From: Microbacteriaceae bacterium
Lineage (GTDB): Bacteria; Actinomycetota; Actinomycetes; Actinomycetales; Microbacteriaceae
Direction of reading: 5' to 3'
DNA: 64,000 nt
Assembly: GCA_025463565.1 (NCBI GenBank)
Contig: JAODAT010000041.1
Location: forward strand, 1-64,000
Under the pieces are notes generated by a model that saw only the letters and a list, made by a program, of their open reading frames with translations, made no database searches and was not told the origin of the DNA. The position numbers and the translations under genes are program-made. This document shows, in pieces, positions 1 through 64,000 of the stretch (position 1 is the first letter of the stretch; the number at the start of each line of letters is the position of its first letter).

Positions 1-2585
1 AGGAGATGGGCGAGTTCGTCAAAGGACCGTCCTCCAGCATCGAACCCCCGGTCGCGCGCAAGCTGAAGGCTGCGCTCGAGGCCGAGGGCATCACCGCCCC
101 GGTCAAGCCCGCGGCGGCACCCGTCGCAAAGGCGCCGGCGCCCGCCCCGACGCCTGCTCCCGCGCCGGCCCCGGTCGCGGAGACTTCGACGACCGCGCAT
201 GTCGAAGAAGCGGCGGCACCGAGTGCTCCCGCGGCAGAGGCGTCAGGCGACATCCCGCGCCCCGGCGCCGCACGTCCTGGCAACAACCCGTTCGCCAGCA
301 CGCAGGGCATGCAGCGCCCCGGCGCCCCGCGCCCGGGCAATAACCCCTATGCCAGCACGCAGGGCATGAACACCCGTCCGGCCGCATCGCCGACCGGCAT
401 CCCGCGTCCGTCCGCTCCCCGCCCCGGCGCCCCGCGCCCTGGTGGACCCGGCCAGGGCCAGCGTCCCGGCGGCTTCGGCCAGCGACCGGCAGGTGCCGGC
501 GGCGGATTCCGCCCCGGCGGTCCCGGCGGAGCACGACCGGCAGGCGCCGGTGGATTCCGCCCGGGCGGCGCCCCCGCCGGTGCACCCGGCTCCAACTTCG
601 GACCCAACCGTCCCGCGGGTGGTGGCGGCCGTGGCCGCGGCCCCGGCGGCGGAACCGCCGGCGCGTTCGGGCGGGGCGGCGGCAAGAGCAAGGCCCGCAA
701 GTCGAAGCGGACGAAGCGTGCCGAATTCGAGCTGCGCGAAGCCCCGTCGCTCGGCGGCGTCAGCGTTCCCCGTGGGGATGGTACGACCATCGTCCGGATG
801 CGTCGCGGCGCCTCGATTACCGACTTCGCCGACAAGATCGACACCAGCCCCGGCAACCTCGTGACCGTGCTCTTCCACCTTGGACAGATGGCGACCGCCA
901 CCGAATCCCTCGATGAGGCGACCTTCGAGATCCTCGGAGCCGAACTCGGTTTCAAGATCGAAATGGTCTCGCCGGAAGATGAGGACCGCGAGCTGCTCGC
1001 CGGATTCGACCTCGACCTCGACCAGGAGCTCGAAGACGAGACGGATGAAGACCTCGAGATCCGTCCGCCGGTCGTCACCGTCATGGGCCACGTCGACCAC
1101 GGAAAGACGCGCCTCCTCGACGCGATCCGCAACGCCAACGTTGTTGCAGGAGAGGCCGGCGGCATCACCCAGCACATCGGTGCGTACCAGGTGATCACCG
1201 AACACGAGGGCATCGAACGCGCCATCACCTTCATCGACACACCGGGCCACGAGGCGTTCACCGCCATGCGTGCCCGCGGTGCGCAGGTGACCGACATCGC
1301 GATCCTCGTGGTCGCGGCCGACGACGGCATCATGCCTCAGACGATCGAGGCGCTCAACCACGCCCAGGCCGCCGGCGTGCCGATCGTCGTCGCCGTCAAC
1401 AAGATCGACAAAGAGGGTGCGAACCCGGCCAAGGTGCGCCAGCAGCTCACCGAGTTCGGGCTCGTTGCCGAAGAGTACGGCGGAGACACGATGTTCATCG
1501 ACGTGTCGGCGCTCAACAAGATCGGCATCCCCGAGCTTCTGGATGCCGTGCTGCTGACCGCGGACGCGGGCCTCGACATGCGCGCCAACCCCAACAAAGA
1601 CGCACGCGGTGTCGCCATCGAAGCGAAGCTCGACAAGGGGCGTGGCGCCGTGGCGACCGTGCTCATCCAGTCGGGAACGCTCGAAGTCGGCGACGCGATC
1701 GTCGCGGGAACTGCATACGGCCGGGTGCGCGCCATGTTCGATGAGAACGGCGAGACCGTGCAGTTCGCGACGCCCGCCCGCCCCGTCTCGGTGCTCGGAC
1801 TCACCTCCGTGCCCCGCGCAGGCGACACGTTCCTCGTCACCGACGACGACCGCACCGCCCGGCAGATCGCCGAGAAGCGCGAAGCCGTCGAACGGAACGC
1901 ACTGCTGGCCCGCAGCCGCAAGCGCATCTCCCTCGAAGACTTCACCAAAGCCCTCGAAGACGGCAAGGTCGAGTCGCTCAACCTCATCATCAAGGGTGAC
2001 GTCTCCGGTGCCGTCGAGGCACTCGAAGAATCGCTGCTCAAGATCGATGTGGACGACAGCGTGCAGCTGCGCATCATCCACCGCGGTGTCGGAGCCGTCA
2101 CGGAGAGCGACGTCAACCTCGCCACCGTCGACAACGCCATCATCATCGGCTTCAACGTGCGCCCCGACCCGAAGGCCCGCGAACGTGCGGCCCGCGAAGG
2201 CGTGGACGTGCGGTTCTACTCGGTCATCTACGCGGCCCTCGAAGACGTCGAAAACGCCCTCAAGGGAATGCTCAAGCCCGAGTTCGAAGAAGTGCAGTCC
2301 GGTGTGGCCGAGATCCGCGAGATCTTCCGCTCCTCCAAGTTCGGAAACGTCGCGGGAGTCATCGTGCGGTCGGGAACGATCACCAGGAACGCCAAAGCGC
2401 GGGTCATCCGCGACGGCGTCGTCGTCGGCGACAACCTCGCCATCGAATCGCTCCGCCGGTTCAAAGACGACGTCACCGAGGTGCGGACCGACTTCGAGTG
2501 CGGTATCGGACTCGGCAAGTTCAACGACATCCAGATCGGCGACGAGATCGAGACGATCGAGCTCAAGGAAAAGCCCCGCGTCTAG
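1..2585 (+). CDS. infB: Translation initiation factor IF-2, 5'-truncated by window edge
   Basis: GTPase motifs ([20 protein letters not shown]) and IF2 C-terminal domains; the first codons ([21 protein letters not shown]) are internal to IF2. Confidence 0.97.
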
Positions 2586-2604
2586 TCGCGGGGTCGGCGT
2601 CGGC

Positions 2605-2661
2605 AGTAGGTGCCCAGGACGGAAGCGGAGCTTCGCAAGCTTCCTTACCTGGACACCTACT
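2605..2661. repeat. Long imperfect inverted repeat in the infB-rbfA intergenic region
   Basis: AGTAGGTGCCCAGGACGGAAGC...GCTTCCTTACCTGGACACCTACT; about 19 paired positions, no T-tract afterwards. Confidence 0.75.
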
Positions 2662-2686
2662 ACCGCCGCCTCAGCAACGGAGCGCG

Positions 2687-2710
2687 GGTCGAGCTTGTCG
2701 AGACCTCACC
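2687..2710. repeat. Dispersed REP-like element, copy 1
   Basis: GGTCGAGCTTGTCGAGACCTCACC; an identical 24-mer occurs at 51028-51051. Confidence 0.75.
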
Positions 2711-2762
2711 GGCGAAGTAATCACGTGGGGAAGTCGTTGAACTTTCCGAGAATCAGGGGTTA

Positions 2763-3239
2763 ATGATGGTCGACGCAGCTCGGGCCGCCAAGATGGCGGA
2801 CCGCATCAAAGTCATTGTCGCGAAGACGCTCGAACGCGGCATCAAAGATCCACGCATCGGGTTCGTCACCATCACCGACGTTCGAGTGACGGGCGACCTG
2901 CAGCACGCCAGCATCTTTTACACGGTCTACGGCAGCGACGAGGAGCGCGCGGACAGCGCTGCGGCCCTGAAGTCGGCGACCGGGATGATCCGCAGCGAGG
3001 TCGGCAAGAACATCACAGCGCGGCTGACGCCGTCCATCGAGTTCATTGCGGATGCCGTGCCCGAGAACGCAAAACACATCGAGAGCCTGCTGGCCGAGGC
3101 CGCAGCCCGCGACAGCGAGATCGACGGACTGAAGAGCACCGCGACATATGCGGGCGACGAAGACCCGTACATCAAGCCGCGAGTGATCGACGACGACGAA
3201 GACGACGACTGGGTGCCGCGCGAAACCTCGCGCGACTAG
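2763..3239 (+). CDS. rbfA: 30S ribosome-binding factor A
   Basis: Downstream of infB; RbfA-like ARAAKMADRIKVIVAKTLERGIKDPRIGFVTITDV. Start may be 2766. Confidence 0.95.
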   Translation: MMVDAARAAKMADRIKVIVAKTLERGIKDPRIGFVTITDVRVTGDLQHASIFYTVYGSDEERADSAAALKSATGMIRSEVGKNITARLTPSIEFIADAVPENAKHIESLLAEAAARDSEIDGLKSTATYAGDEDPYIKPRVIDDDEDDDWVPRETSRD

Positions 3240-3264
3240 TCACTCGTGTTCTAGTCTGGCGCTC

Positions 3265-3537
3265 GTGCTCTATGTGACGATCTACCTTCCGACGGAGACG
3301 ACCACGCAGGACGCCCTGGTCGCAACCTATCCGCGTCATCGCGCCTATCTCGACGAGTTCGCCAAGGGCGGCCAGATCGTGCACATCGGCACCTTCGCCG
3401 ACGGTCTTGAGCCACGCTCGATGGCGGTGTTCCGCACGGCGGAGGCCGCGGAGGAGTTCATGGCCAACGACCCATTCGTGCTGGAGGGGCTCGTGTTTCC
3501 CGAGGGCCCGCGGGAATGGAACTCGCTCGACTACTGA
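3265..3537 (+). CDS. YciI-family protein
   Basis: Small alpha/beta protein with HRAYLDEFAKGGQIVHIGTFADG and ..VLEGLV pattern. Confidence 0.7.
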   Translation: MLYVTIYLPTETTTQDALVATYPRHRAYLDEFAKGGQIVHIGTFADGLEPRSMAVFRTAEAAEEFMANDPFVLEGLVFPEGPREWNSLDY

Positions 3538-3556
3538 ATTGCTTCGGCGGTGAGGC

Positions 3557-4417
3557 CTATTTCAGGAGCCTGCTGAGCACCCGGTCGGCCAGCGGTTTGC
3601 CGCCCGTCTGGCAGGTGGGGCAGTACTGGAACGTCGAGTCCGAGTAGATCACCTGCCGGATCGTGTCACCGCAGACCGGGCAGGCCTCGCCCGTGCGGCC
3701 GTGCACCTGCAGGTTCGACTTCTTCTCCTGCTTCAGTTCCGACGCAGACAGCCCGTCGGCGCGGGCGATGGCGGCACGAAGCTCCCGCTGCATCGCCGCG
3801 TACAGGCGCGACCCGTCATCCGCTGGCATCGCTGCCGGCTTGAACGGCGACATCTTCGCGGTGTGCAATATCTCGTCGGAGTAGGCGTTGCCGATCCCGG
3901 CAATGATCGACTGGTTACGCAGCACGCCCTTGACCTGGGCCCGGCCGGCGGAGGCGAGGATGCCGGCGAAGACCTCCTCGGTGAACCCCGCCTCGAGCGG
4001 GTCGGGGCCGAGCCTCGCAATGCCGGGCACGTCGAGAGGGTCGCGCACCACGTAGATGGCGAGACTCTTCTTCGTTCCCGCCTCCGTGACGTCGAAGCCC
4101 GACCCGTCGGTGAGCACGAGTCTCGCGGCCATCGGGCCCTTGCCAGTGCCCTTGAGTGGTTTGGGCGCATCCGCGCGCCAGCGGATCCAGCCGGCACGGG
4201 CCAGGTGCATCACGAGATGCAGGTCGCCGCAGGTGATGTCGAGGAACTTGCCGTGGCGCGTGACGCCGCCGATCGTGGTGCCGGCGAGGGCTGTCGCCGG
4301 CGGATCGAAGGTCTTGAGCGCGGCGAACGACACCACGTCGAGACGATCGATGACTCGCCCACTCAGGCGTGACGCGAGATCGGTCGCCAGGGCATGCACT
4401 TCCGGAAGTTCGGGCAC
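3557..4417 (-). CDS. Fpg/Nei-family DNA glycosylase
   Basis: GTG start giving PELPEVHAL N-terminus, IIAGIGNAYSDEIL H2TH region, C-terminal zinc finger CPVCG...YCPTCQTGGKPLADR. Confidence 0.88.
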   Translation of the reverse strand: MPELPEVHALATDLASRLSGRVIDRLDVVSFAALKTFDPPATALAGTTIGGVTRHGKFLDITCGDLHLVMHLARAGWIRWRADAPKPLKGTGKGPMAARLVLTDGSGFDVTEAGTKKSLAIYVVRDPLDVPGIARLGPDPLEAGFTEEVFAGILASAGRAQVKGVLRNQSIIAGIGNAYSDEILHTAKMSPFKPAAMPADDGSRLYAAMQRELRAAIARADGLSASELKQEKKSNLQVHGRTGEACPVCGDTIRQVIYSDSTFQYCPTCQTGGKPLADRVLSRLLK

Positions 4418-4468
4418 GCCACCAGTCTCCGCCGATCCGGTGACAACCTCCACTACCCTGATCTCACC

Positions 4469-4951
4469 ATGTTCATCGGATTCCGCCCCATCCAGCCGGG
4501 CGACGAGGCCGAAGTCCTCCGACTGCTCGACACTCGCGCGGACTACTTCGCGGCCCGAGGTACTCGACCCCATCTCGCACACGCGCTGCTGTCCGCGCTG
4601 CCGGAGGGCACGACATCCGGCCAGAAACGGCTGATGGCGATCGAATCCGACGAGGTGATGGTCGGGTTGGTCGACGCTGTCGTCGACTTCCCGGACCTCG
4701 GCGTCGTCTCTGTTGCGCTGTTCCTGCTCGATCCCGACTCCAACCTGCACGGGTTCGGGATGCCGGTGGCCTCTCTCCTGGTTGAGCACGGCATCGCCGA
4801 AGGGATGTTCGCCGCGCGCATCGAGTGCCCGGTCGGCTGGGCGCCCGGAGAGAACGTGCTCAGAGCCATGGGCTATCGGCCGGGGGAGAGCAGGCTCGGC
4901 GTACGCACCTGGTCAGGCGAGCTCGCCCCGCCGCCCGCGATGCCGTTCTAA
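4469..4951 (+). CDS. GNAT-like acetyltransferase
   Basis: FRPIQPGDEAEVLRLLDTR N-terminus and GNAT-like layout; ATG at 4469. Confidence 0.5.
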   Translation: MFIGFRPIQPGDEAEVLRLLDTRADYFAARGTRPHLAHALLSALPEGTTSGQKRLMAIESDEVMVGLVDAVVDFPDLGVVSVALFLLDPDSNLHGFGMPVASLLVEHGIAEGMFAARIECPVGWAPGENVLRAMGYRPGESRLGVRTWSGELAPPPAMPF

Positions 4952-4964
4952 GTCGGAAGCCCGG

Positions 4965-5834
4965 CTAGCCCGGCAGCTCGTAGCCACCCACGGGATCGCC
5001 GGCGACCAGCCCGTCCGCCAGAAGGCCCTGCAGCGCCCGCGTGCGCTGCACATCGTCGACCCACACGGCATCGATCTCATCCTGGGTCACCGGAATGTCT
5101 GAGGCACGCAACTCGGCCAGAATGAGTCCCCGCACCTGCCGGTCGGAACCCTCGAACGTCTTCTGGCCGGGGCGTCGGGGCCCCTCGTACTGCGGATAGC
5201 CCGCGGCGCGCCATGCGCACTGCCCCGCGATAGGGCAGTCCTCGCAGCGGGGGGATCTCGCGGTGCAGACGATCGCACCGAGTTCCATGATCGCCGCGTT
5301 GGCGAGGCGGGCATCCGCCAGGCCGTCGGGCAGTTGCGCGTCCATCGCCGCAAGGTCCCGTTTCGTGGAGGGAACGCCGGCCTCCGCCTGCGCGTCGATC
5401 GCCCGGGCGATCACCCGACGCACGTTGGTGTCGACGACCGGATGCCGATGGCCGTACGCGAAGACGGCGACGGCCCGCGCCGTGTATTCGCCGACCCCGG
5501 GAAGCGCCAGCAGCTGGTCGACGTCTTGGGGCACGATGCCGCCGTGACGCTCGGTGATCGCGACGGCGGCGGCGTGCAGGTTGAGCGCCCGGCGCGGGTA
5601 GCCGAGCCGATTCCACGCGCGCACCGCCTCGCCTGAGGGCACCGCCGCGAGGTCGGCGGGCGTCGGCCAGCGTTCGAGCCACTCGGCCAGGCGCGGAACG
5701 ACCCGCGCCACCGGCGTCTGCTGCAGCATCACCTCGCTGACGAGCGTGCCCCACGCGGTGAAGCCGGGGCGCCGCCATGGCAGGTCACGCCCGCTGGCGC
5801 GGAACCACCCGCTGACCGGCTCGGCGATGCTCAC
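4965..5834 (-). CDS. mutY: A/G-specific adenine glycosylase
   Basis: LPWRR, SEVMLQQTPVARV, LPGVGEYTARAVAVFAYG, VDTNVRRV and Fe-S cysteines CPIAGQCAW; start 5834 (GTG) or 5858 (ATG). Confidence 0.93.
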   Translation of the reverse strand: MSIAEPVSGWFRASGRDLPWRRPGFTAWGTLVSEVMLQQTPVARVVPRLAEWLERWPTPADLAAVPSGEAVRAWNRLGYPRRALNLHAAAVAITERHGGIVPQDVDQLLALPGVGEYTARAVAVFAYGHRHPVVDTNVRRVIARAIDAQAEAGVPSTKRDLAAMDAQLPDGLADARLANAAIMELGAIVCTARSPRCEDCPIAGQCAWRAAGYPQYEGPRRPGQKTFEGSDRQVRGLILAELRASDIPVTQDEIDAVWVDDVQRTRALQGLLADGLVAGDPVGGYELPG

Positions 5835-5856
5835 AGCCCCAGCGTAGGCTCGACTC

Positions 5857-6255
5857 ATGGCAACCTGGCAACCGCTCAAGAAGGACGTCATCGCCGCCCT
5901 GGCCGCCGAAATCCTGCAGAACTACTCGACCGGCCGTATCGCCGTCGACGGGGACAAGGGTTCTGGCGAACGCGAGCTCGCCGAGAACCTCGCCGCCGCG
6001 CTGCGAGACTCCGGCCGCACGGTGACCGTCGCCGACTCGAACGAGGATTTCAGCACCGACCTGCTGCTGGTCGCGGGGGAGCGCCTGCAGGTGCCCGAGC
6101 TGGCCGGAAAGTGGCGGTACGCGATCTGGGTTGAGGGCGCTGACGAACCGGATGCCGACTATGACCGCGAGGTGAAGCCGCGTGTGAAAGCGAACGCGAT
6201 CATCGACAACCGCGACCCCGAGCATCCGCGGAGACGCTTCGCCGACTCCTGTTAG
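5857..6255 (+). CDS. Shortened uridine-kinase-like protein with degenerate P-loop
   Basis: N-terminal RIAVDGDKGSGERELAENLA (Walker A Lys replaced by Glu) and C-terminal IIDNRDPEHPRRRFADSC resemble actinobacterial uridine kinases, but only 132 aa. Confidence 0.65.
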   Translation: MATWQPLKKDVIAALAAEILQNYSTGRIAVDGDKGSGERELAENLAAALRDSGRTVTVADSNEDFSTDLLLVAGERLQVPELAGKWRYAIWVEGADEPDADYDREVKPRVKANAIIDNRDPEHPRRRFADSC

Positions 6256-7265
6256 GAGCGCGCGCGCTCCACGACCTCTGACGCCGGCAAGAACTGCCCG
6301 GTCTTCTCCACTTCGTGCACCATGGCGACGAGCGCCGCGTTGACGGGGGTCGGAACCGAGGTGCCCTTCGCCGCTTCGACGACCGCGCCATTGAGGTAGT
6401 CGATCTCGGTGGGCTGGCCACGACGGATGCTCTGCTGCGTGGAGCCGGGGTTCGGCACGGCTCCCATTCGGCGCCGCATCGCCAGCGGAAGCAGCTGCCC
6501 GAGCGAGAGCGGAGCAATGCCGACCAGGCGCAGGATGCCGTTGCCGAGCCCGTTCATGGGGGCGAAGCGGGTGCCGCGAGCGCGCGCCACCCGCACGTTC
6601 TCCCGGATGCTCGCCGTCATCACTCGGCGCAGCCGGCGGTCGGAAATGACGGCCTGCACGCTGAGTCCGGTGATCGCGGGGATCGCGTTCACCTGGTTGA
6701 CGATGAGTTTCGTCCATTGCGCCCCGGCGAAGTCGGGCACGAAGCGCGTGTCGAGCACGGTGCCGAGCACCTTCGCGACGAAACGGGCCGGGATGTCGCT
6801 CGCATCGGCGCCGCTGCTGCTGTCAAGACCGACCCCCACATAGAGCGGTCCGCCGGTCGTGACGGTCACCACCCCCGGCTCGAGGAACGAGGCCGCGAAC
6901 ACCGCGAGCCCCCCGACGATGTCCGACTTCGGGGCCGCATCGACGGAAGCGCTGATGCCGGAGAGTCCGTTCTGCACGACCAGCACCGGAATCCCGCTGA
7001 GCCATTCCAGGTTGTCGCGGATCGCACCCGGCGCGTCCACCGCCTTGGTCGCGACGATCGCCAGCTCCGGCCTCCGGCTCAGCCGCTCGCCAGCGGTGAC
7101 CGGGGCGACGTGGTCCCCCCACTGGCCCGAAAGCCGGATTCCGCCGGCTTTGATCGCGGCGAGTCCGGCGCCGCGGGCCGTCACCTCGACGTCGTTGCCG
7201 GCGCGGTCGAGCAGGGCGGCCAGGGCCCCACCGATCGCGCCGGCACCGATCACTGCGATTCGCAC
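6252..7265 (-). CDS. Ketopantoate reductase family (PanE/ApbA) protein
   Basis: Rossmann VRIAVIGAGAIGGALAALL, VQNGLSG, KLIVNQVNAIPAITG; GTG start at 7265. Confidence 0.85.
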   Translation of the reverse strand: MRIAVIGAGAIGGALAALLDRAGNDVEVTARGAGLAAIKAGGIRLSGQWGDHVAPVTAGERLSRRPELAIVATKAVDAPGAIRDNLEWLSGIPVLVVQNGLSGISASVDAAPKSDIVGGLAVFAASFLEPGVVTVTTGGPLYVGVGLDSSSGADASDIPARFVAKVLGTVLDTRFVPDFAGAQWTKLIVNQVNAIPAITGLSVQAVISDRRLRRVMTASIRENVRVARARGTRFAPMNGLGNGILRLVGIAPLSLGQLLPLAMRRRMGAVPNPGSTQQSIRRGQPTEIDYLNGAVVEAAKGTSVPTPVNAALVAMVHEVEKTGQFLPASEVVERARS

Positions 7266-7275
7266 ATCACGAAGC

Positions 7276-8703
7276 TTATTCGGCGGCCTTCCGAACCGAG
7301 CGACCGGCGGGCAGCAGAATCGCAAGCAGTGCAGAGGCGGCGAGCACAGATCCGCCGACCAACACGGCCGGAACCGCCGCACCGACATAGCCGGTCGGGG
7401 TGAGTTGTCCGCCCGCGCCCGTGAACACCGCGGTGAGCACCGCGATGCCGAGAGCCGTGCCGATCTCACGCAGGGTCGAGTTCGTGCCGCTCGCCTTGGC
7501 GTGATCAGCCGGCGCCATGGTCGACAGCACCGCGGTCGACATCGGGGCGAACACCAGCCCCATCCCGACGCCCGCGATGATGAACGGCGGCAGCATGACC
7601 GTGTATGCCACGGTCGAATTCATGGTGAGTGCCAGCCAGAACATCGCGACGGCCGAGAGCGACAGCCCGACGACGATGAGCAGCCGGGTGCCGACCCGGG
7701 GCGCGACCAGTCCGGCAAGTGGGGCGACGATCATCGGGGCCAGCGTCCACGGCGTCGTCTGCACGGCCGCCTGCAGCGGGCTGGCGCCCTGCACGATCTG
7801 CAGGAACTGGATGAGGATGAAGACCGCGCCGAACACCCCGAAGCTGAAGGCCGCTCCGACGATGTTCGCCACGGTGAAGCTCCTGTCGCGGAACAGGCGC
7901 AGCGGCAGCAGGGGTGTCGCGGTTCGCGACTCCCAAATCACGAAGGCGGCGAGAAGCACGACGCCGACCACGAGCGAGCCGACAACCTCGAGGCTGTCCC
8001 AGCCGGCCGGGTTGCCGCGAACGATGCCGAAGACGACCGCGAGGATACCGAGGCCGACGAGCACGACGCCGACGACATCCGCCCGCAGTTTGGCACCGAA
8101 CGTGTTCGGCAGTGCGAGGAGGGCCAGCGGGATGGCGATCACGCCGACCGGCACGTTGATCCAAAAGATTCCCTGCCAGTTCCAGCCCTCGACCACCGCG
8201 CCGCCGACGAGGGGCCCTGCGGCGACGCCGAGGCCGGAGATGCCGCCCCAGATGCCGATCGCGAGGGGCCGCAGGCGCAGGGGCACGGATCCGGCGAGCA
8301 GCGTGAGCGAGAGCGGCATGAGCGCCGCCCCGCCGACGCCCTGCACGGCCCGGGCGGCGATGAGCTCAGCAGGGTTGGTCGCTAGCGCTGCGGCCGCGGA
8401 GGCGAGCGTGAAGATGAGGATGCCGGCCACGAACACGGTGCGACGGCCGAAGCGGTCACCGAGGGCGACGGCGAGCAGGATGAAGGTGGCGAAGCTGAGC
8501 GTGTACGCGTTGATGAACCACTGGAGCTGTTCGACGGATGCGCTCAGGTCCTCGTGGATCACGGGCAGTGCATTCGTGACGACCAGGTTGTCGAGGGTGG
8601 CCATGAACATGGGCAGGGAGGCCGCGATGATCGCGAGCCAGACCGGGATGCGGCGCCGAGGGGCGGCGGGGGCCTCGGCGAGAGTTGGTTCAAGAGTGGT
8701 CAT
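7276..8703 (-). CDS. MFS transporter, DHA2 (EmrB/QacA) type
   Basis: 14-TM-like; MATLDNLVVTNALPVI and GDRFGRRTVF motifs; divergent from a TetR gene. Confidence 0.9.
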   Translation of the reverse strand: MTTLEPTLAEAPAAPRRRIPVWLAIIAASLPMFMATLDNLVVTNALPVIHEDLSASVEQLQWFINAYTLSFATFILLAVALGDRFGRRTVFVAGILIFTLASAAAALATNPAELIAARAVQGVGGAALMPLSLTLLAGSVPLRLRPLAIGIWGGISGLGVAAGPLVGGAVVEGWNWQGIFWINVPVGVIAIPLALLALPNTFGAKLRADVVGVVLVGLGILAVVFGIVRGNPAGWDSLEVVGSLVVGVVLLAAFVIWESRTATPLLPLRLFRDRSFTVANIVGAAFSFGVFGAVFILIQFLQIVQGASPLQAAVQTTPWTLAPMIVAPLAGLVAPRVGTRLLIVVGLSLSAVAMFWLALTMNSTVAYTVMLPPFIIAGVGMGLVFAPMSTAVLSTMAPADHAKASGTNSTLREIGTALGIAVLTAVFTGAGGQLTPTGYVGAAVPAVLVGGSVLAASALLAILLPAGRSVRKAAE

Positions 8704-8721
8704 AAGGGGACTCCAGAAACT

Positions 8722-8763
8722 AGTTATCGATTGATTACTTACGAATCTAAGTTATCAACTGAT
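8722..8763. promoter_or_regulatory. Putative TetR-type operator pair
   Basis: Near-direct repeats AGTTATCgAtTGAT (8722-8735) and AGTTATCaAcTGAT (8750-8763); the second contains TATCA-AC-TGATA. Confidence 0.5.
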
Positions 8764-8766
8764 ACC

Positions 8767-9369
8767 ATGTCAAGCATGAACGCTAAGGAATCTCGGATGA
8801 AGGGCGACGATCGTCGCGAGCTCATCCTCGAAGCCGCGACCGAGGTCTTCGGTGACTACGGCTATGTCGGCACGACCACGGCCGTCGTGGCGAAGGCGGC
8901 CGGTGTCAGCCAGCCATACGTGGTGCGGATATTCGGCACCAAACAGCAACTCTTCATCGAGGTGCTGCGCCGCGCACTCGACATTCTGCTGGCCGCGTTC
9001 CGGGCAGCGCTAGCGACAGACAACGGCCAGCCCGCCGGCCCTCGCATCGGCGTTGCGTACGTCGACCTGGCATCACAACGGGGCCTTCTGCTGTCGCTTA
9101 TGCACGGTTTCGTGCTCGGCAAAGACCCGGTGATCGGCGCGGTCGCTCGCGACGGCTTCCTGTGCGTCTACGAATTCCTGCGGACGGAGGCGGGATTCGA
9201 CGCCGACGAGGCCCAGCAGTTCCTTTCCGGCGGCATGCTGATCAACACCCTCGTCGGCCTGCGCATGACTGACGACTACGACACCGACCCGCGGGTTCGC
9301 GAACTCATGCAGGCTGCGTTGCCCGAGAAGCTCGACATCGTGCTCGCCCTGCGAGAATCAGGGCTGTGA
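8767..9369 (+). CDS. TetR-family transcriptional regulator
   Basis: HTH region RRELILEAATEVFGDYGYVGTTTAVVAKAAGVSQPYVVRIFGTKQQLF. Confidence 0.9.
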   Translation: MSSMNAKESRMKGDDRRELILEAATEVFGDYGYVGTTTAVVAKAAGVSQPYVVRIFGTKQQLFIEVLRRALDILLAAFRAALATDNGQPAGPRIGVAYVDLASQRGLLLSLMHGFVLGKDPVIGAVARDGFLCVYEFLRTEAGFDADEAQQFLSGGMLINTLVGLRMTDDYDTDPRVRELMQAALPEKLDIVLALRESGL

Positions 9370-10271
9370 ACCTCAGCGGCATCCTCCTCGTCGATAAGCC
9401 AGGGGGCATCACCAGTCACGACGCCGTCTCCCGCACGCGCAAGGCAGCCGGCACCCGCAAGGTGGGTCACGCGGGCACGCTCGACCCGATGGCCACCGGG
9501 CTCCTCGTTCTCGGGATCAACGCGTCGACGAGACTGCTGACGTTCGTGGTCGGCCTCGATAAGGAATACCTCGCCACCATTGCGCTCGGCTCGTCGACGA
9601 CGACGGATGACGCAGAGGGCGACCCCCTCGAAGTCGCCTCAGCGGCGGCCCTGGCCGGCATCACGGAGGATCAGGTCGTCGCCGGTCTCGCGAATTTCAC
9701 CGGGGTGGTGAAGCAGGTGCCCAGCAGCGTGAGCGCGATCAAGGTGGATGGCAAGCGTGCCTACGCGCTGGTGCGCGAGGGGGAGACGGTCGAGCTCGCC
9801 GCCCGCACCGTGACGATCGAAACGATCGAGGTGCTGGCGTTTCGCCGATCGGGCTCGACGGTCGATGTGGATGTGCGGGTCGAGTGCTCGTCGGGCACCT
9901 ACATCCGCGCGATCGCCCGCGACCTCGGAGCGGCCCTCGGGGTCGGAGGCCATCTCACCGCACTGCGCCGCACCCGCATCGGACCGTTCGCTGTCGCCGA
10001 CGCCGTTGCGGAGCTGACACCGGAGACAGTCGGGGCCGCGCTGGTCGCGCCTGCCGAGGTCGCGTCGCGGCTCTTTCCGGCCTGGCAGCTCACCGCCGAC
10101 GAGGCTGTCGATCTGGCGCACGGCAAGCGGGTGCCGCACCCGGGGGACGACGAGGGCCCGATCGCCGCCATCGCGCCCGACGGTAGCCTTGTCGGACTGG
10201 TGCAGCGCGTCTCGGGGGTCGCGAAAAGCATCGTCAACTTTCCGTCAGACCTACCCGAGGAAGCCCCGTGA
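9366..10271 (+). CDS. truB: tRNA pseudouridine(55) synthase
   Basis: GILLVDKPGGITSHDAV, KVGHAGTLDPMATGLLVLG, SSGTYIRAIARDLG. Confidence 0.96.
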   Translation: MNLSGILLVDKPGGITSHDAVSRTRKAAGTRKVGHAGTLDPMATGLLVLGINASTRLLTFVVGLDKEYLATIALGSSTTTDDAEGDPLEVASAAALAGITEDQVVAGLANFTGVVKQVPSSVSAIKVDGKRAYALVREGETVELAARTVTIETIEVLAFRRSGSTVDVDVRVECSSGTYIRAIARDLGAALGVGGHLTALRRTRIGPFAVADAVAELTPETVGAALVAPAEVASRLFPAWQLTADEAVDLAHGKRVPHPGDDEGPIAAIAPDGSLVGLVQRVSGVAKSIVNFPSDLPEEAP

Positions 10272-10636
10272 TCACCTGGTTCGCCTTCGTCCAAATCGGA
10301 ATCGCCGCTCTCGGCGGAGTGCTCTGCCTGGTTCTCGGGTTTGCGGGACGAAAGCCGAATGATTACAGTCTCGGCTCCGCGGCACTCGTCGAGCTGCTGC
10401 TCGTGGTCCAGCTGGTGATCGCGATCGTTGCGCCCTTCGCGGGCAATCATTCGACAGGCAACCCACTCGAGTTCTACATCTATCTCGTCTCGGCACTCAT
10501 CATGGTGCCGCTCGCTGTCTTCTGGGCGCTGGTCCAGCGGGACCGGTGGAGCACCGTCGTGGTCGGTGTGGCGAACCTTGCGATCGCGGTCATGGTGTTC
10601 CGCATGTACGAGATCTGGTGCCTGGGCATCGCCTGA
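10268..10636 (+). CDS. Small multi-TM membrane protein
   Basis: Hydrophobic 122-aa ORF overlapping truB stop by 4 nt. Confidence 0.75.
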   Translation: MITWFAFVQIGIAALGGVLCLVLGFAGRKPNDYSLGSAALVELLLVVQLVIAIVAPFAGNHSTGNPLEFYIYLVSALIMVPLAVFWALVQRDRWSTVVVGVANLAIAVMVFRMYEIWCLGIA

Positions 10637-10661
10637 TGCACGACTGACTAAACTGGACAAA

Positions 10662-11099
10662 ATGGCTACCCAGAATCGCACGACCGGCGTCGGCCGGGTG
10701 CTTGTCGTTGTCTACGGTATTCTCGCGGTGGCCGCGACGGGGCGTTCGGTTTTCCAAATCATCGACCGTTTCCACGAAGCGCCGGTCGCTTTCTCGCTGT
10801 CCGCGCTGTCCGCGGTGGTGTACATCGTCGCCACCGTCGCCCTGGTGGCGCCGGGCGACGTGTGGTACCGGGTAGCGCTCGTCACCATCAGCTTCGAACT
10901 CCTCGGCGTGCTGGTCATCGGCACGATCACGCTGGTTTCGCCCAACCTCATCGGGTTGGCGAGCAACGATCCCTTCGGCCGCACGGCCACGGTCTGGTCG
11001 AGCTACGGACTCGGCTATCTTCTGGTGCCGCTTGTGCTGCCCGTGCTCGGCCTCCTATACCTGCGCCGTCGCGGCAGGGCGGTCGCTGAGGCGGCATGA
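10662..11099 (+). CDS. Multi-TM membrane protein
   Basis: ATG at 10662; four hydrophobic segments and basic C-terminus. Confidence 0.75.
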   Translation: MATQNRTTGVGRVLVVVYGILAVAATGRSVFQIIDRFHEAPVAFSLSALSAVVYIVATVALVAPGDVWYRVALVTISFELLGVLVIGTITLVSPNLIGLASNDPFGRTATVWSSYGLGYLLVPLVLPVLGLLYLRRRGRAVAEAA

Positions 11100-11114
11100 G
11101 TGCGCGCTTCTGAT

Positions 11115-12074
11115 ATGCGCTGGTACTCCGACCTCAGGAGCGTGCCGGAGGGGTTCGGTCCCTCCGCCGTGACCATTGGCAAGTTCGACGGGGTACATCT
11201 CGGTCACCGCCGGGTGATCGACGCCATGAAAGCGGCGGCAGACCAGCTCGGTCTCGCCTCGGTCGTGCTGACCTTCGATCGTCATCCGCTGGCGCTGCTG
11301 AAACCGGAGATCTGTCCGCCGTCGATCGCCAGCAACGAACAGAAGCGTGAGCTGCTTGCGGCCACCGGCATCGACGCGACGGTGATGATCCCTTTCACCC
11401 GGGAGTTCAGTGAGGAAGAACCCGAACAGTTCGTCGACAGCGTGCTGGTGAGTGCCCTGAAGGCCCGGCTGGTCTTCGTCGGCTCGAACTTCCGCTTCGG
11501 TCACCGCGGTCGTGGCGACGTTGCCCTTCTCACCGAGCTGGGGAGAAGCGCGGGCTTCGAGGTGCGGCAGATCGACCAGGCGCTCGCCGACGACGAGCAC
11601 CCGATCTCGTCGACGTTGATCCGGCAATTGCTCGACCGCGGTGATGTCGTGGGTGCCGCTGCACTGCTCGGCCGTGCGCCGTCCATCCGAGGCACCGTCG
11701 TGCACGGTTTTGAGCGCGGACGAACCCTTGGCTACCCGACGGCGAACCTGTCACGAGAGGTCGAGGGACTCGTTCCCGCGGACGGTGTCTACGCCGCACT
11801 GCTCACGGTGGACGGCCGCACGATGCCGGCGGCGGTGTCGATCGGCAACAATCCCACGTTCGAGGGCGTGCCGGAGAAGCAGGTCGAGGCACATGTGCTC
11901 GATGAGGTGCTGGATCTCTACGACAAGGTCGTGACGGTCGAGTTCGTCGACTACATCCGCCCGATGAACCGCTTTCCGGATGTCGACGCACTCGTCTCGC
12001 AGATGAACGCGGACGAGCAGCAGGTCCGTCGCATTCTCGGCGTAGCCGCTCGACCGCAGCGACCTGCTCAATGA
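11115..12074 (+). CDS. ribF: Bifunctional riboflavin kinase/FAD synthetase
   Basis: VTIGKFDGVHLGHRRVI, GSNFRFGHRGRGD, GRTLGYPTANL. Confidence 0.95.
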   Translation: MRWYSDLRSVPEGFGPSAVTIGKFDGVHLGHRRVIDAMKAAADQLGLASVVLTFDRHPLALLKPEICPPSIASNEQKRELLAATGIDATVMIPFTREFSEEEPEQFVDSVLVSALKARLVFVGSNFRFGHRGRGDVALLTELGRSAGFEVRQIDQALADDEHPISSTLIRQLLDRGDVVGAAALLGRAPSIRGTVVHGFERGRTLGYPTANLSREVEGLVPADGVYAALLTVDGRTMPAAVSIGNNPTFEGVPEKQVEAHVLDEVLDLYDKVVTVEFVDYIRPMNRFPDVDALVSQMNADEQQVRRILGVAARPQRPAQ

Positions 12075-13354
12075 CGGCCGTATCTCCGCCGTCCAGGCCA
12101 CGGACGGCTCCCTTGTGGCGCGGCCGGGCGCTGGCCCTCGTCGGCATCGTGCTGGTCGCCATAAACCTGCGCACCGCGGTCGCGGCGATCTCGCCGATCG
12201 TCAGCCAGGTGCGTGCAGACGTGCCGATCGACAGCGTTGCGCTCGGTGTTCTCGGCAGCATCCCTCCCGTCGTCTTCGCGCTCTCCGCGCTGGTGACTCC
12301 GGCCCTCGCCCGACGGGTCGGCCTCGAGCGGCTCATGCTCATCGCGATCGGAGCGATGGTGGCCGGCCACCTGCTGCGAGCGACCAGCCCCGATTTCGCC
12401 GTGCTGCTCTCCGGCACCATCGTGACTATCGCAGGAGCGGGTATCGCAAACGTGCTGCTGCCGCCGCTCGTCAAGCGTTACTTTCCGGACCGGGTCGGTT
12501 TGCTGACATCCGTCTACGCACTGCTGCTGGCTGTCAGCGCAGCGGTTCCCGCGGTGATTGCGACTCCGGTTGCGGATTCGGCGGGCTGGCGTTTCTCACT
12601 CGGAATGTGGTCGGTTCTCGCGATCCTCGCGGCCATCCCGTGGTCCGGGGTGCTGGTGGCGCGTCGGCGAAAGCACGTCACGGTTATTCCTGGGCACGAG
12701 TCGCCCGAGCTCGCTCAGCCGGACGCCGAACTGGTGGGGCGCATCTGGCACTCGAGAACGGCGTGGGCGATCGCGATCACCTTCGCGGCCTCGACTTTCA
12801 GTGTGTACGCGTTGTTCGCCTGGCTGCCGGAACTGCTCGTGCAGACGGCCGGGGTGACTCCGACGCAGGCCGGGGCGCTGCTCGCGCTGAACAGCATCGT
12901 CGGTGCCCCCACCGCCATCGTCATGCCGCTGCTCGCGATCCGTATCCGGCGCGTGGCGGTGCTGATCTGGGTGGGTGTTGCCTGTTTCGTCGTCGCCTAC
13001 CTCGGCCTGTTGCTCTTTCCGGCAACGGGAACGGTGGTCTGGGTACTGTTCGCGGGGGGCGGTCCGCTCATCTTCCCGGTGTGCCTCACCCTGATCAACC
13101 TGCGCACGCGTACCCAGCGCGGATCGGTGGCACTGAGCGGCTTTGCGCAGACGATCGGCTACATCCTCGGGGCACTGGGACCCCTGCTAATCGGAGTGCT
13201 GCACTCGGTCACCGGAAGCTGGCTGGTGCCGCTCGTGCTTCTGATCGCGGTGTCTCTCGTCGCGGCGTTCACCGCGCCGATCCTCTCGCGACGAGTCTTC
13301 GTCGAGGACGAGTTGGAGCAACGACACCATCGACGGCTCGAGACGAGCAGCTAG
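12071..13354 (+). CDS. MFS transporter, CynX/NimT-like
   Basis: 12-TM pattern, NLRTAVAAISPIVSQVRAD; overlaps ribF by 4 nt. Confidence 0.82.
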   Translation: MTAVSPPSRPRTAPLWRGRALALVGIVLVAINLRTAVAAISPIVSQVRADVPIDSVALGVLGSIPPVVFALSALVTPALARRVGLERLMLIAIGAMVAGHLLRATSPDFAVLLSGTIVTIAGAGIANVLLPPLVKRYFPDRVGLLTSVYALLLAVSAAVPAVIATPVADSAGWRFSLGMWSVLAILAAIPWSGVLVARRRKHVTVIPGHESPELAQPDAELVGRIWHSRTAWAIAITFAASTFSVYALFAWLPELLVQTAGVTPTQAGALLALNSIVGAPTAIVMPLLAIRIRRVAVLIWVGVACFVVAYLGLLLFPATGTVVWVLFAGGGPLIFPVCLTLINLRTRTQRGSVALSGFAQTIGYILGALGPLLIGVLHSVTGSWLVPLVLLIAVSLVAAFTAPILSRRVFVEDELEQRHHRRLETSS

Positions 13355-14286
13355 CTGACGACTGCCGCGCGATGGATCAGCGCGGCGGCACCGATCAGCG
13401 GTCCGTCGCTCGACAGGCCGGATGGCACGATCTTCACCTTGGTGACGAAGCCGAACTGGCGACGCGTTGCGACGGCGGTTCGCATGTGGTCGAACAGAAC
13501 CGGCGTTACGTGAGAGAAGCCGCCGCCGATGGCCACCAGTTCGAGATCGACCAGGGCCGTTGCGGATGCGATGGCCTGGCCGATCGCCCGCCCCGACCGT
13601 TCGATGGCCGCGATGGCCACCTCGTCGCCGTCGCGGAAGCTCGCCCCGAGTTCCTCGCCGGAGGTGCCCTGCCAGCCCTGCAGCTGTGCCCACTCGACGG
13701 TGTGCGGTCCTGATGCGATCGCCTCGACGCAGCCGATGCCGCCGCACAGGCAGGGTTCGGTGAATCCGGCGACCTCGACGTGCCCGATGTGCCCTGCATT
13801 GCCGGTCGGACCGGAGACCGTGTTGCCGTGCAGGATGAGCCCGCCACCGATGCCCGTGGAGACGATCATCCCCATCACGTTGTCGTACCCCTGCGCGGCG
13901 CCCACCCAGTGCTCGGCGAGGGCGATGCAGATGCCGTCCATGCGCAGCACGACCGGCACGTCGTCGGGCACGGCCGCCATGACCTGGTCGCGTAGCGGGT
14001 AGTCACGCCAGACGGCGAGGTTCAGGGGGCTTACTTTGCCCTCGGCCTCGTTGATCGGTCCGGCCGAGCCGATGCCGACGCCGATGAGGGCGGCGCCCGC
14101 GGGAAGTGCCGCGCGAGATAGCGCGACGACCTCATCGACCGCGAGGGCGAGCTGCTCAGAAGTCGAACCTTTACCGGTGGGTGCGCGGAAACGACTGGGA
14201 GCGAGTACCGTGCCCGTCGGATCTACCAGCGCCGCCTCCACTTTGGTTCCACCGAGATCGATCGCGAGGGCGTAGCTGCCGGTCAT
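13351..14286 (-). CDS. ROK-family sugar kinase
   Basis: ALAIDLGGTKVEAALVD, GIGSAGP, zinc motif GHIGHVEV...CLCGGIGCVEAIAS. Confidence 0.9.
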   Translation of the reverse strand: MTGSYALAIDLGGTKVEAALVDPTGTVLAPSRFRAPTGKGSTSEQLALAVDEVVALSRAALPAGAALIGVGIGSAGPINEAEGKVSPLNLAVWRDYPLRDQVMAAVPDDVPVVLRMDGICIALAEHWVGAAQGYDNVMGMIVSTGIGGGLILHGNTVSGPTGNAGHIGHVEVAGFTEPCLCGGIGCVEAIASGPHTVEWAQLQGWQGTSGEELGASFRDGDEVAIAAIERSGRAIGQAIASATALVDLELVAIGGGFSHVTPVLFDHMRTAVATRRQFGFVTKVKIVPSGLSSDGPLIGAAALIHRAAVVS

Positions 14287-14311
14287 ACCGACAGCCTATG
14301 GGAATCACTCG

Positions 14312-14327
14312 CTGCTCATATGAGCAG
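14312..14327. promoter_or_regulatory. Perfect 16-bp palindrome, putative operator
   Basis: CTGCTCATATGAGCAG in the ROK/SorC divergent intergenic region. Confidence 0.6.
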
Positions 14328-14377
14328 AGCCTGCAACATCCGTTGATTCGGTGAGCCGGGCGACGTACGCTTGACGG

Positions 14378-15337
14378 ATGGCCGCCACCGACGATCTGAT
14401 GCTCGTGCGCGCGGCTGAGCTGTATTACGAAGACAACAAGACCCAGGACGAAATCGGCGCGTTGCTGAGAGTCACCCGTTGGAAGGTGGGCAGGCTCCTG
14501 GCGCAGGCTCGCGATGAGGGAATCGTGCGCATCGAGATCGTGCACCCCCGCGCACGGCGAGCAATCCTGGAGCGGCAACTGGCGGACCGATTCGGACTTG
14601 CCGACGCCGTAGTCGTTCCCCAGACGGATGACCCGCAGGCGGTCGCCGCTGCCACTGCCACCGCGGCCGCCGACTATCTGGCGGCTCTCCGCCCGATCCC
14701 GCGCACGCTCGGCGTCAGCTGGGGTCGCACCATCGACTCCGTCGCGCAGGCGCTCCCGGACGGCTGGGCGAGCGGCGTCACTGTGGTGCAGGTCAACGGC
14801 GGTCTCAGCCTCAGCCGGCGGGGCAGCGACGCAGCGGCAACCGCGGTCACGATCGCCCAGAAGGGCGGCGGCACCGCGATCACCCTGCCGATTCCGGCGA
14901 TTCTCGAGCGCCGGGAGACGCGCGAGGTCATCGAGGCCGATCGAACGGTCGCCGCGGCGCTCGCCCGGGCGGATTCGGCATCCGCGTACCTGTACAGCGC
15001 AGGCGTGGCCGACGCCGACTCCGTGCTGGTGGAGAGTGGCTACCTGACGAAGGATGACGTGACACAGCTGGTACGCAAGGGTGCGGTGGGGGATGTGCTC
15101 GGCCGGTACATCGACGCGTTCGGCGCGATCGTCGACGTCGGTCTCGATGCGCGCACCGTCGGCCTCGGCCTCGACCGGCTGCGAACGGCACCGACGGCGA
15201 TTGCCGTGATCGCCGGTGAGGCCAAGCACCGGGTCGCTCACGCGGTCGTGTCGAGCGGCCTGTGCACCATTCTCGTCACCGACGAATCGACGGCCCAGTC
15301 GATACTCAGACACCATCAAATCGAGGAGTCAGCATGA
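14378..15337 (+). CDS. SorC/DeoR-type sugar-binding transcriptional regulator
   Basis: HTH YYEDNKTQDEIGALLRVTRWKVGRLLAQARDEGIV and sugar-binding domain. Confidence 0.88.
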   Translation: MAATDDLMLVRAAELYYEDNKTQDEIGALLRVTRWKVGRLLAQARDEGIVRIEIVHPRARRAILERQLADRFGLADAVVVPQTDDPQAVAAATATAAADYLAALRPIPRTLGVSWGRTIDSVAQALPDGWASGVTVVQVNGGLSLSRRGSDAAATAVTIAQKGGGTAITLPIPAILERRETREVIEADRTVAAALARADSASAYLYSAGVADADSVLVESGYLTKDDVTQLVRKGAVGDVLGRYIDAFGAIVDVGLDARTVGLGLDRLRTAPTAIAVIAGEAKHRVAHAVVSSGLCTILVTDESTAQSILRHHQIEESA

Positions 15338-16329
15338 CCATCGAACAGGCCGTGGCGCTCGCCCCGGCATCACGGGCGATCGACCTGATCGGCGGAGACC
15401 TCACCGAGAAGAGCCTTCGGCTGCATCTCGAGGGCCTGCCGGGGGTCGACGCGGTCGGGCTCGAGGCTCGTGCCGCCGGGCTCGGAACCCGCTCGATCAA
15501 GACCACGTCGAAGGCCTGGGCGCTCGACACGATCATCCGGCTCATCGACCTCACGACGCTCGAGGGTGCTGACACCCCGGGCAAGGTGCAGTCGCTGGTC
15601 GCGAAGGCGATGACGCCCGACCCCTCGGACCTCACGACACCGCGGGTCGCCGCGGTGTGCGTCTACGGCGACATGGTGCCCTATGCCGTGAAGGCGCTCG
15701 GGCCGAACTCCGGGGTGAACGTCGCCGCCGTCGCGACCGCGTTCCCCAGCGGCCGTGCCTCACTTCCTGTCAAGCTCGCCGACACTCGGGATGCGGTGGC
15801 CGCCGGCGCCGACGAGATCGACATGGTCATCGACCGTGGCGCGTTCCTCAGTGGCCGCTACGGAATGGTCTTCGACCAAATCGTCGCGGTAAAAGAAGCC
15901 TGCCGTCGCGACGACGGCACGTACGCGCACCTCAAGGTGATCCTCGAGACCGGCGAACTGAACACCTACGACAACGTGCGGCGCGCGTCGTGGCTCGCCA
16001 TCCTCGCTGGAGGCGACTTCATCAAGACCTCCACCGGCAAGGTGGCACCGGCCGCGACCCTTCCCGTCACGCTGCTCATGCTGCAGGTGGTGCGCGATTG
16101 GCATCGGCTCACCGGCGAGCGGATCGGGGTGAAGCCGGCTGGCGGCATCCGATCGTCCAAGGACGCCATCAAGTACCTCGTCACGGTCGCCGAGACGGTG
16201 GGTGAAGAGTGGCTCGACCCGCGCCTGTTCCGTTTCGGCGCCTCCAGCCTTCTCAACGACGTGCTGCTGCAGCGCCAGAAGATGACAACCGGCCGATACA
16301 GCGGCCCCGATTACGTCACGATTGACTAG
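15334..16329 (+). CDS. deoC: Deoxyribose-phosphate aldolase
   Basis: VCVYGDMV, EIDMVIDRG, LKVILETGEL, GGDFIKTSTGK, GVKPAGGIR. Confidence 0.95.
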   Translation: MTIEQAVALAPASRAIDLIGGDLTEKSLRLHLEGLPGVDAVGLEARAAGLGTRSIKTTSKAWALDTIIRLIDLTTLEGADTPGKVQSLVAKAMTPDPSDLTTPRVAAVCVYGDMVPYAVKALGPNSGVNVAAVATAFPSGRASLPVKLADTRDAVAAGADEIDMVIDRGAFLSGRYGMVFDQIVAVKEACRRDDGTYAHLKVILETGELNTYDNVRRASWLAILAGGDFIKTSTGKVAPAATLPVTLLMLQVVRDWHRLTGERIGVKPAGGIRSSKDAIKYLVTVAETVGEEWLDPRLFRFGASSLLNDVLLQRQKMTTGRYSGPDYVTID

Positions 16330-16337
16330 GACACGAC

Positions 16338-17819
16338 ATGACCATGGAAGCTTCCAACACGCGCTGGCTGGACTACGCCCCCGCGCCCGAGTCGACCTCG
16401 ATCCTGCACCTGAAGAAGAGCTACGGCCTGTTCATCGACGGGGACTTCGTCGCGGGTTCAGGCAGGTCGTTCACGACCATCTCACCCGCGGATGAACACA
16501 GCATTGCCGAGATCGCATCGGCGGATGCCGGGGATGTCGACCGCGCGGTCGCCGCCGCCCGCAAGGCGTACAACTCCACCTGGTCGAAGCTGGGCGGGGC
16601 GGATCGCGGCAAGTACCTGTACCGCATCGCCCGACTGGTGCAGGAGCGTGCTCGAGAGCTCGCTGTGGCCGAGAGTCTCGACAACGGCAAGCCGATAAAG
16701 GAGAGCCGTGACGTCGACGTGCCCCTGGTCGCGGCCTGGTTCTTCTACTACGCGGGCTGGGCCGACAAACTGGAGCACGCCGGCCTCGGGCCGAACCCGC
16801 GCGCGCTCGGCGTCGCGGCACAGGTGATCCCGTGGAACTTTCCCCTGCTGATGTTGGCGTGGAAGATCGCCCCGGCTCTCGCCGCAGGCAACACCGTGGT
16901 GATCAAGCCGGCCGAGACCACGCCGCTCTCCGCGCTGATCTTCGCCGAGATCCTGCAGCAGGCCGACCTGCCGAATGGCGTCGTCAACATCATCACGGGA
17001 GCGGGGGAGACAGGCTCGCTGCTGGTCAACCACCCGGATGTCAACAAGGTGGCGTTCACCGGTTCGACCGCGGTCGGCCGCGCCATCGCGAAGTCGACGG
17101 CCGGCACCGGTAAGAAGCTCACGCTCGAGCTCGGCGGCAAGGCGGCGAACATCGTCTTCGACGACGCTCCGATCGACCAGGCCATCGAGGGCATCGTCAA
17201 CGGCATCTTCTTCAACCAGGGCCACGTCTGCTGTGCGGGCTCACGCCTGCTGGTGCAGGAGAACATCGAGACCGAGGTCGTCGATCGGCTGAAGGAGCGG
17301 CTCGTCACCCTGCGCATGGGCGACCCGCTCGACAAGAACACCGACATCGGGGCGATCAACTCCCGGGCCCAGCTCGATCGCATCCGTGCGCTCAGCGACA
17401 TCGGCGAAGAGGAGGGCGCGACGCGCTGGAGTGCGCCGTGCGAGATTCCGGCGAAGGGCTTCTGGTTCGCGCCGACAATCTTCACCGGCGTCGAGACCAG
17501 CCATCGCATCGCCCGGGAAGAGATCTTCGGCCCGGTGCTCAGCGTGCTCACGTTCCGCACTCCCGCGGAGGCCATCGCCAAGGCGAACAACACCCCGTAC
17601 GGGCTGTCGGCCGGCATCTGGAGCGACAAAGGCTCGAAGGTGCTGGCAGTGGCCGACAAGCTGCGCGCCGGTGTCATCTGGGCGAACACCTTCAACAAGT
17701 TCGACCCGTCGTCGCCGTTCGGTGGCTACAAGGAGTCGGGTTACGGTCGCGAGGGTGGCCGTCACGGGCTGGCGGCGTATCTGACAAACGCAGTTCTCCA
17801 GAGCGGAGCAAACAAGTGA
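16338..17819 (+). CDS. NAD-dependent aldehyde dehydrogenase, full length
   Basis: VIPWNFPLLM, LELGGKAANIVFDDA, catalytic NQGHVCCAGSR, EEIFGPVLS. Confidence 0.95.
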   Translation: MTMEASNTRWLDYAPAPESTSILHLKKSYGLFIDGDFVAGSGRSFTTISPADEHSIAEIASADAGDVDRAVAAARKAYNSTWSKLGGADRGKYLYRIARLVQERARELAVAESLDNGKPIKESRDVDVPLVAAWFFYYAGWADKLEHAGLGPNPRALGVAAQVIPWNFPLLMLAWKIAPALAAGNTVVIKPAETTPLSALIFAEILQQADLPNGVVNIITGAGETGSLLVNHPDVNKVAFTGSTAVGRAIAKSTAGTGKKLTLELGGKAANIVFDDAPIDQAIEGIVNGIFFNQGHVCCAGSRLLVQENIETEVVDRLKERLVTLRMGDPLDKNTDIGAINSRAQLDRIRALSDIGEEEGATRWSAPCEIPAKGFWFAPTIFTGVETSHRIAREEIFGPVLSVLTFRTPAEAIAKANNTPYGLSAGIWSDKGSKVLAVADKLRAGVIWANTFNKFDPSSPFGGYKESGYGREGGRHGLAAYLTNAVLQSGANK

Positions 17820-18670
17820 CCCACCTCGCCATCCCGAAGACCTACAAGCTCTACATCGGCGGCGCGTTTCCGCGCAGCGAATCGGGGCGCACCTACGAAG
17901 TGACCACGTCGAAGGGGGCGTTTATCGCCAACGCGGCCAAGGCGTCCCGCAAAGACGCCCGTGACGCCGTCGTGGCCGCCCGGGCCGCGTTCTCCGGATG
18001 GTCGGGGACGACCGGCTACAACCGCGGCCAGGTGCTCTACCGCATCGCCGAACTACTGGAGGGCCGCCGCGCGCAGTTCGTCGACGAGCTGCGAAGCACC
18101 GACGGCCTCACCGAGGCAGCGGCAACGAAACAGGTCGACTCGGCGATCGACGCCTGGGTCTGGTACGCCGGCTGGGCCGACAAATACCTGCAGGTGGCCG
18201 GGAACGGCAACCCGGTGTCCGGGCCATACTTCAACATCTCCACTCCGGAGCCGACGGGTGTGGTCGCGGTCATCGCCCCGGCGACTCACGGCCTTCTCGG
18301 ACTGGTCAGCGTGATCGCCCCCGTCATCCTCAGCGGTAACACCGTGGTGGTGGTGGCGAGCGAGTCATCGCCACTCAGCGCGATCAGCCTGTCGGAGGTG
18401 CTGGCGACGAGTGACGTGCCCGCCGGCGTGGTCAACGTGCTCACCGGTTCGGCGGCCGAGATCGCCCCATGGCTGGCCAGCCACGCCGACGTGAACGCAC
18501 TCGACCTGGCCGGCGCGGAGGCATTGGAGTGGGTCGACCTGCAGATCGCCGCCGCCGACACGCTGAAGCGGGTGTTGCCGCCCGAGTCCGGCCTGCCGGC
18601 GCTCACTGTGGATCGCGTCACCTTCTTCACCGAGACGAAGACGGTGTGGCACACCAAGGCCCTCATCTGA
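17816..18670 (+). CDS. Half-length aldehyde dehydrogenase-like protein lacking the catalytic segment
   Basis: N-terminal ALDH fold (YKLYIGGAFPRSESGRTYEV...VVAVIAPATHGLLGLVS...GNTVVVVASE) but ends at 284 aa with no catalytic Cys motif. Confidence 0.85.
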   Translation: MTHLAIPKTYKLYIGGAFPRSESGRTYEVTTSKGAFIANAAKASRKDARDAVVAARAAFSGWSGTTGYNRGQVLYRIAELLEGRRAQFVDELRSTDGLTEAAATKQVDSAIDAWVWYAGWADKYLQVAGNGNPVSGPYFNISTPEPTGVVAVIAPATHGLLGLVSVIAPVILSGNTVVVVASESSPLSAISLSEVLATSDVPAGVVNVLTGSAAEIAPWLASHADVNALDLAGAEALEWVDLQIAAADTLKRVLPPESGLPALTVDRVTFFTETKTVWHTKALI

Positions 18671-18798
18671 TGGTCGGGTACGTCATCGGCGGCGTGATGG
18701 TGGCCATTGGCCTCGCCGGCGGCATCTACGGGCAGCTGCTGCGACGGCGCGGCAGGAGGAACGCGGCGAAGGAGCCGGAGCAGGGGTCGGAGCACTGA
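18670..18798 (+). CDS. 42-aa single-TM membrane protein
   Basis: MVGYVIGGVMVAIGLAGGIYGQLLRRRGRRN...; ATGA overlap with upstream gene. Confidence 0.55.
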   Translation: MVGYVIGGVMVAIGLAGGIYGQLLRRRGRRNAAKEPEQGSEH

Positions 18799-18840
18799 TC
18801 GGTCGGCCTCTCAGGGTGCAGGCGTACCCTTGCCAGCACC

Positions 18841-19428
18841 ATGACTGACAACACAGTGCTGTTCCTGGGCGACAGCATCACCGCTCTCGGGGACTGGCAG
18901 ACCTGGTTCCCCGACGTCAACGCCCTCAACTTCGGCCTCTCCGGCAGTACCACCGATGACCTGCTCGCCCGGGTGGGTGAGGTCGTCGCGGCTGATCCAG
19001 ACGAGATCATCGTGCTCATCGGCACTAACGACCTGGGCACACGTCATACGGTCGAGCACCTGGTGACCAACATCCAGTCGATGATGGTCGAGCTGAGGCG
19101 CGACCTTCCGGGGTCGCGAATGCTCCTGCAGTCGATCATGCCGCGCGGTCGCGAATTCTCGGATCGCATCCAGGAGGCGAACATCCACCTCCGGCAGTTC
19201 GCTGCCACCGTGCACGCCCAGTACCTGGACCTCTGGCCGGCACTCGCCCTCGAGGATGGCGAACTCAACCCGGTGTTCTCCGACGATCGGCTACACCTCA
19301 ACGACGCCGGGTACCAGGCCTGGCTGGCCGAACTGCGGCCGGGGCTCGAGCGCTTGCGCGAGGAGCCGCCGATGTCGCGGCCGATCCAGATCATCCGCGT
19401 GGATGACTACGCGCGACCGGAGCAGTAG
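18841..19428 (+). CDS. SGNH/GDSL hydrolase family protein
   Basis: FLGDSITALGDW, GTNDLG, DDRLHLNDAGYQ. Confidence 0.88.
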   Translation: MTDNTVLFLGDSITALGDWQTWFPDVNALNFGLSGSTTDDLLARVGEVVAADPDEIIVLIGTNDLGTRHTVEHLVTNIQSMMVELRRDLPGSRMLLQSIMPRGREFSDRIQEANIHLRQFAATVHAQYLDLWPALALEDGELNPVFSDDRLHLNDAGYQAWLAELRPGLERLREEPPMSRPIQIIRVDDYARPEQ

Positions 19429-19438
19429 CCCGGCTACG

Positions 19439-20764
19439 CTACAGCTCACGCACCAGGCGCGTGTAAAAGTCGACGCCACGCAGGAATGTCGAGACGTGCA
19501 TCCGCTCGTTCATCGCGTGCAGCGTGCCGCGCTCCTCTTTCGACATCTCGAACGGTGAAAACCGGTAAACGTCGTCGCTGATCCGCGCGAAGTGCCGGGA
19601 GTCGCTCGCCGCGAGCATCACATACGGGGTCACGATCGTGCCGGGGTAGCTCGCAACGATGGCGGCGGACAGCCGTTGCCAGGCAAGGCCGGTAGTGGGC
19701 GACACGGGAGACGGCTCGTTCGGCTGCAGAACCTCGAGCCGGACGAGCGGATCGTGGATCGCCTTCCGCACGTGCTCGACGGTCGCGGCGACGGTCGACC
19801 CGACGGCCACCCGGATGTTGACGGTCGCAACCGCGCGCTCCGCCAGCGCGTTCGCGGCCTGGCTGCCCTCGAGCATGGTGACGGCCTGCGTGGTGCGCAC
19901 CATCGCGCGCGTCTCGTCGCTCAGCCGCCCGAACAGCACGAGGAGCAACGGCCGGGTGAACCCGACGTGGGTGAAGATCCAGCGCAACGGACCCGTCGCG
20001 TGAGCGCCGAGCGTGCGGATCATCTCGAGGTTCACCGGGGTGAACGTCGACCGGAACGGTGTCGAGTTGAGCCGAGTGATCGCTCGTGCGAGTCGCGCCG
20101 TCGCGGAGAGTTTCGGGGGAGTCGAGGCGTGGCCGCCGTCCTGGTCGACGGTGAGGGTCAGGGTCAGTATGCCCTTCTCGCTCACCCCGACGACGGCGAT
20201 CGGGTCGGTGACGCCAGGGAAGATTCCCTCGACAACTGCACCGCCCTCGTCGAGAACGAACCCGGGATGGATGCCGCGGCTCTCCAGCAGGTCGACGATG
20301 GCGGACGCGCCCGAGCCGAGGGTTTCCTCATCGTGTCCGAAACTCAGGTACAGGTCATGCTCGGGAACCCGGCCGGCGACGACCGCGGCTTCGACCCCCT
20401 CGAGAACCGCGACCAGTGATCCCTTGTCGTCGAGGGTTCCGCGCCCCCAGACCAGCTGTTCATCGCCCTCGCCGACCAGTTCGGCGGCGAACGGCGGGTG
20501 CGTCCAGCCGGCGTTGGTGGCCGAGACGACGTCGTAGTGCGCCATCAGCACGCTCGGCGGCCCGTCCGTGCGTCCTTTCCAGCGGTAGAGCATCGAGTGG
20601 CCGCTCACCATTTCGCGCTCCAGCGCCGCGTGGAGAGCCGGATACAGCTGCGGGAGCTTCGCGACGAACTCGTCGAACGGCTTCCAGTCGGTGTCCGCCG
20701 GGTCGAGGCGGGAAATGGTCGGGATGCCGACCAGGGTCCTGAGGTGTTCGAGCGCACGGTCCAT
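19439..20764 (-). CDS. M20-family metallopeptidase
   Basis: VLMAHYDVV, WGRGTLDDKGSLVA, LSFGHDEE, ASDSRHF. Confidence 0.9.
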   Translation of the reverse strand: MDRALEHLRTLVGIPTISRLDPADTDWKPFDEFVAKLPQLYPALHAALEREMVSGHSMLYRWKGRTDGPPSVLMAHYDVVSATNAGWTHPPFAAELVGEGDEQLVWGRGTLDDKGSLVAVLEGVEAAVVAGRVPEHDLYLSFGHDEETLGSGASAIVDLLESRGIHPGFVLDEGGAVVEGIFPGVTDPIAVVGVSEKGILTLTLTVDQDGGHASTPPKLSATARLARAITRLNSTPFRSTFTPVNLEMIRTLGAHATGPLRWIFTHVGFTRPLLLVLFGRLSDETRAMVRTTQAVTMLEGSQAANALAERAVATVNIRVAVGSTVAATVEHVRKAIHDPLVRLEVLQPNEPSPVSPTTGLAWQRLSAAIVASYPGTIVTPYVMLAASDSRHFARISDDVYRFSPFEMSKEERGTLHAMNERMHVSTFLRGVDFYTRLVREL

Positions 20765-20803
20765 GCACTCATTGTCCCCGACCAGGTCGGGCAGAATGGT
20801 CCC

Positions 20804-21157
20804 ATGGCCCAGTACCCGACTCCGAAATATCGTCGCACCGCATTCGCTCCCGCGATCCTCGGGGCGATCGTGCTGCTCGCGGGACTCGCCCTGCTCGACA
20901 ACCCGGGTGGTTACCTGTTCATCCGCTTCGGAGTCGCGATCCTCGCCTTGATCGTCGTGGTGTTCGCCTGGCAGGCGAAGCACTGGTGGTGGCTGCTTCC
21001 GCTCGCCGCGATCGCCGTCGCCTGGAATCCCATCTATCCGCCGAAGTTCTCCGGGCAGTGGTGGGTGGCCGCGCAGTTCGTCGCGGCACTCGTCTTCATC
21101 GCCGCTGGCATCCTCATCCGCATTCGCAACCCAGAGGATCGCAACAAGCGAAGCTGA
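20804..21157 (+). CDS. Small multi-TM membrane protein
   Basis: Hydrophobic 117-aa ORF, Trp-rich core (WQAKHWWWLLPL), ATG at 20804. Confidence 0.75.
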   Translation: MAQYPTPKYRRTAFAPAILGAIVLLAGLALLDNPGGYLFIRFGVAILALIVVVFAWQAKHWWWLLPLAAIAVAWNPIYPPKFSGQWWVAAQFVAALVFIAAGILIRIRNPEDRNKRS

Positions 21158-21173
21158 GCGTACTGTTCCGGCC

Positions 21174-22673
21174 ATGACCTCCCTCTGGCTGGACCGTTCC
21201 ACCCCCGTGCCGACGGATGAGTTCGAACCGGACTCGCGCTGGGACATCGCAGTGGTCGGCGCCGGGTTGACCGGGCTCGTCACCGGCCTCCTTTTCGCCC
21301 GGGCCGGCATGCGGGTGGTGATCCTCGAGGCGCGCCGGGTCGGCGCTGTCGCGACCGGCAACACCACAGCGAAGCTGAGCCTTCTGCAGGGCAGTCACCT
21401 GTCGAGCATCCTTCGTCACACCGCACGATCCACAGCGCGGGCGTATGTCGAGGCTAACCGCGAGGGCATGGAGTGGCTGCTTCGCTACTGCGAGGAGCAC
21501 GGCGTCGCCGTGCAGCGGCAGGATGCATACAGCTTTGCCTCCACGGTCAACGACCTGCAACGGGTCGACGAGGAGTACAGGGCGGCCGCCTCGCTCGGGC
21601 TCGACGTGAGCATCACGACAGCGCTCGACGTTCCCTTTCCTGTCGCCGCCGCCGTGCGCCTGCCCAACCAGGCGCAGTTCGACCCCATGGACGTGCTCAG
21701 CGTTCTCGCTGCGGACTTCCGCGCCCACGGCGGCACCCTCGTCGAGGGCATTCGCGCGACCGGCATTCGCACCGCTGGAGTGAGCACCGTCGGGGTGGGT
21801 ACCGTGTCGTCGGCCCGGGTGCGAACCGACCAGGGCTTCGCCTGGGCCGATCGGGTGGTGCTCGCCACGGGCACGCCGTTCCTCGACCGCGGCCTTTATT
21901 TCGCCAAGACCGAAGCCCGGCGCTCATACGCCCTGGCGTTCCGGGTGCCCGGCGAGGTACCGGACGGGATGTACCTCTCGGTGGGGAGTCCGACCCGATC
22001 GGTGCGCTGGACCCCGGTAGACGGTGAACGGCGGCTGCTCGTCGGCGGGGACGGGCATCCGGTCGGCCGAACGGTGCCGTCGAGTCACGTCGACGCGTTG
22101 CTGGAGTGGACGGCCGAGTACTTTCCCGGTGCCGAACTCACCCATTCTTGGTCGGCCCAGGACTACAGCTCGGCGAGCGGGATCCCGTTCGTCGGCTGGA
22201 TGCCGCGCTCGCGAAAGCGCGTCTACTTCGCCACCGCCTACGGCAAGTGGGGGATGACGAACGCGGTGTCGAGCGCGCTCACACTCGCCGCGGACATCCT
22301 CGGCGGCAACCTGCCCTGGGCGGTGAAGTTGCACCGCCGCATCACCACTCTTGCCGATGCTGGCACCTTCCTCGGGGCGAACGCCGCCGTCGGCGTGGCA
22401 GCGGTCGCCGGCTGGGCCGGTGCCTGGTTGCAATCGGCGCCGTCAGCACCGCCGATGGAGGGCCAGGGTGTGGTGACGCACGACGGACTGCGGCCGATCG
22501 GCATCGCGACCGTCGACGGCACGACCTGTTCCGTTTCGGCGATCTGCCCGCACCTCTTCGGCGTGGTGAGCTGGAACGACGCCGAGCGAACCTGGGACTG
22601 TCCGCTGCACGGTTCGCGGTTCAGCGCGACGGGCGAGCGTCTCGAGGGACCCACCGTGCGCGATCTTTCGTAG
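21174..22673 (+). CDS. FAD-dependent oxidoreductase with C-terminal Rieske [2Fe-2S] domain
   Basis: DAO-type WDIAVVGAGLTGLVTGLLFARAG; Rieske ligands CPHLFGVVSW and CPLHGSRF. Confidence 0.9.
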   Translation: MTSLWLDRSTPVPTDEFEPDSRWDIAVVGAGLTGLVTGLLFARAGMRVVILEARRVGAVATGNTTAKLSLLQGSHLSSILRHTARSTARAYVEANREGMEWLLRYCEEHGVAVQRQDAYSFASTVNDLQRVDEEYRAAASLGLDVSITTALDVPFPVAAAVRLPNQAQFDPMDVLSVLAADFRAHGGTLVEGIRATGIRTAGVSTVGVGTVSSARVRTDQGFAWADRVVLATGTPFLDRGLYFAKTEARRSYALAFRVPGEVPDGMYLSVGSPTRSVRWTPVDGERRLLVGGDGHPVGRTVPSSHVDALLEWTAEYFPGAELTHSWSAQDYSSASGIPFVGWMPRSRKRVYFATAYGKWGMTNAVSSALTLAADILGGNLPWAVKLHRRITTLADAGTFLGANAAVGVAAVAGWAGAWLQSAPSAPPMEGQGVVTHDGLRPIGIATVDGTTCSVSAICPHLFGVVSWNDAERTWDCPLHGSRFSATGERLEGPTVRDLS

Positions 22674-22785
22674 CACCGCCTTTCATTGCGGGTGCATAGG
22701 CAGCTGGCAGTCATCTCCCAGCGTCAACCGGGGAGTCGCATAGTGTGCCGCCCGATCCTGCTGTCTGACACAAAGGAGAACTCAC

Positions 22786-23154
22786 ATGTCAAACACACTC
22801 ATAGAACAGCCGGTGGTCGGCGAGCCGGTCATCGCTGACCCGGCCGTCGCCCCGGCTTCGGCACGCGGTTTCGGCAAAGGCGCCATCGTGGGAGTCATCG
22901 TCGGAGCTGTCATCGTGATCGCCGCGGCATTCGGCGGCGGTTTTCTCGTCGGCTCCGGTGCGAACGCCGGATCGCTGGGATCGTCCGGCACGACCCAGCA
23001 GGGTCCCGGCGGCGCCGGTGGCGGCACCAGGAACGGACCAGGCGGTCCGGGCTCACAGAACGGCGGCACCCAGAACGGCCAGCAGGGTGGCCCTCCCGGT
23101 ACGAACGGCAACGGCAACGGCAGGAATGGCTCAACTAACAACCAGAACGGCTGA
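22786..23154 (+). CDS. Single-TM protein with Gly/Asn/Gln-rich C-terminal tail
   Basis: GAIVGVIVGAVIVIAAAFGGGFLVG then low-complexity NGGTQNGQQGG tail; preceded by AAAGGAG. Confidence 0.75.
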   Translation: MSNTLIEQPVVGEPVIADPAVAPASARGFGKGAIVGVIVGAVIVIAAAFGGGFLVGSGANAGSLGSSGTTQQGPGGAGGGTRNGPGGPGSQNGGTQNGQQGGPPGTNGNGNGRNGSTNNQNG

Positions 23155-23197
23155 TCCGAGCGGCGCACAGCCGCACCGGGTACAATGGTCTAACTCC

Positions 23198-23230
23198 AAG
23201 GCGGGCTCCGAGGTTATCGGGGCTCGCCTT
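23198..23230 (+). promoter_or_regulatory. Stable hairpin in the leader of the Stealth-family gene
   Basis: AAGGCGGGCTCCG-AGGTTAT-CGGGGCTCGCCTT: 13-bp stem with two G-U pairs; no following T-tract. Confidence 0.6.
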
Positions 23231-23309
23231 GCTCGTACACGCGTGTAACCCACGCGCGGGTTCGATCCGCACAGCCAACCCGAGCTGTAAATAACTGAGA
23301 CAGGACAGA

Positions 23310-24884
23310 ATGACGGATGTCGTCCAACCGGTTCGCGACGCCGGTGTCGCACCCATCCGTCGGCGCCTTCGAGACGACGTCATCCTCGATCACGGCCGCC
23401 TGAGCCTGGTCAACGCCGCGCTCACCCCGGCGGATGCGACTGTCGCCGACCTGCTGTTCCTGAGGTCGGCTCTCGACGCCGCGGGTATCGACGTGCTGCT
23501 GGTGCGCGGCCAGGACGAACGACCCGTGCTCGTGGTGGACCGCAAGCTCCGAAAAGAAGTGCAGGGCGTTCTTGCCGCCGCCTGTGCGGACGAGCCGTTC
23601 TATTCGCGACGTGCGGACGGCGTTCGAACCCACGCGACGCTCGTCGCCGACGGTCATTTCACCGACCGGGCAACCGGAGCCATCCTGCTCTTTCGCCCCC
23701 GGGTCACCGCGGTCGGCGGTCTGCGTTACGCCGCGGCCGGTGCGGTGCGCCTGGAGTTCTGGCGCTTCGGGGTCGACTCCATCTCGGCCCCCTCACCCAA
23801 CTCGCTCACCCGGCCGCGCGTTCCTCGCGCCGAGTTCGTCACCGAGCGCATCGAGCGCTTCGGTGAGCAGTGGACCACGATCGAGGGCATGTTCCTTCCC
23901 CGCGCCGATGACATTCGATTCGATATCGACATGGTGTTCTCCTGGGTGGACGGCTCGTCGATCGAGTGGCAGCGTGCCCGTGCGCGCCGCATGAAGAGCT
24001 ACGTGGTGGGGGAGGGCGACGATTCGCAGGCCCGATTCCGCCAGCTGGACGAACTCAAGTACGCGCTCCGCTCGGTTTACCTGTTCGCCCCGTGGATCCG
24101 GAATGTCTACATTGTCACGGACTCGCCGCGCCCCGAATGGCTGGACGAACATCCGCGCGTGCAGCTCGTACCGAGCACCGAGTTCTTCGCGGACCCGTCC
24201 GTGCTGCCGACACACAATTCGCATGCCGTCGAGAGCCAGCTGGCGAATATCCCCGGAATCGCGGAGCACTTCCTGTACTCGAACGACGACATGTTCTTCG
24301 CCCGGCCGGTGTCGCCGCAGGCGTTCTTCTCGGCGGGCGGTGTCACCCGCTTCATCGAGGCGACCACGCGAATCGGCCTCGGTGAGAACAATCCTGAGCG
24401 CAGCGGTTTCGAGAACGCTGCCCGTGTCAATCGCGCGCTGCTCGAAGAGCGTTTCGGGGTCGTGATCACGCGACACCTCGAGCACACCCCGGTGCCGCTG
24501 GTGAAATCGGTGATGCGAGAGCTCGAGGCCGAGTTCCCCGAAGATTTCCGCCGAACGGCGGCCAGCCGGTTCCGCTCGGCAAGCGACATCTCGGTCACCA
24601 ATTCCCTGTACCACTACTACGCACTGCTCACCGGTCGTGCGGTGATCGAGCGGAACGTGAAGGCGCTCTACGTCGACACCACGGCGAAAAGCGGGCTCAC
24701 GGCCATGCGAAAGGTGCTGGGCAAGCGCAACGTCGACCTGCTCTGCCTCAACGACGGCAGTTTTCCCGAGATCTCGGACGAAGAGCGGGCCGAAGCCGTG
24801 AGATCGTTCCTCGACGGCTACTACCCGATCGCGGGCCCGTGGGAGAAGCCGGAGTCCGAGGTCACCCTGGGCCAGCTCGGTTAG
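23310..24884 (+). CDS. Stealth-family glycan phosphotransferase (CR1-CR4)
   Basis: CR1-like DIDMVFSWVDGSS; DELKYALRSVYLFAPWIRNVYIVTD; HNSHAVESQLANIPGIAEHFLYSNDDMFFARPV. Confidence 0.88.
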   Translation: MTDVVQPVRDAGVAPIRRRLRDDVILDHGRLSLVNAALTPADATVADLLFLRSALDAAGIDVLLVRGQDERPVLVVDRKLRKEVQGVLAAACADEPFYSRRADGVRTHATLVADGHFTDRATGAILLFRPRVTAVGGLRYAAAGAVRLEFWRFGVDSISAPSPNSLTRPRVPRAEFVTERIERFGEQWTTIEGMFLPRADDIRFDIDMVFSWVDGSSIEWQRARARRMKSYVVGEGDDSQARFRQLDELKYALRSVYLFAPWIRNVYIVTDSPRPEWLDEHPRVQLVPSTEFFADPSVLPTHNSHAVESQLANIPGIAEHFLYSNDDMFFARPVSPQAFFSAGGVTRFIEATTRIGLGENNPERSGFENAARVNRALLEERFGVVITRHLEHTPVPLVKSVMRELEAEFPEDFRRTAASRFRSASDISVTNSLYHYYALLTGRAVIERNVKALYVDTTAKSGLTAMRKVLGKRNVDLLCLNDGSFPEISDEERAEAVRSFLDGYYPIAGPWEKPESEVTLGQLG

Positions 24885-24942
24885 CCAAGCCGAAGTCAGC
24901 TCGACCTGCGCGAGTCGGGCTACATCCAGCAGTGATGAAAAA

Positions 24943-25929
24943 TCAGAACAGCTCGGCAAGCTCCAGCGGCCGGGTGTCGAGGTCTTCATCGATCGGGGCC
25001 GGAAGGGTACGACTCGGCCGAACCGTGACGCCCTTATCGGCCAGCATCGACGCCGTCTGTTCTGCACTGGTGTACGACAGGGGCGCGTAGTCGCCGAGCG
25101 GCACGACCGAGTGGAGCACGGATTCCTCGTAGACGTGCACGAGATTGAACGACTGTGCGCCGTCGCGAGCGAGTGTGCCGCGGCTGCCGTCGGCTCCGGC
25201 CCGCACGTTCAGATCCTGTGTGTAGCAGGTGGCCGAGGCGACCGAGACCGGGATGCCGGCGAAGGTGGATGCCGTCGAGTAGTGCAGGTGACCGGCGATG
25301 ATGCTGCGGATGTCTGAACCCCGCACGACCTCGGCCAGCGCCTCCTGGTTTCGCAGTTCCACCAGGATCGCGAGGTCCTGCACGCTCGGCACCGGCGGGT
25401 GGTGCATGGCGAGAATCGTGCCGTGGGGCGCCTGGTATGCGAGTTCTTCCGCGAGCCAGTCGAGCTGGGCATCCGTTACCAGGCCGTGGTGCGCGCCGGG
25501 CACTGTGGAGTCGAGAGCGATGATGCGCAGGCCGTTCACGTCGTAGACCCGATCGACGGGTGCACTCGACGGGTACTGCCCGAGCAGGGTGGACCGGAAC
25601 GCACCGCGGTCGTCGTGGTTGCCCATCACCCAGATCACCTGGGCCCCGAGCCGCTTGGCCGCCGGTTCGACGATGGATCGCAGCGTGTCGTACGCCTTCG
25701 GGTCGCCGACGTCGGCGAGGTCTCCGGTGAAGACGAGCGCCTCGGGGCGCGCGCCGGACGCTTCGAGCCCCTCGAACAGCCGGCGCAGGTGCGCCTCGCT
25801 GTCGACGGATCCGTAGAGGCCGGCGTCACCTTCGACGAGGTGGGTGTCGCTCAGGTGGACGATGAAGTGATCCGGCCGGGGAAACTGGGCTTCGTAGCGC
25901 TCGGTTCGCAGGGGCACGCTGTCGGGCAT
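24943..25929 (-). CDS. Calcineurin-like metallophosphoesterase (cyclic nucleotide PDE-like)
   Basis: [46 protein letters not shown]. Confidence 0.9.
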
Positions 25930-26215
25930 GAAGTAATCGAACCATGCCTTTCTGGACGGCGGGTAAACGACGGACGGCGATCCGCACCCCCACAACGGGG
26001 GTGGCGGGTGTGCGCGAGTGCTCCGGATAGCGGTAAACTGTGCGGAGAACCCGGTTTTTCCTTTCATCGTCCCGACCTCGTTTCCGAACTTCGTTCACGG
26101 CTACCCAGCCCATGGCTTTCGGTTGCGAGTTGCTCGGGTCAGGAACACCGGACAGTGCACACGGCATTCAACCGCACCACGGGTTACCCGCGGTGCTTTC
26201 GCCAGATGGAGAAGC

Positions 26216-28411
26216 ATGGCTCGGTCCGCCAACGGACAGTCGTCGCCCAATAAGCCGGCGTCGCAGAAGCAGCAGACGCAGCGCAAGCGCTCGTCGGGCG
26301 CGGCACAGCGCGGCGGCACGCAGCGCCGTTCACGCGGTGCAGATGACGTCGGGGTCATTCCCGTGCTCGCTCGCGCCGTTCGCGAGGTCGAGGGCGCGGC
26401 GGAGCGGGGCAAGGTTGGGCCGACCAATCGCACCAAGTTCCAGGTGATCGCACTACTCATGCGTGAGGAGCGCGCCAAGGCCAAGAGCGACCCGGCACTC
26501 AGTGATGCCGAGCGCGCGGAGACCCTTAAACGCCTCGACGGCGTTGCGACCATTCTCGCCAAGACCGCGGCCCGCGACACCTCCCTTATCCAACTCCTCG
26601 CCGAGGAGACGGCCGTGACGGATGCCGCACGCAAACTTCGAAGAGACATGCTGATCGCCGCGGGTGTCGAACTGTCACCGGATGAACTCATCATCGTCAG
26701 GGAGCCCGTTGCCGTCGCCCCCGCTGCCGAGAAGCAGGTGGTGCCGCAGTCGGTGATCGCCCGTCAACTCTCGAACCCCTTCCTCGCACCCGATTTCAGC
26801 CAGGTTCCGAAGTCCCAGCCGGTGTCACGGCGCCTCGCCAACTGGGAGCTTCTCGATCCGCTGTTCCGCGCCTTCGAGTACGGCTCCGGCGGCCAGGTCG
26901 CCAGCATGGACCTTCCGGAACCCTCGGCGGTCGACCGCAGGGTTCCCGATGGGCTCGAGCTGTTCGAGCACCAGGCCGAGTTCGTCGCCAGTGCGCGCGA
27001 CGGTCACCGCAGCTACCTGCTTGCCGACGAGCCCGGCCTCGGTAAGACGGCGCAGGCGCTGCTCGCGGCCGAAATCACCCACTCGTACCCGCTTCTCGTG
27101 GTCGTGCCGAACGTCGTCAAAATGAACTGGGCGCGGGAGGTGGAGCGCTGGACCCCCAGCCGCACCTCCACGGTCATCCACGGCTCGGGGGAGAGCCTCG
27201 ATGCCTTCGCCGACGTTGTCATCGTCAACTACGACGTGCTCGATCGCCACATCGGCTGGCTCCGAACTCTCGGGTTCAAGGGCATGGTGGTCGACGAGGC
27301 CCACTTCATTAAGAACAGGGAGTCGCAGCGCTCCAAGCATGTTCTCTCGCTCGCCCAGAGCGTCCTGGCCCGCAGCCCGCGCGCGCTGATGATCGCGCTC
27401 ACCGGAACTCCCCTCATCAACACCATCGAAGACTTCCGTGCGATCTGGCAGTTCCTCGGCTGGATCGACGGTGACAAACCGACCGCCGAGCTGATGGAGC
27501 GTCTCGAGGAGAACGGCCTCACCCCGGCCGATTTCGGCTTCTTCGCCGAGGCGAGGCAGACCGTGATCGACATGGGCATCGTGCGACGCAAGAAGATCGA
27601 TGTCGCGTCGAACCTTCCCTCGAAGCGCATCGCCGATCTGCCCGTCGAACTCGACGACGACCTGGGGCGCAGCATTCGCGAGGCCGAAGCCGCGCTGTCT
27701 GCCCGCCTGCTGGAGCGCTACAACCGTGCAGTATCCCTGTCGAAGACCGAGCACGAGCGCGGCGACCTCATCCGTATGGTGGCGCACGCCGAACTCGACG
27801 AATCGAAAGCCGCGAAGACCGGCGAGAACGTGTTCACCATGGTTCGCAAGATCGGCCAGGCGAAAGCGATACTTGCGGCCGACTACACCGCGCAGCTCGC
27901 CCGCTCGGTGGGCAAGGTGGTGTTCTTCGCCAAGCACATCGACGTGATGGATGCCGCCGAGGAGACCCTGGCCAAGCGCGGCCTGAAGACGGTGTCGATC
28001 CGCGGCGACCAGACGGCCGCCTTCCGGCAGGCCCAGGTCGATGCGTTCAACAACGACCCCGAGGTCTCCGTCGTGGTCGCCTCTCTCACCGCGGCGGGGG
28101 TCGGCATCAACCTGCAGGCCGCATCCAACGTCGTGCTCGCCGAACTCAGCTGGACGAGCGCCGAGCAGACGCAGGCAATCGACCGGGTGCACCGGATCGG
28201 CCAGGAGGAGCCGGTGACCGCGTGGCGCATCATCGCGTCGCAGACCATCGACGCCAAGATCGCCGAGCTCATCGACTCCAAGGCCGGTCTCGCCGCGCGG
28301 GCACTCGACGGGGACGACTCGGAGGTCGCCGCGGAGTCGAGCGTGCAGCTCGAAGCGCTCGTGCACCTGCTCGGTGCTGCTTTGGATGCGCAGGAGGCGC
28401 TGGACGCTTAG
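26216..28411 (+). CDS. SNF2-type DEAD/DEAH helicase
   Basis: ADEPGLGKTAQALLA, VVDEAHFIKN, LTGTPLINT, GINLQAASNVVLAE, QAIDRVHRIGQ. Confidence 0.92.
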   Translation: MARSANGQSSPNKPASQKQQTQRKRSSGAAQRGGTQRRSRGADDVGVIPVLARAVREVEGAAERGKVGPTNRTKFQVIALLMREERAKAKSDPALSDAERAETLKRLDGVATILAKTAARDTSLIQLLAEETAVTDAARKLRRDMLIAAGVELSPDELIIVREPVAVAPAAEKQVVPQSVIARQLSNPFLAPDFSQVPKSQPVSRRLANWELLDPLFRAFEYGSGGQVASMDLPEPSAVDRRVPDGLELFEHQAEFVASARDGHRSYLLADEPGLGKTAQALLAAEITHSYPLLVVVPNVVKMNWAREVERWTPSRTSTVIHGSGESLDAFADVVIVNYDVLDRHIGWLRTLGFKGMVVDEAHFIKNRESQRSKHVLSLAQSVLARSPRALMIALTGTPLINTIEDFRAIWQFLGWIDGDKPTAELMERLEENGLTPADFGFFAEARQTVIDMGIVRRKKIDVASNLPSKRIADLPVELDDDLGRSIREAEAALSARLLERYNRAVSLSKTEHERGDLIRMVAHAELDESKAAKTGENVFTMVRKIGQAKAILAADYTAQLARSVGKVVFFAKHIDVMDAAEETLAKRGLKTVSIRGDQTAAFRQAQVDAFNNDPEVSVVVASLTAAGVGINLQAASNVVLAELSWTSAEQTQAIDRVHRIGQEEPVTAWRIIASQTIDAKIAELIDSKAGLAARALDGDDSEVAAESSVQLEALVHLLGAALDAQEALDA

Positions 28412-29814
28412 GAGCTGAGCAGCCGGTCGATCGCATCCACCGGGATGGAGAGCCAGTCCGGACGATTCCGGACCTCGTAGACGGCCTCATAGAGCGCCTT
28501 GTCGACTTCGAACGCGTCGAGAAGCGCACGATGCTCGAGAAGCTGCAGCCCACTGCCGTCGTCGTAGCCGGCGAGGAACGCCTGCCGGGCTGCTGACGCC
28601 CACGCTTTCGCACCCCGCCCGGGGTTCGACAGCGCGATCGAACCGGCGACATAGTCGAATGACCTGAGCATGCCGGCGACATCGCGCAGCGGGGAGTCGG
28701 GGGCCGAGCGATCCTTCATCGCACGAAGCGGTTCGCCCTCGAAGTCGAGCACCACCCAGCCGCGGTCCGGCACAGCGATCACCTGGCCGAGGTGGAAGTC
28801 GCCGTGCACGCGCTGGAGAGGCGGCCAGTGGGTCGCCTGGGCCGTCGTGTACACCTCGGTGAGCCGCTCGCGGTGGCGCTCCAGTTGCGGCACCTCCAGC
28901 ACGGCGGTCTCGAACCGCGCCCTCATGCCTGCGACGACGGACGCGATGTCGGCCGGGGTGGTCGCGCGCGAGGGGAGAGCGGATGCCAGCGCCGCGTGCA
29001 TCTCTGCTGTGGCCTCCCCGAGCTGCCGCGCCATGTCGCCGAAGTCCTCGTCGGCGGCGGCTGCTACCAGCGCGACCCGCCAGGCATCCTCGACGCCCGG
29101 CAGGAACTCCTGGGCGAATGCGAGGTGCCCGGTCGCCATTCCGTCCGGCTCGCCGCCGATGTCTGGCCAGCGGCCGGTCAGGTGCCCGATGCTTCGCGGC
29201 ACCACTCGGGAGCCGGCGGCGCCGAGCGCGCCGGTGAGCACCACATCCGGGTTCTCGCCGTGGTGAAGGGTGCGGAAGATCTTGCAGATGACCGGGGTCG
29301 CGGGCGTGCCGTCTGCCGCGGAGGTCTCCAGGATGATGGAGGTATTCGACTGCTCGCCGCTCAGCACCCGGCTTGACACGACGTGCAGGACTTCATCGGT
29401 GTCCGAGTGCCCGAATGCGGCGATCCGTCCGGCCTGGTCGAAGCCGGACTGATTGGGTGGTACCCCCACGTCGGAGCGGGCGGCGCCCTCGTCAAGCATG
29501 AGCCGTAGCAGAGCGGCCGCGAAGGCGGGGTCGTGCGGACCGTCGTAGATCCAGAGCCCATCGACGACGCCCAGAAGAACATGCTCGGCGTTCTTCAGCG
29601 GCTGGTCGCGTTCCGTGAGCGGCACCTGGTAGAGCGCACCGGGATCGGAGCGATCGCGCACGAGATGCACTCGGCAGACGACGCCGGCCGGGGCAAGTGG
29701 TCCGCCGCCGATCACGAAGGATCCAACCACCTCGAGCCGCGAGGCGCGGAGCTTGCCGGCGAACCAGCGCTGCGCTGTCATCCAGGGCGCAAGCAGGGCC
29801 GTCAGGTCGTCCAA
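28408..29814 (-). CDS. Maltokinase-like protein
   Basis: N-terminal QRWFAGKLRASRLEVV, kinase core RVHGDFHLGQVI and WVVLDFEGEP; TTG start at 29814 after GGAGG. Confidence 0.82.
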   Translation of the reverse strand: MDDLTALLAPWMTAQRWFAGKLRASRLEVVGSFVIGGGPLAPAGVVCRVHLVRDRSDPGALYQVPLTERDQPLKNAEHVLLGVVDGLWIYDGPHDPAFAAALLRLMLDEGAARSDVGVPPNQSGFDQAGRIAAFGHSDTDEVLHVVSSRVLSGEQSNTSIILETSAADGTPATPVICKIFRTLHHGENPDVVLTGALGAAGSRVVPRSIGHLTGRWPDIGGEPDGMATGHLAFAQEFLPGVEDAWRVALVAAAADEDFGDMARQLGEATAEMHAALASALPSRATTPADIASVVAGMRARFETAVLEVPQLERHRERLTEVYTTAQATHWPPLQRVHGDFHLGQVIAVPDRGWVVLDFEGEPLRAMKDRSAPDSPLRDVAGMLRSFDYVAGSIALSNPGRGAKAWASAARQAFLAGYDDGSGLQLLEHRALLDAFEVDKALYEAVYEVRNRPDWLSIPVDAIDRLLSS

Positions 29815-29928
29815 CGGTCCTCCTCGCGCGGTGCCCGACTGTGAAGCTCGGTAGTCGTCACGATACGCGCACCCGCCAAGGGCTCCGCTCGGTACGTCCT
29901 CCAAAGTGCGGACCCCCTGTCGGGGGTT

Positions 29929-29973
29929 ACCCGTACTGGGGACTATGGGGGCGACGCGCGGCTCCGTTACAGT
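29929..29973 (+). promoter_or_regulatory. Box ACCC-GTACT-GGGG, 26 nt, TACAGT
   Basis: Same motif as at 33108, 53233 and 61403; a second box ACCCCC-TGTC-GGGGGT lies at 29912-29927. Confidence 0.5.
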
Positions 29974-29974
29974 T

Positions 29975-30093
29975 CTAAAAGCACCACGGGGGACACCTGG
30001 GTGGCGGCGACTTCAGCAAAGTTTGGGCGCGGAATACGGGGGTATATCCGCCGGCTCGCTTCGCGAAAATGAGGTCGCCGCCCCCAAGTTTTT
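29975..30093 (+). ncRNA. Candidate structured small RNA with T5 terminator
   Basis: Stem 29997-30014/30071-30088 (16 of 18 paired) encloses hairpins 30029-30051 and 30056-30066; TTTTT at 30089-30093 directly follows. 5' end is an estimate. Confidence 0.5.
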
Positions 30094-30114
30094 ATGCGCG
30101 GCACCCGACTTCTG

Positions 30115-30282
30115 TCAGTTCGCGCGGTGCAGGTCGTCGTCGGTGAACGGGTCGAGTGCCCGTTCATCCGGCGCTCGCCCGTCGTCGGCCAGCGCGTTCG
30201 GGCGTGGCGCGCGCTTCGCCTTCTTTCGGTCGAAGCTGCCCTGCTCGACAACCGGTTCTGGCTGCGGTTCTTCGTCGGTCAT
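30115..30282 (-). CDS. 55-aa acidic/charged small protein
   Basis: MTDEEPQPEPVVEQGSFDRKKAKRAPRPNALADDGRAPDERALDPFTDDDLHRAN; ATGA-coupled to upstream MFS gene. Confidence 0.5.
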   Translation of the reverse strand: MTDEEPQPEPVVEQGSFDRKKAKRAPRPNALADDGRAPDERALDPFTDDDLHRAN

Positions 30283-31778
30283 GATTCTCCCTGCGGGCCG
30301 GGCGTGTGCTGTACCGGGATGCTCTGCGTGTGACCATACGGCTTCGAGCGTCGCGGGATGAACACGGCCAGCAGAACCCCGGCCAGCAGCACAGCGGCCG
30401 CGATGGCGAACATCGTGTGATACGCGGCGTCGGTGGGCGCCGCCACCCCGTTCCTGATGACGGCGCCGCTCGCCAACACGAGCCCGGCGATGGTTGCCGC
30501 AACGGTCGACCCCAGCATGCGCATCACCGAATTCAGCCCGTTCGCCGCCGCGGTCTCGGTGGGCGGCACGGCGTTCATGATCAGGGTCGGCATCGCGCCG
30601 TAGGAGATGCCGACACCCACACCGACGATCGTCGACACCAGGATCACGTGCCAGACGGCGCTGTGTAGAACGATCGCGACGACGAAGGCCACCACGACGA
30701 TGGCGGCGCCGACGATGAGACTGGTACGCGGCCCACGGGCGGCGGTGAGCCGAGCCGCGAGCGGCGAGATGACGAACATCACGAGGCCGAGTGGCATGAG
30801 GCACAGGCTGGCGAGAATGAGCGAGAGGCCGAGCCCGATGCCCGTCGAGGTGGGCGCCTCCAGCAGGTCGGGAAAGACCGCAGTGGTCACGAAGAACCCG
30901 AAGCCGATGGCGATCGACGTGAGGTTGGTCAGCAGCACCGGGCGTCGTGCCGCTACGCGCAGATCGACGAGAGGGTCGGTCGCGTGCAGCTCGAAGAGAC
31001 CCCATGCCACCAACACGACGACGCCACCGGCCAGGAGCAGCAGGGTGAGCGGGCTGGTCCAGCCCCAGCTGCCGCCCTTGGAGATCCCGAGCAGGATGCA
31101 GACCAGCCCAACACCGAAACCGATCGCACCGGCGAAGTCGAATCGTCCGCCCGAACGCATGGTGCTCACCGGAACGATCGCGATCACCAGAACCAGGCAG
31201 ACGAGCCCGAGCAGCGTCGCCAGCCAGAACAGGTAGTGGAAATCGAGGTTCTGCGCGATGAGCGCTGCGATCGGAAGGCCGACAGCCGCGCCGACGCCGA
31301 GCGTCGCACTGACGAGGGCAACGGCGCCACCGAGACTTTTCGGATGAAGCACGTCGCGCAGGATGCTGATCCCGAGGGAGATGACGCCGAGCGAGACACC
31401 CTGCAGCACTCGGCCGGCGATCATCGGGATGACCGCGGTCGACAGCGCGCAGATGATCGATCCGAGCACCAGTGCGCCGAGCAGGGCCACCAGCAGGCGA
31501 CGCTTTCCGAACATGTCGCCGAGCCGCCCGGCGATGGGAATCGAGATGGCCGCCGCGAGGAGCGTGGCGGTCAACACCCAGGTGGCATCATTCTGCGTAG
31601 CATGCAGCAGGGCGGGCAGTCTCGGGATGATCGGGGTGACGAGGGTCTGCGTGAACGCGGCGACGAGACCCGTGGTGGCGAGCACGGCAGTGATGGCCGA
31701 GTCGCGCGGTCGGCGGCTGAGCGCTCGCCGTTCGCGTGGGGTGAGTGAACCGTCGCCGCTATCGTCGCTGTCACTCAC
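30279..31778 (-). CDS. MFS transporter, DHA2 type
   Basis: TLVTPIIPRLPALL, GRLGDMFGKRRLL, 14-TM-like. Confidence 0.9.
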   Translation of the reverse strand: MSDSDDSGDGSLTPRERRALSRRPRDSAITAVLATTGLVAAFTQTLVTPIIPRLPALLHATQNDATWVLTATLLAAAISIPIAGRLGDMFGKRRLLVALLGALVLGSIICALSTAVIPMIAGRVLQGVSLGVISLGISILRDVLHPKSLGGAVALVSATLGVGAAVGLPIAALIAQNLDFHYLFWLATLLGLVCLVLVIAIVPVSTMRSGGRFDFAGAIGFGVGLVCILLGISKGGSWGWTSPLTLLLLAGGVVVLVAWGLFELHATDPLVDLRVAARRPVLLTNLTSIAIGFGFFVTTAVFPDLLEAPTSTGIGLGLSLILASLCLMPLGLVMFVISPLAARLTAARGPRTSLIVGAAIVVVAFVVAIVLHSAVWHVILVSTIVGVGVGISYGAMPTLIMNAVPPTETAAANGLNSVMRMLGSTVAATIAGLVLASGAVIRNGVAAPTDAAYHTMFAIAAAVLLAGVLLAVFIPRRSKPYGHTQSIPVQHTPGPQGES

Positions 31779-31823
31779 CGCTCCAGCCTAGCCGCGGCCG
31801 CCGCGCCCTCCAGCGACCGCGTG

Positions 31824-33041
31824 CTAGCGGCGGTAGAGCAGGTAGTCGCCCCAGCTGTCGACGCGCCAGTCGATCCAACCGTTGGCTCGCTCGAGCTTGA
31901 CCGTGACCTGGTAATGACCGCCGGCCGGCGAGGTCGCCGCGCAGTAGAACTGGGACCCGACGATGAGAGGCGTCGGGGTGGGGCACTCGACGGCCAATTG
32001 CGCTCCGACGCTCTTCGAGGCGAGCGACACGGACTGCGAGGCCTGCGCGCTGAACACGGTGGGGAACACCGAGATGAGCATGCCGGGCACGACCAGAATC
32101 GACCCGACCTGCAGGATGCCGAGGGCGACCCAGACCAGAAGCGGCCCGAGCCCGACATTGCCGGTGCGGATGAGCGCCGCCGACCTGGCGATGAGGTAGA
32201 CGGGCGCGGTGAGGAATGCCCAGGCCCAGTGCGCGGGGTTTTCGTGGCCGGCACGCTTCAGCATCGCCCGATCGGCGATGGCGAGCACGACGACGATGAT
32301 GTATGGCCCTGCGAAGGTGGCGACCGTGAAGCCGGTGCCGATGATCGAGGTGAGTCCGACGAGCACCATCAGGCCGAACACGAGCTGAAGCAGCGGGAGG
32401 AGTGCGATGATCCAGACCGGACCGGTCGAGACGGGAAGGCGCGGGAACGCGGTCGATCGGGTGTTCTCCGGCTCGGCGGTGCGCGCTCGCTCGCCCTGGG
32501 CCGTCGGCGCCGACACCGCGGAGGTCGCGGACCGCGGCTGGAAAACGTCGTCGAACGATTCGGCGACACCGATATCGCCCTCGTCGACACCGGATCGGTC
32601 GGAATGGCCGGCACGATCTGGAACGGTTGCGGTCGTCATCACGGCATCGTCGAAGGCCTTGTGCGAATGGGCAGTGGTTGACGAACCAGCCAGAACGACC
32701 GGCGGGTCGATCTCGCGCAGGGTCGTGGTAAGCGGCGAATTCGCGGCGGCGGCGTCACGCTCGTCACCGGCGTCGGTCGCGAGCCGCGCGTACTCGTCTT
32801 CCCGCTCACGTTGTTCGCGCTGCTGGCGTCGGGTGGGCAGTTCGTCGTCGGCACGCAGTTCATCGTCGGCATACAGCACCCGGGTCGACGGTGCCGACTG
32901 CTGCTGTTGCTGCATCACGAGGGGCGGTCGCGCCTCTGTCGTGAGCTCGGTCCAGGCGTGGTTGTTCCACCAGCGCAGCTGCGGCAGCCCCATCGGGTCC
33001 GGATACCATCCGGCCGGGACGCTTACGTCGTCGTCGAACAC
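31824..33041 (-). CDS. DUF2510-domain multi-TM membrane protein
   Basis: N-terminal VPAGWYPDPMGLPQLRWWNNHAWTE; C-terminal TM segments and small extracytoplasmic domain. Confidence 0.85.
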   Translation of the reverse strand: MFDDDVSVPAGWYPDPMGLPQLRWWNNHAWTELTTEARPPLVMQQQQQSAPSTRVLYADDELRADDELPTRRQQREQREREDEYARLATDAGDERDAAAANSPLTTTLREIDPPVVLAGSSTTAHSHKAFDDAVMTTATVPDRAGHSDRSGVDEGDIGVAESFDDVFQPRSATSAVSAPTAQGERARTAEPENTRSTAFPRLPVSTGPVWIIALLPLLQLVFGLMVLVGLTSIIGTGFTVATFAGPYIIVVVLAIADRAMLKRAGHENPAHWAWAFLTAPVYLIARSAALIRTGNVGLGPLLVWVALGILQVGSILVVPGMLISVFPTVFSAQASQSVSLASKSVGAQLAVECPTPTPLIVGSQFYCAATSPAGGHYQVTVKLERANGWIDWRVDSWGDYLLYRR

Positions 33042-33077
33042 GCCGCATCCCTTCTTCCCGCAGTCGTAGTTATCGCA

Positions 33078-33120
33078 AGATTACTGGGAATTCGACGTGA
33101 GTGCATGCCCCATGAGGGGT
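33078..33120 (-). promoter_or_regulatory. Box ACCC-CTCAT-GGGG, 24 nt, TAATCT upstream of the DUF2510 gene
   Basis: Minus strand ACCCCTCATGGGG (33108-33120), TAATCT (33078-33083); second box CCCCAATGGGG at about 33124-33136. Confidence 0.55.
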
Positions 33121-33174
33121 GATCCCCATTGGGGGGTGCCCGAGGGGGTAGACAGGCGGTGCGGAATGAGGACG

Positions 33175-33206
33175 AAAAAGGGGCCGGCGCGATGCGCCGA
33201 CCCCCT
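33175..33206 (-). terminator. Rho-independent terminator downstream of hsp20
   Basis: Minus strand GGGGTCGGCGC-ATC-GCGCCGGCCCC-TTTTT, 11-bp stem. Confidence 0.85.
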
Positions 33207-33223
33207 CGTGCTTCTGAGAATCG

Positions 33224-33583
33224 CTACGCTGCCGCAACCTCGATCTTGCGGGGCTTCGCCTTCTCGCTCACCGGCAGGCTCAGGCTGAGCACGCCGTTCG
33301 TGTAGCTGGCGGAGATGCCGTCACGGTCGATGGCCTGTCCGAGCGTGAAGCGGCGCTGGAATGCGCCGGACTGGCGACCGCGGGCAAGCCACTTGGCGTC
33401 ATCCGACGCGGAGACGGTGCGCTCGGCACGAATGGTGAGCGGCTGGCCATCGACATCGATGTCGACCGACTGGGGGTCGACGCCGGGAAGGTCGGCGGTC
33501 AGCAGGTAGGTGTCGCCCTCGCGGTACAGGTCGACGGGCATGGGACGGATGGAGGCCGTGCTGGCCGCGCTGTTGATTGTCAT
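33224..33583 (-). CDS. Hsp20/alpha-crystallin small heat-shock protein
   Basis: VDLYREGDTYLLTADLPGVDPQSVDIDVDGQPLTIRAER, FTLGQAIDRDGISASYTNGVLSLSLPV. Confidence 0.95.
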   Translation of the reverse strand: MTINSAASTASIRPMPVDLYREGDTYLLTADLPGVDPQSVDIDVDGQPLTIRAERTVSASDDAKWLARGRQSGAFQRRFTLGQAIDRDGISASYTNGVLSLSLPVSEKAKPRKIEVAAA

Positions 33584-33600
33584 TGTGTGACTCCTTCAAA

Positions 33601-33621
33601 CTTGAGTCTGTCTGACTCAAC
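33601..33621. promoter_or_regulatory. HAIR-like element (HspR site)
   Basis: CTTGAGT-CTGTCTG-ACTCAAC; one mismatch from CTTGAGT-N7-ACTCAAG. Confidence 0.8.
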
Positions 33622-33631
33622 TAAGTTGAAT

Positions 33632-33658
33632 TTAGCACTCTCCCCGGTCGAGTGCTAA
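33632..33658. promoter_or_regulatory. CIRCE element (HrcA site)
   Basis: TTAGCACTC-N9-GAGTGCTAA, perfect match to the consensus. Confidence 0.93.
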
Positions 33659-33740
33659 GTGTTCGCAGCGGGCGAACAGCACGGAGACACAGCGACAGCT
33701 CACAGCGAGGTCTCGGCGACAGTGACTACTTTTAGTGCCC

Positions 33741-34775
33741 ATGGATTCTCGCCGCCTTCTCCGCCGCATCCCGGTCTGGGTATGGCGGGCTTTCATGGCG
33801 GCGATCGCCCGACACGAACTGGCCCGGTTCAACGCCGACCCGATCACCGGTGTCGACTACGTGACGGATATCGATTTCGTCGGCGACGGTATCCGGGGTC
33901 ACCTCCTCGACGTCATCAGCCCGCGTGGGAGCGGCCCTCGAGACAACAGCGGCCCTCGAAACAACACCGACCCGCTGCCGGTGTACGTGTACTTCCACGG
34001 TGGTGGCTGGACGTCCGGCGACAAGGGCCCGCTTACGAAGTACTGCGCGAGCCAGGCCGTCGCGGGCATGGTGGTCGTTAACGTCAACTACCGCACGGTG
34101 AAACTCCGCAGCACCATACGCTCGCGCATGTCGCACATCATGGACGACGCGGATGCCGCGCTCGCCTGGGTGCGTGACCACATCTCCGAATACGGCGGCG
34201 ACCCCACCCGCATCGTGCTCGGCGGGGACTCGGCCGGGGGACAGATCACCGCGCTCTATTCGTCCATGGTCAACACGCCCGAGCTCGCCCGGCACTACTC
34301 GATAACGCCCAGCCTGCCCGCCTCGAGCCTTCGGGGGCTGGTGCAGCACTGCAGCGTCTCCGACTTCTCCGTGGTTTTCGACCGTGGCTTCATTCTCGGA
34401 ATCGGGTTCGTGAGAATGCTGCTGCCACTGCGGGGCCGCGGCCGGTCGCTGCGTCGCGCCGCCCGGTTCCTGTCACCGATCGAGTGGATCGGCGCGGGCT
34501 ACCCGCCAGTACTCGTCACCACCTCCGAGCGCGACTTCCTCTACCAGGCGAACCTCAACTACGTTGCGCGGCTGCGCTCGGAAGGCATCGACGTGGAGAC
34601 GCTCATCTTCGCGCGGAGTAGGCGCAATGCCGAGCACACCTGGCAGCAGAATGCGCGCCTTCCCGAGTCGCAGGAGGTGTACGCACTGCTGCAGGGGTTC
34701 GTGAAGCGAGTGAGCGCTCCGACGGTCACGCGCCAGCTCGCCGGCGTGGACGGTGGGTGGGGCGCTATTCGCTAG
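33741..34775 (+). CDS. Alpha/beta hydrolase, HSL/esterase-like
   Basis: YVYFHGGGWTSGD oxyanion motif and GGDSAGG nucleophile elbow. Confidence 0.88.
   Translation: MDSRRLLRRIPVWVWRAFMAAIARHELARFNADPITGVDYVTDIDFVGDGIRGHLLDVISPRGSGPRDNSGPRNNTDPLPVYVYFHGGGWTSGDKGPLTKYCASQAVAGMVVVNVNYRTVKLRSTIRSRMSHIMDDADAALAWVRDHISEYGGDPTRIVLGGDSAGGQITALYSSMVNTPELARHYSITPSLPASSLRGLVQHCSVSDFSVVFDRGFILGIGFVRMLLPLRGRGRSLRRAARFLSPIEWIGAGYPPVLVTTSERDFLYQANLNYVARLRSEGIDVETLIFARSRRNAEHTWQQNARLPESQEVYALLQGFVKRVSAPTVTRQLAGVDGGWGAIR
33930..33965 (+). repeat. In-frame 18-bp tandem duplication
   Basis: AGCGGCCCTCGAGACAAC / AGCGGCCCTCGAAACAAC within the hydrolase gene. Confidence 0.85.
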
Positions 34776-34784
34776 ATTGGAGAG

Positions 34785-35669
34785 GTGGACAGGGAGCAGG
34801 CCGAGCGTCTCGACGAGCAGCTCCCCGACCGCGACTGGACGGTTCTCTCGCCCGGCACTGTCGCATCCATTTTCGACGCTCCGAGCGGTCCACTCGCGGT
34901 GGTCTCCCTGGGGGATCCCTCGAATCCCCGCATCCTGCTCGCGCCAGGTGTCACCGGGTCGAAAGAGGACTTCACACTGATGATGCCGGGCCTCGCCGGG
35001 GCCGGCTTCTACGTTCAGAGCTACGATCTCGCCGGACAGTACGAGTCGTATCGTGCCGGCCCTGAGCACCGTGACCCGCCGCGCAAACGCTACGACTACG
35101 ACCTCTTCATCGATGACATGGTCGCGCTGCTCGACGCCGGCGGTGGCCCGTCGCACGTGCTCGGCTACTCGTTCGCCGGCAACGTTGCCCAGGCCACCTT
35201 CCTGCGTCGGCCCGACCTGTTCGCCAGCCTCACCCTGCTGAGCGCGCCGCCCCAGCCGGGCCAGGGATTTCGCGGCGTGAAGCGCATTGGGCCCCTCACC
35301 GGCCTCGCGAACGGGCGCATCGGCGCGTTCCTGATGATCCTCGGTCTCTATCGCAACTTCACGCACGTGCCGCCCGGAAGGCAGGCGTTCGTCGAGCATC
35401 GATTTTCGCTGACACGCCGGCCCGCGGTGAGGGACATCATCGATCTGATGAAGCGCGCGCCGGATGCCCGCGCCGCCCTGCTGGCATCGTCGATACCCAA
35501 GCTGGTGGCGGTGGGGGAGCACGACCTCTGGCCACTTAAACTCCATGCACGGCTGGCGGAGGAGATCGGGGCGCGCATCTCGGTCTACCGCACCGGCCAC
35601 AGCCCGTGCGAGACCACGCCGAACCAGCTCACCTTCGACATGCTCGAGTTGTTCGAGCGCGCCGACTGA
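34785..35669 (+). CDS. Alpha/beta hydrolase
   Basis: LLAPGVTGSKEDF, HVLGYSFAGNVAQ, late VAVGEHDLWPL; GTG start. Confidence 0.85.
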   Translation: MDREQAERLDEQLPDRDWTVLSPGTVASIFDAPSGPLAVVSLGDPSNPRILLAPGVTGSKEDFTLMMPGLAGAGFYVQSYDLAGQYESYRAGPEHRDPPRKRYDYDLFIDDMVALLDAGGGPSHVLGYSFAGNVAQATFLRRPDLFASLTLLSAPPQPGQGFRGVKRIGPLTGLANGRIGAFLMILGLYRNFTHVPPGRQAFVEHRFSLTRRPAVRDIIDLMKRAPDARAALLASSIPKLVAVGEHDLWPLKLHARLAEEIGARISVYRTGHSPCETTPNQLTFDMLELFERAD

Positions 35670-35744
35670 GTTGCTAGGCCACTGAGTTACTACGCCACTG
35701 AGTTACTACGCCACTGAGCTACTACGCCACTGAGCTACTACGCC
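35665..35744. repeat. 16-bp tandem repeat array, five copies
   Basis: ACTGAGTTGCTAGGCC, ACTGAGTTACTACGCC x2, ACTGAGCTACTACGCC x2. Confidence 0.95.
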
Positions 35745-36529
35745 ACGAGCCCGTCGGGTTCTGCCGCGTCGCGAGCGATTGCGTCCTGTTCGTCGAGCCA
35801 GCGCCGGCGGGCGCGACGTCGGCTGAACGGCCCCTGTTCGGCGAAGTCGAGCGACAGGGTCGTGTACACCCAGGCCAGGCGGCGCCCCAGCGTTGCGGGG
35901 GATCGGAACGGCCGCGCCGAGATCCGCACCCTCAGCTGCCGGTCGTAGACGATGTCCATGTCCGGCTCGAAGTGGTAGCTGAGATCGAGGTCGTCGTGGA
36001 TGTTCGTGACCGTGCGGTTGACGGTGCCGCGAAGCTGCTCCCAGATCTGGGTCGGCATCGCGAAGTTCGAGCCGAACACCGGAGGATGCCCGAGCAGGAT
36101 GTTGATCGACCAGTACATGCCGCCGATGTAGAGGGTCTTGCCGAGCCAACGCACCACGGCATTGCTGCCGTAGAAGTCGGCGGCGCCGGTGATGGCTGTC
36201 AGCGGGCGAACCTGGGACATGCCGTACTCGATCTGCGCCACCCAGTCTGGCGCGGGGATGGAGTCCGCATCGAGGCGAGCGATCACGTCACCCGTCGCAG
36301 CGTCGTAGCCGGCGCTGGTGGCGGGATAGATGCCGCGGATCGGCTGCGTGATCACGCGTGCGCCGGCCGCCCTGGCTACCTCGGCGGTGTCGTCAGTGCT
36401 GCCGTTGTCCACGACGACGATCTCGTCGGGAAGGCGTGTCTGGGCCGCGAGAGCATCGAGGCAGACCTTCAACATGCTCGCGTCATTGAGGGACGGTATG
36501 ACGACAGAGATGGTGGTCATCGTGTGCAA
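35738..36529 (-). CDS. Glycosyltransferase family 2
   Basis: ISVVIPSLNDASMLKVCLDALAAQTRLPDEIVVVDNGSTDDTAE, ARLDADS. Confidence 0.92.
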   Translation of the reverse strand: MHTMTTISVVIPSLNDASMLKVCLDALAAQTRLPDEIVVVDNGSTDDTAEVARAAGARVITQPIRGIYPATSAGYDAATGDVIARLDADSIPAPDWVAQIEYGMSQVRPLTAITGAADFYGSNAVVRWLGKTLYIGGMYWSINILLGHPPVFGSNFAMPTQIWEQLRGTVNRTVTNIHDDLDLSYHFEPDMDIVYDRQLRVRISARPFRSPATLGRRLAWVYTTLSLDFAEQGPFSRRRARRRWLDEQDAIARDAAEPDGLVA

Positions 36530-36634
36530 AGTCTAGCTCTGTGCACAGCCTCCAGTGCTCCGCATGGCGTCGTAATCTAAGCTGGACGCCGTTCACGCCA
36601 CAAGCGACTGACAGGCAATGGAGCCACAAGACCC

Positions 36635-38212
36635 ATGAGCACAACACCTTCCACAAATGACATCACCGACGGTCCCATGACGGAGCGCGCGGTGGATGAT
36701 GCGGCACCCACGACCCCGATCACGATCGTGAATCAGGCCCCCACCCGTACAGAGACCGATTCTCTCGGGTCGATGGAGATTCCGGCGGACGCCTACTGGG
36801 GCATCCACACCGCGCGCGCACTCGAGAATTTTCCGATCTCGCGGCGACCGATCGCCGTCTACCGCGACCTCATCCAGGCCCTGGCACGCGTGAAGCAGGC
36901 GGCCGCACGGGCGAACGTCGAGCTCGGAGACCTTGAACCGGCGAAGGCCGACGTGATCGATCGGGTCTGCGAGGAGATCGTCGGCGGGGCGCTGCATGAC
37001 CAGTTCGTCGTCGGGGTCATCCAGGGCGGCGCGGGAACGTCGACCAACATGAACACCAATGAGGTGATCGCGAACCGCTGCCTCGAGCTGATGGGACACC
37101 GCTTCGGCGAGTACGAGTTTTTGCACCCCATCGACGACGTCAACCGCAGCCAGTCGACCAACGACGTCTACCCGACGGCCATCAAGTTGGCCATGGTGTT
37201 CGCGACCAACCGTCTGCTCGACGAGCACAGCAAGCTCACCGAGTCGTTCGCGACGAAAGGCAAAGAGTTCGCGGGCATCCTCAAGATCGGCCGCACGCAG
37301 CTGCAGGACGCCGTGCCGATGACGCTCGGCCAGGAGTTCACCGGATTCGCCCATACCCTCGCCGAAGACTTCGACCGGCTCGCGGAGGTGGTGCCGTGGC
37401 TCAACGAGATCAACATGGGCGCGACCGCGATCGGCACCGGTATCACCGCCGACCCGCGCTACGCCGAGGCGGTTCGGCGCCACCTGGTGGAGATCACCGG
37501 CATCGCCATGGAGACGGCGCCCGACCTCATCGAGGCGACCTCGGATGCCGGCATCTTCATGACCCTGAGCGGCACCCTGAAGCGGGCGGCCGTCAAGCTC
37601 TCCAAGATCTGCAACGACCTGCGGCTGCTCTCCAGCGGTCCGCAGGCGGGCCTCGGCGAGATCAATCTGCCCCCGCGCCAGGCCGGGTCATCGATCATGC
37701 CGGGCAAAGTGAATCCGGTGATCCCCGAGGTCGTCAACCAGGTCGCCTTCAGCGTGATCGGTGCCGATGCCACCGTCACCGCCGCGGCGGAGGCGGGCCA
37801 GCTGCAGCTGAACGCATTCGAGCCGGTGATTGCGCACAGCATCCTGCAGTCGCTGACCTGGATGACGAACGCCTGCCGCACGCTGCGCATCAACTGCGTG
37901 GACGGCATCACGGCGAACATCTCGCGGCTGGCCGCACAGGTGGAATCGTCGGTCGGGGTCGTCACCGCGCTCACCCCGTACATCGGGTACTCGGCATCAG
38001 CGGCTCTCGCACACACGGCGCTGACCACGAACTCATCGATCGCCGAGCTCGTCGTGAGCGCGGGGCTGATGACCGCTGAGCAGGTCGCCCACGTGCTGTC
38101 GCCGGAGCGGCTCAGCGGTCTCGTGCCGATGACGGGCGTGATCGGGATTATCCCCGACACGCTGATAGCCGAAACCGACAAAGACTTGATAGCCGAAACC
38201 GACAAAGGCTAG
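36635..38212 (+). CDS. aspA: Aspartate ammonia-lyase
   Basis: AYWGIHTARALENF, GAGTSTNMNTNEVIANR, signature GSSIMPGKVNP. Confidence 0.88.
   Translation: MSTTPSTNDITDGPMTERAVDDAAPTTPITIVNQAPTRTETDSLGSMEIPADAYWGIHTARALENFPISRRPIAVYRDLIQALARVKQAAARANVELGDLEPAKADVIDRVCEEIVGGALHDQFVVGVIQGGAGTSTNMNTNEVIANRCLELMGHRFGEYEFLHPIDDVNRSQSTNDVYPTAIKLAMVFATNRLLDEHSKLTESFATKGKEFAGILKIGRTQLQDAVPMTLGQEFTGFAHTLAEDFDRLAEVVPWLNEINMGATAIGTGITADPRYAEAVRRHLVEITGIAMETAPDLIEATSDAGIFMTLSGTLKRAAVKLSKICNDLRLLSSGPQAGLGEINLPPRQAGSSIMPGKVNPVIPEVVNQVAFSVIGADATVTAAAEAGQLQLNAFEPVIAHSILQSLTWMTNACRTLRINCVDGITANISRLAAQVESSVGVVTALTPYIGYSASAALAHTALTTNSSIAELVVSAGLMTAEQVAHVLSPERLSGLVPMTGVIGIIPDTLIAETDKDLIAETDKG
38163..38207 (+). repeat. 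24-bp tandem duplication at the aspA C-terminus
   Basis: TGATAGCCGAAACCGACAAAG at 38163 and 38187; encodes LIAETDK-D-LIAETDKG. Confidence 0.9.
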
Positions 38213-38214
38213 CG

Positions 38215-39750
38215 TCAGCGCGCCCTCCACAGGTGCATTCCGGCGTAACTGCGCCACGGCGCCCAGCGCTGGCCGTGCTCGGCGAGGCCCCTGGCGGTCG
38301 AGGGCAGGCCGAGCTTCGTGGCGCTGGCGAGCATCACCAGGTCGGTGGTGAGCAGCACATCGGGCGAGCCGAGCACACGCATCGCGAGATAGCCCGCGGT
38401 CCATGGGCCGACGCCCGGAAGCGCGATAAGCCTTTCCGTCAGCTCACCGGCGGTCAGCCCGACATCGATCACGAGGTCGCCGCTCGCTATCGCCTCCGCG
38501 GCCGCCACGATGCTGGCGACGCGTGTCGCCGGACCGCGAAGCACCTCGCGCCCGCGTTCGGCGAGCTGCAGCGCGGTGGGAAAGAGACCGGGCCCATCAC
38601 CCAACGGTCCGGTGCCGAGCTCGGCGGCCATCCTTCCGATCACCGTGCGCGCGGCGGACACCGAGATCTGCTGGCCGATCATGGTGCGGAAGAGTGCCTC
38701 CGCCGGATCCAGCGAGCCGGGCAGCCGGATGCCGGGGGTCGCCCGCACAAGCGGTGCAAGGGTCGGATCGGCCGAGAGCGCCTCATCGATGGCGAGCGAG
38801 TCAGCGTCGAGGTCGAGAAACCGGCGCACACGCGAGACGAGGGTCGACAGGTCGGCCAGTGTTCCGAGCTGCGCCGTGCACTGCACCGCCTCCGTGCCGT
38901 CCAGCACTAGTTCCAGCTGCGCGATCCCGCTCGGCAGCCGAATCGCCCGACGAAAGCTCTGCCCGTCGCCCGTCTCGATGCCGGCGATCGCGTGGTCGGC
39001 GAAAAATCGCATCAGGCCGGCGCCGTCGAACGGGGCGCGCGCGGGCAGGCGCAGCTTCACGGTGGTGGCCCCGGTCGGTAATTCCCCGGTCGCGGGACTC
39101 ACGGTCGCACGGCTTGTCGAAGCGCCGCCGTCATCGGCGGGCCCAGGGACCGAATTCATCCGCTTCGCCCGCAGGGCGCTCGGGGTGGTCTCGTACACGG
39201 CCTGGATCGTCTCATTGAACTGCCGGATGCTCGAGAAACCGGCCGCGAACGCGACGTCCGCGACGGGGAGGTCGGTCGCGACGAGCAGGGTGCGGGCCGT
39301 CTGGGCGCGGTGCGCCCGGGCGAGAGCGAGCGGGCTCGCACCGAGTTCGTTCACCAGCACGCGGCCGAGATGACGTGGCGTATAGCCCAGTTGCCGGGCA
39401 AGCCCGGGAACGCCGGCCCGTTCGACCGTGCCGTCGGCGATCAGCCGCATCGCGCGTGACGCCAGGTCGTCGTGGATGTTCCAGTCGGGCGAGCCGGGAA
39501 CCGCGTCGGGCTGGCAGCGCTTGCACGCCCGGAGTCCGGCCTCGTGCGCGGCGGCAGCGGTGCGGTAGAAGGTGACGTTGGCTGCCTTCGGTGTCATGGC
39601 TGGGCAGCTGGGGCGACAGTAGATGCCGGTGGAGTGCACGCCGGTGATGAACTGTCCGTCGAACCGGGAGTCACGGGACGACATGGCACGATAGCGCTCC
39701 TCGAAGAGCTCGTGCCCGGCCCGGATCGACGGCGGCGGCGTAGTGGTCAT
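38215..39750 (-). CDS. Ada-like regulator fused to AlkA DNA-3-methyladenine glycosylase
   Basis: Ada Zn motif GIYCRPSCPA...CKRCQPD, AraC HTH, HhH-GPD LPGVGPWTAGYLAMR with catalytic Asp in TTDL. Confidence 0.93.
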   Translation of the reverse strand: MTTTPPPSIRAGHELFEERYRAMSSRDSRFDGQFITGVHSTGIYCRPSCPAMTPKAANVTFYRTAAAAHEAGLRACKRCQPDAVPGSPDWNIHDDLASRAMRLIADGTVERAGVPGLARQLGYTPRHLGRVLVNELGASPLALARAHRAQTARTLLVATDLPVADVAFAAGFSSIRQFNETIQAVYETTPSALRAKRMNSVPGPADDGGASTSRATVSPATGELPTGATTVKLRLPARAPFDGAGLMRFFADHAIAGIETGDGQSFRRAIRLPSGIAQLELVLDGTEAVQCTAQLGTLADLSTLVSRVRRFLDLDADSLAIDEALSADPTLAPLVRATPGIRLPGSLDPAEALFRTMIGQQISVSAARTVIGRMAAELGTGPLGDGPGLFPTALQLAERGREVLRGPATRVASIVAAAEAIASGDLVIDVGLTAGELTERLIALPGVGPWTAGYLAMRVLGSPDVLLTTDLVMLASATKLGLPSTARGLAEHGQRWAPWRSYAGMHLWRAR

Positions 39751-39825
39751 CTCCCAACCCTGACACTCGCCGCCGACATCCTCTAGCGGATTTCGGACAT
39801 GGAGCGCGGCGGGTACGCTCGGCAC

Positions 39826-40761
39826 ATGCACTCTGCCAATCCACACAGTGGAGTCACGATCGTCGGCAGCGCCAACATGGACATCGTGTTCGAGGTCGAG
39901 CGCATCCCGGGTCCGGGGGAGACGCTGCTCGCCGACAGGGCGGCCAGATACCCGGGTGGCAAGGGTCTCAACCAGGCGGTGGCAGCAGCGAGGTCCGGCG
40001 CGGCTACCGCTTTCGTGGGCGCGGTCGGATCCGACGACAACGGAGGGTCGCTCACGGCCGCGATGACCGGCGCCGGAATCTCCACCGAATGGCTGCGAAC
40101 GGTCGAGGGCGAGAGCGGCCAGGCCTTCATCGTCGTCGACCGCGCCGCCGAGAACACGATCATCGTCGCCTCCGGCGCGAACGCCACGGTGAGTGAACTC
40201 ACCGGCGAGGACCGGGCTCAGCTCGAGCGCTCTGCCGCGGTGCTCATGCAGCTCGAACTGCCGATGTCCGTCGTCGAGGAGGCCGCCCGAGTCGCCCATT
40301 ACGCGGGCGCGACCGTCATGCTGAACGCGGCTCCGGCCGAGCGCTTGCCCGAGAGCCTGCTCGCGAACCTCGACCTGCTCATCGTGAACGAGCACGAGGC
40401 ACTCATCGTGAGCGGCGTGGCCGGTGTGGGCGAGCGGGGCGGCCTGGCCAAGGCATCCGCCAGGCTTGCTGCCCTCGTGCCACGGCTCGTGGTGACGCTG
40501 GGGTCGGAGGGCTCTGTGCTCTACGAGAACGGCGCGGAGCTGGCGCGAGTGCCGGCGCGAAAGGTCGACGCGGTCGACACGACGGGTGCCGGCGACACGT
40601 TCTGCGGTGCCCTCGCCGCCGCGCTCGCCGAGGGCCGGGATTTCACCGCAGCGGCATCCTTCGCCACGGCCGCCGCGGCGCTCTCGGTGCAGAGGGTCGG
40701 GGCAGTTCCGTCGATCCCCACTCGCCGCGAGATCGACAGCTTCCAGGCTGCACCCGTCTAG
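39826..40761 (+). CDS. rbsK: Ribokinase-like PfkB sugar kinase
   Basis: VGSANMDIVFEV, ARYPGGKGLNQAVAAAR, DTTGAGDTFCGAL. Confidence 0.88.
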   Translation: MHSANPHSGVTIVGSANMDIVFEVERIPGPGETLLADRAARYPGGKGLNQAVAAARSGAATAFVGAVGSDDNGGSLTAAMTGAGISTEWLRTVEGESGQAFIVVDRAAENTIIVASGANATVSELTGEDRAQLERSAAVLMQLELPMSVVEEAARVAHYAGATVMLNAAPAERLPESLLANLDLLIVNEHEALIVSGVAGVGERGGLAKASARLAALVPRLVVTLGSEGSVLYENGAELARVPARKVDAVDTTGAGDTFCGALAAALAEGRDFTAAASFATAAAALSVQRVGAVPSIPTRREIDSFQAAPV

Positions 40762-40786
40762 TTGGCACTAGTGGGCCTGTGCTGCT

Positions 40787-42034
40787 CTAGGCCGGCACGG
40801 CCACCCGCGCCCGGCGGAGCGTCACGAGCGCGACGACGGATGCCGACAGGCAGAGCAGCGCGATGACCGGCGCCCAGAGGTCTACGGCAAGCGCGAGCCC
40901 GGTGACGGTCGCAGAAAGACCGATCGCCACGGCGACGAGACCCTGGGTGAGGTAGGCGACAAGATATGCCGCCGAGAGCGTCTGGGCCCGGTGATGCGCG
41001 GGGGCGTGGGCGTTGATCAGTCCGAGGCCTCCGAGGAAGAGCAGCCCGTAGCCGGTTCCGGCGAACACGGATGATGCGACGAAGGCCAGCAGGGAGGCGC
41101 CGGTCGCCGACAGCACGAGCATGCCCATCCCGATCGCGATGCTGACACCTCCGACGGCCACAGCGGTGCGTGCGGGCAGTCGCCGACCGAGCACTGCGCT
41201 CGTTCCGATCAGCACGGCGGAGATCGCGATCACGCTCCCCGCTACGAGGGCGTTGTCGGTTCCGATGAGGTTCTTCGCGATCGACGAGCCGAGGGAGAGG
41301 GACATCGCCCCCATGGCGAATACGGCCGCCATCGCTAGTGCCGCGGTGATGAATACCGCAGCCATGCCGCGCGGCACGGCTACGCCTTTCGGTCGCCAGC
41401 GCTCCGTGGTCGTTGTCGCAGCGGTAGTGCGCGGCATCACCAGAACGAACGCAGCGGACGTGGCCGTCAGCACCAGCAGAACCCAATAGGCGAGGTGCGC
41501 GGGCAGTGGCGCATACTGCACGAGCGCTCCGCCCACCACCGTGGCGAGGGCGAGCCCGACCGCCGTCGCCGCGGTGTTGATCGAACTGGCCCGTGACGCA
41601 CCGCGCGGATTGGATGGGCCACCCGGGGTGAACTCGACCATCGCCGCGCTCGCCGGCGCCATTGCGAGCCCGACGCCGATGCCCTGCAGCACGCGACCGG
41701 CGTAGAGCCAGCCGACGCCGGGTGCCAGCGCGAACAGCAGGATGCCGATCGCCATCGCGGCGAGACCGGCGAGGAGCGCCGCCCGCCGCCCGATGAAATC
41801 TGAGATGCCTCCGAAGACGATCAGCACCACCACGAGGGTGATCGGATAGACGGCGAAGATGGAGGTGATGGTGATCGGCGTGATGTGCCACTCGGCGACA
41901 TAGACGGGGTAGACCATCGACGCCGAGCCGCTGGTCCACAGGGCGATGGCGATGACGGACGCGGACGTCCAGAAGCTTGCGCGGTTGCTGAGGGTCGGCA
42001 CTGCTTGCCTTTCGCTGGGTGGCGTGGGCCCCAT
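40787..42034 (-). CDS. MFS transporter
   Basis: 12-TM pattern, GGISDFIGRRAALL, GRVLQGIGVGL; divergent from HxlR gene. Confidence 0.87.
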   Translation of the reverse strand: MGPTPPSERQAVPTLSNRASFWTSASVIAIALWTSGSASMVYPVYVAEWHITPITITSIFAVYPITLVVVLIVFGGISDFIGRRAALLAGLAAMAIGILLFALAPGVGWLYAGRVLQGIGVGLAMAPASAAMVEFTPGGPSNPRGASRASSINTAATAVGLALATVVGGALVQYAPLPAHLAYWVLLVLTATSAAFVLVMPRTTAATTTTERWRPKGVAVPRGMAAVFITAALAMAAVFAMGAMSLSLGSSIAKNLIGTDNALVAGSVIAISAVLIGTSAVLGRRLPARTAVAVGGVSIAIGMGMLVLSATGASLLAFVASSVFAGTGYGLLFLGGLGLINAHAPAHHRAQTLSAAYLVAYLTQGLVAVAIGLSATVTGLALAVDLWAPVIALLCLSASVVALVTLRRARVAVPA

Positions 42035-42054
42035 CGACCACGGTTGTCCATGTA

Positions 42055-42079
42055 GCTAGATTGGAATATCCAATCTAGC
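42055..42079. promoter_or_regulatory. Perfect 11-3-11 palindrome, putative HxlR operator
   Basis: GCTAGATTGGA-ATA-TCCAATCTAGC between the divergent starts. Confidence 0.8.
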
Positions 42080-42096
42080 ACGTATAAGATGGGGCC

Positions 42097-42567
42097 ATGG
42101 CAGACGCATCGACAATCGAAAAGGTGGGCCGTCGCTGCTCGATCGCCCGCAGTCTCGAAGTGATCGGCGAGAAGTGGAGCATCCTCATCGTGCGCGAGGC
42201 GTTCTGGGGGCGGACGCGGTTCTCGGAGTTCCGCGACGCGCTCGGCGTCTCGTCCGACATCCTCACCGATCGTCTCGCCACCCTCGTCGAGGGCGGCGTG
42301 CTCGAGCGCGTTCCCTATCGGGAGTCGGGCTCCCGCGAGCGGTACAGCTATCACCTCACCGAAGCGGGTCGCGAACTGGCTCCCGTCATGGCGGCGCTCA
42401 ACAGCTGGGGTGAGGCCAATCGTCCGAGCGAGTACGGCCGCAGCGCCGAGTACCGCGACGCGGTCACCGGCGAAGCCGTCGAACTGGCGTTCCACACCGC
42501 CGACGGCCGCCTGGTGGACCAGTCCGGCGTCACCTTCGTGCGCGGCCCCGCGGTGATCGCCCGCTGA
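42097..42567 (+). CDS. HxlR-family transcriptional regulator
   Basis: CSIARSLEVIGEKWSILIVREAFWGRTRFSEFRDALG...ILTDRLATLVEGGVLER. Confidence 0.92.
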   Translation: MADASTIEKVGRRCSIARSLEVIGEKWSILIVREAFWGRTRFSEFRDALGVSSDILTDRLATLVEGGVLERVPYRESGSRERYSYHLTEAGRELAPVMAALNSWGEANRPSEYGRSAEYRDAVTGEAVELAFHTADGRLVDQSGVTFVRGPAVIAR

Positions 42568-42608
42568 AAGGCGCACGGAGCACAACCGCGAACCGGTAGG
42601 TTGCGGGC

Positions 42609-43403
42609 ATGGTTGTCTTCCTGTTCGAGCTGTGTGTCGTGCTTACCGTGATCTGGTTCGTGCTCGCGCTGCTGCAGGGGATTGACCTCGCCGCGACCTG
42701 GGGCGCATCGCGCACCTCCGGACGAGCCGCGGCACAGGTCTGGTCAGCAGCCGCTGCGGCCGTCGTACTCGTCGCAGGAACGGTCGCCGCCGAGGTCGCC
42801 GCACACCCGCTCATCGACGGAACTGATCCAACACTCGGCCTCGTGTCCCTGCTTCCCGTGCTCGTCCTCGTCTGCGCGAGTCTCATCGCGATTGTGCTCG
42901 TCTACCAGCGTCCCTGGGTGGACGCGCTCACCGCCGTGGAGACGGAAATCCACGCGTTCGACGGCCTGCGTGTCGAAAAGGCGGATGTCGCGGTGCTGAA
43001 GCAGCGTCTCGCCGATGCCGACCTGGCCCGCCTCGACCACACGCATCCGCGTGCATGGTGGCGCTGGATCCCCGCCGTCGTCGGCCTGGCCGTGTTCATC
43101 TCCACTGTGGTGGTCATCAGCGTGGCCGGAGCGTGGCCCTCACTCGGCGTGCTCGCCATTGTCGCGATCGTTCCGATCGCGCTGAGCGTGCTCGCCCGCT
43201 TCGCCGAGGTGCGGTTGCGCCTGGCGGTGCGCGCACGACGGGAAACGGCTTACAGTGCCCGGAGGCAGGCACTCGTCGCTGACCTGGACCAGCTCGAACG
43301 TCGAGCCAGCCGCGGTGTCGCCGGACTCACCGAACGGGTGAGCCGCGCGTTGACCATTTTGAGAGACCAGCCGAGCCTGAGAGAACAGGACCGAAGAAAA
43401 TGA
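42609..43403 (+). CDS. Multi-TM membrane protein with coiled-coil-like C-terminus
   Basis: Several TM segments; ATGA overlap with the PrsW gene. Confidence 0.75.
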   Translation: MVVFLFELCVVLTVIWFVLALLQGIDLAATWGASRTSGRAAAQVWSAAAAAVVLVAGTVAAEVAAHPLIDGTDPTLGLVSLLPVLVLVCASLIAIVLVYQRPWVDALTAVETEIHAFDGLRVEKADVAVLKQRLADADLARLDHTHPRAWWRWIPAVVGLAVFISTVVVISVAGAWPSLGVLAIVAIVPIALSVLARFAEVRLRLAVRARRETAYSARRQALVADLDQLERRASRGVAGLTERVSRALTILRDQPSLREQDRRK

Positions 43404-44596
43404 GCAACGTCGTCAGTTCGATCACCCCGAACAGCGACCCGGTGATCGAGCACCCCGGACAGGTGATCGTCACCGATCCGCCGAGGCGAGAGCGGCGGGC
43501 GGTTGGTCTTGCCGTGCTCGGATTCATCGTCGTCTCGCTTCTGGTGGTCGCGGTGCTGCTCTACCTTTTCGCGGTTCTGGGCGCGGCCGCGTTGCTGTAC
43601 GCGGCCATCCTCGCGGCCATCCCGCTGATCATCGTGCTGCTCGGCATCCGCTGGATCGACCGGTGGGAGCCTGAGCCGCGGGCGGTGCTTCTGTTCGCGT
43701 TCCTCTGGGGAGCGGCGGCTGCGGTGTTCATCGCCCTCGTCTTCTCCGGAATCACGCAGGCCTACGTCGCGAGCCATGGCATCGGCAAATCGGGAGCGGA
43801 TTTCTTCGAGTCGGTCGTGCAGGCGCCGATCATCGAGGAGTCGGCGAAGGGGATCGGCATCCTGCTGATCTTTTTGGTGGTTCGCAAGTACTTCGATGGA
43901 CCGATCGACGGCATCGTCTACGGCGCGACGATCGCCGTGGGGTTCGCGTTCACCGAGAACCTGCAATATTTCGGGCTCGCGATCGTCGACCACAGCGGCG
44001 TCGGCCAGACCTTCCTGCTCCGGGCGGTGCTCTCCCCATTCGCTCACGTGATGTTCACCTCGTGCACCGGTCTCGCAATCGGCCTCGCGGCTCGCCACAG
44101 TAACCGCATCGGGGTGTTCGCGTATTTCATCGCTGGGCTGATTCCCGCAATGCTGCTCCACGCCTTCTGGAACAGCGCCACCTACTGGGCGACCGACTGG
44201 TACCTGTTCTACTTCCTCGTCGAGGTGCCGCTGTTCGTGCTCGCCATCATCGGCGTCGTACGACTGAGGCGTCATGAACAGGGAATCACCCAGGCCCGGC
44301 TGGCGGAATACGCGGCCGTCGGCTGGTTCACGCCTAGCGAGGTCAACCAGCTCTCGACCCCGGCCGGCCGGCGCCAGGTCGTCGCATGGGCGAAGAGTCA
44401 CGGCTTCCGGCGCCAGTACCGCCGCTTCGTGCAGGATGCGACCCATCTCGCCTTCACCCGCCAGCGTCTCATCTCCGGCAAAGACCGCATCGGTGCGCGT
44501 CGCTACGAAGCCGACCTGCTCGACGCCGTGGTCGCCGACCGCAAGCAGCTCGTCGGCCTGCCCCCGCTTCTGACGGTCGTCACTCCCACCCGGTAG
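43400..44596 (+). CDS. PrsW-family intramembrane metalloprotease
   Basis: APIIEESAKG, GFAFTENLQY, FAHVMFTSCTGLAIG. Confidence 0.92.
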   Translation: MSNVVSSITPNSDPVIEHPGQVIVTDPPRRERRAVGLAVLGFIVVSLLVVAVLLYLFAVLGAAALLYAAILAAIPLIIVLLGIRWIDRWEPEPRAVLLFAFLWGAAAAVFIALVFSGITQAYVASHGIGKSGADFFESVVQAPIIEESAKGIGILLIFLVVRKYFDGPIDGIVYGATIAVGFAFTENLQYFGLAIVDHSGVGQTFLLRAVLSPFAHVMFTSCTGLAIGLAARHSNRIGVFAYFIAGLIPAMLLHAFWNSATYWATDWYLFYFLVEVPLFVLAIIGVVRLRRHEQGITQARLAEYAAVGWFTPSEVNQLSTPAGRRQVVAWAKSHGFRRQYRRFVQDATHLAFTRQRLISGKDRIGARRYEADLLDAVVADRKQLVGLPPLLTVVTPTR

Positions 44597-44683
44597 CGTG
44601 CGCACGCGGCAAATGCCCCGGCCCCGAGTGACTAAAATGGATAGCCGCGTTCGTACCCGCGCGCGCACTCTAGGGGAATCAGC

Positions 44684-46930
44684 ATGGTCGATCGCGAACT
44701 CGTACGCGAGCAGGACTACGTGGCAGGGCTCTATGCGCGACTCGACGCGCTGAAGCTCGAAGCCGAGCAGCAGCTCGACGCGGTCAGGCTGTTGGATGTC
44801 GGCGGCAACCACCAGGGACGCTCGGAGCGCGACACCTTCGCCCGCATCTACGAGGACCGCATTGTGCAGCTGCGCGAGGTCGACGAGCGTCTCGCGTTCG
44901 GCCGGCTCGAACTATTGAACGAGCCGAGCCTGTTAGAGACCAGCGAAGACGAGCCGTTCCGTTACATCGGCCGAATCGGCCTGCGCGACGAAGACCTGCA
45001 GCCGATCCTGCTCGATTGGCGTGTGCCGCAGGCCAGCGCCTTCTACCAGGCCACCGCGGCGAACCCCATGGGCACACGTGCCCGCCGGCACCTCGTCTCG
45101 AAGGGGCGGCGGGTCATCCGGGTGGAGGACGAGATCTTCGACGCGAGCCTGCTCGAGGGTGACACAGCCGAGCTGCAGGGGGAGGGCGCGCTGCTTGCCG
45201 CGCTGACCGCCCAGCGCACCGGTCGTATGAGCGACATCGTCGCGACCATCCAGGCGGAGCAGGACCGCATCATCCGCTCGGACCTCCGCGGCGTGCTCGT
45301 CGTGCAGGGTGGCCCGGGCACGGGCAAGACCGCCGTCGCGCTGCATCGCGCCGCCTACCTGCTCTACTCGAACCGCGAGCGGCTGAATGGCTCGGGCGTG
45401 CTCATCGTCGGGCCTTCGCGATCCTTCCTGCAGTACATCGAGGCAGTGCTCCCGTCGCTCGGCGAGACGGGTGTCGTGCTGTCGAGCGTCGGGCAGCTAT
45501 TCCCCGGGGTCGACGCGACCATCGAAGACGTGCCAGCAGTCGCCCGGCTCAAAGGCCAGACCAGCATGGCGTCGGTCATCTCGCGCGCCGTGCGATCACG
45601 CCAACGCGTGCCCGCCGAACCGCAGGAACTCGAGGTGAGCGGAGACCGGCTCATGCTCGACCCGCACCTCATCCAGACCGCGATGGTGCGGGCTCGAGAA
45701 GGGGGTAAGCCCTACAACGAGGCGCGGGTCACTTTCGTCAAGAACGCCCTCGCCGCGCTCTCCCGCGAATGGCTCGCGCTGTTGAAGGCGAACGGCAACT
45801 CGATGGACAACTCCGACCTGCCGATGCTGCGCGAAGACCTGCGCAGCTCCGAAGACGTGCGAGTGGCCCTGAATACAGCCTGGCTGCCGCTCACTCCGGA
45901 GAAGCTGCTGCAGGACCTGTATGCCCGCCCGCAGTGGCTGACGGAGCTCACGCCCGGCTGGTCCGACGAGCAACGCGCCCTGCTTCGCCGCGAACGCGAT
46001 GCTCCCTTCACGATCTCGGACATCCCCTTGCTCGACGAAGCCGCCGAACACCTGGGCGAATACGACGCTGTGGATGCCGCCCAGAAGCGCGAGCAGAAGC
46101 AGCAGCGCAAGCGGGACATCGAGAACGCCGAGGCGGCCATCAAGAACATGGATGTCGGCGGAATGGTGAACGCCAAAGACCTGGCGGACAACTTCGCCGA
46201 GTTCGCCGACCGCGGCACCACTGCCGAGCGGGCCGCGAGCGACCGCGCCTGGACATACGGGCACGTCGTCGTGGATGAGGCACAGGAGCTGTCGCCGATG
46301 CAGTGGCGCCTACTGCTGCGCCGCGGACCGCTTCGCTCGTTCACCATCGTCGGGGACATCGCGCAGGCGGCGTCGGCGTCGGCATCCACCGACTGGCAGA
46401 CCGCTCTTGAGCCGCTGCTGAAGGGGTCGCCGGAGGGCGATCGCTGGCGGCTTGAGGAGTTGACCGTCAACTACCGAACCCCGAGCCAGATCGCGGCCGC
46501 CGCCGAATCGATGGCGATCGCCCACGGCCTGCCGGTGACGCCGAGCCGCGCCGTGCGCGAAAGCGAGTGGCCGATCTCGGTGCTGGCCGATGTCGTGCAC
46601 GCGGTGACGGTGGAGCGCGGCCTGGGTGTCGGCGGCACGGTGGCTGTCATCGTCCCGGACTCGCAGATCGACGAGGTCGAGCGACGACTGGTTGCGGAAT
46701 TCGGCGGCGCGATCGGCCGCGGTTCGCGTGGACTCACCAGCGAGGTTGCACTCATCACCACGCAGGATGCGAAAGGCCTCGAGTTCGACGCGGTGATCGT
46801 GGTCGACCCCGCCGGGATCGTGGAGTCCTCGGAGCGCGGTGCCGGCGCGCTCTACGTCTCGATGACGCGCGCAACGCAGCGGCTGACGCTGGTCAGCGCC
46901 GGTGAATTGCCCGCGGGCATCACCGTATGA
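44684..46930 (+). CDS. HelD/HelR-type UvrD-like ATPase (RNA polymerase recycling factor)
   Basis: LLDWRVPQASAFYQAT, Walker A VVQGGPGTGKTAVALHRAAYLLY, VVDEAQELSPMQWRLLLRR, LYVSMTRATQRL. Confidence 0.87.
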   Translation: MVDRELVREQDYVAGLYARLDALKLEAEQQLDAVRLLDVGGNHQGRSERDTFARIYEDRIVQLREVDERLAFGRLELLNEPSLLETSEDEPFRYIGRIGLRDEDLQPILLDWRVPQASAFYQATAANPMGTRARRHLVSKGRRVIRVEDEIFDASLLEGDTAELQGEGALLAALTAQRTGRMSDIVATIQAEQDRIIRSDLRGVLVVQGGPGTGKTAVALHRAAYLLYSNRERLNGSGVLIVGPSRSFLQYIEAVLPSLGETGVVLSSVGQLFPGVDATIEDVPAVARLKGQTSMASVISRAVRSRQRVPAEPQELEVSGDRLMLDPHLIQTAMVRAREGGKPYNEARVTFVKNALAALSREWLALLKANGNSMDNSDLPMLREDLRSSEDVRVALNTAWLPLTPEKLLQDLYARPQWLTELTPGWSDEQRALLRRERDAPFTISDIPLLDEAAEHLGEYDAVDAAQKREQKQQRKRDIENAEAAIKNMDVGGMVNAKDLADNFAEFADRGTTAERAASDRAWTYGHVVVDEAQELSPMQWRLLLRRGPLRSFTIVGDIAQAASASASTDWQTALEPLLKGSPEGDRWRLEELTVNYRTPSQIAAAAESMAIAHGLPVTPSRAVRESEWPISVLADVVHAVTVERGLGVGGTVAVIVPDSQIDEVERRLVAEFGGAIGRGSRGLTSEVALITTQDAKGLEFDAVIVVDPAGIVESSERGAGALYVSMTRATQRLTLVSAGELPAGITV

Positions 46931-46951
46931 CTGCGTCGTTGATATGAGTAC

Positions 46952-48061
46952 CTAGAAGAACAGGCCGTAGACGAAGCTCGCCAGCCAGTATCCGAACACG
47001 AGCACCCCCAGGATGGTGCCGAGCACCGGCCAGCGCGTCTTCAGCCGTCGCCCCTGCGCTGCCACCATGTCGGCGCCGGGGGTCGCGATGCGGTCGTCGG
47101 AATATCGCTTGGTCTGGCTGACGGTCTTCGCCCCCACCGTGTCGACGATCTTGAACAGGTGGTTGACGGTAGGCACATCGTTCAGGTTGAGCGGCTTCGA
47201 CGAGTAGCAGAACATCCAGTCGTCCACGATCTCCACGTCGAACTGCGCGGTCTGGTCGATGAGCAGCGCCATCAGGTCGGGCGTGAACACGTAGAGGGCG
47301 TCCTGCTCGTACTCCTTCGGGCAGTACAGCGTGAAGTACCTGTCGAAGTCGCCCTCGAGCGACAGCCGCTGGTCGGCGGAGAAGCTGAGCGGCAGGTCGG
47401 TCGTGCCGAACAGGGTGTTGTTGCTTTTTGCGTCGAGCACCATGTTGGGGAGCGTGCGGTCGAGTTTGACCGCCAGGAATCCCCAGTGGTGCGTCGTGCG
47501 GTTACGGCCGGAGCCGGTCGAGTAACGGTAGTCGCCCATGTCGAGAAAGCGGCCGTCGTTGCGGTAGAGGTGGTCGTAGACCTGCCGTGTGTCACCATGG
47601 CCGAAAATGGCGCCGGGATAGGTCGGGTCGGGCGTCAGCGGTGAGAACTCGAGCTGGTTCGCGTCGGCGAAGGTGCTGAGGCGGTACCAGCGGGTCCAGG
47701 TGGCCAGCGACGGAACGGCGGCTCGGTACGCACGTCGCACCGCCCAGATCACGCCGGTGAGCAGCAGGGCAGCGAACAGTAACGGAACCACCAGCGCGCC
47801 GAAGCCGAGTTGGCCCTCCGCGATTCCGGCGACCAGCGATAGCAGGATGGTCAGGCAGATGAAGCCGAACAGGATCGCGACCAGAACGAGCACGACGATC
47901 GAGACGACGGTGCTCGCGGTAAAGGTGGAGACCGCCCAGGGCTGGCGCAACATCCGTGCGTTGTTCCTGAACGCGATCACGTTCGCGGCGGGCACCGGCG
48001 CGGAGAGCGGGCCGAAATCGATCGGCGCAGGGTCGATGCTGGAGGCCGAGGTGTCAGTCAC
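46952..48061 (-). CDS. Membrane protein of unknown function
   Basis: TM segments near both ends, soluble middle region. Confidence 0.75.
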   Translation of the reverse strand: MTDTSASSIDPAPIDFGPLSAPVPAANVIAFRNNARMLRQPWAVSTFTASTVVSIVVLVLVAILFGFICLTILLSLVAGIAEGQLGFGALVVPLLFAALLLTGVIWAVRRAYRAAVPSLATWTRWYRLSTFADANQLEFSPLTPDPTYPGAIFGHGDTRQVYDHLYRNDGRFLDMGDYRYSTGSGRNRTTHHWGFLAVKLDRTLPNMVLDAKSNNTLFGTTDLPLSFSADQRLSLEGDFDRYFTLYCPKEYEQDALYVFTPDLMALLIDQTAQFDVEIVDDWMFCYSSKPLNLNDVPTVNHLFKIVDTVGAKTVSQTKRYSDDRIATPGADMVAAQGRRLKTRWPVLGTILGVLVFGYWLASFVYGLFF

Positions 48062-48073
48062 GAGGACAGGGTA

Positions 48074-49402
48074 TTACGGCGTGGGGTTCTGCGCGTCGTA
48101 CTCAAGGAATGTTCGCTGAACCCGAACCAGGACGGCGATCAGCACGATGATCAGAAGTCCACCGAGCAGGGGCGGCAGCCAGATCGCGCCGATCGCCGCC
48201 ACCACACCGACGTAGACGTCACCGACCCGCGGACCGCCCGCGACGACGACGGTGAAGATGCCCTGCAGGCGTCCCCGCATGTTGTCGGGCACAGCGGTCT
48301 GCAACATGGTGCTCCGGAAAATGGAGCTGACGTTGTCCGCCGCACCCGCACCGGCGAGAAGCACGGCCGCGATGCCGATCTCCGGCAGATAGGCGTTGGT
48401 CAGCGATGAGGTGACGTGGCCGCCCGGGCCGAACGACATGATCGCGAGCAGGGCGCCGAAGGCCGCGATGAAAACGCCGTAGACCATGATCGCGGTGCGG
48501 ATCGCCCTCCCGTGCCAGCGTTCGTGGCTGAGACGGCCCGACACGATGCTGCTGAGCAGGGCGCCCACAGCCCCGGCAGCGGTGAGAATCCCGACGGTGA
48601 TCGCTCCGCCGCCGAGTACGACCGCGCCGACGGCGGGGAACAGCACCCGCGGCTGGCCGAAGGTCATCGCGATGATGTCGGCGAGGAACGAGACGCGGAT
48701 GTTGGGTGCCCTGCGCAGGAACGAGAGCCCGTACTTGAGCGACGCGAGACCCGGTCGCTGGATATCCCCCTCCGGTGGTAATCGCGGGAGCGTGAACACC
48801 CCCGCGAACGCGCTGAGGAAGAGCACGACATCCACCAGGTAAGTCCAGCCGAAGCCGACCAGGGCGACCAGCACGCCGGCGAGGGCTGGGCCGAGGGTCA
48901 GCGCCACGCCGAAGGCGATGCCGTTGAGGGCGGCGGCAGCGGGGATCAGTCGGCGCGGCAGAAGCCTCGGCACGACCGCCGAGCGCACGGTCATCAGCAC
49001 CGTCGTCGATACCGCGTTCAGCGTGGTGAGCACGTAGAACGGCCAGACGATCTCCACGTGGGTGAATGCCAGAACCACCAGCGTGATGGTGGTTCCCCAC
49101 GCCACGACCGACGCGATCATCAGCAGCAGCTTGCGATCGAACGCGTCGGCGAGCATGCCTCCGTACAGCCCGAAGATGATCATCGGAATCAGCGCGAATC
49201 CGCCGACCAGCGACACCGCAAAGGTGGAGTGCGTGATCGAGTAGATGTGCAGGCCGACGGCGACGATCGTCATCTGTCCGCCGATGCCCGACACCGCATT
49301 GCCGAACCAGAGTCGGGCGAATGCCGGGGATTCTCGAAGTGGCGTGAGATCGACGAATCGCGACCGTTTCGGTGGGTCTTCTGGTGCGCTCACTTGCTCC
49401 AT
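48074..49402 (-). CDS. MFS transporter
   Basis: FARLWFGNAVSGIGGQMTIVAVGLHIY, DAFDRKLLL; ATG at 49402. Confidence 0.87.
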   Translation of the reverse strand: MEQVSAPEDPPKRSRFVDLTPLRESPAFARLWFGNAVSGIGGQMTIVAVGLHIYSITHSTFAVSLVGGFALIPMIIFGLYGGMLADAFDRKLLLMIASVVAWGTTITLVVLAFTHVEIVWPFYVLTTLNAVSTTVLMTVRSAVVPRLLPRRLIPAAAALNGIAFGVALTLGPALAGVLVALVGFGWTYLVDVVLFLSAFAGVFTLPRLPPEGDIQRPGLASLKYGLSFLRRAPNIRVSFLADIIAMTFGQPRVLFPAVGAVVLGGGAITVGILTAAGAVGALLSSIVSGRLSHERWHGRAIRTAIMVYGVFIAAFGALLAIMSFGPGGHVTSSLTNAYLPEIGIAAVLLAGAGAADNVSSIFRSTMLQTAVPDNMRGRLQGIFTVVVAGGPRVGDVYVGVVAAIGAIWLPPLLGGLLIIVLIAVLVRVQRTFLEYDAQNPTP

Positions 49403-49421
49403 TCTGTCGCATACTCGGAAC

Positions 49422-50726
49422 GTGACTTCACCGACCGGGACGAAACGCCGCCGCTTCCACCCGGCGTGGATCGTCGCGGCCGTGGCGTTTCTCGCCCTGG
49501 TGGGCGCGGCCGGCTTCCGCGCTGCACCAAGCGTGCTCATGCTGCCGCTCAACCAGGAGTTCGGCTGGAGCACCAGCGTCCTATCGCTCGCCGTGTCGAT
49601 CAACCTGCTGTTCTTCGGGCTCACCGCCCCGTTCGCCGCAGCCCTGATGGAGCGGTTCGGCATCCGCCGGGTCACCACCGTCGCGCTGCTGCTGATCGCG
49701 GCGGGCAGCGGCCTGAGCGTCTTCGTCACCGCGTCCTGGCAATTGCTGCTCACCTGGGGAGTGCTCATCGGGCTGGGCACCGGATCGATGGCGCTCGTGT
49801 TCGCCGCCACCGTGGCCAACACCTGGTTCGTGAAGCACCGCGGGCTCGTGGTCGGCATCCTCACCGCCGGCAGCGCCACCGGGCAGCTCGCCTTCCTTCC
49901 GCTCATCGCGTCGCTGGTGCAGAACGTCGGCTGGCGCGAAGCCTCGCTCGCGTGCGCTGCGGGTGCGCTGATCGTGGTGCCGTTCGTCATCATCTTCCTG
50001 CGCAACAGGCCGGCCGATCTCGGGGTCACCCCGTTCGGCTCACCGGCCCTGCTTGACGAGACTCCGCCAGTTCCGGTCGTGCAGGGCGGACCGAATGCCG
50101 CTCGTCGGGCGATCAGCGCCCTGGTCCGGGCATCGAAGGTGCGAACCTTCTGGGCGCTGGTCGCCGGCTTCGCCATCTGCGGTGCGACCACCAACGGGCT
50201 GATCGGAACCCACTTCATCCCCTCGGCCATGGACCACGGCCTACCCGAGACCGCGGCGGCGGGACTTCTCGCGGTGGTCGGCGTCTTCGACATCGTCGGC
50301 ACCATCGCCTCCGGCTGGCTCACCGACCGCATCAACCCGCGCTACCTGCTCGTCGGCTACTACGGATTCCGCGGGGTGTCGCTGCTCATCCTGCCGTACC
50401 TGCTGTCGGCGACCATCCAGCCCCCGATCGTGCTGTTCGTCGTCATCTACGGTCTCGACTGGGTGGCCACCGTTCCGCCGACCGTCGCTCTCGCTCGTGA
50501 GGTGTTCGGCACAGACGGACCCATCGTGTTCGGCTGGATCTTCGCCGCCCACCAGATCGGTGCGGCGATCGCAGCGACGACCGCCGGCGTCGTGCGCGAC
50601 AACTTCGGCAGCTACACGCCGGCCTGGCTCGGTGCGGCCGGGTTGTGCGTCATCGCGGCGATCGTGAGCGGGTCGATCACCCGTCGACCGAAGGCCACCC
50701 TTTCGCCTGTCAGCCCACCCGAGTAA
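49422..50726 (+). CDS. MFS transporter, monocarboxylate-porter-like
   Basis: FGWSTSVLSLAVSINLLFFGLTAPFAAALMERFGIRR; GTG at 49422. Confidence 0.87.
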   Translation: MTSPTGTKRRRFHPAWIVAAVAFLALVGAAGFRAAPSVLMLPLNQEFGWSTSVLSLAVSINLLFFGLTAPFAAALMERFGIRRVTTVALLLIAAGSGLSVFVTASWQLLLTWGVLIGLGTGSMALVFAATVANTWFVKHRGLVVGILTAGSATGQLAFLPLIASLVQNVGWREASLACAAGALIVVPFVIIFLRNRPADLGVTPFGSPALLDETPPVPVVQGGPNAARRAISALVRASKVRTFWALVAGFAICGATTNGLIGTHFIPSAMDHGLPETAAAGLLAVVGVFDIVGTIASGWLTDRINPRYLLVGYYGFRGVSLLILPYLLSATIQPPIVLFVVIYGLDWVATVPPTVALAREVFGTDGPIVFGWIFAAHQIGAAIAATTAGVVRDNFGSYTPAWLGAAGLCVIAAIVSGSITRRPKATLSPVSPPE

Positions 50727-50735
50727 TTTCGTGGC

Positions 50736-51008
50736 ATGTGCAGAAGCATCCACACCCTCCACAATTTCGAGCCAGCCGCCACCAGCGATGAGGTGAACGC
50801 CGCCGCGCTTCAGTACGTGCGAAAGATCAGCGGATCGACGAAGCCCTCAAAGGCCAACCAGGAGGCCTTCGATAACGCCGTGCACGAGATCGCACACATC
50901 ACGCAGCATCTGTTGCAGGATCTGGTGGCGGTCGGGCCGCCGAAGGACCGGGAGGTTGAGGCCGCGAAGGCCAAGGAGCGCTCGGCACGACGCTTCGCGA
51001 TCGCCTGA
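50736..51008 (+). CDS. DUF2277-family protein
   Basis: MCRSIHTLHNFEPAATSDEVNAAALQYVRKISGSTKPSKANQEAF. Confidence 0.88.
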   Translation: MCRSIHTLHNFEPAATSDEVNAAALQYVRKISGSTKPSKANQEAFDNAVHEIAHITQHLLQDLVAVGPPKDREVEAAKAKERSARRFAIA

Positions 51009-51027
51009 GCCGCTCACGGGCGGAAGC

Positions 51028-51051
51028 GGTCGAGCTTGTCGAGACCTCACC
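51028..51051. repeat. Dispersed REP-like element, copy 2
   Basis: GGTCGAGCTTGTCGAGACCTCACC, identical to 2687-2710. Confidence 0.75.
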
Positions 51052-51072
51052 AACGAGTGCAATGCTTGAACC

Positions 51073-52212
51073 GTGACCGTTCTCAGCCCCGAACTCCTCG
51101 ACCGCATCCATTCCCGTGCCGCCGGCTATGACCGCGACAACGCCTTCTTCACCGAAGATCTCGAGGAGCTGAAGGCGGCCGGCTACCTGAAGGCGTTCGT
51201 GCCGAAGGAGCTCGGCGGTCTCGGGCTCAGCCTCGTCGAGGTGGCGCACGCCCAGTCGGCGCTCGCCGCCGCGGCGCCGGCGACTGCACTCGCGGTCAAC
51301 ATGCACCTGGTCTGGACCGGGGTCGCCAAAACTCTTCGCGACCGCGGTGACGACTCGCTCGAGTTCGTGCTGACGGATGCGGCGGCCGGCGAGGTCTTCG
51401 CCTTCGCCATCAGCGAGGCGGGTAACGACCTCGTGTTGTTCGGCTCTGCCACCGAGGCGAAACCGCTCGCCGATGGCGGTTATGCGTTCACCGGCACCAA
51501 GATCTTCACCAGCCTGTCGCCGGCCTGGACCCGGCTCGGCCTGTTCGGGCTCGACAGCGAGTCGCCGGATGCGCCCAAACTGGTGCACGCGTTCGTCACG
51601 AGAGACGCCGACGGCATCACAACCCTCGACGACTGGGACACCATCGGCATGAGAGCCAGCCAGAGCAATAGCACCCGACTCGACGGCGTGATCGCTCCCG
51701 CCGACCGGGTCGTGCGACGGCTGAAGCCCGGGCCGAACCCCGACTCGCTGATCTTCGGCATTTTCGCCAACTTCGAGATCCTGGTCGCGGCGGTGTACAC
51801 GGGAATCGCACAGCGCGCCCTCGAGCTGGCGGTCGCGGCGGTCAAGGGTCGCACGTCCGCCCGCACGGGTCTCAGCAAAGACAAGGACCCCAATGTGCGG
51901 TGGAAGATCGCGGATGCCGCCCTCGCGGTGGACGCCTTGCCGCCGCAGCTGGACGCGATCGCCGGCGACATCGACGCACTGGCCGACCGCGGGGACCAGT
52001 GGTTCCGCGGCCTCGTCGGCATCAAGTCCCGCGCGACGCGGACGGCGAAATACGTGGTCGACCAGGCCGTCGGCGTGGCAGGCGGCGCGGCGTTCTCGAG
52101 CTCGAGCGAACTGGGCCGGCTGTACCGCGACGTGCTTGCCGGTGGCTTCCACCCGAGCAACGAAGACTCCGTGCACTCCACTGTCGCGAACGCCCTGTTG
52201 GGCCCCGAATAG
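51073..52212 (+). CDS. Acyl-CoA dehydrogenase family protein
   Basis: FVPKELGGLGLSLVEVAHAQ, AFAISEAGND, TGTKIFTSLSPAW, MRASQSNSTRLDGV. Confidence 0.9.
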   Translation: MTVLSPELLDRIHSRAAGYDRDNAFFTEDLEELKAAGYLKAFVPKELGGLGLSLVEVAHAQSALAAAAPATALAVNMHLVWTGVAKTLRDRGDDSLEFVLTDAAAGEVFAFAISEAGNDLVLFGSATEAKPLADGGYAFTGTKIFTSLSPAWTRLGLFGLDSESPDAPKLVHAFVTRDADGITTLDDWDTIGMRASQSNSTRLDGVIAPADRVVRRLKPGPNPDSLIFGIFANFEILVAAVYTGIAQRALELAVAAVKGRTSARTGLSKDKDPNVRWKIADAALAVDALPPQLDAIAGDIDALADRGDQWFRGLVGIKSRATRTAKYVVDQAVGVAGGAAFSSSSELGRLYRDVLAGGFHPSNEDSVHSTVANALLGPE

Positions 52213-52264
52213 CGGTTGGCGCGCTCGTGTTGAGACTTGGCGGGGTCGGCATACAGTGAGCGAC

Positions 52265-53200
52265 ATGCCGCAGCCCAAGGATCGTGCGACCGCCAGGTTG
52301 GCGGCCCTGATCGATGCCGCGGACGGTCCGCCACCGAGCTTCCCGACCGTGGCGACGACCACGTTCAGCTACGACGCGGCACTCGACATCCTGGCGATGC
52401 TCGCGGTCGGTGACGTCGAGCGCGCCCTGCGGGTCGGCGCCGTGCTGCTCGACCTGCAGGAGCCGGATGGCCGATTCCGGAACGCCTACCGGTCCGGCCG
52501 CGCGCTCGATGCCGGCACCGCGACGGGAAACCAGGCCTGGGTGGGCATCGCCCTGATGCGCCTCGGCGAGGCGAGCGGGGCATCCCGCTACCGTTTCGCG
52601 GCGGAGAGTGCGGGGGAGTGGATAGCGGAGAGTCAGCTCAGTCGCCTGGGATACGCCGGCGGGATCGACGCAGCGGGAAATAGCTTCGGCTGGAAGGCGA
52701 CCGAACACAATGCCGACGCGTTCGGGTTGTTCGTCGGTCTCGGCTGGAACCAGCTCGCCGACTCGGCGGAGGCGTTCGTGGCGTCGATGTTCACCGGTGA
52801 CCACTTCGTGACGGGAACGACCGATGACGGCGCGACCCCGAATCCGCGCCCGATTCCGCTCGACGCCCAAACCTGGCCAGCGCTCGCGGTCGGGCGACGA
52901 TATTCCCGCGCGCTCGAATGGGCGCAAACGGAATTGCGGGTCGATGGAGGTGTCTCGTACAGCGACGCGGACACCAGCGCCGTGTGGCTCGAAGGAACGG
53001 CCCAACTCGCGCTGGCCTGCGACGATGCGGCATTGCTCGACCGGGTGTGGGCTTCGCAGCTGCCGGACGGCGGTGTCCCGGCGGCCTCCCGCGCCGGGCT
53101 TGCCACCGGCTTCGGTGAGACGCTGCCGGATGTCGAGCACACCGCGGCGACGGCGTGGGCGATCCTCGCCGCGACAGGGACCAATCCGCTGGCTCGATAA
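52265..53200 (+). CDS. Alpha/alpha-toroid-like protein of unknown function
   Basis: Repeated helical segments and QEPDGRFRNAY, GNQAWVGIALMRLGEA, TEHNADAFGLF. Confidence 0.65.
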   Translation: MPQPKDRATARLAALIDAADGPPPSFPTVATTTFSYDAALDILAMLAVGDVERALRVGAVLLDLQEPDGRFRNAYRSGRALDAGTATGNQAWVGIALMRLGEASGASRYRFAAESAGEWIAESQLSRLGYAGGIDAAGNSFGWKATEHNADAFGLFVGLGWNQLADSAEAFVASMFTGDHFVTGTTDDGATPNPRPIPLDAQTWPALAVGRRYSRALEWAQTELRVDGGVSYSDADTSAVWLEGTAQLALACDDAALLDRVWASQLPDGGVPAASRAGLATGFGETLPDVEHTAATAWAILAATGTNPLAR

Positions 53201-53232
53201 AGCCCACCCACCGCTTCGAGAATGTCTGGGAC

Positions 53233-53276
53233 ACCCCGAACTGGGGAGTTTGCCGACGAGCCGGCTCGCCTAGCGT
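53233..53276 (+). promoter_or_regulatory. Box ACCC(C)-GAACT-GGGG, 24 nt, TAGCGT upstream of NERD paralog 1
   Basis: ACCCCGAACTGGGG at 53233-53246, TAGCGT at 53271-53276. Confidence 0.55.
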
Positions 53277-53366
53277 TGTGCCAAAGCACGACACCGTTGG
53301 GGGACGGAAATTACGGTACTAGGGGACGCAGCTGCGGCCCCGCCCAGGGACGACACTGGTGCGGGG

Positions 53367-53411
53367 CCGCTCTCGCATGCCCCGCTCTCGCATGCCCCGC
53401 TCTCGAATGCA
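53367..53411 (+). repeat. 15-bp tandem repeat, three copies
   Basis: CCGCTCTCGCATGCC x2 then CCGCTCTCGAATGCA; in frame with the downstream NERD gene (PLSHA-PLSHA-PLSNA). Confidence 0.9.
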
Positions 53412-53456
53412 CCGAGAACCCCGGCCGAGCGACCCACTTCACCGTCGCTGGCGTCC

Positions 53457-54176
53457 GTGCGCGAGTTTCTCAGGCTCCAGGCTGAGGCTCCCCGGCGCTC
53501 GTTCGCCGCACGAGTCTTCGGAATCGATCCGCTGGCCAGGTCCGCTGCTCACGCCTACGCCGGTGCTCTCGCGGAGGTCGAGGTCGCTGAGCTCCTCGAC
53601 CGCCTCGGCCATGACTGGACGGTTCTGGACACCGTTCCGATCGGTGTGAACGAGCCGCCGGTGGAGCATGTCGTCATCGGGCCGCCCGGGGTGTTCAGCA
53701 TCGCCCTTCGCAATCATGCGGGTGAGCGCGTCTGGGTCGGCGAACGCACCTTCGTCGCCGACGGCACCCGCTTCCCGCACCTCCGCGATGTCGAGGACGA
53801 GTCCGAGATCGTTGCCGCGCGGATGTCCGCGGCGCTGGGTTCCCGCGTCACGGTCACTCCATGCCTGGTTGTCGCATCGGCGGCCGAACTGGTTCTGAGG
53901 GAGAGTCCGAGGCCCGTCGAGGTCTTCGCGCCCACCCGGTTGGCCGAGTGGCTGGCCGAGCTGCCTCGAGTACTGTCACCCCGCGCCGTCGCCGGCTACA
54001 GCACGGTCGGCCTCACCGCCGGCACCTGGTGCGAGCGACAGCCGGGCGGCGAGTGGGATGCCCGGGTCGCCCGCGACGCCGCGAGCGATCGCACCGAGTT
54101 CGCTGCATTCCAGCGCGAGGTCGCGCGGGCGCGACGGCTCCGGTTCGCGTGGCTGCTTCTCGGAATCGCGCTCTAG
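53457..54176 (+). CDS. NERD (nuclease-related) domain protein, paralog 1, degenerate active site
   Basis: Aligns with 61585-62337: RVFGIDP, VEHVVIGPPGVFSIALRNHAG. Start uncertain. Confidence 0.75.
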   Translation: MREFLRLQAEAPRRSFAARVFGIDPLARSAAHAYAGALAEVEVAELLDRLGHDWTVLDTVPIGVNEPPVEHVVIGPPGVFSIALRNHAGERVWVGERTFVADGTRFPHLRDVEDESEIVAARMSAALGSRVTVTPCLVVASAAELVLRESPRPVEVFAPTRLAEWLAELPRVLSPRAVAGYSTVGLTAGTWCERQPGGEWDARVARDAASDRTEFAAFQREVARARRLRFAWLLLGIAL

Positions 54177-54196
54177 CGCAGCACGGCAGTGACCGG

Positions 54197-54943
54197 TCAG
54201 CGTCCTCGGGCGGCCATGCGAACCACGAGGCTGGTAGGCAGAACACTCGCGAGCGCGACGGCGAGCTTGTAGCGCGCGGTCGGGATGGAGATCGCTTTGC
54301 CGCGGGCCACATCCCGCAGCCCCACCCTCACCACGGTCTCCGCCTTCAGCCAGAGGAAACCGGGTACGTCGTCCACGCTGGTGATGCCCATGCGACTGTG
54401 GAACTCGGTGCGTGTGAAGCCCGGCGCGATCGCACTGACCGTGATGCCACGTGAGCGGTAGAAGGCGTTCGCCCAGCGACTGAAACTCAGCACCCACGTC
54501 TTCGCGGCACCGTAGGTCTCGCGCGGTGTGTATCCCGCGACGCTAGCGACAATCACGATCGTTCCGGATGCCCGGGGAAGCATCTGCGACAGCGCGGCAT
54601 GCGTGAGCCGAAGCGGTACCACGATGAGCATCTCGGCGAGGGCCACCTCATCGTCGATCGAGTTTTCAGCGAAGCTTTTCTGCAGACCGAAGCCAGCGTT
54701 GTTGACGAGTAGGTCGATCGGGCGGACCGCGTCGCCGGCGCGCGCCTCGACCAGCGCGAGTCCGGTTGGCGACAGCAGGTCGGCCGGGATCACCTCGACG
54801 TTCACCGGGAGGGTTGTCGCCAGAGCGTCGAGCCGCGTCCTGTCCCGGGCGGTGAGCACCAGGTCGTAACCCTGAGCGGCGAGTTGGCGGGCGAATTCTG
54901 CGCCGAGTCCGGCCGAGGCGCCGGTGATAAGTGCGATGGGCAT
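54197..54943 (-). CDS. SDR-family oxidoreductase
   Basis: ALITGASAGLGAEFARQLA, NNAGFG, YGAAKTWVLSFS. Confidence 0.93.
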   Translation of the reverse strand: MPIALITGASAGLGAEFARQLAAQGYDLVLTARDRTRLDALATTLPVNVEVIPADLLSPTGLALVEARAGDAVRPIDLLVNNAGFGLQKSFAENSIDDEVALAEMLIVVPLRLTHAALSQMLPRASGTIVIVASVAGYTPRETYGAAKTWVLSFSRWANAFYRSRGITVSAIAPGFTRTEFHSRMGITSVDDVPGFLWLKAETVVRVGLRDVARGKAISIPTARYKLAVALASVLPTSLVVRMAARGR

Positions 54944-54980
54944 TGGCTCAACCTAATGCTCCGCTAGCTAAAATGGAGAC

Positions 54981-55778
54981 ATGTCATCGATGATCACCCT
55001 CCCCGTTCCGAATGCCACACTCGCGAGCCTGGGGGAGAGCGGATTCGATTTTCCCACCGACTTCTCCGCGTACGTCGTGCCGCCCACCGGACAAATCAAG
55101 GGTGCGCTGATCGTCATCCACGAGGTCTGGGGGCTGGTCGATCACATCAAAACTGTCGCCGATCGTTTCGCCGCCCAGGGCTACCTCGTTCTCGCGCCCG
55201 ACCTGCTGAGCGCGATCGGCATCGAGGCGCAGGTGGGCGCGGAGCTGTTCACCCTTCGCAATCACCCGGACGAGAAGGTTCGCACCGAAGCCCAGCCCCG
55301 CCTGCGTGACGCCTTCGCGTCGCTCGGCACTCCCGGGTTCACCGAATGGGCGGTCGGTGCTCTCACCGCCGCGGTTGACTACCTCGAGTCGCAGGCCGGA
55401 GTCGACGGACGCATCGCCGTGACCGGGTTCTGCTTCGGTGGAACCTACAGCTTCGCGATCGCCGCAGCGGACTCCCGGGTGAAGGCGGCCATCCCGTTCT
55501 ACGGCAACCCCGGAACCGTCGAGGACTACTCCACGATCTCCGCGCCGATTCTCGCACTGTACGGCGTGAACGACGCGTCCCTCATTGACGGTCTGCCCGA
55601 GGTGACCACGAAGATGGCGGATGCCGGTGTCGACTTCACCTCGAAGGTCTACGAGAACACCGGGCATGCGTTCTTCAACGACACCAACCCGAACAGCTAC
55701 GACCCTGTCGCGGCGGCCGACGCGTGGGAGCGCGCCAATGCGTTCCTTGCCAGCAACCTCCCGTCCGGCAACCTGTAA
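54981..55778 (+). CDS. Dienelactone hydrolase family protein
   Basis: VIHEVWGLVDHIKTVADRFAAQGY, nucleophile GFCFGGTYSF, AFFNDTNPNSYDPVAAADAWER. Confidence 0.92.
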   Translation: MSSMITLPVPNATLASLGESGFDFPTDFSAYVVPPTGQIKGALIVIHEVWGLVDHIKTVADRFAAQGYLVLAPDLLSAIGIEAQVGAELFTLRNHPDEKVRTEAQPRLRDAFASLGTPGFTEWAVGALTAAVDYLESQAGVDGRIAVTGFCFGGTYSFAIAAADSRVKAAIPFYGNPGTVEDYSTISAPILALYGVNDASLIDGLPEVTTKMADAGVDFTSKVYENTGHAFFNDTNPNSYDPVAAADAWERANAFLASNLPSGNL

Positions 55779-55845
55779 GCGAGCGTGCATCCGACTCCGA
55801 GTTCGGTCATAGGCAAGCACAAGGTTCCGGGTTCATTCTCGCTAC

Positions 55846-56991
55846 ATGGACATCGAAGAGCAGCCGACCCCACCCGCGTTCGTCAAGCCCCGCAAGTCGC
55901 GCCACGGTGTGATCATTGCCGGCTGTGTCGCGCTGTCCCTCGGCATCGTCGCCGGCGGCACCGGGATCGCCTGGGCAACGCTCGACCACGCCGCGACTCT
56001 CAGTAGCCAGTCGCAGCCGATTTCGGGCAACACTCCGACCACGCAGAGCCCTCGCTTCCAGCCCGCCTCTCGCACGACGGCCGGCGTCGCTGCAACGAAG
56101 GCGCAGAAGGTCGGTGTCGTCACGGTGCTGTCCACCATCGACTACGACTCGAGCGAACAGGCGGCCGGAACCGGCACCATCCTCACTTCGAGCGGGTACA
56201 TCCTCACCAACAACCACGTGATCGAGGGTGCGACCTCCATCACGGTGACTGTCGAGTCCACGAACAAGACCTACACCGCCACCGTCGTCGGAGAGGATGT
56301 CACCGACGACGTCGCGGTTCTCAAACTGACGAACGCCTCCGGTCTCACCACGGCCAGCTATGACAGTTCGTACACCGCCGCTGTTGGCGACGCGGTGACC
56401 GCCATCGGCAACGCCGGCGGCACCGGCGACCTGGTGTCCGCCACGGGCAGTGTCACGGCCACCGAGCAGGCCATCACCGTGCAGGGCGACAGCACCGATG
56501 AGACGGAGAGCCTCAGCAACCTGATCGAGACCAGCGCGGATGTCGTCGCTGGCGACTCCGGGGGCCCGCTCCTGAATGCCCAGGGCAGGGTGATCGGCAT
56601 GGATACCGCCGCGACCTCAGGTACCCGCGAGACTGCGGGCTACGCCATCCCGATCTCGGAGGCGCTCACGATCGCGAAGCAGATCGAGTCCGGCAAGGTC
56701 GGTGGCAATGTCACGATCGGCTACCCGGCCTTCCTCGGTGTGGAGCTTTCCCGGGAGTCCACCGCGGCAGTGGTCTCCGGTGTGATTGCGGGCACTCCCG
56801 CCGCCACCGCGGGCCTCGCCGCCGGTGACACGATCACCTCGGTCGACGGCACGGCGATCGACAGCGAAGCCGCTCTCAGCCCGTTGATCGCCGCACACAT
56901 GGCCGGTGACAGCGTCACGATCACCTGGACCGACTCGACCGGCGCAGCGAACTCCGCGACCGTCGTTCTGCAATCCGGTCCTGCCGCCTAG
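55846..56991 (+). CDS. HtrA-like trypsin/PDZ serine protease, membrane anchored
   Basis: N-terminal TM; triad ILTNNHVIEGA, DDVAVLKL, VAGDSGGPLLN; C-terminal PDZ. Confidence 0.92.
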   Translation: MDIEEQPTPPAFVKPRKSRHGVIIAGCVALSLGIVAGGTGIAWATLDHAATLSSQSQPISGNTPTTQSPRFQPASRTTAGVAATKAQKVGVVTVLSTIDYDSSEQAAGTGTILTSSGYILTNNHVIEGATSITVTVESTNKTYTATVVGEDVTDDVAVLKLTNASGLTTASYDSSYTAAVGDAVTAIGNAGGTGDLVSATGSVTATEQAITVQGDSTDETESLSNLIETSADVVAGDSGGPLLNAQGRVIGMDTAATSGTRETAGYAIPISEALTIAKQIESGKVGGNVTIGYPAFLGVELSRESTAAVVSGVIAGTPAATAGLAAGDTITSVDGTAIDSEAALSPLIAAHMAGDSVTITWTDSTGAANSATVVLQSGPAA

Positions 56992-58121
56992 CTCGAACGC
57001 AGGTCGACCACGAGATCGCTGATCATGGCGGTGGGCACCAGGCCGAGCACGTCGTGAAGCAGTTTGGTGTACCCGTCGTAGACGCGCAGCGCCTCGGACT
57101 GGTTGCCCTCGGCGAGGTACACCCGCACCAGGGCCGCGTTGGCGCTCTCGCGAAGGGGCTCGACCTTCATTGCCGCTCGTGCGGCGGCGGCGGCCTCCGC
57201 GAGTCTCCCGATCGCGGCGAGCTGGGCGGACAGCGCTTCGAGCGCGTTCATCCTCAGCTGCCGCCACTCGTCGGCTTCGGCGAGAACCCAGTCGTCGTAC
57301 CAGTCGGGGAGAACGTCGGACGACAGCGTTGCGAGCGCTTCCGAATCGAGATCCGCGAGATCGGTCGCGCCACCCGGTCGGAGCAACCGGCCGGCGAGAG
57401 CCTGCGCCGCGCGGAGGTCAACCGCCACGGTGTCGAGGAGGCTGAGGCCCGCCGAGGCGGACAGGATCGACTCGCGGGTCGAGACGTCGAGCCGCGAGAG
57501 AGCCGACCGCAGGCTGATGCCGGCGCGCTCGTCGGTCGCCTCCGGCCACATCTGCCCGGCCATTGCGATCCGTGTGACCGCACGATGGTGAAGCGCGAGA
57601 AATACCAGCAGGCGCTGGGAGCCGACGGCGAGTTCGTCGATCACCTTTCCGCCGACCCGCACGGAGAATGCGCCGAGCAGGGTCATCTCGATGATGAGCG
57701 CATCGGCGCTGACCGGGTCGTCGGGTGACACGAGTCCCGGGGTTTCGACGACTGCATCCTCGTGGACAGTGAACAGCATGCGGGGTTCCGGCGCATGCGA
57801 CCAACCGTCGGACCAGGTCGACAGCGCGATGATCACCGGCTCGAGGTTGCGGCCCTGCTCGGTGAGCCGAAAGCTTCCGGACACCTCGGTCATGAGTTGT
57901 GCCCCCACGAGCGCGGACAGGTGCGACGAGAGAACGTCACGCTCGATGCCGATGGTCGACTCGAAATCGGCGAACCCCGTGACGTTGGCGAACATCGCCG
58001 CCCGCACTATTCGCAGGCTCCACCGATCGCCGACGGCCTCGAGGGCTCGCTCGGGAGAAAAATTGTCCGCTGGAATGCGAGCGGGGACCGGGCCAGCACC
58101 AGAAGGAGGGCCAGACGACAT
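56988..58121 (-). CDS. HxlR-like wHTH fused to SARP-type wHTH and BTAD domain
   Basis: N-terminal ALEAVGDRWSLRIVRAAMFANVTGFADFE; middle MTLLGAFSVRVGGKVIDELAVGSQRLLVFLALHHRAV; BTAD helical region. Confidence 0.8.
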   Translation of the reverse strand: MSSGPPSGAGPVPARIPADNFSPERALEAVGDRWSLRIVRAAMFANVTGFADFESTIGIERDVLSSHLSALVGAQLMTEVSGSFRLTEQGRNLEPVIIALSTWSDGWSHAPEPRMLFTVHEDAVVETPGLVSPDDPVSADALIIEMTLLGAFSVRVGGKVIDELAVGSQRLLVFLALHHRAVTRIAMAGQMWPEATDERAGISLRSALSRLDVSTRESILSASAGLSLLDTVAVDLRAAQALAGRLLRPGGATDLADLDSEALATLSSDVLPDWYDDWVLAEADEWRQLRMNALEALSAQLAAIGRLAEAAAAARAAMKVEPLRESANAALVRVYLAEGNQSEALRVYDGYTKLLHDVLGLVPTAMISDLVVDLRSS

Positions 58122-58335
58122 ATGGTCACCACGTTCTACTTGTGGTGCAATCTTAGCTGTCTGTCCTCCCTGTGAATAGCTGTCGCATCACGATCGCCGC
58201 AGCGACGAGAGGGCCGGCCCGAACCGGCCTCCCGTCGCCAGCAGGGTGGTCACGCCGAGCGTAGCCACCGGCGCCTCCGAGGAACCCCCGTTCCCCGAAA
58301 GCACGATGTTCCGCCGGACAGGCCAGGCGAAACCG

Positions 58336-59448
58336 TCACGCCCGTGCCGTCCTCGGCGCCGGGCGGTTCGATCGGGCAGCTAGCCTCCGGCGGACGGCCG
58401 AGAGGAGTACCAGAACGGTCCCGGCCAGCGCCGTGAGGAGCGCCAACGCCACGGCCACCGTCGCATTCGCTCCCGTGAAGGCGAGCACCGCGGCGCGGCT
58501 TGCGGCCGCTGCTGCGGCCGCAGCCGCTTCGACAGCGGCCGCGTGCTCTAGGGCTCGCTCACTGCGAAGCGTTGCGGAGGAGACAGTCGCGTGGGAGGCG
58601 GCGATCTCACCGAAGGCGCGATCGTCGCTGGTGAGCTTGCTGGATGCGAGCGAAGCACCGGTGGCGACCTGGGCCGAACTCGTCGCGGTTCCACCGGACC
58701 CCGCAGACCCGCGAGCGGGCGGTGCGACCGCCGCGGCGGTAAAGATGTTGCGCACCGATGAGCTACACGTCACCGTACTTCCGCCGCCATTGGCAGACCC
58801 GTTGCACTGGGTTATCCCGACCGGCAGGGCAGACCCATCGCCCGGGTTGACGGTGCAGATCACGCGGCCGTCGCCACCGCCGCCATTCGCCGAGCCGTTG
58901 CACTGCGTGACGGTCGCGCTCGTGGTGCTTGCGATCGGATTGCAGATCGTGGTCGACGTGCCACCTCCGCCACCGGTGCCGATGCACTGGTTCACGGAGA
59001 AGCCCGAAAGCCCGATCGTTCCGGTGATGTTGTTCACGATGGTGACCGAGCAGGCAAGCGTTGATCCACCGCCATTTACCGAGTTATTGCACTGGTTGAC
59101 CGAGGTCACCACGAATGTCGCGGGCAGGGTCGACACCGTGCAGCTCGACGGAGCAGTGTTGGCTGCTCCCCGGCATGCCTTCACGACCGTGGACGAGCTC
59201 ATGGCCCCCGTTGCGGAGTTGAAGTAGTTGTTGACCGTCACATCGCAGGAGATGAGCAGCCCCGGCGTATTGCTGTCGTAATTGCACTGGCTGATCACCA
59301 GCGGGGTGGCGGCCGTTGCTGGCGTTGCCCCCTGCGCCAGAACGAACCCCGCCACCACGACAAGAGCTCCTAACAGGGCGGTGGTTACCCTCATCTTTCG
59401 CCCCGTGTGGATTTTGCCGATCCTTGAAACAATCCCCTGATACCCCAT
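58336..59448 (-). CDS. Secreted Cys-rich QCN-repeat surface protein with LAFTG sorting signal
   Basis: Signal peptide ending ..PATAAT; five QCN/QCI repeats; C-terminal LAFTGANATVAVALALLTALAGTVLVLLSAVRRRLAAR. Confidence 0.8.
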   Translation of the reverse strand: MGYQGIVSRIGKIHTGRKMRVTTALLGALVVVAGFVLAQGATPATAATPLVISQCNYDSNTPGLLISCDVTVNNYFNSATGAMSSSTVVKACRGAANTAPSSCTVSTLPATFVVTSVNQCNNSVNGGGSTLACSVTIVNNITGTIGLSGFSVNQCIGTGGGGGTSTTICNPIASTTSATVTQCNGSANGGGGDGRVICTVNPGDGSALPVGITQCNGSANGGGSTVTCSSSVRNIFTAAAVAPPARGSAGSGGTATSSAQVATGASLASSKLTSDDRAFGEIAASHATVSSATLRSERALEHAAAVEAAAAAAAAASRAAVLAFTGANATVAVALALLTALAGTVLVLLSAVRRRLAARSNRPAPRTARA

Positions 59449-59528
59449 GTGAAACCCCCAGAACTGCATCATCGGACCCGGGTCGTTACGGAGGCGTCAC
59501 CGGAATGTGACGGGGGTGTACAGGCTTG

Positions 59529-59564
59529 TCTGTGCCGTCGGTAAAATCTGTGCCGCCGGTAAAA
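59529..59564. repeat. 18-bp tandem repeat, two copies
   Basis: TCTGTGCCGTCGGTAAAA / TCTGTGCCGCCGGTAAAA between MarP-like and QCN-repeat genes. Confidence 0.85.
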
Positions 59565-59578
59565 ACGGTGCCAACGCT

Positions 59579-60763
59579 CTATTCGGTCGTGCAGTGGCCG
59601 GATGCGACGGGGTTCGAAAATGACGCGGCCTGGGTCGCGACCGGCACCAGTTCGGCGGTGGTGAGTGCGAATCCGACGTTCTGTGTCGTCGATGACTTCG
59701 CGAAGACGACGCCGGCCACATGACCATTCGCATCCAGCACCGGGCCGCCAGAATTGCCCTGCTCGACGTCCGCCGCCAGTGAGTAGACCTCGCGGTCGGA
59801 GGTGTTTGTTCCGTAGATGTCCGGAACCCGAACGGTGCTCACGCCCTGCACAGCTGCGGGCTTCGAGCTGAACGGTCCGCCGAGCGGGTAGCCGTCGAAG
59901 ACCGCGCTCGCGCCGGTCGGCAAAGTGGCGCCGATCTTCAGGGCGGCCGTCGGCATCCCGGAGACCGCGACCACCGCGAGGTCACCCACCGGGTCGAAGT
60001 AGACGACACGGCCGGTCCAGCTGCCACCGTCGGGCGCGACCACCACGGGTTCGGTGACCCCGGCGACGACGTGCGCGTTCGTGATGACGCGATCTGCGGA
60101 GACCACGAATCCGCTGCCGGACTGGTTCTGGCCGCACGCGTACGCGTTGCCGGTGATCTTGACGACGGAATGGGCGGCCAGCGCCTGGGCGGCATCGGCC
60201 CCGTCGGTCGGGATGGGCAGCGGACTGCCTGCACCGATCGAGTCGAGGAGACGCGGGATGCCCTGCTGGCTGATCGCCGCCCGCACGCGAGCCTCCAGGT
60301 CGCCGACGGGAGCGGGTGTCACAGCGTTGATCGCCGCGACCACACGCGAGCTGGCGATCGCGTCGGACACGAACGGGATTCCCAGCGACCCGATGCTGAA
60401 GGCCAGCATCGAGATGACAGCCGAGGTGGCGACCAGCGACACCAGCATGCCGAGCACGCGGTCGGCCGTGCGCAGCGCACCCTTCGGCACGCCGCGGCTG
60501 ATCGCCCGGCCGATGGCCGTGCCGAGCACGAAGCCGGCGACGATCAGTCCGGCGACGACGAACAGGATGGTGGGCAGGCGCCAGAAGCTGGTGCCAACGA
60601 GTCCGGTGACGAACGGGATCGCGAAAAAGGCGAGAATCGTGCCGGCAATCACGCCAAGGATGCCGCCGAGGCTCAGTGCGAAGCCGCGACGGTAGCCGTA
60701 GACCGCCCACGCCACCAGTACGGCGATGAGCAGCACATCGAGCAGCACCGATCCGGGGGTCAC
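59579..60763 (-). CDS. MarP-family membrane serine protease (CvpA + trypsin domains)
   Basis: CvpA-like N-terminal TMs; GSGFVVSADRVITNAHVVAGV, DLAVVAV, EQGNSGGPVLD. Confidence 0.9.
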   Translation of the reverse strand: MTPGSVLLDVLLIAVLVAWAVYGYRRGFALSLGGILGVIAGTILAFFAIPFVTGLVGTSFWRLPTILFVVAGLIVAGFVLGTAIGRAISRGVPKGALRTADRVLGMLVSLVATSAVISMLAFSIGSLGIPFVSDAIASSRVVAAINAVTPAPVGDLEARVRAAISQQGIPRLLDSIGAGSPLPIPTDGADAAQALAAHSVVKITGNAYACGQNQSGSGFVVSADRVITNAHVVAGVTEPVVVAPDGGSWTGRVVYFDPVGDLAVVAVSGMPTAALKIGATLPTGASAVFDGYPLGGPFSSKPAAVQGVSTVRVPDIYGTNTSDREVYSLAADVEQGNSGGPVLDANGHVAGVVFAKSSTTQNVGFALTTAELVPVATQAASFSNPVASGHCTTE

Positions 60764-60834
60764 CGCTGAATCGTACTTGGCCGAGCCCTAGAAAACCCCG
60801 AACAGGCTGGTGGACACGGCAGGGTCTTCACCGG

Positions 60835-61380
60835 CTATGCGTGCCGGGGCATCATCAGCAGCGTCGACACGCTCACGACGATGAGCAGGATCGCCCCGAT
60901 CGTGATGAACGCAAGCAACGCGGCGGCAGGAAGCAGGACGGCCACCACCCCGGCGATCACCGAGATCACGCCACTCACCCAGCCGTACCAGGCGGGGGTG
61001 ACCGTGTGGCGGATGGCGGCGAGGATGTCGACGGCCCCTTCCGCGATCCAGCCGATGCCGATCAGGATGCCGAGCACGCTCAGCGACGAGAACGGGTCGG
61101 CGAGGCAGAAGATACCGGCGAGCACGACGAGCAGTCCGATGCCTGCGGTGATCCAGCGGAGCATCGTGCTCAGGCTGCTGACGGTGAGCGCGGTGACGAT
61201 CCGGAAGATGCCGGAGGCGACCAGGTAGGCGCCGAAGATGATCGCGACGGTGATGAGGCTCACGCCTGGGAGGGCAAGCGCGGCGATGCCGAGCACGATG
61301 CCGATGACGGAGACGGCGATGAGCGCGCCACGGTTGATGCGGATCATTCCGGGAACGGTTGGGGCGAAGAGTGAGGTCAT
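60835..61380 (-). CDS. HdeD/DUF308-family membrane protein
   Basis: Six-TM ORF with LGIAALALPGVSLITVAIIFGAYLVASGIFRI. Confidence 0.85.
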   Translation of the reverse strand: MTSLFAPTVPGMIRINRGALIAVSVIGIVLGIAALALPGVSLITVAIIFGAYLVASGIFRIVTALTVSSLSTMLRWITAGIGLLVVLAGIFCLADPFSSLSVLGILIGIGWIAEGAVDILAAIRHTVTPAWYGWVSGVISVIAGVVAVLLPAAALLAFITIGAILLIVVSVSTLLMMPRHA

Positions 61381-61402
61381 GCCGAAAGTCTGGCACGCAC
61401 GC

Positions 61403-61445
61403 ACCCGTTCTGGGGATGCCGTTTTTGATCGGTGACCAATAGCCT
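61403..61445 (+). promoter_or_regulatory. Box ACCC-GTTCT-GGGG, 24 nt, TAGCCT upstream of NERD paralog 2
   Basis: ACCCGTTCTGGGG at 61403-61415, TAGCCT at 61440-61445. Confidence 0.55.
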
Positions 61446-61584
61446 GTAGTCAGATTCATCCGGCTCGGGGGAGCCACGACCTTTCGGGCATGGGGGAGCC
61501 ATTACCGACGTAACCACAGGCGGGGCCGGTCAGCCGACGACTGGTCAACCGACCCTGCGCGCACGAGCAGCGGCGTACGCCGTC

Positions 61585-62337
61585 ATGCGGCAGTGCCTGC
61601 ACGCGCAAGCGCTGGCGCGGCCTCGTTCTGCCGTAGCGCGGGTGTTCGGGGTGGATCCGCTGCACCCGGATGCCGTCGGCCGGTACCGGGACGCGATCGG
61701 CGAACTCGAGGTGGGCGCGCTGCTCTCCCGTCTGGGCGACGCCTTTACGGTGTTGCACGCCGTGCCGGTCGGCGACGGGGACTCTGATATCGATCATGTG
61801 GTGATCGGGCCGCCCGGCATCTTCACGATCAAGACCAAGAACCTCGCGGGACGCAAGGTGCTCGCCGCGGGCAACAGCGTGCTCGTCGACGGCCAGCAGA
61901 CCGATTTCGTGCGCAACTCGCTGTTCGAAGCGCGGCGGGCGTCTGAGCTGATTCGCCGGGCGAGTGGCGGTGTCGTGAACGTCACGCCGCTCATCGTGGT
62001 GGTCGGCGTCGAGACGGTGACCAGTGGTGCAAAGCCCGCCGCGGTGACCGTGTTGCCGGCGTCTCGGTTGCTCGGATTTCTCAAGCACGAGCCACTGGTG
62101 CTGCGACCGGAAGCCGTCGCCTACTACCTGCACGCGGCCCAGGATCGCGCGACCTGGCATGCCGTCGCGAACGACCCGACGGACTCGCTCCGCATCGCGC
62201 AGCGTTTCGACCGGCTTCGCCAGGAGGTGACGACGGCGTCGCGTCGTCGCACCCTCTGGCGTTTCGGCGGAACGGTTGTGGCGGCGCTCGTCATCGTCGG
62301 CGTCGCGCTCGGTGTACTGCACACGCTGCGTCCGTAG
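61585..62337 (+). CDS. NERD domain protein, paralog 2, canonical core plus C-terminal TM
   Basis: DSDIDHVVIGPPGIFTIKTKNLAGRKV and C-terminal TM VVAALVIVGVALGVL. Confidence 0.88.
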   Translation: MRQCLHAQALARPRSAVARVFGVDPLHPDAVGRYRDAIGELEVGALLSRLGDAFTVLHAVPVGDGDSDIDHVVIGPPGIFTIKTKNLAGRKVLAAGNSVLVDGQQTDFVRNSLFEARRASELIRRASGGVVNVTPLIVVVGVETVTSGAKPAAVTVLPASRLLGFLKHEPLVLRPEAVAYYLHAAQDRATWHAVANDPTDSLRIAQRFDRLRQEVTTASRRRTLWRFGGTVVAALVIVGVALGVLHTLRP

Positions 62338-62351
62338 CGCAAGCCGTAGCC

Positions 62352-63728
62352 TCACGTGGTCACCAGCTCGCGCTGCTGCGCTGGTTCAGGAACCGTGACT
62401 CGCTGCATCATCACTCGCTGCCGCCCGAGCATCCGCCAGGTCTGGTCGGGGTCGATCCATGGGGGCGCGAGCAGCATCGGCCGACCGTCGACCATCTTCA
62501 TCGTGAAGGCAGAGCTGTGCAGCATATGGTGATGGGCCGGGCAGAGCAGCACGCCGTTATCGAGTACCGTCGCCCCGCCATGTTCCCATTCCAGAACGTG
62601 ATGGGCTTCGCACCAACTGGGTGGTGCGGTGCACCCGGGCCAGACGCATCCGCCGTCCCGCACCGCGAGTTGTTTTCGCTGGATGGTGCTGAAGTACCGC
62701 TCGAGCGGACTGCGCCCGACGATTTGGCCGTTCCGCCCGACCAGCACGCGCTGGAAACCCGAGTCGCACACCATCTGCTGCAGCGATGCGGCCGAGATCG
62801 GCTCGTCCGCGTCATCCAGCCAGGCGACACCTTTGTGGTTCTCGAGGTCATCGAAGGTAACGACCGCCATGACGGTTGCTGTGGGGCGCTGGCCGGTAGA
62901 GCGAAGGCCTGCGGTCACGAGCCCGATCAGCACATCGAGCTGCCGCTGCTCCCGCGTGCGTGGGTCGGATGCGGCATCCTGCAGATCTTCGTCGGAGAGG
63001 AACCGCGGCTTGGCGTCGGGCGCGTTCGACTCGGTGAAGGCCGACCGCAGCAGTGCGGCGGAGGCCGGGTCGCACGCACCCGAGAACGTGGCGAGCCCGT
63101 GGGATTCGCGACCGAAACGGAACCGCCTGCGGGCGCGTAGCTGCGCTTCACGCTCGGGGGCGCCATCCGGGTCGAGAGCCTCTCGCTGCACTCGCGCCTC
63201 GACGGCGACGAGGTCGGCCGACTTCAGTGCGCCGATCGACACGAGGTAGCGCTCGGACTCGTCGAACTGCTCCGGGTAGGGGGAGTGGGTCGTCGCCTGG
63301 TCGAGCATGCGCACGATGCCGGCTGCGGCATCCACTCCCAGGTCGCCCGACATCAGTGCGGCAGCGACGTGAGGGTGAGCGGCAGGCAACACCTCGCCGG
63401 TGAGCGAGAGGCGCGGCCGGATAGCCACTCCCAGGCGGATGCGCTGGTTCGCCGTGGCTGCAGAAACGAGGGTGAGCTGTTCGATGAAGTCATCGGACCG
63501 ACGCTGGCCGAGCCGGTAACTCAGCCCGGCGGTGCCGAGCTCGAAACGGGACCGCTCGTCGATCTCGGCCGCGGTGCGAACGCGGATGGCATCCATGAAC
63601 CGACCCGCCCGCTCGGCCTGCACCGTCAGCAGGCAGACCTCCTCGTCGGTGAGAGCTTCGACGGGCACGCGCGCCAGCTGCTCGAGCAGGACGGTGGCCT
63701 GCTCGAGCGTGTCGCTGAAGGTGTCCAT
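62352..63728 (-). CDS. DUF222 / HNH endonuclease (13E12-type repeat family)
   Basis: DUF222-like N-terminus and HNH core CVWPGCTAPPSWCEAHHVLEWEHGG..LCPAHHHMLH. Confidence 0.93.
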   Translation of the reverse strand: MDTFSDTLEQATVLLEQLARVPVEALTDEEVCLLTVQAERAGRFMDAIRVRTAAEIDERSRFELGTAGLSYRLGQRRSDDFIEQLTLVSAATANQRIRLGVAIRPRLSLTGEVLPAAHPHVAAALMSGDLGVDAAAGIVRMLDQATTHSPYPEQFDESERYLVSIGALKSADLVAVEARVQREALDPDGAPEREAQLRARRRFRFGRESHGLATFSGACDPASAALLRSAFTESNAPDAKPRFLSDEDLQDAASDPRTREQRQLDVLIGLVTAGLRSTGQRPTATVMAVVTFDDLENHKGVAWLDDADEPISAASLQQMVCDSGFQRVLVGRNGQIVGRSPLERYFSTIQRKQLAVRDGGCVWPGCTAPPSWCEAHHVLEWEHGGATVLDNGVLLCPAHHHMLHSSAFTMKMVDGRPMLLAPPWIDPDQTWRMLGRQRVMMQRVTVPEPAQQRELVTT

Positions 63729-63830
63729 ACGAGAACTCTCGCACCAGCCACTGACATTCCTAAAGTGCTGGTCAGGGGCCTGTTCTCTTGTGGATAAGCC
63801 CTCTGGCCAGCACCCTGTGGAGGAGTAGAG

Positions 63831-64000
63831 CTATTCGAACCAATGCCCGTTGTCGAGGTCCTCGATGAGCCCGGGGTGGGTCGGCTCCCAGCCGAGCAGT
63901 TCGCGAGTGAGGTCGTTCGATGAGGGGCTGTCCATGGAGAGGAACGGCCCGAGCCAGTCGTAGTGCTCCGCCTCGACCGACTCGACCGGGATCGACAGCT
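63831..64000 (-). CDS. C-terminus of NAD-dependent epimerase/dehydratase-like protein, truncated by window edge
   Basis: Minus-strand LSIPVESVEAEHYDWLGPFLSMDSPSSNDLTRELLGWEPTHPGLIEDLDNGHWFE*. Confidence 0.7.
   Translation of the reverse strand, partial: LSIPVESVEAEHYDWLGPFLSMDSPSSNDLTRELLGWEPTHPGLIEDLDNGHWFE

Follow-up and report, generated by a model that had tools for sequence, protein, structure and literature searches.

A conserved promoter box in Microbacteriaceae, shared by NERD genes and a structured small RNA, and its proposed link to 6C RNA

Which signal do two NERD genes, a DUF2510 membrane protein gene and an orphan intergenic transcript have in common, and what might it control? 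The question is raised by a 64,000-nucleotide stretch of DNA from a Microbacteriaceae bacterium (the window), in which the initial annotation had placed four boxes, each followed at a nearly constant distance by a -10-like hexamer. Direct reading found all four, with spacers of 24, 24, 24 and 26 nt. The box of the first NERD gene (NERD1), ACCCCGAACTGGGG (53233..53246, plus strand), is kept in same-genus orthologs and lies 24 nt before TAGCGT (53271..53276), a spacing found in most of these orthologs; that of NERD2, ACCCGTTCTGGGG (61403..61415, plus strand), lies 24 nt before TAGCCT (61440..61445). On the minus strand, the box ACCCCTCATGGGG of the DUF2510 promoter (33108..33120) is followed after 24 nt by TAATCT (33078..33083), and in the promoter of the orphan transcript the box ACCCGTACTGGGG (29929..29941, plus strand) precedes TACAGT (29968..29973) by 26 nt. 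The second, distal boxes reported for the last two promoters are also present, as ACCCCCCAATGGGG (33124..33137, minus strand) and CCCCCTGTCGGGGG (29913..29926, plus strand), respectively. The consensus, CCCGTTCTGGGG, is near-palindromic, with half-sites CCC(C) and TGGGG, and tandem copies about 15 bp apart are frequent. The box falls at approximately -49 to -37, over the -35 region, and a recognisable -35 hexamer is absent.

Counts of the short motif are by themselves weak. ACCCN4TGGGG is found three times in the window against 0.57 expected, a number reached by 3 of 100 shuffles, and pattern searches of the whole genome, without the -10 element, gave 24 matches against 15 for the reversed pattern, the control used for all genome-wide counts. 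Comparison of genomes is thus what decides. The pattern CCN4YTGGGG-N24-TAN3T matched 31 sites in 13 genomes of the same genus, where its reversed form matched 8; in 200 genomes of the family the refined box with its -10, allowing one mismatch, gave 87 against 16, so that the motif does exceed its control, as a shared signal would predict. Genes downstream of the boxes encode NERD, type IV prepilin-like, DUF2510, secreted and surface proteins; several of the family-wide matches precede unrelated genes or fall within genes.

The association is clearest for the NERD genes. The two window proteins (frames 53310..54176 and 61501..62337, both plus strand) score 27.2 and 46.0 bits for the NERD domain (PF08378), against a Pfam gathering score of 22.1, and homologs of NERD1 occur in 48 of 99 relatives. 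Upstream of the same-genus homologs, a CC-N-TGGGG box is retained about 24 nt before TAnnnT while the remaining sequence has diverged, and in other genera box-like sites are also seen. A scan for box plus -10 in six NERD-gene regions of 15-20 kb (with only the NERD1 matches used among the tblastn results) placed nearly all matches just 5' of NERD paralogs, with a -10 often of the TAGCCT/TAGCGT type and a spacing mostly of 24 nt. The box proposed for the two window paralogs is thus kept in orthologous NERD promoters. Neither window frame has ATG, GTG or TTG at the position where its paralogs start; ATT is found instead, at 53310 and 61501, and these are the probable starts, the next in-frame GTG of NERD1 being at 53457 and the first in-frame ATG of NERD2 at 61585. 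Same-genus relatives of NERD1 have ATC at this position. Initiation of NERD genes at AUU or AUC is therefore possible but not established, since an in-frame TTG or GTG lies a few codons upstream in all eight of these relatives.

The orphan transcript, described initially as a possible sRNA, proves to be a structured RNA of approximately 115 nt (29979..30093, plus strand). It has a G-tract near its 5' end (29988-29992), a long hairpin with the apical sequence UACGGGGGUA (G-tract at 30038-30042), and a closing stem with a T-run. Four same-genus box loci match window positions 29979-30091 downstream of the -10, and the five sequences together form one long hairpin with compensatory changes in 12 of 38 pairs (RNAalifold, on an alignment not fitted to the structure). 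In an alignment of 14 sequences that was fitted to the structure, double changes occur in 28 of the 38 pairs and 92% of cells are paired; none of 500 shuffles was as high on any measure, and slid controls collapsed. Covariance models were built on the transcript alone, leaving out the promoter. The first recovered six homologs in other genera, each with an upstream box, and the second gave a single match per genome in 35 of 400 family genomes, representing 11 genera. A small ORF was ruled out, as indels among relatives are not multiples of three, and the transcript is thus non-coding. Searched against Rfam 15, the window contains no hit above the gathering threshold, and region 29880-30150 only chance hits (E 0.7-2). 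Across the order, the only match among 347 genomes was in the bacterium's own genome, so the RNA looks restricted to the family, although many of the sampled genomes belong to genera without it. Copies are also present in metagenome-assembled genomes labelled Glaciihabitans sp., Frigoribacterium sp. and Actinomycetota (L155, L157 and L159), and judging by their sequences these are apparently genomes G165, G007 and G222; matches L156 and L158 have neither a box nor such a hairpin and were set aside as chance. Together, the covariation and the homologs in 11 genera give good support to the assignment of the orphan as a structured sRNA of an undescribed family.

As the promoter lies outside the models, boxes at the sRNA loci are an independent confirmation of the box. 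All 30 loci inspected have it, at 24 (8 loci), 25 (21) or 26 nt (1) before TAnnnT, whereas box plus TAnnnT was found in 3 of 4751 random flanking segments from the same loci. A tandem second box is seen in 18 of the 30 promoters, its G-run lying 10-11 nt upstream of the TGGGG of the proximal box. A reading of the box as G/C-rich sequence arisen by chance, or as terminators of upstream genes, was suggested by the window count, which barely exceeds that of shuffles, but is extremely improbable: chance is contradicted by these loci and by the 31:8 and 87:16 counts, and would not hold the box in place across genera while neighbouring sequence turns over, and a terminator would be followed by a T-run, which the boxes lack. 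Sequence comparison thus gives good support to the box as a real, conserved promoter element of the Microbacteriaceae.

A further question is whether the element is a free sRNA or a cis-acting leader, such as a riboswitch or attenuator, of a downstream gene. A short gene beginning MIS... does lie downstream in four genomes (G005, G007, G003 and G011), and most homologs are without a U-tract. In the window, however, as in genome G008, a U-tract follows the stem, the next window gene (MFS, 30279-31778, minus strand) is convergent, and the DNA 3' of the element is not conserved among homologs, so that a leader function is very unlikely and the free sRNA is the form considered below.

With the box in place, its likely role can be considered. 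Its position fits that of a class-II-type activator promoter, given the uniform 24-26 nt spacing of the sRNA loci and the predominant 24 nt of the NERD loci. The box would then be the binding site of a transcriptional activator, covering the -35 region of sigma-70-type promoters that have no good -35 of their own, and the near-palindromic form, tandem copies and position over -35 suggest that this activator is a dimer. Operators of repressors (e.g., of the CsoR type, with C-tract/G-tract palindromes) may likewise be near-palindromic, as CCC-N4-GGGG is, and repressors too bind near -35; but a spacing held without exception at the sRNA loci, the absence of a recognisable -35 and the second copies upstream are the geometry of an activator, and a repressor site is quite unlikely. 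The activator thus remains the preferred reading. Of the regulon proposed initially, with an activator replacing -35 contacts, the conserved box, the fixed spacing and the association with target genes have held up, and from the sequence we infer the rest, namely the identity and binding of the activator, activation itself and the transcription start. A neighbourhood search recognised no transcription factor shared between the NERD clusters examined. The SARP/HxlR-like gene of the window (56988-58121) was rejected as the regulator, being missing from the gene lists of two related clusters, and two candidates for an autoregulated regulator, L146 (LuxR-type) and L087 (MarR-type), have the box in one genome each and were unconvincing.

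Known promoters offer partial parallels. Those of PafBC, the mycobacterial DNA damage regulon, are activator-dependent and also have a box at a fixed distance from the -10; their TTGTC-type sequence differs from the present box. RamA, a LuxR-type regulator of Corynebacterium glutamicum, recognises the motifs A/T/C-GGGG-N and A/T/C-CCCC-N (PMC4847777). Its GGGG and CCCC half-sites are also found in the boxes described here, which are unlike RamA sites in the fixed CCC-N4-TGGGG arrangement, the 24-26 nt to the -10, and the target genes.

A second regulatory layer, not seen in the initial annotation, is suggested by the leaders of the box genes. In NERD paralogs of both the NERD1 and NERD2 types, TTGGGGGA or a related sequence lies 3-5 nt upstream of the start. 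In the window, TTGGGGGA is found once, as the ribosome-binding site of NERD1 (53297..53304, plus strand), where it is the complement of the 6C loop UCCCCCAA. The NERD2 leader has a small hairpin, GGCT-CGGGGG-AGCC (61462..61475, plus strand), and a second G-tract, GGGGGA (61492..61497, plus strand), immediately 5' of the probable start. Runs of five G near gene starts are otherwise rare (9 of 99 by a liberal test, four of the nine being NERD genes). The 6C/B11 RNA (RF01066) represses through C-rich loops, either of which suffices, that pair with G-tract ribosome-binding sites, and the NERD sites resemble its verified target eccB4 of M. abscessus (PMC10470900). At a relaxed threshold, 11 of 13 genomes of the genus, including the bacterium's own, yielded a 6C-like RNA whose two UUCCCCCCAA loops are complementary to TTGGGGGA. 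These matches fall short of the Rfam cut-off of 47 bits; the candidate in the bacterium's own genome (G000:C28) has two C6 loops and scores 37.5 bits. Upstream of the 6C-like genes, no box was seen. The new sRNA differs in architecture from 6C: 6C has two hairpins with C-rich loops, whereas the sRNA forms a single long hairpin whose apical loop is G-rich, lacks C-rich loops, and has its own box-driven promoter.

In the sRNA, the apical ACGGGGGT and a run of 4-6 G near the 5' end are each conserved in 30 of 30 sequences. Given these tracts, and NERD sites that are likewise complementary to 6C, it is proposed that the sRNA is a decoy for 6C made together with the targets of 6C. Predicted loop-target duplexes range from -11.6 to -17.1 kcal/mol. 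Between the G-tracts of the sRNA and the loops of 6C, the duplexes are only slightly better than those of sequences of shuffled composition, 2.7 to 7% of which do as well; since a G-run of any kind pairs well with C6, such energies are in agreement with pairing but do not prove it, and the argument for a 6C decoy rests on conservation. According to this proposal, the activator would turn on NERD, some DUF2510, and surface or secreted protein genes, together with the sRNA. Many of these mRNAs have ribosome-binding sites of the TTGGGGGA type, which can match either of the two C6 loops of 6C by complementarity, and so should be repressed by it; the co-induced sRNA, exposing two G-tracts, would titrate 6C, such that the activator would at once produce the mRNAs and lift their repression. 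The explanation as a whole, comprising activator box, 6C-target mRNAs and decoy, is considered moderately probable, with 6C pairing in the cell and decoy function as its predicted steps. The sRNA is present in a minority of family genomes and the box is distributed more widely, and thus the decoy cannot be essential.

An alternative that retains both box and sRNA is that the G-tracts bind some other partner, either a protein that recognises GGGGG in a loop, with the sRNA a decoy like CsrB or RsmZ, or C-rich mRNA targets. The conservation of apical UACGGGGGUA and the 5' G-tract would serve such a partner equally, NERD leaders too present G-tracts in small hairpins that a protein could bind, and by duplex energy 6C does not stand out as the partner. 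Against this, the match to the 6C loop UCCCCCAA goes further than a simple run of G would allow, both through the TT that stands before the G-run of TTGGGGGA and in the 5' element CTAG-TTGGGGGA-CTAG of the sRNA in one genus (L187-L191), and we know of no such GGGGG-loop protein in Actinobacteria; the alternative appears unlikely, though it deserves some weight. Decoys of the CsrB/RsmZ type are similar to the proposed 6C decoy in having several copies of a motif of the target mRNA and in being induced with the targets; they differ in that they titrate a CsrA-type protein, whereas the putative partner here is another sRNA, 6C.

Sequence alone has thus yielded a regulon not described before and a new family of structured RNA in the large and little-studied Microbacteriaceae, and NERD and DUF2510 proteins, to which no function is assigned, gain a common regulatory context. 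More tentative, and given somewhat less than an even chance, is a family-specific feed-forward loop in which one activator induces 6C-target mRNAs along with a dedicated G-tract sponge that neutralises 6C. No paper on a 6C sponge was found in the open-access literature; the claim is directly testable, and if true a natural sponge exists and would be the first described antagonist of this widely conserved actinobacterial RNA.

The DUF2510 gene (31824..33041, minus strand) is a weaker candidate for the regulon. Its inclusion in the initial annotation is borne out in 7 of 10 genomes, where a CCC...GGGG box lies at the right distance, and fails in the other 3, where the box is absent. The start of the gene has no G-tract, and its predicted duplex with 6C is no better than that of shuffles. 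Conservation is strong in the -10 region, around TAATCT, and in several genomes of the genus, as in the window, the gene lies approximately 2-6 kb from the sRNA.

Both NERD frames in the window have ATT as their apparent first codon (positions 53310 and 61501, each with a GGGGGA ribosome-binding site immediately 5'), and relatives of NERD1 within the same genus (loci L027, L030-L035 and L071) have ATC at the corresponding position. Initiation at AUU or AUC may, judging from these sequences, be conserved, and the proposed start would resemble the AUU/AUC-type initiation of infC. In the NERD1 relatives, however, translation could instead begin at a TTG or GTG that lies in frame a short way upstream of the ATC, and the apparent ATT starts in the window might stem from an assembly error that shifts the frame. 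For the NERD gene at L134, the transcript is probably leaderless because the ATG lies only 7 nt past the -10.

Between the two NERD genes (56988-58121, minus strand) sits a regulator gene with an HxlR-like helix-turn-helix and a BTAD domain, not noted in the gene lists of two related clusters.

Additional box-like promoters in the window's own genome (G000), at C1:19863 (L093), C54:55157 (L016) and C161:3394 (L210), lie upstream of secreted or surface protein genes, with GGGGGGAA ahead of the start at two of the three (L093, L016). A box variant, CCCGTTCTCGGG-N24-TACGCT, was also seen upstream of type IV prepilin-like genes in one genus (L129, L130, L131).

A 6C-like RNA was found in 11 of 13 genus genomes (L160-L170), including the window's own (C28:14872-14944, L162), with scores of 34-39 bits that fall under the 47-bit Rfam cut-off for 6C; Microbacteriaceae copies thus appear to be under-detected by Rfam's 6C model. 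A TTTAAC-type tail is common to the 3' ends of these RNAs and of the structured sRNA (window 29979-30093, plus strand) in several genera (L152, L180, L181, L186-L191).
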